Assembly (NCBI GenBank): GCA_030549335.1
Contig: JAUKPH010000017.1
Coordinates: forward strand, 8,207,501-8,271,500
Source of the DNA: Pontederia crassipes
Lineage: Eukaryota; Streptophyta; Magnoliopsida; Commelinales; Pontederiaceae
Direction of reading: 5' to 3'
DNA: 64,000 nt
Shown here: piece by piece, positions 1 to 64,000 of the stretch
Position numbering within the stretch: the first letter of the stretch is position 1
Layout of the letters: the number at the start of each line of letters is the position of its first letter
Notes under the pieces: generated by a model
Told to the model about the DNA's origin: nothing
Seen by the model: only the letters and a program-made list of their open reading frames with translations
Databases searched by the model: none
Position numbers and translations under genes: made by a program

Positions 1-320
1 CTAAATTATTTGCAGTTCTAAACAGTATCAACATATCTCCAGTATTTTGTTTTTTTGAGAAATAACATAGCTCCAGTATTAGCTATTAAAAAAACATGAA
101 TGTGTATCCATGAATTCTTAAACCAATTCATGCTACTTGCCAAAAGCAAGAATAATGAGAACTTGTTGCAACATCTATGTAAAAATAAAGATAGAGCTAT
201 AGGACCAACCACTGCTGGTTCAATTGACCAATGGGTTGAACCCCAGAGTGAGAAGATCTCAGGACCAAATTTCATAATTGACACTGCTGGGAGAGATTTA
301 AATCTTTCATTTTTCCAGCT
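1..320. other. intergenic, no gene seen
   Basis: AT-rich DNA. The short open frames here have no recognisable protein motif and overlap on both strands, so I do not call a gene. Confidence 0.5.
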
Positions 321-500
321 GCTACCACAGTATTCGGAGTGATCGGATAAAAATCCAAATCCACTACAACCTGACTAATCTATATCCCTCCGAGTCGCAT
401 GCAGGCTTCCGGTGGGAATATTTTGCACACAGCAAGTTTCGAACTCGAGGCCTCCTTAAGTGAGGACAAAATGCTTATACCCCAATTAATCAACTAGATA
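320..500 (-). mobile_element. candidate tRNA-derived SINE
   Basis: Read on the minus strand, the segment contains GAGTTCGAAAC, which resembles a pol III B box. About 25 bases upstream is a GGGGTATAAG-like stretch where an A box would be expected, and the downstream body resembles plant tRNA-derived SINEs. I could not find a clear target-site duplication or tail, so the ends are approximate. It is unlike the (TTG)n-tailed SINE family found elsewhere in the window. Confidence 0.4.
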
Positions 501-1026
501 CTAGACATTACATGGAAAAAAAAAGAGCTATAAGAAGCAAGAGAGAACTGCTTGAAAGGATTGGAAGACATGATGTAAAAGTCAAAAGCAAAACAGGAGT
601 CCAGATGGGTCCTACTTGACCACAGTATATTTGACCTATTCATGATGCCAAAGTCATAAATACCAGCACAACTGATGGATCATGAGAATTGATTGGAAGA
701 AGAGGTAGGATAAAGTTGGTGTATGGAAATGGGCGCATGCATTGTATTTTTTTATTTTTCCAGAAAACCAAATTTCTAAGGATCTAGTCATGTGCGTACA
801 GACAAAGGATTTTGATGAGCAAAGAGGCTTTTTGTTCAGAAAAACACAGAAGATATGGATTACCTAGACGATATAATATGTTCCAGATGTAGATAGCACT
901 TGTTCGAAAATAAGAATAGTTGAATCATGACGAACCTAACAGAAAAATACAGTAATCAAAGATGCAAGGTGTCCTACTACTTTGCATGAAGCGCACACAC
1001 CGATCATATATTTGCAGAATATATCA

Positions 1027-1202
1027 ACAACAACAACAAAGCCTTATCCCACTAGGCGGGGTCGGCGACATGGATCATACGACTCGTTGATCCATGTTCA
1101 TGAGATTCGACAAGGTTTTACGCTGGTTGTCGGGGCCTAACACAACCCTCCTCCTTTATCCGGGCTAGGGACCGGCTATAACACATAGGCGGAGTTTGTG
1201 TG
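1027..1202 (-). mobile_element. (TTG)n-tailed SINE, copy 1
   Basis: A 176-bp SINE inserted in minus orientation: its TTG-repeat tail reads as ACAACAACAAC at the left edge. A perfect 15-bp target duplication (TTGCAGAATATATCA) lies at 1012-1026 and 1203-1217. The body (CCTTATCCCACTAGG, then GGATCATACGACTC) is shared with copies at 3922-4135 and 49521-49690. The (TTG)n tail and body recall the plant Au-SINE group; that assignment is from memory. The perfect duplication suggests a fairly young insertion. Confidence 0.85.
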
Positions 1203-1217
1203 TTGCAGAATATATCA

Positions 1218-2001
1218 AAGGAGAATAATTCTAAAGAGAGCATCAACTTGGTCAAAGGAAATCTATCAAATTGATGGTCGTCCATATTGGAAGTACTATT
1301 CATAAACTAAACAAGTAAACATTTTATTTCATTGAGGAAAAAAGGACTTTTCTTCTAGTTCCCAAATATATAACTAGGTCTCATGTAACAATTAAGAAAA
1401 TGAACCAGATGGCCACATAATGAAAAATGCTATATAACAATCTGAATGTAGGTAGAAGGCAAATGATTCCCTGTGTTTTCATCAAACATCTAAATCAAGA
1501 GATACTGCTATGTAGCAGCATATATTTACTCCACACTGGCAAAGATTATATTTTTTATGTCCGAAAAACTGACCAATCATTCTTTCAAAGAACACATAAA
1601 TCATACTTTTTTTTTAGGAGAACATAAATCATACTTGCTAGTCCCAAGTGACCTACTTCTATGTTTTTAAACCAATAATAATAACTGAGAACAATTTCTC
1701 ATTATACAATATCAGCAGTCATACAATACAGTAAAGAAAAATGACTAACAGATACAGTCAAAAGAGAGGACTTAAGATAGCAACAATTGAACACAATCAT
1801 TGAATTGGTAAATGAGTATCAAGTGGTAAGGTAAAGGCGAGTAATCATAAGTTTTTCCCATAAATAGCAGAAATATACGATGGTAAAGGACATGATAATC
1901 TTAATGCACTGGAATGCAATAGCTAGGTCAAGAATTTTAAAAGAGGAATAAACATTTTGAAGGGTTGGATGAGGAATCCACTGAATATAGATAAATTAAA
2001 C
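1218..2001. other. intergenic, no gene seen
   Basis: AT-rich DNA between a SINE and the poly-A end of a LINE. Only short unsupported frames are present. Confidence 0.5.
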
Positions 2002-4612
2002 TTTTTTTTTTTTTTGAGAGGGGAAAGGATGACTCCCATTGTGGTTGTCATCAAGGTATGCATATATAAGAGCAACTGTCATGTACAAAAGTGAGCTCTC
2101 AAGAAGAGAGCTCCAACACGGGCGGGGTGTACAATAGCTAACCGAAACCCCACTCCCGGAGAAGAAAGGAAGCATGAAATACAATAGTATCAATGAGAAT
2201 ATGCTCCGCACAAAAAATAATCCAATTGCGCTGAAGCCAAATGGCCCAGGCACCGGCCAAAAAAGATGTCAACAAAACTCGCCATGTCAGCCGCTGCCCA
2301 GCTCGAGCGTTGAGTGCATGCTAAAATGTCACAGCCTTTTAAGGGGGGGATATCAGCGACTCCCATGTACCCATCCTCGACTAAAAATCTCGAGATACCC
2401 TGCAGCTGAAGAAAAGGTGATCAATATCCTCCGCTGAGTCTCCGCACAAGGGGCAAGAAATGTCCGCGTGCGGTGCCCATCTCGACCTATATACCCTAGT
2501 GAGGAGCATGTCTCGCCGCATGAGCCAAGCAAAGATCTTGACTTTCAACGGCACCCGGAGTCGCCATATCAATCTACAGTCAGCCCAGAGTGCATCAGAG
2601 GATGACGATGCGGGAAGAAAGCGGAGATAAAGGCTGCTAGCTGAGAAGGACTCCGACACCCAAGTCCACCCATCAGACCTGGAGGGGTCCGGGCGGACTG
2701 GGGCCACCTGCTGCAATAGCACCAGGAGCTCCAAGAAACGCTGATCCGACAGAGCCAAAAATGGGAGTCCAGGACCGGTGTCCCTGTCATTTGTGTCAGA
2801 CCAAGTCTCTGCAACAGTCGCGCTCGGATGTGTGGCTAAAGCATATAGTCGAGGGAAAGCCACCGGTAAGGGCCCCTCGGGAATCCAATCATGCCGCCAA
2901 AAAGAGAAAACCTGTCCAGAGCCAAGGGAGGGGACCATAAAAGGACGCACCCAAGGGAGAATAGATGCCACACCCCCAGAAATGAGAAGCCCCCCTAGGA
3001 AGAACAAGTCTAGACTCCCATGATAGGTCCTGTCCATAGCAAGTAAAGAAAACTGTCCTCCAAAAGCTGTCAGCTGGCCCCATGATCCGTCCCGCCCCAC
3101 CGGGCTAGGAGAGCCCAATTGGTGATGCGGAGGTCGCGGACTCCAAGGCCCCCTCGAGTCATGGGCCTGCAGACGATGTCCCATGCAACCAAGTGGATAC
3201 CTCGGCGATCAGAGTCGCACCCCTGCCAAAAGAATCTGCTCCTTAGTAAATCAATTCGTCTCTTTACCTGACCAGGCATCAAGAGAACCGACATGTGGCA
3301 GATGAGTAAGGCTGAGAGAACAGATCGGAGAAGAACCAGCCGGCCGCCCCGTGATAACAATCTGGAGGACCACCCATGGAGTCTGTGCTCAAGTCGCTGA
3401 ATACTCGGAGTCCATCCTCGGGAACCTATGCGCCGGTCGGAAAGTGGAAGACCCAAATAGGTAAGCGGCAGGGTACTAATCGGCGTATGGAGCTCTGCCG
3501 CACAAAGATCAGCGACTGCCGGAACCATGCCAAAAGGGATGAATGAAGACTTAGCATGGTTGATTCGGAGACCCGATGCAGCACCAAAAAGCTCCACTAA
3601 TATGGCCACCCGTCTGACCTCCTGGACCAAGCCCTCAATGAAGAAGACAATGTCGTCTGCGTATTGCAAGATGGGAACGAGGCTGTCGGCAAAACCTGTG
3701 AGTAGCCCAGCCCCACACGAAGCTAGGGTGCATCTGGCTAAGGCATCAACAGCTAGCATGAAAAGCATAGGCGCAAGTGGGCAGCCTTGTCGAACCCCCC
3801 TCTAGGGTTGTACCCAGCCACCAGCCAGAGCCCCATTGATCAGGTCAGAGAATGAAGCAGTAGTGATGCAACGCTTCATCCACGTGATCCAAGTCACTGG
3901 GAATCCCCTAACCTGTAGTGACAACAACAACAACAAAGCCTTATCCCACTAGGTGGGGTCCGCTACATGGATCATACGACGTCATTCCGCTCTATTAGTA
4001 ACCATTCGTTGATCCATTTTCATAAGATTCGACAGGATTTTATGCTGGCTGTCGGGGCCTAACACAACCCTCCTCCTTTATCCGGGCTTGGGACCGGCTT
4101 TACCCTCCTCCTTTACCCTCCTCCTCCTAACACAACCCTAACCTGTAGTGAATGCCAAAGAAATGACCACGAAATAGTGTCATAAGCCTTAGAGAAATCT
4201 ACCTTCCATAGGAAGGCAGGGGGGCGTCGGTCCTCCTCTAATGTGCTATGATCTCAATATCAATGGAATAACTGTCGGTGATACCACAGCCCTGGATGAA
4301 TGCTGACTGTGCTGGGTGAATGAGGTCAAAAAGCACTTCCCTAAGCCGATTAGCCAATACCCTAACCACCAGAAGGTAGATGGCATTAGATATGGCTATC
4401 AGCCTGTAATCCTCAACACGTTCTGCCGGCGTGTGCTTGGGCAGCATGAAGAGCAGGAATCGGTTTAGGCGCTCGAAGCCCCGATTCCCGCCAGCGAACT
4501 CCTGAATGACATCCATCACATCCCCACGAAGGGTAGACCAGAACTCTTTGTAGAAAAGCAGGAAGCCGTCCGGGCCTGGCGATGCATCAGCGTTGAAACT
4601 TGACATCCCAGA
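2002..4612 (-). mobile_element. 5'-truncated L1-type LINE (copy A)
   Basis: A non-LTR retrotransposon on the minus strand. Its 3' poly-A tail appears as a T run at 2002-2015. Three stretches of ORF2 are visible. The start of reverse transcriptase lies at about 4238-4606 (ASPGPDGF, later HPAQSAFIQG). The palm with the catalytic YADD motif lies at 3070-3768. The C-terminal zf-RVT region lies at about 2430-2570 (CPLCG, then DHLFFSC). The endonuclease and ORF1 are missing, so the copy is 5'-truncated. The frame changes between the RT block and the zinc-finger block, and a SINE interrupts it at 3922-4135. It is clearly related to the longer LINE at 45856-53935. I found no convincing target duplication. 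Confidence 0.88.
3922..4135 (-). mobile_element. (TTG)n-tailed SINE, copy 2, inside LINE A
   Basis: A SINE of the same family as the copy at 1027-1202, also in minus orientation. A perfect 16-bp target duplication (CCCTAACCTGTAGTGA) lies at 3906-3921 and 4136-4151. Its 5' end differs from the other copies: the pyrimidine-rich CCCTCCTCCTTTA block is repeated, making the copy about 40 bp longer. It interrupts the LINE reverse-transcriptase frame and so is younger than the LINE. Confidence 0.87.
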
Positions 4613-5439
4613 TTGACTATGAATCCGTAGCTCTAAGTCAAGAGTATATATTTAACTAATTCATCAGTGAAATTTTCACTAATATGATTGATTGATCAGA
4701 TTCTGGTTAAGACAAACAGATTCTACATTTGAGGTATCTAGACTTGCCTACAAATCCAATACCAATAGCAACAAACTTTTGGTTCATTACTTTCGTGACT
4801 AAATACAGATTCTTAAAGGTTAAAAATAAGGAAATTGGTATACTGAACAAATATGGTTAACCTCAATGAATCTCCCTCGAACCCAAGAGTTTTATTAAAG
4901 AAAGTCTCAGTAATGGTTCTGATTCTCCAGTCCAATGTCGCTGTGGCGTCATAAAAGGGTCCGGGATCACTATTAGCCACAGTAAAGTGCCCTTATGCAA
5001 ATCAAATTTCAAAGTGATTTCTCCTCAAAAAAAAATTCAAAGTGATTCAACGACTTCACTGGACGATCAAATAACCTTACAGAACCATCTATGATGTACG
5101 GCAAATCAAAACGCGACCTTTCGGTTCTCACAGCATTACTTACCGTCATCGGTAAGTCTAAAAGACAACAGCAGCCCACTCTAGGAAGCTTTCAGGCATC
5201 GGCTCACCCCCACTTTCACGAAATCTAAATTGCATTCCCCTCCCCCGATCTATGCTCGCGACGCGAGCAGGAGCCATCCAAGGACAGGAGAGGACCCATG
5301 TCGGGCTTATCAAACATCCGCTGGCACTCATTTCATCGAACACCACATGCTCGAGAGAACAGAAACCACGACTCGAAGGATCCGCACAAGATTTAAATAG
5401 ACAAGAACGAACGGATCTGCAAATTGGGGGAAGAGGAAC
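4613..5439. other. intergenic / 3' flank of ATP synthase epsilon gene
   Basis: No gene is called. The proximal part (about 5150-5439) is moderately GC-rich and could contain the 3' UTR, or a further short exon, of the epsilon subunit gene on the minus strand. No matching C-terminal coding piece was recognised. Confidence 0.4.
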
Positions 5440-5625
5440 TCAACTGGGCTTTTCGGGTTTGCCAGCGGACCACTTGGAGACGGCGAAGTGGACCTTCTCG
5501 CGGTCGGCGGCCTCCGACTTGTAGGGCTCCTTCAGGCAGCCGCGGACGAGGGAGGCGCATATGTTGGAGTAGGTGATGTACGTCATCCCCGCTGCCCTCC
5601 AGAAAGGCACCGCTGCGCTCGACAT
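5440..5625 (-). CDS. mitochondrial F1-ATP synthase subunit epsilon
   Basis: This encodes the small epsilon subunit of the mitochondrial F1 sector, which sits at the foot of the central stalk with gamma and delta. It corresponds to the eukaryote-specific epsilon, not bacterial epsilon. The 61-residue product starts [20 protein letters not shown] and continues with CLKEPYK and REKVHF, a nearly unbroken match to plant family members of about 70 residues. I start at 5625 because the family begins just before AVPFWRAAG. An in-frame ATG at 5685 would add an unusual acidic stretch. The product stops after KPEKPS, about 9 residues short of relatives, which continue with a TIRSDTPEE-like tail. That tail may lie in an unrecognised downstream exon or be lost. 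A CCCA|GTTGAG context at the end could be a weak splice donor. Confidence 0.9.
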
Positions 5626-5699
5626 CTCTCCCTTCCTCTTCTCCTCCTCTTCTTCTACTAATTGTTCCGCTTTGGACTTCCCCAAACCCCAATCGAATG

Positions 5700-6700
5700 C
5701 GTTGCGTTGCGCTCTTCCTGTGTGGCTTTTTTCTACTTGTACATGAGATTTAGTGGGCTTGATGATGGGTTTGGCGTCAGTTCATGGGCTCATAGTTCGG
5801 CCCTAATATGTTTTTTTTTTTAATATGTAAATTTTGGGCTCAAGAGAACGGTGAGAACACACAAAAAAGTTTTCTTTATTTTCTTGTGTCAGAAGTATTT
5901 TTTTAATTTCCTTTTTAGAACAATATAATTAGAAAAATAAAAGAATTAACAGAAAATTAGGCAATAGGTAAAGTGGACTTTTAAAAGTACACAGAGGTAA
6001 ATGACTAATTACTTAGTTGAAAGGAGGTAGGTAGAAATATATAATTTTTTTATAACATATACATTCAATATTTGTACTATCCTTTTAAGTGGTAACATCT
6101 ATTCCTTTTAAGGACTATTGATCGTGATTATGAATGATAAATTGACTAATTGGATAATTTTTCATTCATCGTCCAAACAAATAATTAAATGTATCATAAT
6201 GCTATCCCTTAGTAGCACAATCATTTTTCGTTACCTCAAACAATGTAATTGAGTGATTTTATCTAACCCAAAATTTCATTTTCGATCCAATAGAAGAGTT
6301 TGTCAACAGGAAATTTGAATGCGTTGAATATAAGTACATGTAAAGTAGCTAAAGAACTGATCCCCGAGAAAAGAAAACTGTATACCTCAAATTTATATTA
6401 AAGGGCAATTTAAGTTTTTTGTTCAAATTCTTATGATCTTTCCTATATAAATCTTCATATTTCTATTGCTCACCTCTTTTGTCCAAATCTTTTGATGGCT
6501 AGGACTTGAAGAAGAAGAACAAGAACAAAAGGAACAAGGAGGAAGAAGAAGAAAGAAGAAGAGGAAGAAAAAGGAGAAGTATTTAAAAAAAAGTATGTAA
6601 ATGGGATCCAAAACACTCTCTTCTCTTTTAATGATTTTTTTGTATTTGATTAAGAGCAAGACGACGTCATGTTCTCTTATTGGACTATGATTTGTGATTG
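5700..6700. other. AT-rich intergenic, no gene seen
   Basis: Very AT-rich DNA upstream of the epsilon subunit gene, presumably including its promoter. A purine-rich AGAAGAAGAA stretch near 6510-6575 accounts for the open frame here. I recognise no gene or defined element. Confidence 0.5.
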
Positions 6701-6731
6701 AGAGATTTTATTCATGCAAATCATTAGATCC

Positions 6732-6771
<40 letters not shown>

Positions 6772-8479
6772 TCCTCGTGATTAGATTGGTACCATGCTTC
6801 AATTTTATGATTAGATTCAATAGTTAGGATTCATATGATTTTATTGATCATGATTGGGGATGAACCCTAAGATCTGAAAAATTGACGTTTTTTTATGGTA
6901 TTTCATGTGTTTTTTTATTCTCATTGATATGTGGATTAGAAACTTTAGGATGCATTGTATTATATTTTCCCAAAGTTTTATTGAAAAATGTGCAGAACGC
7001 GAGCTCAATACGCGCAAAAGAGTGTTAATACAGCAAGAAGTCTTTAATATGGGCTGCCAGTATTTTCTAGTACGAGCTCAACACGGCCATATTGAACTCG
7101 TAGCTGGGCAAAAAGTCCATCTCACGCCGGTGATCAAATGGCACAGTCGTGTCAAAGGTTAGCACAGTTGTGACGCTAGTTGGAATGGCCGTGCCCAACA
7201 CTTGGAGCAACGCAGACCGTTCCACTGTCACGGTCACGTGTGTGACCACTCCATCACGGCCGTGTGACGACTACAAGATGAATATATGATATAATTAAAG
7301 TTATTTTCAAAGTATATATACTATGTATTGATGTTTGATGATTTATATGAACTTAGATATACGTATATGCATGCTTCTTACGTAACTAGGTTAAAACATA
7401 AAGATTGAACGATGTAAATGTTTATTGATTGCAAAGCATAATGAATTCAGTTGTGGGTGATGTTACATGTTGACTCTCTATGACCTTTTATCGAAAAATT
7501 GTCTAAAATGATCGTTACACACATCGACAATGGTGTGTGCATTCCGATGTCGCCCTTGGGTGAGAGTCCAGACATCGGCAATATTGTGTGCATTCTGTTG
7601 TCACCTTTGAGTGAGAGTGGAGCATTGTCTCCACGGCTTAGCTAGCCTATTGAGAGGACAACGATATAAATCCCAACTATTGGAAGATATAACATTAATA
7701 GGAAAGGCCAATAATCGATGGAATGGAACGATGTCCCACGAAAGTCAAAGTCCAAAGGATTATAAAGCAACCTTGAGGAAAGTTATGAAGACAATGGTTA
7801 TGGTAAGTGTATTCCACTTATATGCCTATTGATTGAATGAATGATTAATATGAATGTCCATACTTTATGTATTATGATATGATTACATGTATGCCATGCT
7901 ATTATTATAATGCATGATGATGATAGAATGATGTTAATGTTTGACATATAGATCTTATTTTATGAACATGGCATGCACAATGTTCACTTCTTTTATATAA
8001 AGATGATGCATATCATGTAATATCCTATTTAGGATCATGGTATCACGCATGGTCTTTACATACTCTAACCGGGGAAACCTCCTCATTCTGGATTCATATA
8101 GGTGCATAAAATTATAAATGATGGCGGCTCAGCTCATGAAGAATAAAATTGCACAGTGATCTAAGATGTTAAGAGTCAATTGTCTTAGAGTCTTTTGACT
8201 ATGTTCTAAAGAAATATTTTTTACTATGGTTTCCTAATGTTTTAATTATTTTTTTAGATGATGTTGAGATGTATTTCAATTTTATAATATTACTTTTAAT
8301 GTTTTCATGAATTTTCCATAATTAATTGAAGGATTCTTTTATCTTATAAAATGATTTATGCTTCCGCTGATTTAATTGAGAATCATATTATTTTATGTTT
8401 ATATGATGATGAATGAGTTAACACAGCTGAATGACTCAATTATTCTTAATAATTTGGGGATAAAATTCGGGATGTTACA
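6700..8479. mobile_element. probable Ty3/gypsy LTR remnant (fossil)
   Basis: The segment looks like an old LTR of the Tekay/Del type. It has blocks rich in CACGGCCGTG near 7240-7262, and a right edge at 8479 reading GGGATGTTACA, the usual 3' boundary of such LTRs. A roughly 60-bp unit around ATCGACAATGGTGTGTGCATT is duplicated at 7500-7620. I could not place the left edge or a target duplication. No internal coding domains accompany it, so it would be a solo or degraded LTR. The family call is recalled and tentative. Confidence 0.4.
6737..6769. repeat. (TA)n microsatellite
   Basis: An uninterrupted TA dinucleotide run of about 33 bp. Confidence 0.95.
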
Positions 8480-8687
8480 AGAACATAATAAAGATAGGAT
8501 ATTTTATTAATTGTTTTCCCGTACATGAAAGCAAGAAAATAAACATGTTGATTTTTACAAACAAACGAGACCAAACGAAAAAAAAATTACATTTCATACA
8601 ATTTTACTGAGATTAATTATTTGTGTATGAGCTTTCAAGTAGCTTGCCTGTGGAAGCAAAAACAATGCACCATTCCATTTTTACAAG

Positions 8688-11417
8688 CTAGTTTTTCCTA
8701 AGATCCGTCCATAGTAGAAATCTGCGAGGCCTGCCAAGAAATCTAGCTTGCCATGCAGGCTCTTCATTTTCGTAAACAAAACCACTCTTCTTGTATAAAT
8801 TCTGTGCTGCTTCATTGTCAACAGCAACATGGACGTACAAATCAGTCATCCCTGGCAAATGTTTGTACAAGAGAAGGGCCCTATAAATAATAATAACAAA
8901 AGAATGGAGCAAATAGAATGTTACAAGATATATTTTCTTAAGAATATAATGCACATAATCCAGTTTAGCTACAAAGTTCAATCATGATGTTTCTAATAAT
9001 ATGCCGCTAGCAGAGTAAGAGAGCACGCGTATGCCTGCGAAAGCGATCATTCACAGTTCTTTACTATAGATTCAAAACAACTTATATCAATCTCTTGTGA
9101 AATCCATACATTTCATTCGGCTATATATACCAGTTATATTACTTATCAGAAATTTCTGAGTAGTAAATTCTGACGAAATGTTTTATTTTCACCATTTTTA
9201 TTGCTCTAGTCATGTGGCAAAAGAAATGAAGCAATACAAGTAAGTAATCTACAGGAAGCAAAATAGTTACCCCACTCCTGAGCAATTAGTTTTGACTTGG
9301 CAACTAACAAATGTCCCAAACCATTCCTCTGTAGCTCGTCAGCAACACATACGTTGCACAAATATGCCCTCGTTAGGCCATCTCCAATAACCTGACGACA
9401 TAATATATCTTGTTTCAACTAAGAAAATCTCAGTTTAATTATTCAGCAACAAGCAAGGAATATCTGAAGTTCTGCCAATAATTTGAGCTGCTCGAATAGA
9501 GCATTCAATTTATTAAGAAAAGAATATTCTCCTTTAGAGAAACAAAACCAACCAAATAAATGAGTAACACAGATCGTACCTCAGGCCACTTTCCTGTCAA
9601 TTCAGAAGGCAAAGAATGACATTGGCTAATATCCAAGCTCCCAACAACTATTCGATCTTCTCCATTTCGTGAATACTACATTTGAATAAGAAATTGCATT
9701 GATTAGAAGATACTACCAGAATGATGGCACAGGCAATGAAAGAGTGTTTAAAAGAATATTCAAAAGTCCATAAGATTTATAACATGATTGCAGAGATGGA
9801 AGTTTGAGCAGAGCAGCTTTCTTTATCAGTGCAATGAAAGAGATGGAATGTTAGGAATAAGGCCACAAAGGTCCATGTTCAACCCGTACCAGAAGTGTAT
9901 GTTATCTTGTTCTCAGATCCCTCCACTAATAAATTCTCCAAACAAAGTCTCCTTATGAGATGTTGAAGACTCAGAGATAGTGCACAATTGATCCAGAACT
10001 TCTAGATGCATATTTCCTTTGGCATACAAAAGTTATCACTATCAGACTCCATCAGACAGAAATGAATATTATCATTTATCAATGAAGTCGACAATTTTTT
10101 TAAGTGGCAATTGCACTTTAGCTGTGACACTCGATATCTGAATCAAATCTCTCATATAACCTTCATCACCACCGCACTAGTGACTTCTGCACCCCACAGC
10201 TCTTTAAATTTAAATTATCCATTTCAAATGACATGTCAGATTTTAAAAGTATCTGAGAATGGAAAAAAGATTGCAATATACTTTTAAGAATTATTCACAT
10301 TACACTACATATTTCCTCCAGCTGACCTACTAACTTCATGTTGGAAAGCATACAGAAAAAGAGATTCAAGGCATGGTACATGCCGCATGTTTGGCTTAGC
10401 ATACTGATGTCAACTGATCGGTTGTTGTCAGTCTCTGGCCCTTATGCACAACAAACAGACTCCCTCAAACTCTAATGGTCATGCCATGATAAATGTGTAC
10501 TGGAAAACCGAATGAAACAGGCGACTGAAAATTAGGATTTTACTGCATTATTTACTAGTCATGCAAAATTTGTACTTCACAAGGACAACAGCATACATAC
10601 CTTGCACAGAGAGCAGAGTTCGCTTGCAGAACTCAGATACGGTGACAATGGCAAGGTCGCATTGATGCAGCTGACTCTTTTGAATCCTATAGTCCTCCCT
10701 CCAATGCGATCTTTCAGTGCCTCGAATTCCTTCTCCGCCAGGTAGCTCCTATAATCCTAAGATAACTTGAATTGAGCAAACAAAATCAGCATTATAAAGA
10801 TGACAACCCAAGCAATTAAGCTTCAGAATTAGCTCCCATTGTCGTCTCTGCTAAATCAAAGTACCGAAACTTCTAATGTCACATCTGTTTCATGGAGGCA
10901 TTGGCCCATCCCATATACATTACGACATGACAGTGACTCACAGTCCAAGTAAACAATCATTGTGAGTGCTCTACTCAAACTTCTCACGCCCTCAGCAGCC
11001 GAAAACAGACAATTGAACGAGGATTGAAAGGGAAGGTAACAAAGGCGCGATCTTGGGAACGCTCACCTCGACGCCAACGGACGGGTTGAACTTGTTAAAG
11101 GTGCGAACTCGGAGGCGGACAGCGGCGAAGAGCTCGTCGTCGGACTCGGCTTCCTCGACGCACAGGGAGCTCCGGTCAAGCGTCAGCGCTTCCGGCGCGC
11201 AGATTTGCGGGGAGGCGGCACATCCTACGCCACCGACGGCGCGGTCACGCTGATACCGGACCGACCCGAGCTCGTCGGAGGGGAGAACGGCGACGGGGCA
11301 GGCGAAGCTTCCGAAAGGGAAAGATCTAGCGGTGGTGCCGCGGAGGTTCCGACGGAATCGTCCGGGAGGGAGACGTGGTGCCGGCGGAGCGACAGAGGAG
11401 TAGAGGAGCGCCATCAT
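8688..11417 (-). CDS. plastid GNAT-family N-acetyltransferase
   Basis: A GCN5-related acetyltransferase that would move acetyl from acetyl-CoA to protein N-termini or lysines, probably in the chloroplast. Five exons fit in phase: 11067-11417, 10601-10756, 9580-9675, 9271-9391 and 8688-8851, giving 295 residues. The first ~80 residues are Ser/Arg/Pro-rich, as in a plastid transit peptide. Motif A with the acetyl-CoA loop is in exon 4 (LCNVCVADELQRNGLGHLL). Exon 5 carries HVAVDNEAAQNLYKKSGFVY and a PAWQARFL tail typical of plant plastid GNATs near Arabidopsis At4g28030 and At2g06025. For exon 5 I use the CCAG acceptor at 8852 because it keeps phase and gives the family junction EWG-MTDLYVHV. 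The ATAG acceptor at 8881 would shift the frame. The substrate is unknown. Confidence 0.9.
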
Positions 11418-12177
11418 CGTCGGTGACTTCGCCGGCGGCCTCGCTCGGACTCGAGAGCAGTTCTATTTTTCAAGTGGGGTTATGTTTTGCATGCGGAGAT
11501 GTTTATGGTGCAGGAGCTTTTAAGATGGGCCAGCAAGGCGCGGTGACGACGAACGGGAGCTTTCGCTGGAGAGAATGGTTAATCTTATTGTTGTTCGGGT
11601 GGGGCAGCAGAACGGGGATGATCCATGGATTCGTTGGTGGGAAAAGGCTCCACGGCTATTGGCTGGAAAATAAAACTATTGGTCCCTAACCCTGATCTAT
11701 ATGTTATTATTTTTTTCTTTCTTTTAAGAAATAACAACTCCAATAAAAATTTTAATAAATGATAACTTCACAATTTTGTCATTATTGTTTACCGAGATCA
11801 GATCAGCCGCGGCTTCAAAGCTAATATTTAGCTTTATTTAGGTTTGTTTCTATGTGGAGTCAAAGTTAACATTTAAAAAACGTTTATAATATTATTATTT
11901 TCAGCAACCCTTTTTTTCATATCTTTTTGCCTTACACATTATCCTAAATAACATTTCTGTCGTTATTAAAACTAGTTTTTTTTTTTACTATCGAGGAATG
12001 TTTTCTTATTTCTTTACGGTGCTGGTGTTCATTTTATTTTTTTATTATTTTATTAATTAATATGCTTGTCACATCAATTGTAAATTGATTACCGCTAAAA
12101 AGATAGTAGGTAAAATAAGATAGTAATTGACAATGTAATAAAACAAATTGAATTTCCAGTATCATGTAAAATTTACC
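11418..12177. other. promoter side of the GNAT gene and AT-rich spacer
   Basis: The first ~250 bp upstream of the GNAT start are GC-rich and probably hold its 5' UTR and promoter. The remainder is AT-rich with no recognised gene. I see no definite TATA box. Confidence 0.4.
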
Positions 12178-12259
12178 CGTTTTATTTCAAATCTTAAGTA
12201 CTATGTTTTAATAGACTTCGGCGCTTTAAATATTAAAAACATCTAGTACGAAAATAAAA

Positions 12260-13022
12260 GGATATAATGTTTATACTACCACCTCAATGCGTGTGACGCC
12301 TCTCCAGGACCCGTCAGATTCTTCATCAATGGTTTGCGATGATGTGTGCCCAAAATGCATCTGCGAGTCCCCCGAACGAGTGATCCGACGAGTGAACGTC
12401 GACGACATGCTTCTTCTCCCCTAACGATGCATGCTACCTGCTACTCGTCGACAGGCCACAATGAAGCGAGGAGGTCAGCTCGATCGACGTCAAACTCGCC
12501 GATGACTCCAGACGAACTAACAGGCACATCTTCTAGAGACCCGAAGTCTCAGTGCTTGTGTCTTCTTCTCCCCTGACAACACATGCTACTTGTTACTCGC
12601 TGGCCGGCCATGACGAAGCGAAGAGGTCGACTCGATCGACTTCGAACACGTCAACGACTTCAGACGAACCGATAGATCTTCTGAAGAGTCCGAAAGCTCG
12701 TGTCTTCCTCTCCTCCGATGACGCATGCTACTTGCTGCTCACCGGTCAGGCACGACGGAGGAGGGTGGCTCAATCGACGTCGAACGCACCGACGACTCTA
12801 GACGAACAAGCGCATCTTCTGACTCGAATGTTTGTGTCTTCTTCTCCCCCGATGACGTGTTATGCTCGTCGGCCAGCCACAAGGGGAGGATATCGCTCCG
12901 CCCTTTTGTTGGCTGATGTTCGTTCAGCTTGTCCGGGGGATGCGCACATCGATCATAGGCGTAGACGAAGAATTAGACAACCAACGCAACACCTTACAGG
13001 TGGTAGTATAAACATTATATCC
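12260..13022. mobile_element. Mutator-like (MULE) non-autonomous element
   Basis: A 763-bp element with a perfect 25-bp terminal inverted repeat (12260-12284 and 12998-13022, beginning GGATATAATGTT). It is flanked by a perfect 9-bp target duplication AAAATAAAA (12251-12259 and 13023-13031). A 9-bp duplication is characteristic of Mutator-like elements. No transposase is present. The interior is a GC-rich degenerate tandem array. An intact inverted repeat plus an intact duplication point to a young insertion. Confidence 0.88.
12370..12900 (+). repeat. four-unit degenerate tandem repeat inside the MULE
   Basis: Four related units begin near 12411, 12563, 12705 and 12837, so the spacing shrinks from about 152 to about 131 bp. 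Each contains a TTCTTCTCCCC-like start, an ATGCTAC core, a GACGAAGCGA-like segment and an ACGACTCNAGACGAAC segment. The units have drifted, but two frames remain open across much of the array, giving repeated peptides such as THATCYS and RSTSNT. The open frame ending at 13136 runs out of the right terminal repeat, so I treat it as a by-product of the repeat and not a gene. Confidence 0.75.
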
Positions 13023-15048
13023 AAAATAAAATGTTGTCACCAAGGCTCAATCATGAATGATATAATGACCAATTGTTTTTTTTTTTATCTCAAGTGTCAT
13101 CAATATTCAATAATGATGAAGATGTTCACAATATAAAGATGTATGGAAAATAATCAGTTTTTATCAGTATATTGGCAAAATATAAAATATTATTTCCCAG
13201 TTTTTTACTTTACATGTAATTGTAAATAAATTGGAACAGAAGCATAACATTTTCTTGTACTAAAATAAAAGTAGTCATTTCTTTTATTGGGGGACAATTT
13301 TTTTATTTCTTTCTTCCCATAGACCAAAAATGGGCGACAAGTTCGATGCTACTAAAATATGAAAAAAATATATTTTATTTCAAATCTTATGTACTATGTT
13401 TTAATAGGCTTTGACCATTTTTAATATAAAAATGTCTTGTAAGGAAAAAAATGATAATGATGATAATAATAGCAATAATGATGATGATGTTCCCATCATA
13501 AAGATGCATGTCAAATAGCCAGGCTTTATGAGGAGAGTTCAAAGAGATTGCATAGAAGAAACAAGAGAAAACAGTAAAAAGAATAGAAGAAATTATGAGA
13601 AAAATAAGAAAACAGTGATGCATATATTGGCAAAATATAATTTGGACAAGATTCCTACACAATTTGTTGCAAATGAATGGACAAATGCTTCTTTATGTAT
13701 TGTGTACACAGGCAAGTTAACCTCAAAATAGCCGCACAAAAGTTGCAAGGTACACTTCTTATCTAATCTTCTTTAAGAATTTCACCTTCTCAAAATCTGG
13801 GGTCACGAAGTTCTTCTCGATCTCCCAGGCCAGATGAGTCATGGAATTGAATGATGATTTCACTGCTTTTTCATCAGTAACTTCTCTGGGGAAAGGGATT
13901 CGTGCTGCAAATACTCCTTTCTCTGAGTAAATGTACAAATCGAAACCCAGTCGATCGTCCCATACGATCTTCGCGTTGCTTACTTGTCATCACATGGAAA
14001 GGCCACATTGATCATATGGAACTATCATGATACACAACAGATAAACAAAAGCAAAAATATGAGGTAGGTCAAATCACATTGCAACTTCAGGTACAAAACC
14101 ACAAATGACATTGGTCTCAAATAGTTTATTTTTAGAAAACATGAACTTTAGGAAGTTAACAGAATCTATGGGTGTGTCATTGAATTTGTTTTAGCCACGA
14201 AACAATAGAAGATATCAACAAAGAAAAAAAAATATGACAATAACACTTTGTTCCAACTAATGTGCTATCATAATAACTTATTTTTATCATTGTTCCATGT
14301 TTATCTTTGAATATAACTAGAAAAAATCTGTTGATATTCACACAGCTGAAACTCTGACTCGACATAAATATTGCATAAGCGTTGAACATCTTCAATATGT
14401 CTTGTATTCATCTCGTCAACAATTTTTCCAGCAAAATTTCGAAGAGGATCGGGTTCTACATTAAGATATTCTAACGATGTCACCCACACTCCATCCTGAA
14501 AATGATTTTATAAGTTACCATGAAACACAAATACGCGAACAATTAAGTAAGTACATTATTCCACACGGAGCACAAAGTATCTTTACAAAAAAGAAAAAAA
14601 GAAAATACAATAACTAAGATAACACTCATTAGTGATTGTTGCAATCAACAAAAATGCATTCTTGTCCCCTCTGACCTTTTAGTTTATCTTGGCAGAGAAT
14701 ATTCATAAGAAGTTAGTGCAACTTTAGCGGGTAATTTTTCAGGATAGCTAAAAGTTACTTTAGTTAATGAAAAAACTTACTAAATCTTGGTGTTATTGAC
14801 AAAATCATTGTAGTTTTTCACTCCAATAACTACAAAAATAATGCACAAGAAAAAGAAAATGTAAATTTAGGAACATCTTAAGAATAAACTTCACTGTAGT
14901 TTAGCACAGTTATGTACCATTAAATACTTGTTTTAAGGTGAAAATATGACTAGGCAAATTATCAAGGGACACTCCAGGTGCTAACGGTGGTAGAGAACTG
15001 AATTTACACAGAATTCAAGAAAAAATAGACTTGATGATGGTGTAGACA

Positions 15049-15335
15049 AGACTCCCTTACCAATTACCAGTGGTCTTCGAAACTATTGAGATGATACAAA
15101 GAAATCTATGGCGAAGGGAAGTAGGTTATGACATGAGTAAATAGCATAAATTAACATTCCTGGACAACTAAGTTTACCGAAGACTTCCTTACAAGTTACC
15201 AGTGGACTTAAAAATTATTGAGATGATAATGAGATGTTTAGAGAAGCAGAATCTAGAAATCTATAGTGAAGGGAAGTAGGTTATGACCTGAGAAAATAGC
15301 ATAGAGTAATAGTGCTGGACAACTGAGTTCATCAA
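15049..15335. repeat. two-unit tandem duplication, period about 155 bp
   Basis: The stretch from 15101 (GAAATCTATGGCGAAGGGAA) recurs from 15256 (GAAATCTATAGTGAAGGGAA). Shared flanks include CTTAC-AA-TTACCAGTGG upstream and CTGGACAACT-AGTT downstream. It lies in intron 3 of the decayed GluTR-binding-protein locus. Confidence 0.8.
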
Positions 15336-15919
15336 GAATTCAAGAAAACAATGAAGTGGCTTTTGACATGAATTATTGGGTTGTCTTTTGAACAGGCTCC
15401 CTTGATAAGTGGCAACTGAGAAAGAATGCTTCTGATTACTATAGGAAGAAAAAAGGTAGCTTCTGCATAAAAATTTGTTTTGAATGTCCAAACAGATCTT
15501 ATCTCAAGCTGGCAACTTGGTTGTACTGTTCAAAATGACAAATCAATATAATTTGGAATTGTATATTTTGGATGACAGTCAAATTGTCTAGTTTTAAGAC
15601 TAGGCAAAAATGGGACTACTATGTCTCGTGATATTTTATGTATGTCCGCAACTCAATGGATTAATTTTTTAATTCCTACTTGAAATGGAATAAGATTACA
15701 TCAAATTTGGTACTCCAGAAGTCATCAAAATTGGCATCTAGGTTTGAAGCACTATCATATATCAACTTAGTCTCAGATATCTGCTTGGATCAAGCATCAT
15801 CCATGCAGTTTTTTACACTACAATGAGCACGAGTCTTCAATGTTCTATTGTTAATATTTGTATTCTGAAATGAATGCGATCAATACCAAAGACTTGACCT
15901 TAGTCTTGACTAACAACTT

Positions 15920-16244
15920 TTTTTTTTGAGAGAGAGAGAGCAAAGGATGCATCCATTTTATTGAAGGTTGTTATATTACAAAAATGTACCGACAAACTTG
16001 GTTCATCATCCACACATCCACCATCTTCTCAGTCATTGCTAAATGTTTTCAACATATAACCTCACCCATATGCATCCATTACGTTGGATCCAAATGGCCC
16101 ATAAAAAAACAAAAGTAGCCATCTGACGTCTTCTTGTATTGTACACTTGGATTCCCTTTTGGTCCCCACATCTTGTTTGGAAGGAGCTCCAAAACTGGGT
16201 TGATGGCCGAGGGACAACCCCTCGGGATCCAGATCATATCCACA
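15920..16244 (-). mobile_element. short 5'-truncated LINE with 16-bp target duplication
   Basis: About 325 bp bounded by a perfect 16-bp direct repeat TCTTGACTAACAACTT (15904-15919 and 16245-16260). The T run at the left edge is a poly-A tail on the minus strand. The 3' end (AATGGATGCATCC before the tail) is typical of the last bases of plant L1-like LINEs. Only 3' sequence remains. It is inserted in intron 3 of the decayed GluTR-binding-protein locus. Confidence 0.85.
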
Positions 16245-17999
16245 TCTTGACTAACAACTTATAGAAAAGGAAGTATGAATCTAGCAATTTGTCCTGAACC
16301 ATCTCAGTGACTAACCAAAAATCATCAAGAATCAAGCTATTCGAATGACAACTCAATTTGGAAAGGAAAATTCTGGCAAAGATGAAGGAAAATTATATCC
16401 GAATATTTTGTTCTACAAGACACTAATGAAAATCAGGATTCATATCTTTTTAAGGTAACATTAGGATACATATGCCACCAAGCAGTATAATAAATAAATT
16501 CAGTTATTTACATTTTATGGAAATATATTTCAGAAGGACCATATTAAATAAGAAATCTTAAACATAGGATAACCTCCTTAAAATCTTCGATCTAAAGCAC
16601 CTTTTCTATAGAAAGCAAATAAATAAGATCTCCTTGTATTTCTTTTCCAAATTTCTTCTCCCATTTTATATCAAGTTTTTGCCAAATGTGATAATATCAT
16701 CAATAAAACTATATGGACAAAGAAAATTACTTGAGAGCAATATTTCTCGTTGATCAATCAACAAAGTATTGCTTTGAAAGTTCGAAACAAAATATAAACA
16801 GAGAAGAAAAGTAGCATGAAAATTTCAATCTAGATGAATTCAACATAGATATTAAAAGTTTCATGGGACAAACATGAAACACCAGTACTATCAGCACGAG
16901 ATGAGCATGAAGATGAATAAATTTTATTTCTCATTGTCTTTTGAGAATTTCATAAACAAATGTTGTTAGTGACACCAATGCTTAATCATGGGAATACAAG
17001 GATGAACAACTTATTCCTCAATTTTCAATGATTAGAGAACTAAGATTACCTTTAGAAGAAATTCTTCTTCGGGCTTACTCAATCTCCCCAACGATGTGCA
17101 TTGCATAGTACATGACCCACTTTGCTCAAACTACTCCAAAAAAACATGGAAGAGAGGGCATTACAGAATGTTAGATAAGTTCTGAAGAGAAAGTTATCAA
17201 TTTCAAAGAACCTCTAAGCTGAATTTGGTGAATGGTGAAACATAAATCTAGCAAAAACTTTTAAGAATCTAACATTTTTTTTCGGAAAGAGCAAGATAAT
17301 TGCACACTATGCAAAATGATTATTTCTAACTAATCGAATATCCACTACCCATAACATTAGATGTACAAGAAAATGAGAAGACAAAATACACAAAAAGAAT
17401 ATAAAATCATGTTCTTCGCACCTGAGCGTTAAAGAGCCCAAGGAAAAGAAAAATGAAATATAAAACAACACCAAGATCCAAAAAGGTACAATCCTTGCGC
17501 CTAAAGGCGAAAATATCGTGAAGTAACAAAACCAGAAACTTAATGCAGATAGGATCTTTGTACCTGGATGTGGAAGCTGGATAAGCCATCCACAGTGAAC
17601 AACCCTTCTGGCCGGTTCAAGCACACGGTGGGGGCGCCCTAGGCATCGACGACGCAGCGGGCGCAGACACCAAGAGGTCCGCAATGAAGGTGTGAGTGCG
17701 GAGAGGGTGCCGGTGGGGGAGAGCTCCACGATGGTCCTGGAGACCTCGGCGGGGGACGGCTTCATCCGACGCTCCTCTGCCTCCGACGGCGCCTCCGTGG
17801 GGGCGGAAAGAAGAGAGCATCTTAGGCTACGGGAGGAGGATGCAGAGGATGAGAAAAAAGGCTTCTTGGAGAGAGCGAGCGAGGGGAGATGCGAAGAAAT
17901 GGTGGTTGGAGAGAGGAGCGTCTGTAGCAGAGGCGGCGGCATGGTTTCCAGAGCAGAGACGCTTGCAGAGTACCTTGCGATGTGGTGATGATTGAGTGA

Positions 18000-19200
18000 T
18001 CTGATTAGGATGGACACATTGAGTCAGAGTTGGGTTTGATTGGACACTGGGATGTTTCATATGTTGCATCGGGATAACAAGAATCATGTCCACGCCTGCT
18101 ATTTAGAGCCAGAGCTCATCTGGAGTTTGGATCAGAATCATTATCCCCACAGAGTCAAAGGCTAAATTATACAAATGATTCCTTAATTTTATTATGTCAT
18201 TTTTTAAGACCCATTGTTCGTGAATTTTGATAATTATTTGGCATGGTCCGAGTGATAGGGTTAATCAGATTATAGTTGAGTTAAGAAAATTTCTCCTTCC
18301 ATAACATCATAAACAACAATGACAACAACAACAAACTTGAGGCATGTATGTCAATGTCATTGTGTGTTCAAATTATATTATTTTTGGTAATTTTCTTTTC
18401 TTTCAATGTAATAATTTTCTTCCCTAATTTTTTTTCCAGTGAGATTATGATAAATATGATACAATGGAAAAGTAGACAACTATATTTCTAGATAAGTAGA
18501 TAATTCTTCACATAATTTTTTAAATGCCTCAAAATGATGGTATGAGAACACTTATTTACTATTTCTATACTATGTGTTCCAACTTCCAAGAATGTGAATC
18601 GACACTTCACACACAATTACACAAAAAACATATTGTTAGAGGTTACGAAGAACATGTCTAGATGTCATAAGGATTCTTAAGAGCCAAAATGATACAATGA
18701 CATCAATCATTCTTTTGAGACATGGGAGGTAGTGTCTCTCCATCTCTTCCTAAAGGTAGGGCGATTTCTCCTTTCTTTTTCTTTTTTAAAAAAGAAATAT
18801 ATTAATTTCATAATATTAGTTTCGATTTAGTGGGCATGCTCAAGAGCATGCTATTGTCAAATTTGAAAAAGAAAATAACGATACAAAAGAAATGTTTTAA
18901 TTTATGTTTTGATGATGAAATTTTGTTACTCTAGACTCAATTTTTTTCCTTTTATGTATGTCATGAGAATACAAGATACTTGATTCATATTATTCAGAGA
19001 TAAAAAAGTAGTGTCGTGCAAATTGAAAAAGGGCAAAGAGAACAAACGATGTCAACGAACCAGAATAGAGGAATAAACATCTAAGATGAAAATCAACACC
19101 ATTAAAAGGAGGAATTCAAATTCCCAATGAATGACATAGATAGGAGATCCTACAGACACTCGACATAATGTTCTCAAGAATTTCTTATAATAATTTTGAG
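18000..19200. other. AT-rich spacer, no gene seen
   Basis: AT-rich DNA between the decayed GluTR-binding-protein locus and an LTR-element fossil. Only short frames, none recognisable. Confidence 0.5.
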
Positions 19201-21250
19201 TTAAAGTCAATACTCATAGTGCAGTTAAACTAGTTTAGAGGAGACCGCAATGAAGATTTGTTATATCATGTTAATCACTTTATTCAAATGTGTGCTACTA
19301 TAAAGATGAATGATGTGAAAGAAGATGTTGTCAAGATGAATTTCTTCACATTTTCACTTCAAGATAAAAGCACAAGATTGGTTGAACTCTCGCCTGGAGC
19401 TTTTAATAAATGAACTAATTTGGGCATTTATGAAAAAGATTCTTTTCTCGCGGCAAGTTATAAAATTGAAGAATGAGATCACTTGTTTTAAGCCAAAAAA
19501 AGTCTTTAAACAATACTTGAAAGAGGTTTGAAACGTTACAAAGACAATGCTCCCCTTACCATGCAATATCGACTTGGTTATCGATTGAGTCCTTCCGTAA
19601 ATATCCCGTGCCAAGCACAAAATTCAACATTAGTTTAACAACAATAGGAGGATCCATAATGATTTTCCCATATTCACAAGTTTGCAACTTGCTAGATCAA
19701 CTAGCCATGAAAAATGGGTCATTTAGGGCAGATAAGAAATAATGATAGCTAACTCACATGAAATGTGTATAGAGAATATCGCACGAAAAGGGAGGTGAAG
19801 AAACACAGGTCTACTCAATACTCTGGTGTGTTACCCTTGAACACAAGAATACATCGAAATAAAGTTTTAAAATTTATAATCTCTCTACACTATAAAAATG
19901 TGATCCATAAGCGTACAGTGCATCATTGTAGTTCTTGAGGTTCGATCCATAGAGAAGCGGTGTTTGCGAAATTTTTCGAGAAATCCTTTGAAGCAAACTT
20001 GGTTAAAAAGGTAAATGTTAAAAATGAGGAAAAAGGATAGTGAATGCAACGCGAGAGAAAGAACTAATTGTTTTATGTGGTTTTAGAAATATAAAAGAGG
20101 GACAAGTGAGGACAAACAATTAATATAGAGAAATGTGTGAGATAATCAAATAAGAACACATACTGAGGACTTATGGGAGGTGCTCCTGTTGTAGGATTCA
20201 AAGTTCTTTAATTTAAAATGATATGAGTAAAACAACCGAGTTCCCTTTTCACGTGCGTGTTTGGATAATCCCGATAATAAAGACACTTGACTCTGCATTC
20301 ACACATCCGTGTGAGTATAAAGCATGTGTTTGCACTCATGAAAAGAATTCATAAAAAGGGTGTTATTATTGCTTTCACGTACGCATTCACCAAAATACGA
20401 ATTGAGCTTTACTTCATTTAGGATTTGGGTTCAGATCCCGTGACCAGCAAGTATAAGACATTCAAAAGAAATACACCTAAGGCAAAGAGGCTACGGTCGG
20501 CTCACACTTGCCTTAGTGGAATGCAAATGATCCTCTTGGGCAGAATGCAAGATACTGGTGTCTCCGAGACAGTTTAGACGCTTTAAAGGAGAAGAAAAGT
20601 TTGATTCAAACAATACGAACATAGGATATTCAAGAAGTCCTTAGGAAATAACTCATCTCCTATCTATCATACTCGGGTCACTAATTCTAAATGCGAATCA
20701 AATAACATCTCGCCTTGGGTTAAACTTCCCAAAAGATCGAAAAGAATCGAACACAACAATTGTAAAACAAAAATGTGTGATCATATTTTGAAATCGTTTA
20801 AGGTAATCCCAAATCTCTGACTCAATGCGGTCGTTTATTGCCAGGAATTCGAAGTGTGCACAATCTTTTCAGGTCACGGATTAAAGGTGGAACGACGTCT
20901 AAACCAAACTACGAAGAACTCTATTGCTGATTCTACGAAAACCCACACTATGTACCACTATTTGCCTTAGACTTGATTTCTCCACGTTCGTTCATGATGG
21001 AGCCTAAATCGTCCCTACAATCGGGGTGCAAGGCAGCAAATGGCTCAAAAAACTTCTCCAGCTTACAGCTACGTGGAAAACTCGAGAACCACGCATGCAA
21101 CTGTTTTCACCCAGGCTTGATTTCTCCACGTTCATAGATCATCCCTATGGTGCAGGGTGCAGGGTGAAGATAGTTCATCAACTCAAATATATGTGCATAT
21201 TCAAAAGATAGAGAGTTGACCAATGAAACAGGGATCAAACTTATAATATT
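19200..21250 (+). mobile_element. Ty3/gypsy LTR retrotransposon fossil (gag region and adjoining sequence)
   Basis: On the plus strand, 19230-19720 resembles the gag domain of plant Ty3/gypsy elements: recognisable pieces are HVNHFIQMCATIKMN, EDVVKMNFFTFSLQDK and the later LLDQLAMKNGSF. It is heavily broken, with several breaks. The following stretch (19900-21200) has LTR- or leader-like sequence near 19900-19980 and a repeated TTGATTTCTCCACGTTC block at about 20970 and 21116. No intact pol domain or clear LTR pair is visible. It looks old. Confidence 0.6.
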
Positions 21251-21534
21251 GAAAACATGAGAAAGCTCAACACTTGGTATTGATCATGAAAAATAACAAA
21301 ATAAAACATAGCTAAAGAACATGAATCCAAGTCGCATAAGCACGTCCCAAGCTCAGCAGGGCCGGTTTGTTGCAGTTCTTGTGGAGAATACACATTTCTC
21401 CATAAATTGCCAAAGGCATTGTTTTCTAGCTCTCAGTTCTCTCTTTCCTTCCGTCTCTCCCTCTGCCTCCCGGAATCCTCCTCCTCTTTCTATGGTTTCC
21501 TCCTCCTTTTATATCTATTTCTCCCCAACCGTCG

Positions 21535-22717
21535 AAAGTTTTGATGGTCGCAACCATCAAAACTTTCGATGGTCGTGAAACCCACCGAAACTTTCGGCGA
21601 TCACAAACCGTCGAAACTTTCGACGATTGTCACAATCGTCGAACTTTCGACAGTCGCAACCATCGCAAAAAATTTTTAAAATATAAAAAAAATTAGCCAG
21701 CCATGACTAGATCCGACGGCTGGCTGCCAGATCCGACCGGCAGTGGCAAGATCCGGTGGCCAGGCGGCCAATCCGGCCACCCGCGGCCATATCCAACTGC
21801 CAGGCGGCCGATCCGACAACAGGCGGCCAGATCCGGCCTGACGATCGATCTGGCCCCTGTAGCCAAATTTTGGCTAGAGAGAGAGAGAGGGGGGAGAGGT
21901 CGCTGATGGGTCGTCGTCCGATAGGGAGAGGGTCGCCGGCCGAGAGGTTGTCGGGCCGGCAAAATAGGAGAGGGAGAGAGAGAGGAGAGAGGGAAAGAAG
22001 TAGAGAATGGAGAGTGGGAAAGTAATATATATATAGGGTAGAAAGTTGGAAAGCGGGAAAACGAAAAAAGAAGCGGTGGGAGAGTATTTTTTGATAACCG
22101 ACGGTCATGACCGTCAGAAACTTAGTAAAGATATATATATGAATATAATATTTAATTATTTTTAAAGTTATCGATGGTCGAGACCGTCGAAAAGTATAAT
22201 AATAAAATACTACTTACATATATCTAATATTTAGTTTTTAGTTTACTGATGATCCAAATCGTCGATAGCATATTATATTAATAAAAGATTCTTTATATTA
22301 TATTATTTTTCACTTACTGACGGGCAGAACAGTCGAAAATTATGATAGTTTGAAATGTCACTAATTATATTAATAAAAAATTCCTTATATTATATTATTT
22401 TTTATCTACCGATGCTCTGAACCATAAAAATTACGACGGTTTCAACTGTCGCCAAATATATTAATAAAATACTTCTATATTATATTATTTTTCATTTACC
22501 GACGGCCTTGACCGTCAAAAATTGCGAGTGATAGATATCCGTCGAAACTTTTGACATTCCTAATCATCGAAAAATAAAATAATGATATAACAAATTACAT
22601 AATTTATTATTTTTATTTTCGACGGATACCTATCCGTCGTAAAATCCGTCCCAAATTGTGACGGATTTCCTTCCGTCGGAAACCGTCCATCAGAAAATCA
22701 CAATTTTCTTGTAGTGG
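21535..22717 (-). mobile_element. CACTA (En/Spm) non-autonomous element, one end missing
   Basis: The right edge at 22717 reads TTTTCTTGTAGTG, the reverse complement of the CACTACAAGAAAA terminus seen at 23693. Inside are many short inverted units of the GACGGTCNNGACCGTC type: a left arm of about 21535-21690, a GC- and purine-rich centre (about 21690-22090) and a long right arm (22095-22717). The other terminus could not be found, so the element seems truncated near 21535. It is the same family as the element at 23693-25218, in opposite orientation. There is no transposase. The centre also has short tandem units of GATCCG-GGCCAGGCGGCC type. Confidence 0.75.
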
Positions 22718-23692
22718 TTGTTTTGTTCTTTGGCCTCTTCAACAGCCTGAAAGCAAATCATTAGTCCTTAGTGCAGACAATGGTGTATCGTTCAGCCGTT
22801 CTACTCCATCCTCTGGAGCTCATCAGCTCCCCTGCAGAAAGGGACATTTATCCAAGTAAATCTTCAAGCTAGTAAGAGCAAACTTTAGTGATAATATGCG
22901 AATGAACGTTTATGTGGAGAACATTTGAAATGCATTAAATTAGTGTCATGCACATGTGTATGTAAGGAAATAATTATATAATAGGTACTATGTGCATACG
23001 AAACAGTGGTGAAAATATAAGCCATAAATCTTCACATCAATAGCTACAAGAATCTTAGTGTAAAAAGTGATTCTTTAGTATAATTAATAGATAATATGAA
23101 TTAAGAATAGGTCAATCAAGTATCCACATCTCATAATTTTTGTGAATGATATGGACTTCCCTATAGCAATTATGAGCGCACACAAACAGAGCAAGACATC
23201 TTTGTTGCAAATTAAAATAGGAGAAATAATCCATTCTTTGATACATGCAATCTAGGGTGAAATAATCATCTCAATTTTTTCTTTGAGCAATCAAGGAGAA
23301 CCATCGCAACAACCAAGGCCACCTCATGAGATCTTACCATGACCACCATTCTAGACTAAGCATCAATCTCCATATCAGCAATAATATCAAGCTCCACCAC
23401 ATCAATCACCTGCATAACCTCAAGTAATGAAGAAGAAATCTTACGAGTATGTAATTAAAAAATAGAAATGCTACTAATGATAAATTTGGAAGATTAAAAA
23501 AAGATGGTGCAATTGATCACATCCCAGAGTACCAAGTGAGGCAGATAGTTAGCAATATTAATTTTATGGAAGAATGTAACTTTCCCAATAGGACTCAAGT
23601 AAACCAAATAAAATATTGAAAGACGGTGAAAGTGGTAAGGCATTGGAGCCACTAGTGAACAAGACACTAAATAAAGGAAAGCAAGTAATGAA
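22718..23692. other. spacer between two CACTA elements, no gene seen
   Basis: About 975 bp of AT-rich DNA separating the two oppositely oriented CACTA elements. No recognisable gene. Confidence 0.5.
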
Positions 23693-25218
23693 CACTACAA
23701 GAAAATTGCAATTTTCCGACGGATAATTTCCGACGGTTCTAAATCCGTCGCAATTTGCGATGGATTTTTCGACGGTTCCGTTTCCGACGGATTTTTCGAT
23801 GATTATGACCGTCGGAAATAATTTATATAATTATTTAATTTTTCGGCGATTAGGAACGTCGATATTTTCGACGGATATCCATCCATCGCAATTTCCGACG
23901 ACTTTTCCGACGGTTACGACCGTCGAAAATAAAAAATTAAATTATGTATTTTTTATATTATTATTAAATTTTTTTGACGGATTTTCCGACGGTCACGACT
24001 GTCGGAAATAAAAAAATTAATTATATAATTTATTATATTATTATTTAATTTTTCGACGATTAGGAACGTCGATATTTTCAACGGATATCCATCCGTCGCA
24101 AAATTCGTCGCAATTTCCGAAGGTCGTAACCGTCGGTAAATATATAATAATATCATATAAAGAGTATTTTATTAATATAACTAGCGACGTCGCAATTACC
24201 GACGGTTTTGATCGTCGGTAACGATTACCGACAGTTCAAACCATCGGTAAAATAAAAAATAAATATTATATATAACTAAATATATTTTCGACGGTCACAA
24301 TCGTCGGTAATTATAAAAATATTTAATATTTACGTTTTCGACGGCCGAAACCGTCGGTAATTAAAATTTTGTTATCCCGCTTTTTTTCCCTTTTCCCGCT
24401 TTCTTTCCACTTTTTCCCTTTATATATCTCCTTCCTCCCTCTTCTCTCTCTCCCTCCTCCCTCCACTCCTCTCTCTCTCCCTCCTCTCCTCTCTCTCTCC
24501 CGGCCGCGAGCACCTTCTCCCACGCGCCGGACGCCGGCGACCCTCCCACGCCGGACGCCGGCGACCCTCTCCCGCACCGGCGATCCTCTCCCGCGCCGAC
24601 GTATCTCTCTCTCTCCCGCTCTGCGCCGGCGTCTCTCTCTCTCTCTGCCGGCCGCCGGATCGACCGGCTTGCAGCCGCGGTGATTCGGCCGCTAATTTTT
24701 TTTATATTTAAAAAATTATTTGCGACGATTGTGACCGTCAAAAGATCGACGGTTGCGACACCCGTCCAAAGTTTCGACAGTTGCGACCGTCGAAAAGTTA
24801 CGACGGTTCGAACCGCCGGCCTTTTCCGGCGGTTGCAACCGTCGGAAATTTCGACGGTTCGAACCGCCGGCCTTTTCCGACGGTTGCAACCGTCGGAAAT
24901 ATCGACGATTCGGACCGCCGCCCTTTTCCGGCGATTGCAACCGTCGGAAATATCGACGGTTCAGACCGCCGGGGACTTTTCCGGCGGTTGCAACCGTCGG
25001 AAAATTTCGACGAGTCGAACCGCCGGGAACTGTTCCGACGGTCAGAACCGTCGATATTTTCGACGAATTTTTTCAACCGTCGCAAATCCATTTGCGACGA
25101 GCGTTTTTTTCAACGGGTCGATTCCGACTGAAAAACCGTCGGTAATTACGTTACCGACGGTTTTCGGGCTGATTACCGACGGTCCGGACCGTCGGTAATC
25201 CGCCTTTTTCTAGCAGTG
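23693..25218 (+). mobile_element. CACTA (En/Spm) non-autonomous element, both ends present
   Basis: A 1526-bp element starting CACTACAAGAAAATTGC and ending TTTTTCTAGCAGTG, with a 3-bp target duplication GAA on both sides (23690-23692 and 25219-25221), as expected for CACTA transposons. The left arm (23693-24360) and right arm (24710-25218) consist of closely spaced short palindromes such as CCGACGGT..ACCGTCGG, the subterminal repeats to which CACTA transposases bind. The centre (24361-24700) is pyrimidine-rich with CGCCGGCGACC repeats. The long open frames in the right arm translate the repeats (RRFEPP-type peptides) and are not genes. No transposase is present. Confidence 0.9.
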
Positions 25219-25221
25219 GAA

Positions 25222-26050
25222 GTACATTGAAGAGTTGATTTTGAACCATGGGAGCCTCCTTACACACCTTCACCTTCACCATCATATGTGCCTTCAATTC
25301 TCTTTCCTCATATGCTACAAAATTAAAGATTGAACAACAATTCGAAAAGCTCATAATTTTTTTTAAACAACTTAATATAAATATTCCTTATGCAGACGTG
25401 ACTTGTATATGCAAAATTCTTGAAAGAGATGTTATTATGATCACATTGCATATAACTTGCATGTTACGCATCATATCTTATGATTTTATTGTCAATATTA
25501 TCTATTTATGTGACCACAATTAAGTTGAGTTGCGATGATTGCGACAATGATAAAATGATAAACAAATTATGGCATATTCATACTTAATTATATATGATAT
25601 AGAATAATATGTATAGAGATCAAAAGACATATATAAAGGTATCAAATTTAAAATATGTATGTAGTGTTTATATACCAAATATTACATAAGATTCAATTCA
25701 AAAATGCATTTGAATTTTTCATGATTAATGAAAATATAAATTTCTTATATTTACTATAAATAGTTGGTCATGAACTTCAAAATACACAAGTTGAGTGAAA
25801 AAATTGTTCTTTTGCATTTTCATTTTTGAAAAAAGATTCTATTGTGTCATTTTCAAAATACATTCTATCGAACATCCAAAGAGTGAAGGACAATTGTTAT
25901 TAGATTTTATGATAATTTAACATGGTTCAGTTTAATTTTGTATTTGACTCTTCCGTTCCATTAAATCTCCAACAGACAACACTATCCATGCATTGTGACA
26001 AATCCTATGAACAGACCAGAAGCAAAACTTTAATAGCGTTCGATCATCGA
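25222..26050. other. AT-rich spacer, no gene seen
   Basis: AT-rich DNA between the CACTA element and the 3' flank of the MCTP gene. No supported feature. Confidence 0.5.
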
Positions 26051-26305
26051 GCAAAATAACTTAATAGCAACACTTAAATAACCTGATGAAACAGCAACCA
26101 TACATTGAAAACATCTGATCTTTAGAACCCAGCAAAAGAACTTAATAGCAACATTTAAATAGCCTGATGAAACAGCAACCATAAATTGAAAACATCTTAT
26201 CTAGCAAATTTTCGAACCCAGCAAAATAACTTAATAGCAACACTTAAACAGCCTGATGAAACAGCAGCTATAAATTGAAAACATATGCTAGCAAATTTTA
26301 GAACA
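26051..26305. repeat. three-unit minisatellite downstream of the MCTP gene
   Basis: Units start at 26051, 26132 and 26221 (periods 81 and 89 bp). Each contains GCAAAA-AACTTAATAGCAAC, CCTGATGAAACAGCA and ATTGAAAACAT. The last two units share an extra CTAGCAAATTTT block. The array lies about 230 bp past the MCTP stop codon and could fall in its 3' UTR. Confidence 0.85.
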
Positions 26306-26535
26306 TCACATCTGATGTTATTACATTTCTCTTTATAATCAGAGGAAGAAATGAATAAGAAAGCCACTGTTCAATTTAGATGGTGCATGAGCAGATCTGT
26401 TCGCCTAGATTATTTGCAGCACAAGTCAACCGTTTCCGACTACTAATAACACCAAGACGTGCATGAGCAGATCTGTTCACAAAGCTGAACTGTAACCACA
26501 AGATAATACCAGAAAGTCTGGGCTTCAGACCTTGT

Positions 26536-29500
26536 CTACAGCATACTGTCTGTCCTTGCTGGCAACCGCCGGAAAAAGTTTATAGGTACAGATGGCATCC
26601 GGTATCGCAGTCTTGGATGTCTCATGACATAGAAACCTGCAACTGCAGCCAGGACCTGAAATGGTGTCACATATAGTACAATAGCTGCAATGAAACATAA
26701 CAACACAAATATGGTAGTGGCCCGTGGATCCCTCCAGCTCAGCAGCGCTTGAATCCTCTCCCCCTGAGTTGCTAAGTCTCCAACCACAGTCTGCACTCTT
26801 CCAGCGACACTTCTTAGGCGATCATATCTGATCTTAACAAGCTCCGGACTCCGGCTGGTGGGAAAGGTGTCAAACTCCTCATCAAGCTCATCAGGATGAA
26901 CCGCCTCAGCATGAGATATTTTTGTGTTCATATGTGGGGGATACCGAGGACGATAGCGATAGTTCCAAATTCCTATGAGGAACATATACAGGAAGAATGT
27001 AGGTAAGATCAGTTCTGGGAAGCACACAAGCATAAGATAAAGAACATGCACCAACACAGTAGTGATAGGGTTCCTCCATGAGCAGACACCTGCAAACCAT
27101 CTGCCTGCTTGCAACAAACCAGAAAAAACTGACATAAGCCGGAAGAAATTTGCTTTACTTCTTCGCATGCTCCAACGGTGAGAATCAACATCAGACATGT
27201 ATTCAACAACTTCCTTTCTTAGAGGAGGCTCCATTCTGCTAAGTCTTGCTGCAACAATTTGGACAGCTTGGTGGCGCAGCATATCAAGTTGCATAACTGT
27301 TAAAGGTCGTATGTAATGCATCTTTGGTAGAAGAGGTCGCGAGTACATGTGCAACATGTTAACCAATGATGTAGATGAGAATCGAATGGCTAGGTGGAGT
27401 TCCCCTTTTTTCTTAACACCTGAATTTTCTAGTACTAAAAGGGGATATGAATGTGTGTACACACGTCCTGTTTCAAGAGTGGAAAGACGAATCCGAACTT
27501 TTCCAATCTTTTCATCTTTATTTCCTTCAGAACCTTTCTCACCAAGTTGGCGATTGTCAAACACACCAACTGTAAGAACCGTAGCTGGATCATAAACTTC
27601 CCATGTATATTGTTCATTGAATTTGGGGCATAGGCTGTTGATAATGGTACGTGTGCGTACCCACTTCTGCCCATACTTAGCTACACAGTAAGTGTCTGAT
27701 GTACCCTTTCCATCACGAGTCTTCATAGGATGCAACCCCTCAGCATTAAGGATTCCAAGCTCAAGCAACCCAATTGCTGGCTTCCATAGTTGTCTTGCTG
27801 TTGGCCTCAAGTCACTACTGTAATGAGTGGACTCATCAAGTACATGATATCCTCCATCCAAACAGACTCTGATATGAATTCGGCTCGAAAATTTATCCTT
27901 TTTTAACTGATCTACATCAACTGCAACTGGCTTCTCAAGACTGTACCATTTACTCGGGAACATCTTGTCATCAGCTCGCTTCTCAACAGAACCAAGTGCA
28001 ATAATAACACGGCCAATTACCTCATCTTTATTTGGCGCGACACGATCTTCTACAGATAGGATGAGATGATCTTCAAAGGGCTCTGCTGCCACAAACATGA
28101 ATTCTTCATTCCAGCAAGGGTTAAATGTCCGAGCCGAAACCGTCTTTGTCCTCAGGAACTGATTACCTAGTTGTGCCTTTACATAAACATCTGGAAAACG
28201 AGTTTTGTCTGCTAATATAATATCTTGGGCCTCAAGAATGTTGAGGCGAACATACCACAACCTGGGACCATGGTACACTTTTGAACGTATATGAGAAGTA
28301 ACAGTAGCAGCGTCAATCGTTGCAGCATCTGAGTGCCATGCATCAGGAAAGGATTCATCAGCTTGGGTGCCTATCCAGACTGCAAGCATCAATTCACCTT
28401 TTATCTTTTCTCCCTTTTTGTTCTCAAGGCGATACCACTCAGGGGCCAGAGGACTGTCTGGTGGCACACGAATTGGAACATCCATTAAATCAAACCGAAC
28501 AATCCCAACAAAGTCATCTTTGACCACATCTTTGTCCTTGACAACTACCTCAACAACTGATGCTTGCAATCGGTCTCTGGAGAATGCAAATACTTCATTC
28601 CATTCAGGGTTCTGCTTCTTCTCAAAATGCTTGGTTTTTCCTTTGTAGTTACCCAATTTAACCTCCACATAAGGATCAAGGCTTCCTGTAATATCCATAG
28701 CTGGCAAGTCTCGTGCCTTCACAACACGCACAAAGAGGTACTGCATTTGCTCCACAAGATCATATGTACTACTTGGTTTCTCTGTCCGCACAACTCTACC
28801 TCCAATGACCTGCCCCCCGCCAAGGTTTGGGCTAGTTTCTTTTAGTGCAAAGTCTGCTGGCTGCTGTGATGATGCTGATGAGTACATCCTGACAATTCTA
28901 GCAGGCTGGGGGGGTTCTGGCTTCATGGAATCAGCTGAATATTTCAGAGGTTCACTAACTGGAGCAGCTAAAGGTTGCTGATAAACCTCTTTTGGAATGC
29001 TGTGAAAGGTATGCCTAGATTCTGCCTGTGGTATGTTTAGATTTGGGATTGCAACCTGTGGAGGAACTTGATGAGGTTGGGCCAGAGAAGGGTAATTTGG
29101 GAGGGAATCAACAGCTGGAAGTGGAATTGAAGCCTTTATTGAGGGATCATCTGTGAGAAACACTTTAAGACCAAGTTCTCCCTTTACACGTGAAAAGAGT
29201 CCACGCTTCTCAAGTGGATAGTGCAAGACCACAGCATCTGAAAAGGAGACAAATGAAGTTCCAGAAATTTGGACTTTGCCGAGGAAGGACTTGGTATTTG
29301 TAGCTTTGTTGATGTTGTACACATAGGCTTCAAGTGCAAGCTCAGGAAGAATGCTAGGATCTGTAATGTTGAAATAGAAACGTTCATCCCATACAGGGTT
29401 AAGGTCTTTTTCTTTTACCGTGGTACGGAACCTTTGGCCATCAAAATGAAGTTCGACAAAAGGGCTGGCAGAACCCTGCCCATCCTTCGGCATGAGGCCA

Positions 29501-29541
29501 TGGGCACTTATAACCTCTACTCCCAGCTTATAGTTGTTCAT
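26536..29541 (-). CDS. multiple C2-domain and transmembrane-region protein (MCTP/FTIP family)
   Basis: Plant MCTPs sit in the ER at plasmodesmata, where C2 domains bind plasma-membrane lipids and the C-terminal region anchors in the ER. Members such as FTIP1 and QUIRKY control movement of signals between cells. This 1001-residue product is a single coding exon, as is common in the family. C2A is at about 5-110 (LMPKDGQGSASPFVELHFDG), then a Pro-rich linker (about 130-260), C2B at about 267-370 (SLDPYVEVKLGNYKGKT), C2C at about 428-535 (FPDVYVKAQLGN) and C2D at about 590-705. The PRT_C domain (about 845-1001) has hydrophobic spans near 827-861 and 942-972 and ends PSVPINFFRRLPARTDSML, a family signature. 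I see no truncation. The start at 29541 matches the family N-terminus. Which MCTP subtype it is cannot be settled here. Confidence 0.97.
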   Translation of the reverse strand: MNNYKLGVEVISAHGLMPKDGQGSASPFVELHFDGQRFRTTVKEKDLNPVWDERFYFNITDPSILPELALEAYVYNINKATNTKSFLGKVQISGTSFVSFSDAVVLHYPLEKRGLFSRVKGELGLKVFLTDDPSIKASIPLPAVDSLPNYPSLAQPHQVPPQVAIPNLNIPQAESRHTFHSIPKEVYQQPLAAPVSEPLKYSADSMKPEPPQPARIVRMYSSASSQQPADFALKETSPNLGGGQVIGGRVVRTEKPSSTYDLVEQMQYLFVRVVKARDLPAMDITGSLDPYVEVKLGNYKGKTKHFEKKQNPEWNEVFAFSRDRLQASVVEVVVKDKDVVKDDFVGIVRFDLMDVPIRVPPDSPLAPEWYRLENKKGEKIKGELMLAVWIGTQADESFPDAWHSDAATIDAATVTSHIRSKVYHGPRLWYVRLNILEAQDIILADKTRFPDVYVKAQLGNQFLRTKTVSARTFNPCWNEEFMFVAAEPFEDHLILSVEDRVAPNKDEVIGRVIIALGSVEKRADDKMFPSKWYSLEKPVAVDVDQLKKDKFSSRIHIRVCLDGGYHVLDESTHYSSDLRPTARQLWKPAIGLLELGILNAEGLHPMKTRDGKGTSDTYCVAKYGQKWVRTRTIINSLCPKFNEQYTWEVYDPATVLTVGVFDNRQLGEKGSEGNKDEKIGKVRIRLSTLETGRVYTHSYPLLVLENSGVKKKGELHLAIRFSSTSLVNMLHMYSRPLLPKMHYIRPLTVMQLDMLRHQAVQIVAARLSRMEPPLRKEVVEYMSDVDSHRWSMRRSKANFFRLMSVFSGLLQAGRWFAGVCSWRNPITTVLVHVLYLMLVCFPELILPTFFLYMFLIGIWNYRYRPRYPPHMNTKISHAEAVHPDELDEEFDTFPTSRSPELVKIRYDRLRSVAGRVQTVVGDLATQGERIQALLSWRDPRATTIFVLLCFIAAIVLYVTPFQVLAAVAGFYVMRHPRLRYRMPSVPINFFRRLPARTDSML

Positions 29542-29569
29542 CTTTGCCTAATTTTTTCGATAACCAAAC

Positions 29570-31283
29570 CTAAGTGAAAAGATTTTCACCAATGTAAGTA
29601 TTCCTGCATGAAATATGAGAAAATGGCTCCAGGCTACAGTAAAAGAGTGTGAAAATTGATGACATGAATTTGTGATTAGCAGATGCTTCACAATTCTTAT
29701 AATAACATGGTTAAACAACAGATTATTGCTTTTTGCACCATTTATACCATCATAAAAAATACAATAAAACCTAAAAACACTTTAATCAAGTATCAATTCC
29801 GCAGAAGAAAATTAAAGATTGTCTGGTCCATAAAGAAATTAACTCAAAGTACAGTACAACATGCGTCCATCTGCAAGTTGAGCTTTTGTTTAACTGTGTC
29901 AAACTAAAACAATTCTCCTACACAAGACATTTGGATCCAAAGAACAGAGGATGGAGAGAAGAAAAAGGATTTCCAACATTTGGCTTCTTCGAGATCACAG
30001 TATGACTTCACCAAAGTGGAAATGGATCTGGATGCGAAGACCCAAAGCGGAAACTGAAATTTAGGACATAATAAATAATAGGTTCCCAGTATTAAAGAGG
30101 AGAAGACCTATTATAAAGGCAAAGTAGAAACCTCAGTAACCGCCTGGAGATTCAAAATCTTGCTCCCCAAAGTGAAAAAACAAAGCCCCCAACCATTATG
30201 TTAAAAGGTGTTCATGAATGTGCTAGAGTAACAGTTTATTAGTACTCTTTGCAGCAACCAGCTTGCCAACTTCAGCGTGTTCTGTATCAGAATCAATCAG
30301 AAGATACCTAGAGCATCTAAATGGCACCATATGCACAAACTAATCAAATTCCAAAGCTGCAAACACCCCATAGTCCAACTCCATTATACACGAAAAATGC
30401 TAATTAGCAGCCTAAATAATTACAAGGGTAAGATGGATGAGATTCCATGTTTTCCATTTTGCTCCCTTTATCGGTTCGGATACCAGGGATGTCATGAAAA
30501 TCAGGAAAAACAAAGACATCTTTTTAAAGGTAAAAGCTGGGACAGTAGATCATCAGAAAGGAATGATGCATATGGCTCAGTACCCATTTTAAATAACACT
30601 AGAAAACCAAAACTTTTTGTGCTGCACGAAAAAGAGTAAAGCTAGTTATTTCCTATACAGACAGCAAGATCTACCCTAATTACAAAAAGCAGCACGATAA
30701 AGTAGCAGAACAGTACAACTGAAAAAAAAGGCAAGAGAAAAGGCGTGAACTCCTGTTAATATCAATCTAACCAAGATCTCTTAAATCACTTAGCTGGGCA
30801 GCCAAAAAATTGAGAGATTCCAAAAAGAATAACTAGAAGGAACTGAAAACATCTCTTCTCTTCAGATCCACTCCCGAAGCACATAAAGCAACCACTTATT
30901 TCACTTCCGCTGCTACTCTTCCCACCTGAAGCAGCTTATACCTACCTACTCATAAGTTTATAAAGAAAACAACAACTAATTTTCTCACTTCACACTGCGA
31001 TTGAGACCGTCTCAATCTGCTTCATCACTCGACTCAAACAACTAAGAGACGCCACAGAAGCCACAGCCACTAGACACCCCGACCCAAGCCATGGCGAATC
31101 TCTTTAAACACACCCCTGTAAAAGACTAAAAAGAAAACGTCTTTCTGGCGTCCCACTGACCATCTTAACCACCAATGAACTGCTACCGCAAAGTGCACGA
31201 CGAAGTGGCAGAGCGATCCCTGAAACTCACAGAAAAAAAATCGAAAAAAAAAAAAGAAGCAGATCGAGTGAAGATTTCCTTAC
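29570..31283 (-). other. probable 5'-UTR intron of the MCTP gene
   Basis: On the minus strand a good acceptor (TTTTCACTTAG) lies at 29570, 28 bases before the MCTP start codon, and a good donor (GAAGG|GTAAGG) at 31283. A GC-richer leader-like block follows at 31284 to about 31530. Together they suggest a 1.7-kb leader intron, which is common in this gene family. This is inference without transcript evidence. I saw no other gene in the interval. Confidence 0.5.
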
Positions 31284-31530
31284 CCTTCTCAAACCAAGGA
31301 ATCGTCAGTTTCAGCTCAATGGCGTCCGAACCGACCGCAAAAATGCAGGGCAGCCCGCGAGTTCCGAGCTCCACAGCGCTGTAAGGATCGCGTAGACGGA
31401 CGAGCGCCAGCGATCCCAGTGGTTGGCGAATGGCGACGGCTCTTCCTTTGAGCAAAGAACTCTTTTTGCTTGTCTTCGCTTCTTTGACGACCTCTTCTTA
31501 TTTCTACCTCCACTCCTCGGCCCCTCTTCC
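31284..31530 (-). promoter_or_regulatory. probable MCTP 5' leader exon
   Basis: A GC-rich block ending in the proposed splice donor at 31283. It has short open frames on both strands but no recognisable protein, consistent with an untranslated leader. The transcription start is not determined. Confidence 0.4.
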
Positions 31531-31681
31531 GAGAAAAAAGTTAGAAGAAAATTTGAACCCTTTTTTTTTCTACGATGATAAAATTAGTTAATTACAGACC
31601 GTTGATTGGGGAAGCGGGGTGAGTGGCTCCACGGTTTGTGATGAAGGTAAGTTTAAATTCTACGTTTCAAAAACTTTACCA

Positions 31682-31737
<56 letters not shown>
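31682..31737. repeat. (ATT)n microsatellite
   Basis: About 18 copies of a trinucleotide repeat with no visible interruption. Confidence 0.95.
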
Positions 31738-31739
31738 GG

Positions 31740-34700
31740 ATGGATGGGGAAGTCAATGTTAATGGGAATAATTTAAATTAATGGGGTAACGGACAAGAGA
31801 AGGAAGGCGCTACTTTTCACGAGATCTGATGACTACCACTCATTTGAGCTTCCAGTTTCAGAAAATAACGGAATTACCATTTCACCTTTATATATTATAT
31901 AATATAAATACATATATTATAGATTTTACTATTATCGTATTGATAATAGACGACAAGGACAGTTCAAAATATATTATTATCATTTTATTTTATCTCAAAA
32001 AATAAAAATATTTAGTACTTTTATTACTCATATTCAAAATGAAAAATAATGATGTCCTGTCCGAAATAACATTTAATTATTACTAACTTAGGTCACATCT
32101 AATTAAAAAAATAGGATCAATTTTATCAAATATGTCTAATTTTAAATTGTGGACTCCGCTATATTTGTTGTGATAATAAAAAAATAGTAAAATTATTATG
32201 TTCATAGGATTGAGTGGGCAAAAAGAATCTATTTTTCAAAGATTAAGACTTCCATATTATCTGCTCAATCACTAATTTTTTTATGGTTCAGAAAGTACAA
32301 TAAAGTAGAAAATTTTGATGGTTCATAAAAAAAAAGAAAGCAAGGCAAATAGTGAATTTAAAATGAGAGAATTCACACTAATGTTCAGCATATACAGCAA
32401 GAGAGGAAATAATTAAATTGTAATTTAAAAAAATAAATGAGCTTTATTGGAATAACTATATAGAAGTTGATTAGTGATAAGTGACTAGGTGGTGAATTTT
32501 CTAACTATATAGAGCAAAATCATATCAATTGACTTTAAAGCATGTAAAAATCTCTAATAGATTCACAAAGACATTTTTTTTCTACAGCATGACACTCTTT
32601 GGATTAAAACTAATAGGGCAATTCTTAAAACAAAAACTAATATGCCAAAATGATAATAATGTTACAAAAAATCATCATTCCCAAGTCATAAATACTAGCA
32701 TAATTGAGGAAATGGCTTTGGGATTGTATGTAGATTTCTCCTATGTTCATTTATCAATAAGATTTCAGTTCTTTTACCAAAGTATGGGAATATCAAAGAA
32801 AACAAGATAACTACTCACACAAGGGTAAGAAACAATCTTATTATGGCACAAGTAAAGTATGGACAAAATTTTAAAAATTTAATCATTTAAATGATATAGT
32901 ATTTTTTATTTGTTATATGAAGAAGTTTTCCATTTTCCTATTGCAAATCAAATACTCAGTGCAGGTATTGTTGTAACCTAGGACTTCATATCTTACCAAA
33001 AAGTAAAATGACCTTTTACAAATCTTTTTTATTACAATTAATTAATGTACTGTTTCATAAAATTATCAATGCTCTTAAATATGTTAACAGTTGATTGATA
33101 GTTTTTCTCTATCAAATGATTTAATTGATCTACCATTTTTTCATCTTATTAATATTAATAATTAAATATGAAAGCATGAATACTCTTTTTTTCATCTTAT
33201 TAGAAAATTAAAGTCTAACTACTATGAATGCTTGATCCCCTTTCAAGAGCAATTCCAGCTTAAATAAGAAGCACAACTTATCTTTTAGGAATTTGTGCAA
33301 TCTTTTTTTTTTAAATTGGTCAAATTAGTTTGTTGATTGATCGACTATTTTTCTCACAAACCAGATATTAATGGTTAAAAAGTAAACTTGATTATTATAT
33401 TTATTTACTTGGTAAATATTTAAATTTTTTTATCACTTATTATTTTATACATATATTCTTATAATTCATCATGATAATAATTTATTATAATTTTTATTAA
33501 AATATTTTTAACAAAAAATGGTACATAAGCTCAACAAATTAAAACTATGACAAAAGTTTAGCTTCAAATTTTTTTATCAACTTTTATAGAATTTTGCAAG
33601 ACATTTATTATAATAGGAGCAGTAGAAGATATTTATGCTATCAGATAGGAAAAGCTCAGTGAGATACTACTTGGCAATCATTTGCCATGTAAAACATGAA
33701 TTGTTTTGCTTGTCATTTATCCTTTTTTAAAATTGAAATATACTTTGTAAAGGTTAAAGAAAATTTTTCCTTAAGTGATGGATACTTTACTTATTTGTAT
33801 CAATTAAAATATATCCTATACAAATAAAGGAAAATTCTCCTTTGAAGTGATAAATACCTCTTGTTCCTAAAGTGAAACCTTGATCGCGGCTTGATTCCCT
33901 ATTGATCTTCTATATTAAAGTATTATGACATTCATAACAATTAAAGAGCTTATTATTGGACAATAAACAATAAATATGGAAAGAGTTAAATGACAACTCT
34001 TGTATTAACAATGTATTGAAATAAAGTACATAGTGCAATACATTTGGAACAAAATCGACAAGAGTATCATATTTTCATATCTAACAATTAACATTGGATA
34101 TTTGTTATTTAATAAGACGTCAATTGACACTTGCTATTTGATTATTGTCAAACTATATTTTTTATTTGGTTAATTGTCTACTTGACTATTTGTCATTAGA
34201 TCACTAAATTATTTTTATCATTGGAATATTTGATTGATCGTCATTTGACCACACTGATTATTTGTTACTTGATCACCTGATTATATTTTATTGTACAATC
34301 ATTTGATTCATTATCAGTTTCATCAGTGCTATTAACAATTCTTCATTTGTTGAAAAACTTGATTAATCAATGTTATGAAATTTTCATGTAATTGAATTAT
34401 CTTATGATTTAGACGTCATAGCTCATGAAAATTTCTATGTTTCTATATTTGAACCCTACACATAGTTAATATTTTGTTTAGATTGTGGATGGAAGGACAT
34501 GCAACGATAAGTCATTAAATATGAATGATTTTCACATGAGATATATTCCCACTATATCATTTATTTTCTTGATTGTCCATTTCATATTGGATAAATGAAT
34601 AATACAACTAATTTTTTTTTGTTAAGCTTGAAAAACTCATTAGATCAATTATTACTTGACTTTCACAGCCTAATATGATAGATTATTTAAGCTGATTCTT

Positions 34701-36240
34701 TATAACTTAGGACGATAAATGGTAAATCAAATGAGACGTATTCATATGCAAGGTTAGTTGTATATTAGTAGTCCCAAATTCAATTCTCCAAAGAAAAGAA
34801 TAATATTGTCCAGATGATCCTAGTTATTAGATGACATATGAATACCATTTAGAATCTTTAAGCTAGAATCCCAAAGTCCAGTTAGAGGTTGATAATATTG
34901 GGCGTCCTGTCGGCTACTTGAAAAAAAAAATGATTAAAAAGAATCGGATCTGAAATACAAATCATTATTCTTGACTAGCATAGAAAATGTGCTTAGAAGA
35001 GGAGAAACAAACTAAGATGTAAATAACTTTCAACCATATCACGATAATCTATCAATTATTCTTAAAATTATTTGAATATTGGCATTTGACCAATTTAATA
35101 CTTAAGAGATAAAAACTTTTTTTCTAAATTTGTGATTTCAAAAGATAAATCTATTGATTTTTCTTTAAAATCACTATTCAATTGAGTGACTGATGTGAAG
35201 TTGATATTAATGGAGTGGTGGTGGTGGAGGTTATAACTTGGAACATTGATATTAAAAAATGGATCAACTCAGCGCACCATTCGGCGTGGTCCGTGGAGTT
35301 TTGTCGATGCATGTGGCCCCCTCGTCTGCACCGGCTCTGACGACGATGCTTCTGTCTCATCTTGTCCTCTCTCTCTCATCTTACAACATAAATATCTGTC
35401 TCTCACTCTCTGACACCTTACAACATAAATAAGCACCGAAAAAACAGTTCAATTTGATCTTTGTTTATAAAACTTGTGACGAATCAGATAAAATATAAAG
35501 AATCCAATTGCATTTGCTAAGGTTGTAGCATCCCAAGTGTGAAGCTGATGGGTTTTGTGGCACCACTGATTTATATGATGATAGGGAGAGAGAGAGAGAG
35601 ATGGCAACAGCTTACCTATTGGTTAATAACTTGACGGCATCGAAGAATTCAAGTGCTCCACGTGTATTTCACTTATAATTGCCCGAAAAACAAAAAAACA
35701 AAAAGAGAACGAGGAAAACAACAAGAATCCATCTTTTCTGTTTCTTATTAAAAGGAATATGTGTAGATTCTTTAAACTTACAGTCATGTTATCTGTTCTA
35801 TTAATATTTTGGATATCATTAGATCAAAATACCACAGATAATACTTAATATTCTCTCTTTTCTATTATTTTGACATGTTAAGAAGAAAAACAACAACTAC
35901 TACCATGCAAGTCAAACAGGAAACTACATTTCCAAGTATGCTTATAAGCCCCAATCTCATTTGATATGTATATATATTTGAAACATTATATCATGCATTA
36001 GGCAATTGAGACAAAAAAAAAACATCTTTAGATGTTGAATACACGGGGCAATAACATCATGTATTCATATGTTAGATTTCATATATCGTTTGTAATACAT
36101 AGTTGCCAAACAATGGAGTGTGTAAAATATTTCTATGCCCGTGGATGCAACAGTAGTGTTGCTACTTCACCAGGAAAGCAAATTAACCATAGTATACACC
36201 AAGTGAAGAAAAAAGAAGAAAAAAGTTGTTACAACACCGA
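31740..36240. other. 4.5-kb AT-rich spacer, no gene seen
   Basis: Very AT-rich DNA with no supported gene. Near 34100-34360 there is a loose repetition of TATTTGATTATTTGTCA-like words. A small duplication of CTTACAACATAAAT occurs at about 35380 and 35412. An AT-rich promoter-like TATATATATTTG stretch near 35969 has no matching gene. Confidence 0.5.
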
Positions 36241-36346
36241 AGTGTGGAAGTCCACAGCTAGATCTGGCCACATGAAGGTAAAAGGTGTATCTTTAATGAG
36301 TATGTTATAGTTTTACAGTGTGGAAGTCCACAGCTAGATCTGGCCA
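36241..36346. repeat. short direct duplication of the RLK 3' coding end
   Basis: About 30 bp (AGTGTGGAAGTCCACAGCTA then GATCTGGCCA) occurs at 36241-36270 and again at 36317-36346. The inner copy encodes the last residues of the receptor-kinase protein. The outer copy lies just past its stop and, read in the same sense, encodes nearly the same [10 protein letters not shown] peptide followed by its own stop. It is a small partial tandem duplication of the terminal exon. Confidence 0.85.
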
Positions 36347-39300
36347 TGCCTGTTTAGATTCCTTGAGGATGGCAGCTGGGGACAAGTCAATCCCATTCTC
36401 CAGCACTGCGCTGATTATCTGCATAGATGGCCTCTTGGAGGGATCGGGGTCAATGCATAAGCTCGCCACGCTGCATATCGCACCGAGCTGTTCCTGATTC
36501 ACATTGGTTAGATCTGGATCTACCAGCTTGTTGATGTCACCCTCCAGATGACGGAGGTGGCGCATTGCCTGCAGATCCACCATGGTTGATGAATCAGAAG
36601 CCTTTCAGTTTATTTAGCTCGGATGCAAATGTGATGACTGCATCTTATCTTATCGGACATAGCTAGTTAAATCTCAATGATGCACATGCTTCGAGCAACA
36701 GTACACTGAATTTCGGAGTTGACTGCTTAAATGTGCATAAGAAATGACTTCTTGATTTGGACAGGTGTTTGCTCGCACCAATTAGGCTAAACATACTTGG
36801 CATGGTCAAATAACTGGCAAAATTGTCTTGCCAGTGTGGATAATGTAGCAGTTCTAAATTTAAAAAACTGGTGCTGTAAGATCGATTTATGTCATAATAA
36901 AAAAGATGCCATACCCAATCCACCAATTTTCCTCGGACTTTGCAATAAGCAGGCCTTCCACTTATAATTTCCAGCAAAAGCACACCAAAGGCAAATATGT
37001 TGTCCTGGATTTCCATGTCTTGCTGCCGTTGAGAATCCCTGTAACCATGAAAGGAGCCGCCACTGCTGATGTAACTATCATTCTTCCCAGACATGTGGAA
37101 TGCAATTTTCCAGCTCTCAAAATCAACCAACTGTGTTCAGTTAGCCAGAAATCTATTAGTACAAAGCCGGTAGAGTGCATCATCCAAAAAAATTGGTGCG
37201 TAATTAGTGATATGTCAAAAATAACTCTGGAATTAGTCATACACCCCTTAGGGTTTGGAAATCGCCAAATAGATGCCAACCATCCCAACAAACATGCTCA
37301 CTGCTCCAGGAAACTTGTTAGAGTGAAAAAGCTAAAGATGCCAGCCTCTTCGGCTGTTCATAAGTATTTAATTAAACAATATAACATTCTGGCTTAGCTT
37401 AGAAGTTTCAAATTTTACTAATCATCGAATGGATGGCCACATATGAAATTGAGCACAATTTTGCAAAGAAATACCCCACTTGTTTCTCGAGAAGAGATGG
37501 GAAACATGCTCAATATCATTTGATGGAATAGTTGCCTCAGCTCCTTGTTGTTTGAAGAAACCCCCCCCCCCCCTTTCAATTGGTCTTTTTTCACAAAAAG
37601 CAGACATGAGATAACAAATCAGGTCTTTCCCTAAGATTTCGAATAGCTGTTCCGAATTCAAGATGATTATGTTTCGCTTTCCCTTAATTTGTCCGTGTCA
37701 ACAAACAATTCGAAATACCTCGACTTTATGATTTAAGGTTAGGGAACATAATTCAGGTGATAAGTATATGTTTATTCCAGGCATGCAACAAGGAACATGA
37801 CACACAAAATAGCAAAGAACCTTATATAGGGAGGATCAATGTTTATACAAAACCAAATAGTTCAACATATCTCTCATAGATCCTCTTTATTAATCAAGCG
37901 AACTACATATAATCTTCTCCTCGAAAAACTACATATAATCTTCAACAATAAACAACAGAATGATCAGCTTCAAGTCTTAGTGAACACAAATTTACACGAA
38001 TGTAATACCAAATATGGATAAGCAAATTGAATATGAAATAAAAGGGTCATATAAACATGATTACGCAAGAATTAAAGATTCTGTATGCAAAAGTAAAACA
38101 AGATTAATTAACAAGGCATGAAGCAACAGCCATTGGTTGCATTGAAATAGAACAAGTATGGAATCTTAAAAAGGATAAAAGGAACATGCAGTGCACCTCA
38201 ATGCAGTGTACTACCTATGCAGTTGATGTTATAAATCTAAAATCACATTATTTTTTATTTTATTTTATTATGACAATACATGTACAGTAACCTAGTGCAC
38301 TTCACATTGTGATCTTTTTATTCATAGCAACAGCATGTATAATTGTATAGAAGATAGCCAAAAGACCTAGTCTATAACACAATAACATACCTTTGGAGAA
38401 AATTCTTCAGTAAGATACACCACGTTGGAATTCAATTCACATATTGGGAAGGGGGGTTGCACATCTATATGTAAGTATCGTAGAGCACGAGAAATACCTA
38501 GTATTATTCTCATGCGTCTAAGCCAGGATAGCTGTGATCCTTCACCATCTATGTATAAGTTCCATCAGTTGGTTTCCAAATTTCAAGTCAAAGAATTGCC
38601 AAATAAGAAAATAATTTATCTTTACTCACAATGGAGGTGCTCGTATAGTGTCCCATTAGATGCATAATCGAAGACCAGCATCCTAGAAAATGGATCACTT
38701 CCCTTGCAATAACCCAACAATTTAGCTACATTTTCATGATTTAACCTTGATAAATCTGCTACCTGAAGAGCAATAACTATTTATCGCATTTTCTTCATAA
38801 ATACTTCTTATAAACTAAAAATGGTATGATTTTACTTGCCTTAGTCTGAAAGATAAATTCGAAGTAGCTTGTCCAGTGTTCCTCTAAGACACATAATGAT
38901 ATGACGGCAATTTCACGACCATCCTCCATGGTCCCCTTATAAAACACTATACAGTCAGAAGAAGATCCAATGATGTTGCTAAAATATTCACAAGCTACTT
39001 CAAGCTCTTCACGGGTAAACCGTGGGACATTGTTCAACAATTCATCATCTGTTTTGAGCAAGAATGCATAAGTACCAGAAATATAACATTTTTTAGCACA
39101 TAATGCAGAAGCATGTTGTAAAAAGACACTAGATGAGGTTAGAGCTAACCATTCAATGAAGCTGTTTCATCCTTCCATACTCGACTTTTTTTCCAGGGCA
39201 TTTTAACCTTATGTTCTAGCTTACAAGTAGTGGCAATAGCAGCAGCAACGAGAAAGCAAATAATTACAAATGTTCCGGTTGCCACCGCCAATATAAGACG

Positions 39301-41703
39301 CCATTCTGGTTGTTGTTGCTGTTGCCCCTCATGTGATTTTTTAGACTGCATATATCTGTCCATGGGAATTGCCTGGGATTTCGTACCTACATCAAGATAA
39401 TACCATCAAGAAGGGCCGATCAAATCATACAATAAATAGCTTTCACATAATTAAGGTGTTCAGCATGATGTTTGAAATTTGATTTAAAACAGATTAAACT
39501 CATATTCCAATACTATCAATGTTAAAAGGAAGACTATTAAAGTGATATGTCTTTAATGGAGATAAAAGCTAATAAGATATGCTATGTTATTTGGCTGAAG
39601 AATACAATGGTGTTTTATGTTTGCAAATCCAAAAATTTATACCATCTTATGATTTTTTTAGCATTAGTTATCTCTTTCAAATTTTCTCCATCCATATATA
39701 AGTTACATCATTTTTCTCTCCATCGTAATTTGAGTTTAATATGTCAAGTTGATCAATGATGGGAATGACTACATGTTAAAACAATTGAATGAAGAATAGT
39801 ATTGTATCCACTCCCTGATCAACTTCGTGAGAGACACTCATCCTCTCAAGAGCCATGTGGGACACAAAGGCATGACCATTCCAGACTTGGTCATTAGTTT
39901 ATAATTCTCAAAGCTAAAGCATCGTCTAAAGCTCATGTGATTACTATAAAACTACAATCTACATGGATATCTATGAAACATTTTAAAAAAGAATTATGAA
40001 CAAGTTGTACCTTCACATATTTGAGAATTCCGCTGCAAGACAAAGAACTTATCATCAAAGCAGTTTCCTTTGAAACTTTCCCTGCAAATATATCTGAAAA
40101 ATTAATAAAGTTCCATAAGAATTTCAAGAGGAGCATATGAAATTTACCTTGGAAGATATGTCAAGCATGGAGGGATTTTTCCAACAAAAAAATTGTATGA
40201 GAAATCTGCACTTTGTAGTTGTGGTGATTGGCAAAGTCCCCCACCTTTATTTCCGGGTGCAAACCTGGTGCATTGAAGGTAAGCATCAAAGTCAGAAGAT
40301 GTTACAATCATGTGGTTCATGCGCTCCTTTGATTAGTCAACTACCTTAAAGTATCAAACCAAGTACGTTGTTACATCATTTTGTACAGTATTAAGTGTCA
40401 CATGGAATAGCATATTCCCAAATGTTAAAATACGGCCAGAAGATAGGATTCCAAAAAAATGAAATAAGGAAAGAAAACAAAGCTCCTTGCTGACAACACA
40501 ATGGTATTAAGTAGCATCACTAGTTGCTAATGTATATAACTTACCTGCCATCTGAGTTAGGAGAAAAGCTTGGTGTTTTGTTTCCAGGAATCGCCCCATC
40601 CAGTTTGTTCCTGTCTAGCCGTAGCTCCACAAGATTCTCCAGTTTGCCTAGTTCTGGAGGAATACTGCCGCTCAGCGCATTGGAGTGAAGATCTCTAACA
40701 ACACACATTGGAAGCAAAATTTTAGCATATAATAATTACAGAAGCAAGACGACGGGAAGTTACACAGGCACATCCCTACATTTTGCTGATGCTATCCAAG
40801 TCACCAAGCTCAGCAGGTAGAGGACCAGTTAACCGATTCATGCTCAAATTCAGCACCATAAGACTTTTCAACATGCCAATCTGTCTGGGTATTGTTCCTA
40901 GAAGCATATTATTATCCAAATGTCTGCACAAAAATGAGGTTTGGCATCCAAAGATGATGAAATCACGTTAACTGAATGTAGTACAAGAAGAACAAGGACA
41001 CCAAAACAGAATTACATACAACTCTTGTAAGGAAAGCAGCAGTCCAAGTTCTGGCGCAAGGAATCCTTTCAGTGAGGAACCTGACAGGTTTCTGCATAAC
41101 CAATGCCTATAATCAGGAAACTGGGACACGATTACCCCTATCAAACTCATGCCAAGTTGACAAAAGGCGTAACATGCCATATATACAATCACCTAAATTG
41201 CACATTTATTGCCCTACCAATAATCAAGAGCTAAATAAAGGAGTCTAAAAACTAGGCTGCTTTCACAACCGTAGTCCGCCAAACATAATTGATAATTCTA
41301 CAAGTAATAAACCTGAGATGCCATCGAAAAGGAGACAACAGAAGTGTCGTTTCTTACAAAGAAAGGATGCTGTCTTGATTCTGGGAGCAAATCACACCAG
41401 TCCAGCTGCATGGATTTTGGACTGCAGCATTCCAATCAGATAGAACCGAGAAAGGATCTTCAAATATCTCCCTTTTGAAGGCGGCCACGGCAGCGACTGA
41501 GAGCAGCACAAAAAGATTCAAACTTTATGAGCGAAGCTAAATGCAACTAAAGTTTCGTTACAAGTAACACGAATATGCCAAATTGAGAGCTTACCCTCAT
41601 TTCCCATGACAGAGTGACAAGGAACAAAAAGAATGCTACACTCCATCGCGAGGAAGAGCAGCAGCAGAAGCTGCTGCTGCTGAAATCCAACTGAATCCTT
41701 CAT
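36305..41703 (-). CDS. LRR receptor-like pseudokinase (At1g63430/At5g41180 type, LRR-VI)
   Basis: A plasma-membrane receptor-like protein. Thirteen exons fit in phase: 41595-41703, 41358-41496, 41020-41091, 40780-40923, 40545-40694, 40148-40264, 40011-40081, 39150-39386, 38840-39048, 38630-38762, 38391-38548, 36915-37130 and 36305-36568, giving 672 residues (Arabidopsis relatives have about 664). Order: signal peptide ([19 protein letters not shown]); LRR N-cap ([17 protein letters not shown]); about four LRRs (residues ~85-190); Cys-containing juxtamembrane region; TM at about 294-317 ([20 protein letters not shown]); kinase-like domain (~360-640). The kinase looks inactive: the VAIK lysine is replaced (EIAVISL), there is no HRD (ICELNSN instead) and DFG reads DFE (LVDFESWK). 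These changes are shared by relatives. Intron 9 uses a GC donor (AAG|GCAAGT). Confidence 0.93.
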
Positions 41704-42070
41704 TTGCTTGCCTTTACTGTATATTGTGTTGCAGACCTTCAATGCAGAAGTAGGGCAGGAGCTTGACTCCAAAACCAAGACTCAGAACGCGAGGGGAGGG
41801 GAGTCCAATATCTAGTGGTCACCAGGGAACACGGGAAGTGGAAGTCGGAGTGAAGGGCGAGGAGCTAAAATGTCGGAGTTGGTGGAGAAAGAAAGTAGTG
41901 GCGAAGGGAGGTCAGCAAAGAGGAAGGCAGACGGCCAACCACGGAAGATTTCGAACTTGGAGAGAGAGGGAGATGAGAAAGTAACACAGAGAGAGAGAGG
42001 ACGAAATGTCATCGAGTCATTGTCCCTTTTCTTTTGGCCATTTGTGAATACTAAAAATAAAAAATCCAAT
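41704..42070 (-). promoter_or_regulatory. leader/promoter region of the LRR pseudokinase gene
   Basis: A purine-rich and GC-richer stretch immediately upstream of the start codon, followed by AT-rich DNA. It probably contains the 5' UTR (about 41704-41990). A GAGAGAGAG tract near 41960-42000 could be a GAGA-type promoter element. I see no clear TATA box. Confidence 0.4.
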
Positions 42071-45004
42071 AAGGAATTTTTAAATTAATTTCACTTTTAA
42101 AATTATTTAATGATTTAATTAATAAAAATGGCATCTACTTAAATTTATAATAAGAACGTAGCCTTCAAATACCAAACAAAGTAAACAAGTAAAATCCATT
42201 AATTATGTTGATTTTTTATTATTATTATTTCTTCAAAATACAGCTAGGATAAAGGGGTTAGCGTTGTGATATTAGAATAATTACTCCCAGTAAAAGAAAT
42301 CACAAGAACAAATCATCTTTACTCATAGTATTTTTCGTGCTTTTGTTGATAAAATTCGAGCCATCAACTCCAAAAAAAGTGACGTAATAATCCACCATCA
42401 TAACGATTAGTTGACCGGTTTCATAATAATAAATGAAGTAATGAACAAATGAAGACATGTGAAGTGACCATGCGAGCAAAATCCACACGGTCTCTTAGTA
42501 CATGTCATGTGGTATTAATATTATTATTGATAAGTAATCAGACTTGACCTGCCCCACGTCGTCATTATCCCAAGTGTTAGAGAGCGCATCTGAATGTGGT
42601 CCGACATCATTATCATTATCATTATTATTGGATCAATTAAGTTATCACTAGAACATAAATGGATATATTCATATTTTAGTCTTGTTCACCGGTTCTTCTG
42701 TGAACTCCAAAAGGAATAATAAATTCGTTACAAGAAAAAAATTATTTTTTTTACTAGAAAGAAAAATAGAAAAAATATAATTACATAATGTCGACTTACT
42801 TAGGATGAACAAGTTGGATGTTGATGTTTACATCTCATCCGCCGCAACCATTTGATTTCTTTTTGTGGTTCCATCAGATGGGACGCTTCCAAGCAAAACA
42901 ACGAACAAGGCATGACAAGTCTGAAGCTGAGGTTTCCTCGTGGCACTCCATTTTATTATTGCAAGTCAAGCAAACAAGTTTGAGAGACTACAGAATAAAT
43001 CATTGTTTTCTGTTCGAGAGTTTTATTTTAAAAAGTAGTCATAGTTTCTTGTTCAGTGATCTCAAAATTTCTTTATTTTTTTCATTACCTATGTTAAACT
43101 TTTAAAAAAAATCCAAAAAATTAAACTAGGAAAGTCGAAATACATCCGTATCAATATATAGTTATGTTTAAAAAAAAATGAAAAACCACTCCACTACAGC
43201 TATCCTGCAGTGGTCGTGGACTTGTGGTACTTGGTATTAGGCTATTAGTAGCAATTAATCACTGAACAAAAAGCTCCCACCACAATTCGTTTGTACCTTC
43301 TCTTCAAGGAATTTGACTTACTTTCAACTTTGATGAAAATTAATTGTATGACTTGGGAATATAACAACAGTAACAACAATAATTTTCCAGTATTGGACAT
43401 ATTGAGATTCTATCTCTAGAAATTAGTTTATGTACCTGGTGGCAAGTGAAGGTCTCTGGGTGAGACGTCCCTATGTTTTTTTCTGACTTTTGTGTTCTAC
43501 ATGAACATGATTGACCAGCTAACAGGCTCCAGTAAGATAGGATTCCTGCACAGTGGGGGACTGCAACTGATGGAACCATGCATGTTTTGGTGCTTAAAGA
43601 AATGGCACAAAGAAGACTTGAAACATCCATCCTTCGCTGACTGTCTGTCCAAGAGAGTCTGTTTAACTAATCTCACATATTTTTTGTTCAAATCAGGACG
43701 CTTCTAATGTATACATATGGTGACCAATGATTTGGGCTCAATAATTGCACAAAAAACATTGATTCAAGCCACTGGACGCATGGGTGGCTGTCTGCCTCCA
43801 TGACATCGAATGGATTTTGGCTCAATTAAGAGTCAACTTCGAAACAATTCAGTGGAAGCCACAAGACACTTGACAAAATGGAGGTTGATATTTTTGTTTC
43901 CATCTAAAGTTGCATATCAAAGTGGTTAAGAATAATGTTTCATACACACTATTTGAGAACCCTGCCAGTGGACCTTCAATCTTTTTATACTCCGCTATAT
44001 ATCTATCTATACATATAATTCATGCTACTACAACTACAGGAGCATCATGCTTGCCAGATAAATGGTAGAGTTCACCAGCTAATTCTCAATTAAAGACGCA
44101 CCATCAAGAAAAGAAACTGAAGAAATATGAAATATTTAACTAGACAGGTCTGCCATAAGAAACCAGTAAGGCAAGCTGAAACAATGAGAACTTGGGCTCC
44201 TTGTTGATCTAGAAAAATACAAGCCTAAAATCAAACATTTTGTCGGGGACTCCATCATCCTTGTGTAAAAGAAATATCTAAAAACAAAAATTCCAGTCAA
44301 TAGTTAAATTAAATGGATTTTCTGAGTTAACGGCTTTTTTTTGGCAACTTCTTTATGAAGCCTAAGTGCGTTGGAGCAATACTTCACAAACAGTGTGAAG
44401 TTCTTGTGGACATCAGCAATTCTATTGATCCATGAGATGCTAGGGAAGTAGTTCACTGTAACATCTAATAGCTATTTTGCATTGGCTCACCTTTAGCTTA
44501 AGCAAGTAACTTCCAGTGAAAGCTAAATAATTTGATCAAAGAATCTCTGGATGGTGGAGAGGGCATGTATGAGCACTTGCACTAGAAGGCAGGTAGTCTG
44601 GATGCGTCAACGATTGATCCTCTACAGTTTTTGGGTCCCATAGAACTTCATTGTAAGAGACAAGGCTTACTCATGACAGGAGTTCGTTTCAGTTATTGGC
44701 AAAAGGCCAGTGCGGTTACATTTTCTCCTGAAGCTCCATTGCCTCCTTACAAGATAACAAGAACACCATTTCTGCTGGAGACTTAAGTAAGCTCCAAAGC
44801 TGCTAATTTGATGTAAACCCCAAGTTTGCAGTTACATTGACATCCCACTGATGCGACAATCAGAAAAAACAGAGGTCACATAACAATCATAATTGCCAAT
44901 GGTCTGAAAAACTAGTTGTCAAATAATTCAAAAGAAGTGTTGCACAAAGAAAATGTATTGTAGTCTTTTTTAAAAAAATGTGTTGCACAAAGAAAATGTA
45001 TTTA
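42071..45004. other. spacer between the RLK and TAD1 genes, no gene seen
   Basis: AT-rich DNA. Short unsupported frames near 43340-43700 have no recognisable domain, though a GC-richer patch there (GGCAAGTGAAGGTCTCTGGG) could be an old element fragment. The right-hand part may hold the 3' UTR of the TAD1 gene. A weak alternative last exon of TAD1 near 44850 cannot be excluded. Confidence 0.45.
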
Positions 45005-48000
45005 TCAATTTTTGAATGGACCAAGTGTATTTATCATGATTATGAAAATAGAAGCTAACCCCAGTATTTTTTGACAGAATGATTCGAGGTTGGTGGGCTT
45101 TGGATGCCAGCAACAGTAAAATGAGCTCCTTCTAAGCATATTGACAGAAGATTGATACTGGAGAGCCATGACCTGAAAAACAATAAAATCATACAATGTC
45201 ATAATCAAGAAGATAGTCAAACCAAATGACATTCGCCATTAATGGGACCAGCAAATATGATACAAACTGAAAATACAACTAAAATAAAAATAGGATAACT
45301 ATTATTAGTAGTAAAAGTGCAAGAATCTTAATCACAATTACTACTAATAACTTGTCAATTCGAGATGACAAATCTCCATAAGTCTATGTGGAGTGGACCA
45401 AACTCCAATTACATAATTGATCAACACATTTTCAAGGTTCCACTAAATCTAAAACTCATGCATGTATTTATAACATGCAAATACAAATATAACTAACTAC
45501 CCACTATTTTCTTAACCAGCATATAACTTGTAACTACCCATTACTTAATTGACCAGCCACTAACTAATACAAAGTGGTATCTTATCAAAATATCCAACTA
45601 AAAATTCTAGTTCATCAAAATGGAAAAATGACTTTGTAGTTTGCAGAAAAAAACAATACTTTTGATGTTATTACATTTTAGTTTTGTATCGTGAACATCC
45701 CACATATAGAAGCATGTAATAGAAACTCACTGATTAGCTGGTTGGCAGATGAAATGACTTCGGATGGAAATTAAAGTTGTTTATAACCTGAGGATTCACT
45801 TAACAAATGCAATAAATTAACATATTTTTCATGCAAATACAAATGTTATTCGAATTTTTTTTTAGAGGGAAGAAGTATGACTACCATTTTGGTTGCCATC
45901 CAGAAATGGAAATGTCATGTACAAGTGACAAACTCTCTAGAGGAGAGCGGCAAAAAAAAGGGAGGATACAGACCCTAGACAAAACCCCACTCTCGAAGAA
46001 GACAAACCATGTGGTGTACAATGTTGTCCGTCTGACAACTCTCCCCACAAAAAATTGCGTTGGAGTTAGATGGCCCAGGCACTAGCCAAAAAGGTCGCCA
46101 ACAAGGCTCTCCAGCTCGGTCTCTGTCTGCCGAGTCCCCTCATGGACTGCCAAAAGTCTGCATTCACTAGAGGAACATCGCCCAAAATGCTCGTCTGAGA
46201 CCACACCTCCCGAGCCACTCAGCATGCAAAGAATAAATGAGTAACATCATCCTCCATCTCCCCGCACAACACTCAGTAAGTATCCACATGGGGTGCCCAC
46301 CGTGCTATGTAAACTCGATTGAGGGTCCACTCGCACCTCAGAAGTCAAGCAAAGATCTTGACTTTCAGCAAAAACCGAGATCGCCGGATGAGTCTGCAGT
46401 TCACCCTAAGATCCTATGTATTTGGAAGAAAACTGAGGTATAAACTGCGCACCGAGAAAGAATTTGAAATCCAAACCCAACCATCAGCCCGTGCAGGATC
46501 CGCGAGGGAAGGAAGCAATCCTCTGGTGAAGCGCCAGCAATCCTCTGCAAGCATGCCCCCACGTAACAGTCATGCTGCCAAAAAGATAACATCTCCCCGA
46601 AGTCAAACGATGGGCTCATGTTAGGTCGCACACGGGAGAATAATGCTGCCACCCCTCTCCAAAAGGAAGAGGCATCACGACGTAGGATGGGCCTGGGGCC
46701 CCAAGATAGATCTCGACCTTAGAAGAAGACCTCCTTCCATAAGCTTTCCTCGGGTCCATAATACATCCCACCCACCGAGCAAGGAGTGTCCAGTTAGTGC
46801 AACAGAGGTCTCGGACGTCCAATCCACCCTGTGAAGTAGGCCTACAAATACTGTGCTAAGCAACAAGATGAACCCGGTGGGCAGGGCTGCATCCCTGCCA
46901 AAAAAACCTACTCCTCAGAATTAATCTGTGATAGTACCGGGCCCGGCACATGAAGCACAAACATGAAATAGATCAGGAGTGATGAGAGAACATATCTGAG
47001 TAGAATGAGACATCCACCGCTGGATAAGAGCCGAGAACTCCAGCCCTGAAGATGTTGTTCCAGCCGCTCAATGACCGGAGTCCACCTCCGAGCTCAATGA
47101 TCGGAGTCCACCTCCGAAAGCCAATATGCCAGCTCGACAGAGGAAGGCCCAAATAGGTGATGGGTAGGTTGCCAACCGAAGTGCACAACTCCGCCGCACA
47201 GCGCAGAGCGTCCTCCGTCACCATGTCAAATTGGATGAAGGTGAATTTGGCATGGTTGACCACAAGGCCCAACATCGCGTCGAAGATCTCCAGCCATCTA
47301 GCCTCAAGTTCCGACTCCTCGATGAAGAAGACGGTGTCATCCGCATACTGTAGAGCGACCAGACCACCGACGAAGTCACTGAAGAGGCCGGTCTGGCATA
47401 CCTCCTGAGTGCAAACTACTAGTGTGAAGAGCATAGGCGCGAGCGGATACCCCTGCCGTACTCCCCCTGTGGCTGCACCCAACCCCCCCGCCATGGACCC
47501 GTGGACTAGGACCAAGTAGTTGCGCACCGCTTCATCCAGGCGATACGGCCTGCAAGGACTGCCAAAGGAAGCACCATGAAAGAGAGTCATGAGCCTTTGA
47601 AAAAACAACCGTCCAAAGGAAGGCACGGCTGCTGCTCCGTCTCCAATGCGTGAGGATCTCGGAGGCCGTGGTGTAGCAGTCTTCATTTTTGCACTGTCTT
47701 ATTGCAAAGTTTACTCTTAGCTTGAAGTTTAAACTCAGTATGTCTAGCTAATCGGTCATTGATGGATTTGAACTTGGCTTTTTTATGAAAATATGGATTT
47801 TGGATGTTTTATTTTGCATAGCACCGATTCTATTGCTTATCTATGGAATGCTATGTTCTGAATCTCCTTTCCTACGCCACAGTTCCCTGAGAAGGAGCAT
47901 ATGTTGCAGACATTCTAGCCATGAGCCGAAAGGTTAGCAAATTGTAATGGGGGAGATTCTTGCATGCGATCTTCTCTGGAGGTGAATCAAGAGAGGAACC

Positions 48001-51000
48001 TCATAGACTTTTGATGTAGTTACACTTAAATAGCAAATTGACTCGGTTCAAACACGAGAGTGGAAGAACCGAAGAATACCTTTTCACGAGAGTGAGAGGG
48101 ATTCACTTTTAATGTTAGCATCGGAATATAGATTATAAGGAAGTAGCATCTATTCACCAAGTTCACCATAAAATGATCCATCGTGCCTCTACTTTACATA
48201 CCATTTAGTAACACAACTTTTAATTTCGAGATTAATTTTCTTTAGATTATCAAAGTTAAACACAAAAACAACCAAAGAAATTATCAATCCAAAATTACTA
48301 AATACACATCATTGCTTTTCAATCATTTACGTTTACTTGTCATTCATTTCCACAAACCGAACTCCTTCGATACGAATAGTGAAAAACGTCCAACACTCTC
48401 CTTGTGGTTTGGCCCCAATATGTACATCAACGACGGCTGTATACTTACAACCTGAGTAGTATAGTTGGCATCTCCCTCCTGAAGCCAGTCTGCTGGAAGC
48501 ACTGCCTCCACTGGATCTCCACCTTGTTGTTTTCCTACTACATGATCATCTTAGCTTGTCGACGCTATCCCACCTGAACCTCCGTGAGGTGGTGAGAATC
48601 CTCCTCCCGATCAAGCTGAACGATCGTCTCCAAAGCCTCGATCCTCCGTGCCTCCCGGGCCATTCGGATCTATCTCTGGCGATCCTAAAGGAAACGCCTC
48701 AGGCTGAGGAGCTCGGCAGCTAGAGTCCTAGCTGCCGAGTCTAACACCACAACACTCTACCGGTGCTTGGCCACCATCTGTGTAAAACCATCCTCCAAAA
48801 GTCAGGACCGCTCAAAGCAAAAGATGGATCTCAGAGATTGACCATCATTGGACCTCCGAGTAAATTACATGATTAGTCCCCCAACTTTGAGTCGTTTTCA
48901 AACTAGTCCCTCAACTTCAATTTGTAACCAAAACGTCCTTCATCTTTGATTTTCTTGCACAATTAGTCCTCTTGACCGGTGATAGTGGATTTCCTAATTA
49001 CCTTGCATACGTGGCCGACACGTGAGCCATTTTTCTCTTATCCATGTCATTTAAGTCATCCACATCATTTAACGCTACAAAATCGGGTAAATTACACGGA
49101 TCGTTCCCTAACTTTGAGTCTATTTCTAAACGATCCCCTAATTTTGATATTATTGCACGATTCATCCACTTGATCGGTAGAGACAATCTTCTGATTATCT
49201 TGCTGACGTGACGTAATAAAATATAATCAAAAAATTTAACTAGCTGACATCACATGATAAAAAATAATATTATAAAAATTTAAGGGCGTGGGCGAGCTGG
49301 CAGAAGGGGGTGCCGGCCCCCCTCTCCAAACTCACCCTCCGGCGAGTTGGCACAGGGGGCGTCAGCCCCCCCCCCGCTCGCCCTCTGGCGAGTTGACACA
49401 AGGGGCGCCAACACCCCCTCACGAGCTCGTCGGTGTCCTCTATCATTTTTTATTTTTTTATTAATTTATATAATATTTTATTAATATTATATTATTTTTT
49501 TATTGTGCCATGTCAATAAACTCCGCCTATGTTTTATAGTCGGTTCCAAGCCTGGATAAAGGAGGGTTGTGTTAAGCCCCGACAGCCAGCGTAAAACCCT
49601 GTCGAATCTCATGAACATGGATCAACGAGTCGTATGATCCATGTAGCCGACCCCACCTAGTGGGATAAGGCTCTGTTGTTGTTGTTGTTGTTGTGCCATG
49701 TCAATAAATTAATTTTTTTATTATATTTTATTACGTCACGTCAGCAAAATAATAGGGAGACTGTCTCTTACCGGTCAAGTGGATGAATCGTGCAATAATA
49801 TCAAAGTTGGGGGACCGTTTAGAAATCGACTCAAAATTAGGGGATGAGCCATGTAATTTATCCGATTTTGTAACGTTATATGACGTGGATGACTTAAATG
49901 ACATGGATGAGTGAGAAACGGCTCACGTGTCGGCCACGTACGCAAGGCAACCGGGAAACCTACTATCACCGGTCAAGAGGACTAATTGTGCAAGAAAATC
50001 AAAGATGAAGGACGTTCTGATTACAAATTGAAGTTGAGGGACCGATTTGAAAACAACTCAAAGTTGGGGGACTAATCGTGTAATTTACCCTTGGACCTCC
50101 ACAAAAGGGGTGTGGTTTGAAAACGGTCGGTCCATGGCTCGGACATCAGCAAGCTAGTGGGCTTCAACTAATTCAATGGAGCCAAGGAACTTGTCCAAGG
50201 TCTAGATCTGGATGAAGGTGCCGCCGTGCTCCGCCAAGTGAATTTGCATTTCGTGATCGAGAAGACCGACAACAACTGAGAGTCAATGAAATCTCTAAAT
50301 CTCTCTGCTCCAAGATCTCTCCCATGTCGTCTGGTGGGGCGATCATCCATGTCAAGTGTGCCATTGAAGTCGCCCCCGATCAACCAACGGGCGTCTGAAA
50401 GATGAAGACGGGCAACCGAGAGCTCCTCCCACATGTCGGCCCGAAAAGACTCCAAGCTTAGGCCGTAGACACAAAAGAAGAGGTAGGAGGAAACATCCAT
50501 GCTACATCTCAAGTGGGCCGACATCGAGAAGCGGGTCATCCACGAGTCCACCAGGATAAACAGATCAGTCCGCCAACCAATGATACAACCACCGGAATGC
50601 CCCACTGAGCTGAGAGATGTCTTGTGACAGCCAGGAACCACTAATATGCTCCCATATCCGAGTGCTACATTCCTCCCACTCCCTCAAATAGCGGCCAAGG
50701 ATTCAGCGCCTTCCCTCATCGCCGAGGCCGCGAATATTCCATGTCAGCACCTTCATAGGAAACCGTAGTCGTCCCACCTGTAGGTGACCCACTACCCACT
50801 GTTGTCCGATGTTAGGAGCCAATGTTGTCAAAATCGCGAGTTAACTCGTAGAGTCGGCTGGTTTTACGATGTTAATAGGGAAAACCGAGTTGGATCGGTC
50901 GCCAACTCGGTTTTGTCCAGCACGCGATAGGTCGTAGACTCGGTTCGTACGACGTGCTGCCGTGCCAACCTTTTTCTTATTAAGGGCATAACTCATTTTG

Positions 51001-54000
51001 CCCTAACCATTCGATCCATCTCTGTGCCGCCGTTTGTTGTTGTCGCCAGTCGCTGCTGTTTTGTCCAGCACCCGATAGATCGTAGACTCGGTTTGTACGA
51101 CGTGCTGCCGTGCCAACCTTTTTCTTGTTAAGGGCATACCTCATTTTGCCCTAACCATTCGTTCCATCTTTGTGCCGCCGTTTGTTGCTGTCGCCGGTCA
51201 CTGCTGCCGGTGCTGTTGGTGTCGCCGGTCGCTGCTGCTGGTGCTGTTGGCGTCATTGGACGTTGCTGCCCCTGCTGTTGCTGTCGCCGGTTGCTGCCCC
51301 TGCTGCTGCTGCTACTGCCGCCGCCACCTATTGCTTGCCACTCGCCAGGTTTCTGTCCTCTCACGCCTTCTCCCTACCTTTCGACCTCTTCTCACAGCTC
51401 CGGGACGTTCTCTTCTGCTCGCAAGCAGAAGAGAGCGAGTCCTCTCTGCTCACGAGCGATGAAAAACCAGAGAGCTCACATGGCTTGTGAGCCCTCTGCT
51501 TGCTGCTGCTGGTTACTCTCCTCCCTCACTCCTTTTCCTGCATTTTTCCTCCTTCCCTCTCTCCCTGTAGAGCAGTCCTTGCTCTCTCCAGAGAGTAACC
51601 TTTTTTGGGTAGGTGGAAGTCTTGTCCCAACTGCTCCTCTCTGACTCATCCTCTCTATTCAGGAGAGAGGATACAGTCTTTTCTGGATTTGCATAAAGAC
51701 AGGCAATAGAGAGGGTAGTCTTTTTTTTCTTGATTTCCCAACAGGAAAAGACTTTGTACTCTCTCTACTGCAGCATACGTTTTGTTTAAACTTTTTGGTT
51801 CATATTTTTTTCATGCTCTTTTTTAAATGTTTTGATTTTCTGCAGTTTCAAGGTATTACTAATTTATTAATTATTATAACTTATTAAATCATTAAGTATT
51901 TCTACATTTTCTGAATGATATTTAATTATTAATTTACAAATAAATTAGGTGATAAGCAAAAATAATATTAATTTAATTTAAAATATAATTTGGTAGAATC
52001 GACCACGTCGTGCTACGATCTCACGTTTTACGTGTTCACCCAGCCTTTTTGTGTCGACTCCGATTTACGAGTTTGACAACATTGTTTAGATCCACCCCTC
52101 GCGAGCAACAAGAGTCGTTGGTGAGGGCGATGAATGCCAAGGGGCCTTCTCAGGGGGTCCAGCCGCACCGGAAACCTGTCGACGAAGAAACCTCGAGGAC
52201 CGGGGAGGAGGGCAGTCTCGTTGTCTGCCCGAGTCCAGGCGGTTATTGAAGACGATGAGGTGTTGGCCGCCTGCTACGGCACGGCGAGGATGGAGGCGGC
52301 CGCCTTCTACGGCTGGGAAGAGGCCGCCCTGCAATGCCGCCGACGCCGGTAGACACGCGGGGCGAGCCTCTCTCGGCCGCTGCTTCATCGCCTGGGGGTC
52401 TGGCCACCGTGGGGAGGATTCCAGTTGCAGATGGTGACTGGGGTCGGCGCTACCTCCATGTGGGTTGCAGTGGTGGTCGTTGAGTGGTGGTGCAGGTGTG
52501 GAGGGGGGGAGGGAGGTACCGCTGCGAAGCCAACACCCCGGCGAGGAGGTCGCCGGAAGCAGAGGCAGCTGAGGGTGAGGTGGACGGGCGGCTGCCGGGC
52601 TGCTGGAGGCGACGTGGTGCGAATCGGGTGGTGTCCGGGCCGGGTTCCAGAGGAGGTTTGGGTGTGGTTTGGAGGAGGCCCGGGCCAGGTGTGTAAGGAT
52701 TGGGAGTGATGTTGGTTGGACACGGGTTCATGGGGTTGGGCGCGAGTCTGGCTGGGTGGGCGCTGGTTGCGTGACGTGGAGGAATGGGGTGGCTGGTTTG
52801 ATGCGTTGACTGCCGTGGTGGTATGAGGTGGCAGGGGAGGGGTATGGGTGGGGATATGGTTGGAGAGGGGGGGCGTTTGAATTAAAGTTCGGTCGTACGT
52901 CTCCCCACGTGTCCCTCTCACGTGTTGCTCCAAGGGCTCCGGCCAGGGCTGCCTGCTGGAAGACGCCACCGTGCCGCAAGCGACCACTTCGGCCCACGAG
53001 CCCAACGGACCAGCACACTGGAGGTGGAGTAGGTATCTGCTGTCATCGATGCTCAGGATGATCAACGGAGGAAGGCAGCTTCCAGTCTGCAATGCGACCT
53101 CAACAGAAACGGCGGACAGGTCTGTTGAGCCAATCGTCAGCAGGGAGAGCGACAGAGGGGTTCCGATGGCCAGCACGACCTCCGGTTGCAGAGGTGGAGG
53201 GGAATATCCCGGATGTCGATCACAGTCCTTGCTAGAGCCCGGCAAGGCACCGTCCTCTCGCCATGGACGCCACCTGATGGAACAGTCCAACAAGACGGGA
53301 GACAGGCAAGGCCAGGAGGGTCTCCCGCTGCTGGGGCGAGCTGGGGGCAAGGAGGCAGAGCGCTGGTGGCAGGTTGCTCACGTGAAAAGGAGGTGAGGCG
53401 CCGACAGGTGCCACTACTGCCGTTCGAATGGCCGACAGTTCCATGGGGCTGACCGCGGGTTCGCCGACGAGACAGAAATGGAGGAAGTCCCTAGCCTGCT
53501 GCATCAACGGCAACCAGGGAACGACGACACGATCACCTCCTCCCCGACGGTCGCACCAGCATCATGCACAACTGGCCTCCTCCGGCGGGAAAGGTGGCAG
53601 AGAGCTCGACAATGTCCTTCCTTCCCACACTCACGAGACACCTGAGGGGAGACGTACATGAGCGGGCGAAGTGGACCTCCCCAAGGCAGCAGAAACAATG
53701 GGTGGCCGGCAGGCGATTGGAGCGCGATCGAGAGATGGCCGACTGCCCATTGCTCAGTTGTTGTAGTCGCAGCCTCATCCCGGCCAGATGATGGACGGGT
53801 CACAACTAGCTGGCGCCGCCGGCAGGGGCTACCGGAGATGGAAAGGATGGTGCTGTCAGCAGGGGTTGCGGAGACGGCTGGTGGCGCCGCCGGTAGGGGC
53901 TACCGGAGACAAGCGATTAGTCACAACTCAAGGCCGACAACATTCTTTTCTATTAGTTCTTTCATTCGGATTACTCATGCATTTTGTTTGAAGTAGAATA

Positions 54001-57000
54001 TTCCTTGAAGCAACCTTATACCATTCCATTTGTAAGAGAATTGGAAGTCTTGACTTTATTAGCAAAAACAAAAAAGAAAGAAACTCTTGCCTACTTCTAA
54101 AATGTCACAACTCTGAACCCAACTATCTAATGACTGCGGACTGTAAGTTCAGTAAAAGAACATATGCAAGTGGTTGTGAATTAAAAAACTGATATAAACA
54201 AATCATAGCGATACAACCTCCAAATACATAAAAAAATCAGAATGGAAACAACCTGACAAAATCATAGTTATTTTATAAGCAAACTTATATCAATATCGAA
54301 GAGGCCGAAGCATCAAGAAAGAGAAACAGAAAGATTTTCCACATTAAAAGATAAAAGATTATACAATCAAGAAAACTGCTCAATATTACCTTGAGGTTAT
54401 GATAAGAAATGTCCTCAACTCGATGATGTAAAGGCAAATTGTTTTGTAAAGAAACAAAGACCTCTAATAATCGCTTCCTGGAATGGAATAGAAATTGTAT
54501 ATGAGATACGAAATTTATAAGAGTCCTCCAAGATCATATGATTCTTCCGAGCATTCCACTTTCATTGATATGAATGCAGTCTGATTGATCATCTCCCAAC
54601 TAAAGTGCATAATCAAGCATGACACAAAAATTTCAATGACAATAATAAGACTTATTCATTACTTGCACAGAGACGACTCTGTAGATGGAGAGAATGCCCC
54701 TTTCGAGGAAGTGCCTTGTTTTCTCCCAGTTGTTCCCAGGACAACTTCATACAAACCACACTTGTTCCAACATATTGAATACCTATGAACAGAAGTCATA
54801 CAGAGAACTCATTGTGTCATATACTATATTTTAGGTTATAGGGGTATCGGATGCATGATGAGGACAGATACAACCCATTGATTACCCGCATTTCAAAGTG
54901 GGTGCACCACTAGGAGACTGGAACTCTTGTGGTGGACAAGGAGCTTCAGAAATGGATGGCTGAACTAGAAATGTTAAGTTTCCACATGTGAGTTATTACA
55001 ATATACAAGATATCATAATTCAAAACGTAAATCACAAACCTTAAAGGGTCTCAACTGGCTATAAACTGGGCAAGTAACACGGTTATGAATTGCTATTCCA
55101 AGAAAATCTACCATTGAGAATTTTGCAGGAACATCAGAAGGGGATTTGGCCACAGTTATTGTGGAGATATACACAGGTTGTAAAATGTGTGAAAGCAGAC
55201 CACCTGTCAGCAGTACAAATAAAGCAAACACCAGGAGAATAAGATAGATTAGATTTCGGCATATATAATTCTCTCTCTCTATATATATATATATATGAAA
55301 ATTATATAGTTCTTTATGACAAAACGGATATATCAAATTAGCAGAATAAAAGAAATGGGTGATACAAAATGCTCATAGTTTTCCATAGTAAATCATAATT
55401 TAGTTTGATATATAAACATTTGAAATTGAACAACTCAAGTTAAAAAGGACTACCCTTACCTCCTTGAAGGAATCACTCTTAGGTCTTAACTATATAGATT
55501 ATTTAACCTAACATAACTTGACACAAAATCTCTTTCAGGAAAAGTCAAGATACAAACCTTGGATTCCTACAGCATTCCAGCGAATTATCTTATCAAAGCA
55601 ACTCATGGACAAAGTTGTGTCACCACGTCCAGGCTTCTTTTGGACATTGGAAGAAACTTGAGGATAATCATTTGAAGAACAATCTACAACCTCCTTCTTG
55701 GTGGATTCGTTTTCACGTTGAAGTGATGTATCTCTTCCTGCAAAGAAGATAAGGGCACAACGGAATACAAAAAGTACCACACAAGTTTTTAGTCACCATA
55801 AATAATTACATATATTAAGGACAATATCAGAAATACTGGATAGTTTCTTTTCCAAGGGTTATTGCTGCCAATTGAATATTTCTTTTCAAGGTACAAACAA
55901 TCAGACACAACAGGCTCGCACTTTTTTCTTTTGAAAACAGAAAGAGCGACCAGCAAACAGTAACAGGTTATGGGGCCCCTCTGGGTTTCCACCCTATTGA
56001 TAAAAAAGAAGAACGTATCCACAATATACAAAAACGAAGTTACATCGGAGCTAACCAATGGCCCCTAGCTGACTTCGTAAGAGACTATGCAGATAAAACT
56101 ACTGGTGCTTTCTTAACACTCGAACACAAAATCCCCAAAACAATCAAAAGATTTTCCAGATTAAACTTCCAATTGTTCAGGCATCCTTTTTTTGTCTTCT
56201 TGGTATCATATTTTTTCCATGTCAATTAGTTTTTTTATCTCACTAATAATGAGGTGTTTATTTTTGCCGGCCTTAAACTTACAAAATGATAACATATAAC
56301 TAAATATGTCATATGGGTAGCTAGCTGCAGAGAACTTACGCCTTTTTCCTGTGATTTTGTCGTTGTGCAGCAAGCTTCCATCAGCTTGACATTCATGCAC
56401 ATGTGTGGCTGGCAAATCAGAATACGAAAGAATTCCGCCTACAAATCACGATGTATCAGAAGCTACATGAAAGAGGGATCGTGCATCCTAATCGCACCTA
56501 AGGAGAACTACCAAAGATCTCATACAGGGAAGCTGGGAGATATACATGTGCAATCGCCAACCAGGATTCAACTTGTACATTCTCTCGCCAGTACAACCAG
56601 TATCCAAACCAAGAGCTGATCTCGATGCATCGCCTAGCCCCGAATCACCTTCACTACATGCATTCTCACTACTGACGCGCACGAGACGTCCGATTTCGGA
56701 GTAGAAGAACCTGTTCGATAGTAAAGATTCAATCTTCCTTTGCATTTTGCGTTCAAGTTCTGAAGCAAAGTTGAGACTTCTGACAACAACAAAAAAGAAA
56801 ACAAAAAATTGACACACAGGACGAACAGATAGAAGCATGGCGGTAACCTCAAGAGCGATCGCCGAGCAATGATCTCTGCATGGGAGTCGTGGACGACGTC
56901 GCCTTTCGTGCTCAAGAGTGAGCCCCCTATACACTTGGTCCCGGTCCCCATGGCCACGACTTCGATACCTGAGATGCAATCGACAGCGTTAGGAACTACC

Positions 57001-57284
57001 GCGCCGAGATGGACAAGTGAAAAAAAAAAAAAGAACCGATAGTGGATGCGGCAACGGCGACCATTGGAAGGGGATGAAAGGAGAAAGGCAGCCAGGACGG
57101 TGGTCTCACGGCCCTGCGGCTTGCCCTTCTTCGGGAGAGAGCGGTAGAGGGAGAGCACAGCCTCGGATATCTTCTCCCCCCATTGCCGCCGTTTCTCTTC
57201 ATTCTCCTCCAAGTCCTCCTCGTCCATTTCCTCCGCCGGCGGCGGCGGAGGCCGCAAGGTCGAAGGCAGGGGAGCGGCGGCCAT
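45005..57284 (-). CDS. TAD1: tRNA-specific adenosine deaminase (TAD1/ADAT1 family)
   Basis: Members of this family convert adenosine 37 of tRNA-Ala to inosine. Ten exons fit in phase: 57062-57284, 56848-56968, 56526-56710, 56340-56438, 55558-55737, 55040-55203, 54886-54959, 54663-54782, 54390-54477 and 45005-45172, giving 473 residues. Exon 2 holds [13 protein letters not shown] and the zinc/catalytic motif [10 protein letters not shown]. The exon 3-4 junction gives SQLPCG with the second zinc ligand. Exon 5 gives [17 protein letters not shown], close to the usual MSCSDK with Ser replaced by Phe. Later blocks include [22 protein letters not shown] and [10 protein letters not shown]. The last exon ([22 protein letters not shown]) lies 9.2 kb beyond exon 9 because a LINE with nested transposons fills the intron. 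The C-terminal ~20 residues after ESFCQK look unlike the family, so the end may differ. Confidence 0.88.
47690..48450. other. unclassified insert between the RT and linker segments of LINE B
   Basis: About 760 bp of AT-rich sequence unlike the GC-rich LINE on either side, sitting where LINE coding sequence would be expected to continue. I recognise no terminal repeats or proteins. It is probably another transposon fragment. Confidence 0.4.
49285..49430. repeat. GC-rich three-unit repeat in the foldback element
   Basis: Three imperfect units of about 50 bp with the pattern GGCGAG-TGGCA-A-GGGG followed by CGCCAGCCCCC-like runs, starting near 49288, 49340 and 49390. The composition contrasts sharply with the AT-rich DNA around it. 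Confidence 0.75.
49521..49690 (+). mobile_element. (TTG)n-tailed SINE, copy 3, inside the foldback element
   Basis: A 170-bp SINE in plus orientation ending in a TTG-repeat tail. The 18-bp direct repeat TTGTGCCATGTCAATAAA lies at 49503-49520 and 49691-49708; the first few bases are ambiguous with the tail. GGTTCCAAGCC near 49544 resembles a pol III B box. It is the youngest layer of a three-deep nest: SINE in foldback element in LINE in TAD1 intron. Confidence 0.88.
50820..52084. mobile_element. inverted-repeat DNA transposon (hAT- or Mutator-like), non-autonomous
   Basis: A 1265-bp segment between LINE B pieces. It starts CAATGTTGTCAAAATCG and ends with the inverted form (TTTGACAACATTG). 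TIRs of CA-TGTTGTCAAA type are frequent in plant hAT-like elements. The flanks GTTAGGAGCC and GTTTAGATCC match at 7 of 10 bases, so a decayed target duplication is possible but unproven. The interior has a 148-bp tandem duplication, GCTGCTG-rich sequence giving open frames on several strands, and an AT-rich right end. No transposase is recognised. Confidence 0.7.
50911..51206. repeat. 148-bp tandem duplication
   Basis: The stretch from 50911 (TTTTGTCCAGCACGCGATAG) repeats from 51059 (TTTTGTCCAGCACCCGATAG) with few differences, giving a period of 148 bp. Both units end in GCTGCTG-rich sequence. Confidence 0.88.
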
Positions 57285-57289
57285 GGAGA

Positions 57290-58500
57290 ATGGTTACATT
57301 CCTCGAACACGAAGCCCCAACGTATTCCCAATGGGGGGTTTTGTCGAATTGGGGTTTGGGTTTAGGGACAATGTTGCGATGTGCCATTTGATTTTTTTTA
57401 TCCCGGCTAAAAAATAGATTAATGAAAACATTAAATAAAAGATAATTTAATGAGGTCTAAAAATGATGAGAAAAAAATGCATTTGTGAATGTTTTTGTCA
57501 ATAATCGGATTTTAAATTTATGGTGCTACCGTAACCGTAAGTGTAATTTCACATGTAGACAAGGCAAATATAAATTTAAAGGACAGCTGAACTGGGTCGG
57601 GTCTCACTGCATCAGTCCGGACCTAGTTATAGTCAGGTATCGAGTTTCTTGATCCGGTCCTGACTCCGACCTCGGTCCCGGTCGGAACCTAGGATCGGGA
57701 CATATCCAGAAAATTGAGAATCAATTCGAAAAAGAATCGAAAAATTTAAAAAGGAAGAGGGACGTTCAACGTCTGTAATCCACAAGCCGAACAAAAGGAA
57801 GAGGGCTGACGTCCATAATCCGACGTCAGTAATCCGAAGACCGAGCGGGAGGAAGAGGCCGACGTCCGACGACTCGTGAGGGAAGCAACGAAGCATATGG
57901 ATTTAGGGCATGGGATAGGGAGCACGAGGCATCGCCACACCGGGGCGGAGCAATTCGAGCGGAGAGCAATGGAGCAGGGGCGTTGGGATCACGAGAGCCT
58001 AGTAGCATATTGCCGACGTCACTTCGCCTAAACTCAAGAGATCGAGCGGCAGTGACGGAGAGGGCACGGGAGGGCCTATCGAGACTTGAGAGCGACAAGA
58101 GGAGAGAATGAGAGATTTAGGGTTAGGGCACTTGCGCACAAGTCGGCGATTCGACGAATGTGGTTTAAGGTTTTTTACTTTTTTTAGTTTTTACTTTTAG
58201 AAATAAATTATTAATAATATTAATAGAATACAAAAAACCACGTCGGATCGTGGGTCCGTGTTTTGGAAGCTGCACTTGGCCCTGACCCGAAACCCGTTGG
58301 GTTTCACGAGAACCAGAACCGTTCATAGATCGGTTCTAACTGGTCTAAGAATATTTTCCGAAAAATCAGTCCAGGTCAAACTGGATCGACTCTGTTTCTG
58401 CTCTCCCCTATAAAATTATTGATAAAAAATATTTATTATATTCTTAAGGAATTTAACGGACTTTCATCCCATTAAAAATAGGGTGGACGCTTCTATCTAA
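57290..58500. other. TAD1 upstream region and unclassified repeat-like DNA
   Basis: The first ~150 bp upstream of the TAD1 start probably hold its promoter and leader. From about 57580 to 58420 the DNA is enriched in words such as GGTCGGAACC, GAACCAGAACCG and GGTTCTAACTGG on both strands, as in the ends of some plant DNA transposons. I could not define terminal repeats or a target duplication. Frames here are not recognised. Confidence 0.4.
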
Positions 58501-58639
58501 GTTGGATGTCGTCGGATGATCGATCAACAACTCACGCAAATAGGTATGGCTCACTAGATGGTTCAACACAGCGATTCAACGGACAACAACCAGTTCACTC
58601 GCCGTTAATAGTCAGTTTAGAGGAACAAGACAACAGCCA

Positions 58640-59325
58640 TGGATGGAGCTTCCACACGCTGCCTCGGCGTAGCTCGACCTCACCGCCTTGACGGAGCTCG
58701 ACCTCACCGCCATCGCTGCCCTCGACCTCGCCGTCGTCACCGCCCTCATCAGCGCCATTGCAATTCTTGGGAACGAAAACGACCTTGTCGACCTCGCCTT
58801 TTGTGTCTTATCTCATGCTCATCCTCCCTCCTCTCACGCCTGTACCAAGAAACGGGGCACACAGTCTCAACTCCACCTCGAATTCGTTCGTCATCGTCGT
58901 CCTCAACTTCGCCCACTATCGTCTATCACCGCCCTCGACCTTGCCTATCGTCGCTGCCCTTGACCTCAGCGTTGTCACCACCCTCGCTGACCTCAACCTC
59001 CTCATTGTCACTACCCTCGACCCTCGTCCACGGCCCTCAACCTCCTCGCCACCAGCGTCGACCTTGCTCACCGTCTTCTGACGTCGCCACAGCCACCTCG
59101 CCACCAGACCCACATCATTGTTGCTTAGACCTCGCGCAGCTTGCCGGATCTACTCGTAACCCGTCGAGACTCACATCAATGTTGTGGTACCACTATGCTC
59201 AGACTCGTCACCTAGCCGACCTCACCGCTTGGCCGACGCTGACCTCGCCATTCCCGACCTTGCCAACTGACCTCCCAGGAACTTTTTTCCTTCCACTCGA
59301 GCCCTGCGTGAAGTTTGAGTGAACC
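58640..59325 (+). repeat. GC-rich degenerate CTCGACCTC repeat region
   Basis: Imperfect short units built on CTCGACCTC-CCGCC-TCG are repeated through 58660-59090 and keep several frames open, one giving 227 residues rich in Pro, Ser, Arg and Thr. The peptides have no domain and change composition with frame, so this is a simple-repeat by-product and not a gene. Confidence 0.6.
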
Positions 59326-59711
59326 TCATTTTCGATCTGTCCAATTTAAGGCGCGTGTCCACCTCAATAATTCAAATTAAGCTTCAGTGATAAATAACTA
59401 GTCAAATAAATATGTAATCCTTATTTTCATAAGGCTCATAACACAAGTTCACCAATGACCACCCATCACACAATAGAAAAATAGAAACCTTCTATTTTTT
59501 TTCTCTTTTATCTATTTTTAAATTTGGCAAAGAAGATTTTGAGTTTTTCCTTTTTTTCAGAGAAAACGTAATATTAAAACTCCGGGAATGCAGAATGGCT
59601 ACGGACGGATGTACTTTTACCTTACAAATCGAAAGGTCGGATCGAGTTCACGCATAGAGAATTTCGTGCGTACGGCACGAAACCGCTTAACGTGTGCAAA
59701 TATTACGAGGC

Positions 59712-59719
59712 TATAAAAG
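59712..59719 (+). promoter_or_regulatory. TATA box of the remorin gene
   Basis: TATAAAAG lies 63 bp upstream of the remorin start codon, which would put transcription start near 59745. It rules out the in-frame ATG at 59694 as the start, because that ATG is upstream of the TATA box. Confidence 0.75.
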
Positions 59720-59774
59720 AGCTCTCCGGCACGGCAATCTTTCGCACGCACTCAGGGTCAGAGAAGATCTATTA

Positions 59775-61551
59775 ATGGCAGCGGAGAAGCCGGCCACGTT
59801 GGAGCTGCCATCGCCGTCGCCTTCGCCGGCACCGGAGCCCACTCCGGTACCGGGGCCCACTCCGTCACCGGAGACGGAGAAGGTGGAAGAGTCTGTGCCT
59901 CCTGCTGTCGCGAGCAGTACGTCTTTTCTCTTCCTTTTCGTTCTTTCTCCCCTCTGTTTCTTTGTTCGCGTCGTTCATCTGAAACATCCCAGCTTTCAGT
60001 AAAATGTTACCCTTTTCATCTCGCAAGTTCGGGGAATTTTGGATTCTTGATGCCGTGATTTGGCGTGATGGCCTTTTCGGGGGATCATTGGCTCATTGCC
60101 CATTGGAAGCTCCGGAAGATTTTAGCTTGTGGCGAATTGTAGTGTCATAATTTTAATCTGATTCTTACTATTGCTAACACTAGTTCATTAACTCGTTTTA
60201 ATTTCTTGTTCGTGCAGCACAAAATATCTCTGGAGGACCAGTTCACAGAGGTGCGAACGATGATTGTGATTTGCTAAATGAGAGTTTCGTTTATTGGTCT
60301 TTTAGGATTCAGAAGAAAAATTGATTTTTGCCTGCGCAGATGCTGTTCTCACAAAGTTAGAGAGCGAGAAGAAGGAGAATTTAATCAAGGCTTGGGAAGA
60401 AAGTGAGAGGACCAAAGCTGAAAATAAGTAAGAGACTAGTCTTTCATGTCTTGATTGAGGGCACCACAACGAATTGCCTCTCTCTCTCTCTCTCTCCATA
60501 TATACATATAGATAGATCATAGTATGTATCAAGGAGAACTGCCTCAACTACAGAATGGGTTTAAACATGTCCTTGTATTCAGCATAGAGGTTCAATGCTT
60601 TCTAAATGACAAAGTTGGAAGTGTACATACTCTTTTCCCTGTTCCTTGTGATAATTTGAGTGCTTAGTATATGTTAATTTCAGAACATAATAGATATTAT
60701 TTGGTTCTAACTTTATGGCCATATTTGATTCAAATTTCTACCTTTGGAACTACAAACAGAGCCCAGAAGAAGATGTCATCAATTAGTTCTTGGGAGAACA
60801 CAAAGAAGGCAGCTCTTGAGGCTGAGCTGAGAAGATTGGAGGTAATGGTTTTCATTAATACTTGTTGCACCACCTGCATGTTTCGTTTTCAACTAGACAT
60901 TAAACTGTCCTCGTAGTAGAATCCTCAAGAAACCATGAGAGAGCCAGAAGAGTTCTATTTAAGAGAATTCATGACACCAAAAGGTCCAAAACATAGCTCA
61001 ATATAATATTACATACTTCTAAGAGGGAGAGCCAGACGGCGTTTTTATATATCCTAAAGAATTTTATTTTTGGCATGTGCTTGATTTCAAATGGTCTTGA
61101 ATCTTCATACGTCATTGATCATACAATTCGGATGTCCTTAACACTATTATATGCATCGATACTTGAAAAATTGCTTTTGGGGTCTCTGATACTGATGGAA
61201 TGCTTAGTTAGGCTCTTCATAAGGTTCAAATCTCAGTGTCTTAGCCGAATCTCTGTCTAGTTGATAGCTCGCATTCAGTGAAAGTGGACAAAAAGGGAAT
61301 TTTACACATGTTGTGGGGGTAAAGATCTTAATGCACTCGATCATTGTTGGCAGGAAAAAATGGAGAAGAAGAAGGCAGAATATGCTGAAAAGATGAAGAA
61401 CAAAGTCGCCATGGTTCACAGGGAAGCAGAAGAGAAGAGAGCGATGGTTGTGGCCAAGCGCGGGGAGGACATGCTAAAGGTGGAAGAAGAAGCCGCACGG
61501 TATCGTGCTACGGGCCATGCACCAAAGAGTAGTACTGGATGCTTCAGTTGA
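59775..61551 (+). CDS. remorin
   Basis: Remorins are plant-specific proteins on the inner face of the plasma membrane that mark nanodomains and affect immunity, symbiosis and virus movement. Five exons fit in phase: 59775-59916, 60218-60250, 60340-60427, 60760-60841 and 61354-61551, giving 180 residues. The N-terminus is Pro/Ser/Glu-rich and disordered (PSPSPAPEPTPVPGPTP). The C-terminal remorin domain is a coiled coil running from about LTKLESEKKENLIKAWEESE through ISSWENTKKAALEAELRRLE to KKKAEYAEKMKNK. The end (GHAPKSSTGCFS) has the Cys-containing anchor that is usually acylated. Length and order match short remorins of group 1. The start is fixed by the TATA box at 59712. Confidence 0.95.
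60480..60496. repeat. (CT)n microsatellite in remorin intron 3
   Basis: A short uninterrupted CT run within an intron. Confidence 0.9.
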
Positions 61552-62840
61552 TTAGAACTGAAAAGAAAAGAAAAGAAGAAAAAGAAAGAAAAAGGATAAA
61601 CGATCCAATCTTGTTCAGAATGTAGTCTGTTTCCTAACTTTCATGTTACTTCCTGAGTGTGATGTCAGTTCCGAGTGTGCAGCTGTAAATTATGGGTGTT
61701 TTTCTTTAGCTCGAAACAAGATACTTTTCCACCATGAGATGGAAATAAAAGAAACCTCCTTATGATCAGGACTTTTTTTTTTCGTGCAAGCATTTGCATT
61801 AATTGAATCTAAGATGTATTATTTTTAAGCATACGATATCTATCCTGATCGGTTTTTGAAAGTTTACCAATTAAAATTAAAATGTTGACGCTAATTTTTT
61901 TTCTCTCTCTCTCTCCTTCACATTATATTTTAGATAATAAAAAAAATTAAATACGATTTTTTTTAACAAAAAGTTATCCTCAGTGTCACTTTTAAAATTT
62001 ATAAAAAAGTGAAAAAAAAGACAACAGCACGTTTCATCTCTTTTTGTTATTGTAAGATGCATAATATGTTAATTTTCAACTTAACGGTGAGATAGACATC
62101 TTGAATTTATCAATTAAACATATGTGAAAGAGAATTTTACCAACAAAATTAAATGGAATAATTAAGTTGGTTTGTTTAGATGAATAGCATATGATAGATC
62201 AGAGATAATAATCTCGAATTTGATTTATATAATCTCCCGCTTGATCCACCTTATTCATATATATATATATATATATATATATGCTGATAGCTTTTAACAT
62301 CGGAAAAAGAATATAAAAAAAATTCACATTCTTAACATCAAAATTTAGATATGTCCATGCAAACTTTTTCATGCAGTTTACTCTCTAGGGTGCTGAAGAA
62401 ATGCCATATATAACTAGTTAGCTACTACATTAAAGAAAGGTAAAAAAAATGTCCATCGCTGAGAAGAAAACGTTTAACGAAAAGACGAAGAGAGAGAGAG
62501 AAAAGGGTGGTCAACAGTCAGCAATTGGATATGTCTGTCACCTTTTAATGCTCAAGTAGGTATCAATCTTTGTCCATACTTAGATTTCCAACTGCATGCA
62601 CATATTAGATTTCTTTCGGCGCCAGAACAAGGACTCTCCAATCGTCTTCTTTCCTTCGCCTTTCAAGCTTTCATTAATGAGGTTGTCTTCTCAGAAACCT
62701 CGTGTTGCATTGCGTTGCATGTCCCCAGTTCCTCTTCATATAAAGCTTCTGTTCATTGCTTCTGTTGGACATCAGCATGTGGATAATGCAATTACTTAAT
62801 TGCAAATTATGTGTGTAGTTCCATACTTGCACAGTTAATA
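61552..62840. other. remorin 3' flank and AT-rich spacer
   Basis: The first ~220 bp after the stop probably form the remorin 3' UTR, with AATAAA-like GAAATAAAAG near 61741. The rest is AT-rich with a (TA)n run at 62257-62282. No gene is recognised. Confidence 0.45.
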
Positions 62841-62849
62841 TAATTATGC

Positions 62850-63000
62850 ATTGATGGCTATAAAAAGTGACGCATAGGCTTCATCTTAGTGTGCTTGTAC
62901 GGCAGTCCACAGCCTCCGAGCAGTCCGACAAACTACGTGAGAGGCTGCTGAATTCCAACGACATCCGTAGTATTTGGATTGTAAACAAGTATTTTTCTTT
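62850..63000 (+). promoter_or_regulatory. possible promoter with short leader
   Basis: CTATAAAAAGTG at about 62860 is a good TATA-like box. Thirty to forty bases downstream begins a GC-richer stretch with a potential small stem (CAGCCTC at about 62919 pairing with GAGGCTG about 25 bases later). It could be the leader of a gene running past this point or of a non-coding transcript. No coding sequence follows in the window. Confidence 0.3.
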
Positions 63001-63379
63001 CTTGTGATCCAGTTCTTGATAACTAAATTTATAAAACAAACTCCGATCACTGCGAGATATTTTAAAGTATTTCTATTTCATTATTACTAATTCTTTCGAT
63101 ATGACATTGCATCGTTCTAATAAAAAAAAGTTTATATTTCGGTCTTCACGATTTTCCATTGAGATGCGAAATGGATAACCATGTGCATAGTTTAGGCAGA
63201 TAACTATTTGCATATTTTTTTTACTGTCAATGCCTATGTGACGTTGGCATGCTTGTTATTTAAATCATCCATCGTTGTGTCAAGTTATCTCTTTCCAAAC
63301 TTTTACGTGATATAGATTTATATGTATATTTTATGCCATGGACGAACAGTTTAATACACTGGCGAGTGTGTGGCATGTT

Positions 63380-63615
63380 TGAAACATTGGAAAAGAGGTA
63401 GGTGCTACAGTGCCCTGGTACTGTAGCGTTCAGGCGCATCACACGCGTGGGCCCATGGCCTGCTCCGCGTGTCGCTGCAAGCACACCGGGCGCGGGCCAG
63501 TGGCCCGCTGCGCGGCGTCACTCGGTTGCAAACGCGCGCTGGCTACGGCCCGCTGCGCTGCGCGAGATGGCATGGACAAACGGTGCGAGCGCACTGCACA
63601 GCCCGACAACTGAAC
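63380..63615. other. GC-rich island, probably repeat-derived
   Basis: About 230 bp of GC-rich DNA (GCGCGGGCCAGTGGCCCGC-like words, CTGTAGCG repeats) in otherwise AT-rich sequence. Frames are open on both strands but without recognisable protein. The GTGCTACAGTGCC-TACTGTAGC part recalls LTR-type repeats in plants. The rest of the window to 64000 is AT-rich with no gene seen. Confidence 0.4.
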
Positions 63616-64000
63616 TGTTTTTTTTTTTAAAAATAGAACAGAACGTTAGAAAACTCAGGGAAATATTTAAAAATTGAGAAAAATAAGTTTTTGGAGACAG
63701 AAAAAATCGAAAATTTTCTTAATAATGTGATATTTATTTTTCGACATAAATTTATGCATTTGTTTTATAATGCATTTTATATGTTTTATTATGCCATGAT
63801 AAATATATATATGACAAATTAGATTATTTCTATTTTATGCACATTATCGATTAGAAAAATTTGAACAATTTTCTGTTAATATTCAGAATATTTATTATGC
63901 ATATTTGGTATTTATGCATATGATATTTTATACATTATGCCTTGTAATTATGTGAACTTCATATAATTTAATATGCATGTTAGTTATCATGTCACATTTA

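Follow-up and report, generated by a model that had tools for sequence, protein, structure and literature searches.

Long introns filled with transposable elements are common in plants. In grapevine, according to the available part of PMC3058033, expressed genes contain 2,697 introns of 3-100 kb, which are >80% repeats, LINEs being one of the main kinds. The last intron (intron 9) of the TAD1 gene of Pontederia crassipes is of the same type: it exceeds 3 kb, consists mostly of repeats that include a LINE insertion, and can be misread as the gap between two genes. It also resembles the situation of IBM1 and RPP7, with IBM2, EDM2 and EDM3, in which a sense transposable element stands in an intron ahead of needed exons and brings a risk of early poly(A) addition (PMC10852260, in the portion available); TAD1 itself gives no indication of relying on the IBM2 pathway. 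Splicing of the grapevine introns is proven by ESTs, and empty sites are found in varieties (in the accessible text of PMC3058033), whereas the TAD1 intron, unlike these introns and those of IBM1 and RPP7, is known from DNA sequence alone; relative to grapevine, what TAD1 offers is a resolved order of nesting. The wheat Au SINE insertions (PMC5787218, as far as its available section goes) likewise place a SINE inside a plant gene intron, but one TAD1 SINE lies two layers deep and the other, known from retrocopies only, appears to have mobilised pieces of the gene. The TAD1 nest as such is ordinary for plants; three RNA-derived-looking TAD1 fragments with a SINE in the same intron look less so. 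The reading favoured here, at a probability of about 0.8, is that this TAD1 still works or did so until recently and that its last intron has filled with transposable elements, the pile most likely being removed by ordinary splicing of exon 9 to exon 10.

The window, that is, the whole stretch analysed, is 64,000 nt of P. crassipes DNA (JAUKPH010000017.1, positions 8,207,501-8,271,500, forward strand); feature coordinates are window positions. Its TAD1 model has ten exons, a 473-aa open frame without a stop, and introns that are all GT-AG. Enzymes of the TAD1/ADAT1 type differ from the ADARs in missing dsRNA-binding domains. In the predicted TAD1 protein A_deamin (PF02137) is covered over positions 1-329 and is the sole domain above cut-off, and the zinc/catalytic motifs HAE, PCG and SCFDK are all present (roles assigned through alignment with ADAR2 and from the available part of PMC11120146). 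The complete A_deamin domain, the zinc ligands, the catalytic Glu and the lack of a dsRNA-binding domain identify the predicted product as a putative tRNA-Ala A37 deaminase of the TAD1/ADAT1 type. An Rfam scan of 40000-64000 gave no match. Yeast Tad1p is dispensable. The initial annotation's description of the gene as essential is not supported by Arabidopsis tad1-2, in which the A37 change is missing from tRNA-Ala and the plants are alive, serving as living material (PMC6874348, in its accessible part). Its placement of exons 9 and 10 in phase and 9.2 kb apart agrees with a measured 9217 bp and a phase 0 junction across which the frame stays open. The features of this region, with element classes as predicted from structure, are:

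54390-54477, minus strand: TAD1 exon 9, protein end YHNLK, phase 0 end, donor GTAATA
45173-54389, minus strand: TAD1 intron 9, 9217 bp, GT-AG, phase 0 joint of exons 9 and 10
45005-45172, minus strand: TAD1 exon 10, final coding exon, stop included, protein start VMALQYQSS
45855-53910, minus strand: full-length defective LINE in TAD1 sense, 8 copies compared, short A tail
52085-53910, 50091-50819, 48464-48857 and 45855-47681, minus strand: LINE-derived pieces, total 4776 bp
50820-52084, no strand assigned: hAT-like non-autonomous element, CAATG...CATTG ends, copies start and stop there
48858-50090, no strand assigned: foldback MULE-like element, inverted arms of ~380 bp, 90% complementary
49521-49690, plus strand: SINE within the foldback element, opposite in sense to TAD1, with a (TTG)n tail
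47682-48463, no strand assigned: non-LINE patch of 782 bp, part of a longer dispersed repeat, replacing ~575 bp of LINE
46541-46543, no strand assigned: deletion of ~140 bp in the LINE relative to copies (7 covering copies have 139-189 bp more between aligned blocks)
45258-45587, minus strand: 330-bp solo LTR from a small TRIM-like element, with TGATA...TATCA ends, located 85 bp before exon 10

The coding sequence up to the end of exon 9 is 1254 nt. Intron 9 begins GTAATATT and ends TTTTTCAG; 831 bp of it are assigned to none of the elements (53911-54389, 45588-45854 and 45173-45257, as the sum of the parts).

The largest occupant is, by its sequence features, a LINE: it has a reverse transcriptase (RVT_1, 30.6 bits; cut-off 29.6), an endonuclease match under the curated cut-off (Exo_endo_phos, 18.6 bits; cut-off 24.5), an A-rich tail, a common 3' end (at 45854-45856 in 7 of 7 covering copies) and a full 5' end (at 53909-53910 in 5 of 8). 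It and its copies are about 60-84% alike. Its orientation is that of TAD1, as had been claimed, but the accompanying figure of about 8 kb of LINE is too large: within the 8056-bp span 4776 bp are LINE-derived and the rest is later insertions, which are absent from all 8 copies fetched from elsewhere. No significant target-site duplication of the LINE itself was found, its best candidate being equalled in 119 of 500 shuffles.

The three-layer nest of the initial annotation stands: the LINE received the foldback element, which in turn holds the SINE. The foldback element (arms 48860-49236 and 49711-50088) is bounded by GGAGGTCCAA at 48848-48857 and 50091-50100, a target repeat of 9 bp plus one ambiguous base. 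The window matches this repeat at these 2 places only, where 0.11 would be expected (2 matches were also seen in 1 of 100 shuffles), and all 8 fetched LINE copies have it once and uninterrupted at the insertion site. Mutator-like elements have long terminal inverted repeats and a 9-11 bp target repeat. No transposase frame was seen in 48858-50090, and the assignment, made from arms and target repeat, goes as far as MULE-like only. As RNA, the element has a predicted fold of -763.6 kcal/mol, a raw value with no shuffled baseline. The SINE, oriented presumably by its (TTG)n tail, has an 18-bp direct repeat, TTTATTGACATGGCACAA, 17 bp of which match exactly twice and in none of 100 shuffles. Its class is read from its shortness, its many copies (39 further scored places at 93-97% match), its simple 3' tail and its long target repeat.

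A second inverted-repeat element within the LINE, also predicted earlier, looks hAT-like. Elements of the hAT kind have an 8-bp target repeat and short inverted CA..TG ends. This one contains a 148-bp internal tandem duplication, its site is empty in 8 LINE copies, and its flanking octamers, GATCTAAA and GCTCCTAA, are alike at 5 of 8 positions. The patch, the ~140-bp deletion and the solo LTR had been overlooked. In place of the patch, all 7 covering LINE copies have 509-582 bp of LINE; its junctions show CCAAC and GAC microhomology, judged by eye. Its description as a complete inserted element was dropped: copies of the repeat run past both ends. The TRIM/solo LTR assignment is based on TG..CA ends, a 5-bp target repeat (AAATA / AAATA) and LTR pairs found elsewhere, whose primer site we take to be initiator-Met-like; there are many copies at 87-93%. 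Intron 9 would have started at ~0.8 kb. The full-length LINE entered it and then gained the foldback MULE-like element, the hAT-like element, the SINE and a repair patch, a solo LTR being added beside it; the whole pile would be taken out by a splice that joins the donor of exon 9 to the acceptor of exon 10.

Repeats are the usual place of assembly failure, and the size of the intron might be suspected on that account. Target-site repeats or microhomology are found at all nested junctions except the LINE's own, however, and exon 10 is in phase, none of which a mis-join would produce; an assembly error is accordingly very improbable.

The case for exon 10 comes from the A_deamin profile. With exon 10 the score is 233.8 bits over positions 1-329; without it the score is 218.5 bits and the match ends at 300. 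The intron has 31 acceptor-like sites, 15 of which (exon 10 included) open >=25 aa in phase 0. Seven of the 14 decoy exons so found were scored, giving 115.0-117.2 bits, against 129.6 with exon 10. That exon 10 is unused, the true last exon lying elsewhere in the intron or having been replaced, is a notion that gains something from exon 10 being too short by itself for recognition in Pfam or PDB; it is nevertheless highly unlikely, as none of the 7 tested decoys lengthens the domain (each gains <=2.5 bits), whereas exon 10 gains 14.9 bits and alone reaches profile position 329 of 329. Its alignment to ADAR2 extends to residue 697 and supplies counterparts of the IP6-pocket residues Y668, Q669, W687 and K690 (PMC11120146, in the part available). 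Completion of A_deamin by exon 10 alone among the tested exons, together with these counterparts, argues that it is real. The predicted C-terminus also has features that count against the main reading: exon 10 by itself found no match in Pfam or PDB, ADAR2 K672 and E689 become V and P, and an unusual 23-residue tail follows LESF. A search of the assembly by DNA and protein for an intact C-terminal exon at another place found none; exon 10 DNA has one genome match, itself.

Without exon 10, the catalytic domain would lack its end and the IP6 pocket would be incomplete; it is on this ground that we infer splicing across intron 9, and with it TAD1 function. The layout of the intron, the insertion order, the open frame and the single occurrence of exon 10 in the assembly are shown directly. 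The nest might instead trap transcripts, yielding intronic ends and a truncated protein without exon 10 as the gene decays, or the full form might need anti-termination of the IBM2/EDM2/ASI1 type. Arabidopsis IBM1 and RPP7 are precedents (PMC10852260, available portion), a sense solo LTR joins the same-sense LINE near the acceptor, and a motif scan finds 9 sense AATAAA in intron 9, although a hexamer count does not prove poly(A) use and none of the 9 is in the last 1.8 kb of the LINE or in the solo LTR. Set against such trapping are the frame of ten exons and the catalytic residues, intact despite an old LINE, and a CpG o/e in the LINE pieces of 0.70, only slightly below the 0.74-0.82 of 7 other copies, so that this LINE bears no strong methylation scar of its own; CpG depletion was set aside as too weak a sign of one. 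(The CpG o/e of the solo LTR is very low, 0.16.) An indirect hint in favour of trapping, and of transcripts that stop before the LINE, comes from retrocopies, described below, suggesting that TAD1 RNA with intron 9 unspliced and a SINE in it once existed; they stem, however, from a diverged TAD1 copy. On balance trapping is unlikely, and removal of the pile by splicing remains the preferred reading.

A first search (7 candidates, 2 matches, both this gene) had indicated a single A_deamin locus in the genome. This is wrong for partial copies: a protein search of the assembly finds them on C14, C3 and C1. All three fragments, L063, L064 and L065, break at the same point and continue into a SINE in the same sense as the TAD1 part:

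54246, minus strand: TAD1-to-SINE junction point of L063, L064 and L065, in intron 9

The window has no SINE at 54246. The three 5' ends differ. Target duplications surround the whole unit in L063 (16 bp) and L064 (17 bp); the best found for L065 is 6 bp only. Introns 6-8 are kept in L063 and L064, whereas L065 lacks intron 8 and has the final 11 nt of exon 8 fused exactly to exon 9. L063 and L064 have 28 common differences from the window over 912 sites, with 6 and 2 private, making it unlikely that the common differences arose in the window gene itself. The fragments look like retrocopies of a SINE-tagged, partly spliced TAD1 RNA, whose source would be a diverged gene copy absent from the assembly. 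The common junction, with intron 8 kept or lost, points to one transcribed source with an intronic SINE and not to separate jumps. The partial copies also show the start of intron 9 unspliced in RNA of some TAD1 copy, an observation that tells against the main reading.

Human SVA 5' transduction, in which host sequence is carried with a retroposon, is similar to the TAD1 fragments. Host sequence and retroposon inserted elsewhere, target repeats and 5' truncation are also shared with dog SINE transductions (PMC12458276, in part) and Magnaporthe chimeric pseudogenes (PMC2104539, in part); unlike any of these chimeras, the three plant TAD1 copies have one common intronic junction, with intron 8 kept or lost. 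The odds are even that a second TAD1 copy, diverged and missing from the assembly, bore a sense SINE at the equivalent of 54246, and that on three or more occasions LINE machinery mobilised its partly spliced nuclear RNA by way of the SINE tail, leaving dispersed 5'-truncated fragments; intron 9 would thus have captured transcripts before.

The nest provides a clean, datable case of a plant intron growing >10-fold while the frame remains open, and an annotation trap, since the final exon can readily be missed. The SINE-tailed fragments are of greater interest. Read as fossil RNAs, they record which introns had been spliced and where a transposon stood, and they suggest that plant intronic SINEs can carry host exons to new sites even when splicing is incomplete. 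If the proposed history is true, an intronic SINE can make a plant housekeeping gene give rise to exon cassettes that are retrotransposed unspliced, and the LINE intron of today would be a second episode of this kind at the same location.

Reassembled one exon at a time on the minus strand, the TAD1 model has 10 exons, all of its introns are GT-AG, and its stop-free frame encodes 473 aa. Intron 9 occupies 45173-54389 (9217 bp, phase 0), so that the initial annotation's 9.2 kb last intron between in-phase exons holds; the second-largest TAD1 intron is 602 bp. The full protein covers all 329 positions of Pfam A_deamin (233.8 bits); with exon 10 left out, coverage ends at position 300 (218.5 bits). 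Acceptor-like sites were collected as decoys to see whether other stretches equal exon 10. There are 31, and behind 15 of them, exon 10 included, the phase-0 frame stays open for 25 aa or more. Scored on the C-terminal half of TAD1, exon 10 gives 129.6 bits, compared with 115.0-117.2 bits for 7 of the 14 decoys substituted for it and 114.7 bits when nothing is added. The divergent remorin gene upstream of TAD1 (59776-61540, plus strand) is a separate neighbor whose four joined exon guesses match Remorin_C at 98.3 bits.

The phmmer alignment of the TAD1 protein with human ADAR2 extends to ADAR2 residue 697, and the final codon of exon 9 is the counterpart of K662. Among the IP6-contacting ADAR2 residues as tabulated in a review (PMC11120146), Y668, Q669, W687 and K690 have identical counterparts in exon 10; D695 is changed to E, K672 to V and E689 to P. 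Since these counterparts sit in exon 10, a protein cut before it would lose part of the IP6 pocket that ADARs need. An intact C-terminal exon elsewhere, one of the alternatives named by the initial annotation, was sought in the assembly with both DNA and protein and was not found: the DNA search of 1.13 Gb returned one candidate whose sole match is exon 10 itself, and the protein search found exon 10 only at the TAD1 locus of the window. (A DNA search that included the flanks of exon 10 was flooded by LTR copies and is excluded from this result.)

Comparison with eight genomic copies (L039-L046, fetched from 40 scored candidates in each of two listings; 5.3-5.8 kb, uninterrupted) places the LINE of intron 9 between 53910 and 45855. 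All seven copies that reach the 3' end put it at 45854-45856, and five of eight put the 5' end at 53909-53910; no target repeat of the LINE's own was found at its ends. Its blocks are 60-81% identical to these copies, the best pieces among the matches listed reaching 84%; one frame matches RVT_1 barely above the cut-off and another an endonuclease family below it. The LINE is thus a full-length element, but an old and broken one. In some copies (L040 near 6440, L042 near 659) the first 35-40 bp are tandemly repeated at the 5' end, resembling promoter monomers. Two LINE copies, at C8:700348-711802 and C7:72587141-72597782 of the assembly, share a matched-piece pattern and a similar span, and look like one insertion duplicated together with its segment. 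The elements nested in or beside the LINE are:

48858-50090, foldback element, arms 90% complementary, GGAGGTCCAA flanking both sides
49521-49690, SINE inside the foldback element, 18-bp repeat
50820-52084, hAT-like element, ends CAATG/CATTG, absent from all eight LINE copies
47682-48463, patch, where all seven covering copies have 509-582 bp of LINE
45258-45587, solo LTR in TAD1 sense, AAATA at both flanks, 85 bp before exon 10

GGAGGTCCAA is single in the empty sites of all eight LINE copies, with minor substitutions in some. As RNA cotranscribed with TAD1, the foldback element is predicted to form a hairpin with arms of ~380 bp (-763.6 kcal/mol), a possible source of small RNA within the pre-mRNA. 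The SINE is young, as 39 other scored places match it at 93-97%. The octamers flanking the hAT-like element agree at only 5 of 8 positions, a sign of either greater age or a mistaken label; the element contains a tandem duplication of 148 bp, 93% alike (50910-51205). The patch aligns to a dispersed repeat, copies of which run beyond both patch ends, and CCAAC and GAC are shared bases at the patch junctions; the patch resembles break repair that copied a foreign template, a mechanism we infer. The solo LTR has a CpG o/e of 0.16, far below the rest of intron 9 (0.56-1.04). Nearest-copy identity, a rough clock only, is lowest for the LINE (up to 84%), higher for the foldback element (86%) and the LTR (93%), and highest for the SINE (97%), consistent with the nesting order. 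Stripped of all elements, the intron measures 831 bp.

Protein search of the genome also finds pieces of TAD1 on contigs C14, C3 and C1, and intron-9 DNA matches the same places, every match ending at 54246:

L063, C14:53905170-53906671
L064, C3:18095795-18096899
L065, C1:19074327-19074745

Each fragment carries TAD1 sequence in gene order to 54246 and then directly a SINE in TAD1 sense, which begins TATGTTTTATAG and ends in TTG repeats. A search with the 30-base junction, allowing up to 3 mismatches, recovers these three places alone, each without a mismatch; the junction is absent from the window, and its reversed control has no matches. The 5' ends differ, lying in intron 5 (~55500), in exon 6 (~55157) and 11 nt before the end of exon 8. 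Exact repeats of 16 bp in L063 and 17 bp in L064 bound the whole unit; around the L065 unit none was found (best 6 bp). L063 and L064 retain introns 6, 7 and 8. In L065, by contrast, exon 9 follows directly on the final 11 nt of exon 8, so intron 8 had been spliced out of its source RNA. Immediately after the L065 unit (~1530-1640) lies another SINE fragment, a short one, which has a long TTG tail and is flanked by a repeat of its own, AATGAACAATTATTTG (by eye).

Uneven 5' ends combined with a common 3' end, together with the target repeats and the spliced junction, indicate that the three fragments were copied through RNA. With a single spliced copy beside two unspliced ones, their source was probably a transcribed locus that comprised exons 8 and 9 with intron 8 between them and had a SINE in its intron 9. 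The source RNA need not have ended inside the SINE; priming within the TTG tail would suffice. A single template jump could instead have made a chimeric locus that was afterwards transcribed and copied, which is less simple and likewise requires a transcribed, spliceable source. As to which locus was transcribed and copied, L063 and L064 differ alike from the window at 28 of 912 ungapped sites (11/400 exonic, 17/512 intronic), against 6 and 2 private differences, respectively. This suggests that the source was not the present-day window gene but a ~3%-diverged relative absent from the assembly, or another haplotype. Judged by eye, roughly 6 of the 11 exonic differences are amino-acid replacements, which is compatible with a functional source or a non-functional one.

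The transposon nest reported in the last TAD1 intron is thus real and was well described; the accompanying description of the gene as essential is unsupported, since passages of a report on Arabidopsis (PMC6874348) describe tad1-2 plants, in which the A37 change is missing. A less probable alternative, by analogy with IBM1, the precedent described in part of PMC10852260, would be that the nest traps or gates transcripts. The simplest reading is that the nest's only effect is a longer intron 9. In grape, according to a section of PMC3058033, expressed genes contain 2,697 introns of 3-100 kb that are >80% repeats, and the nest in TAD1 is ordinary in kind.
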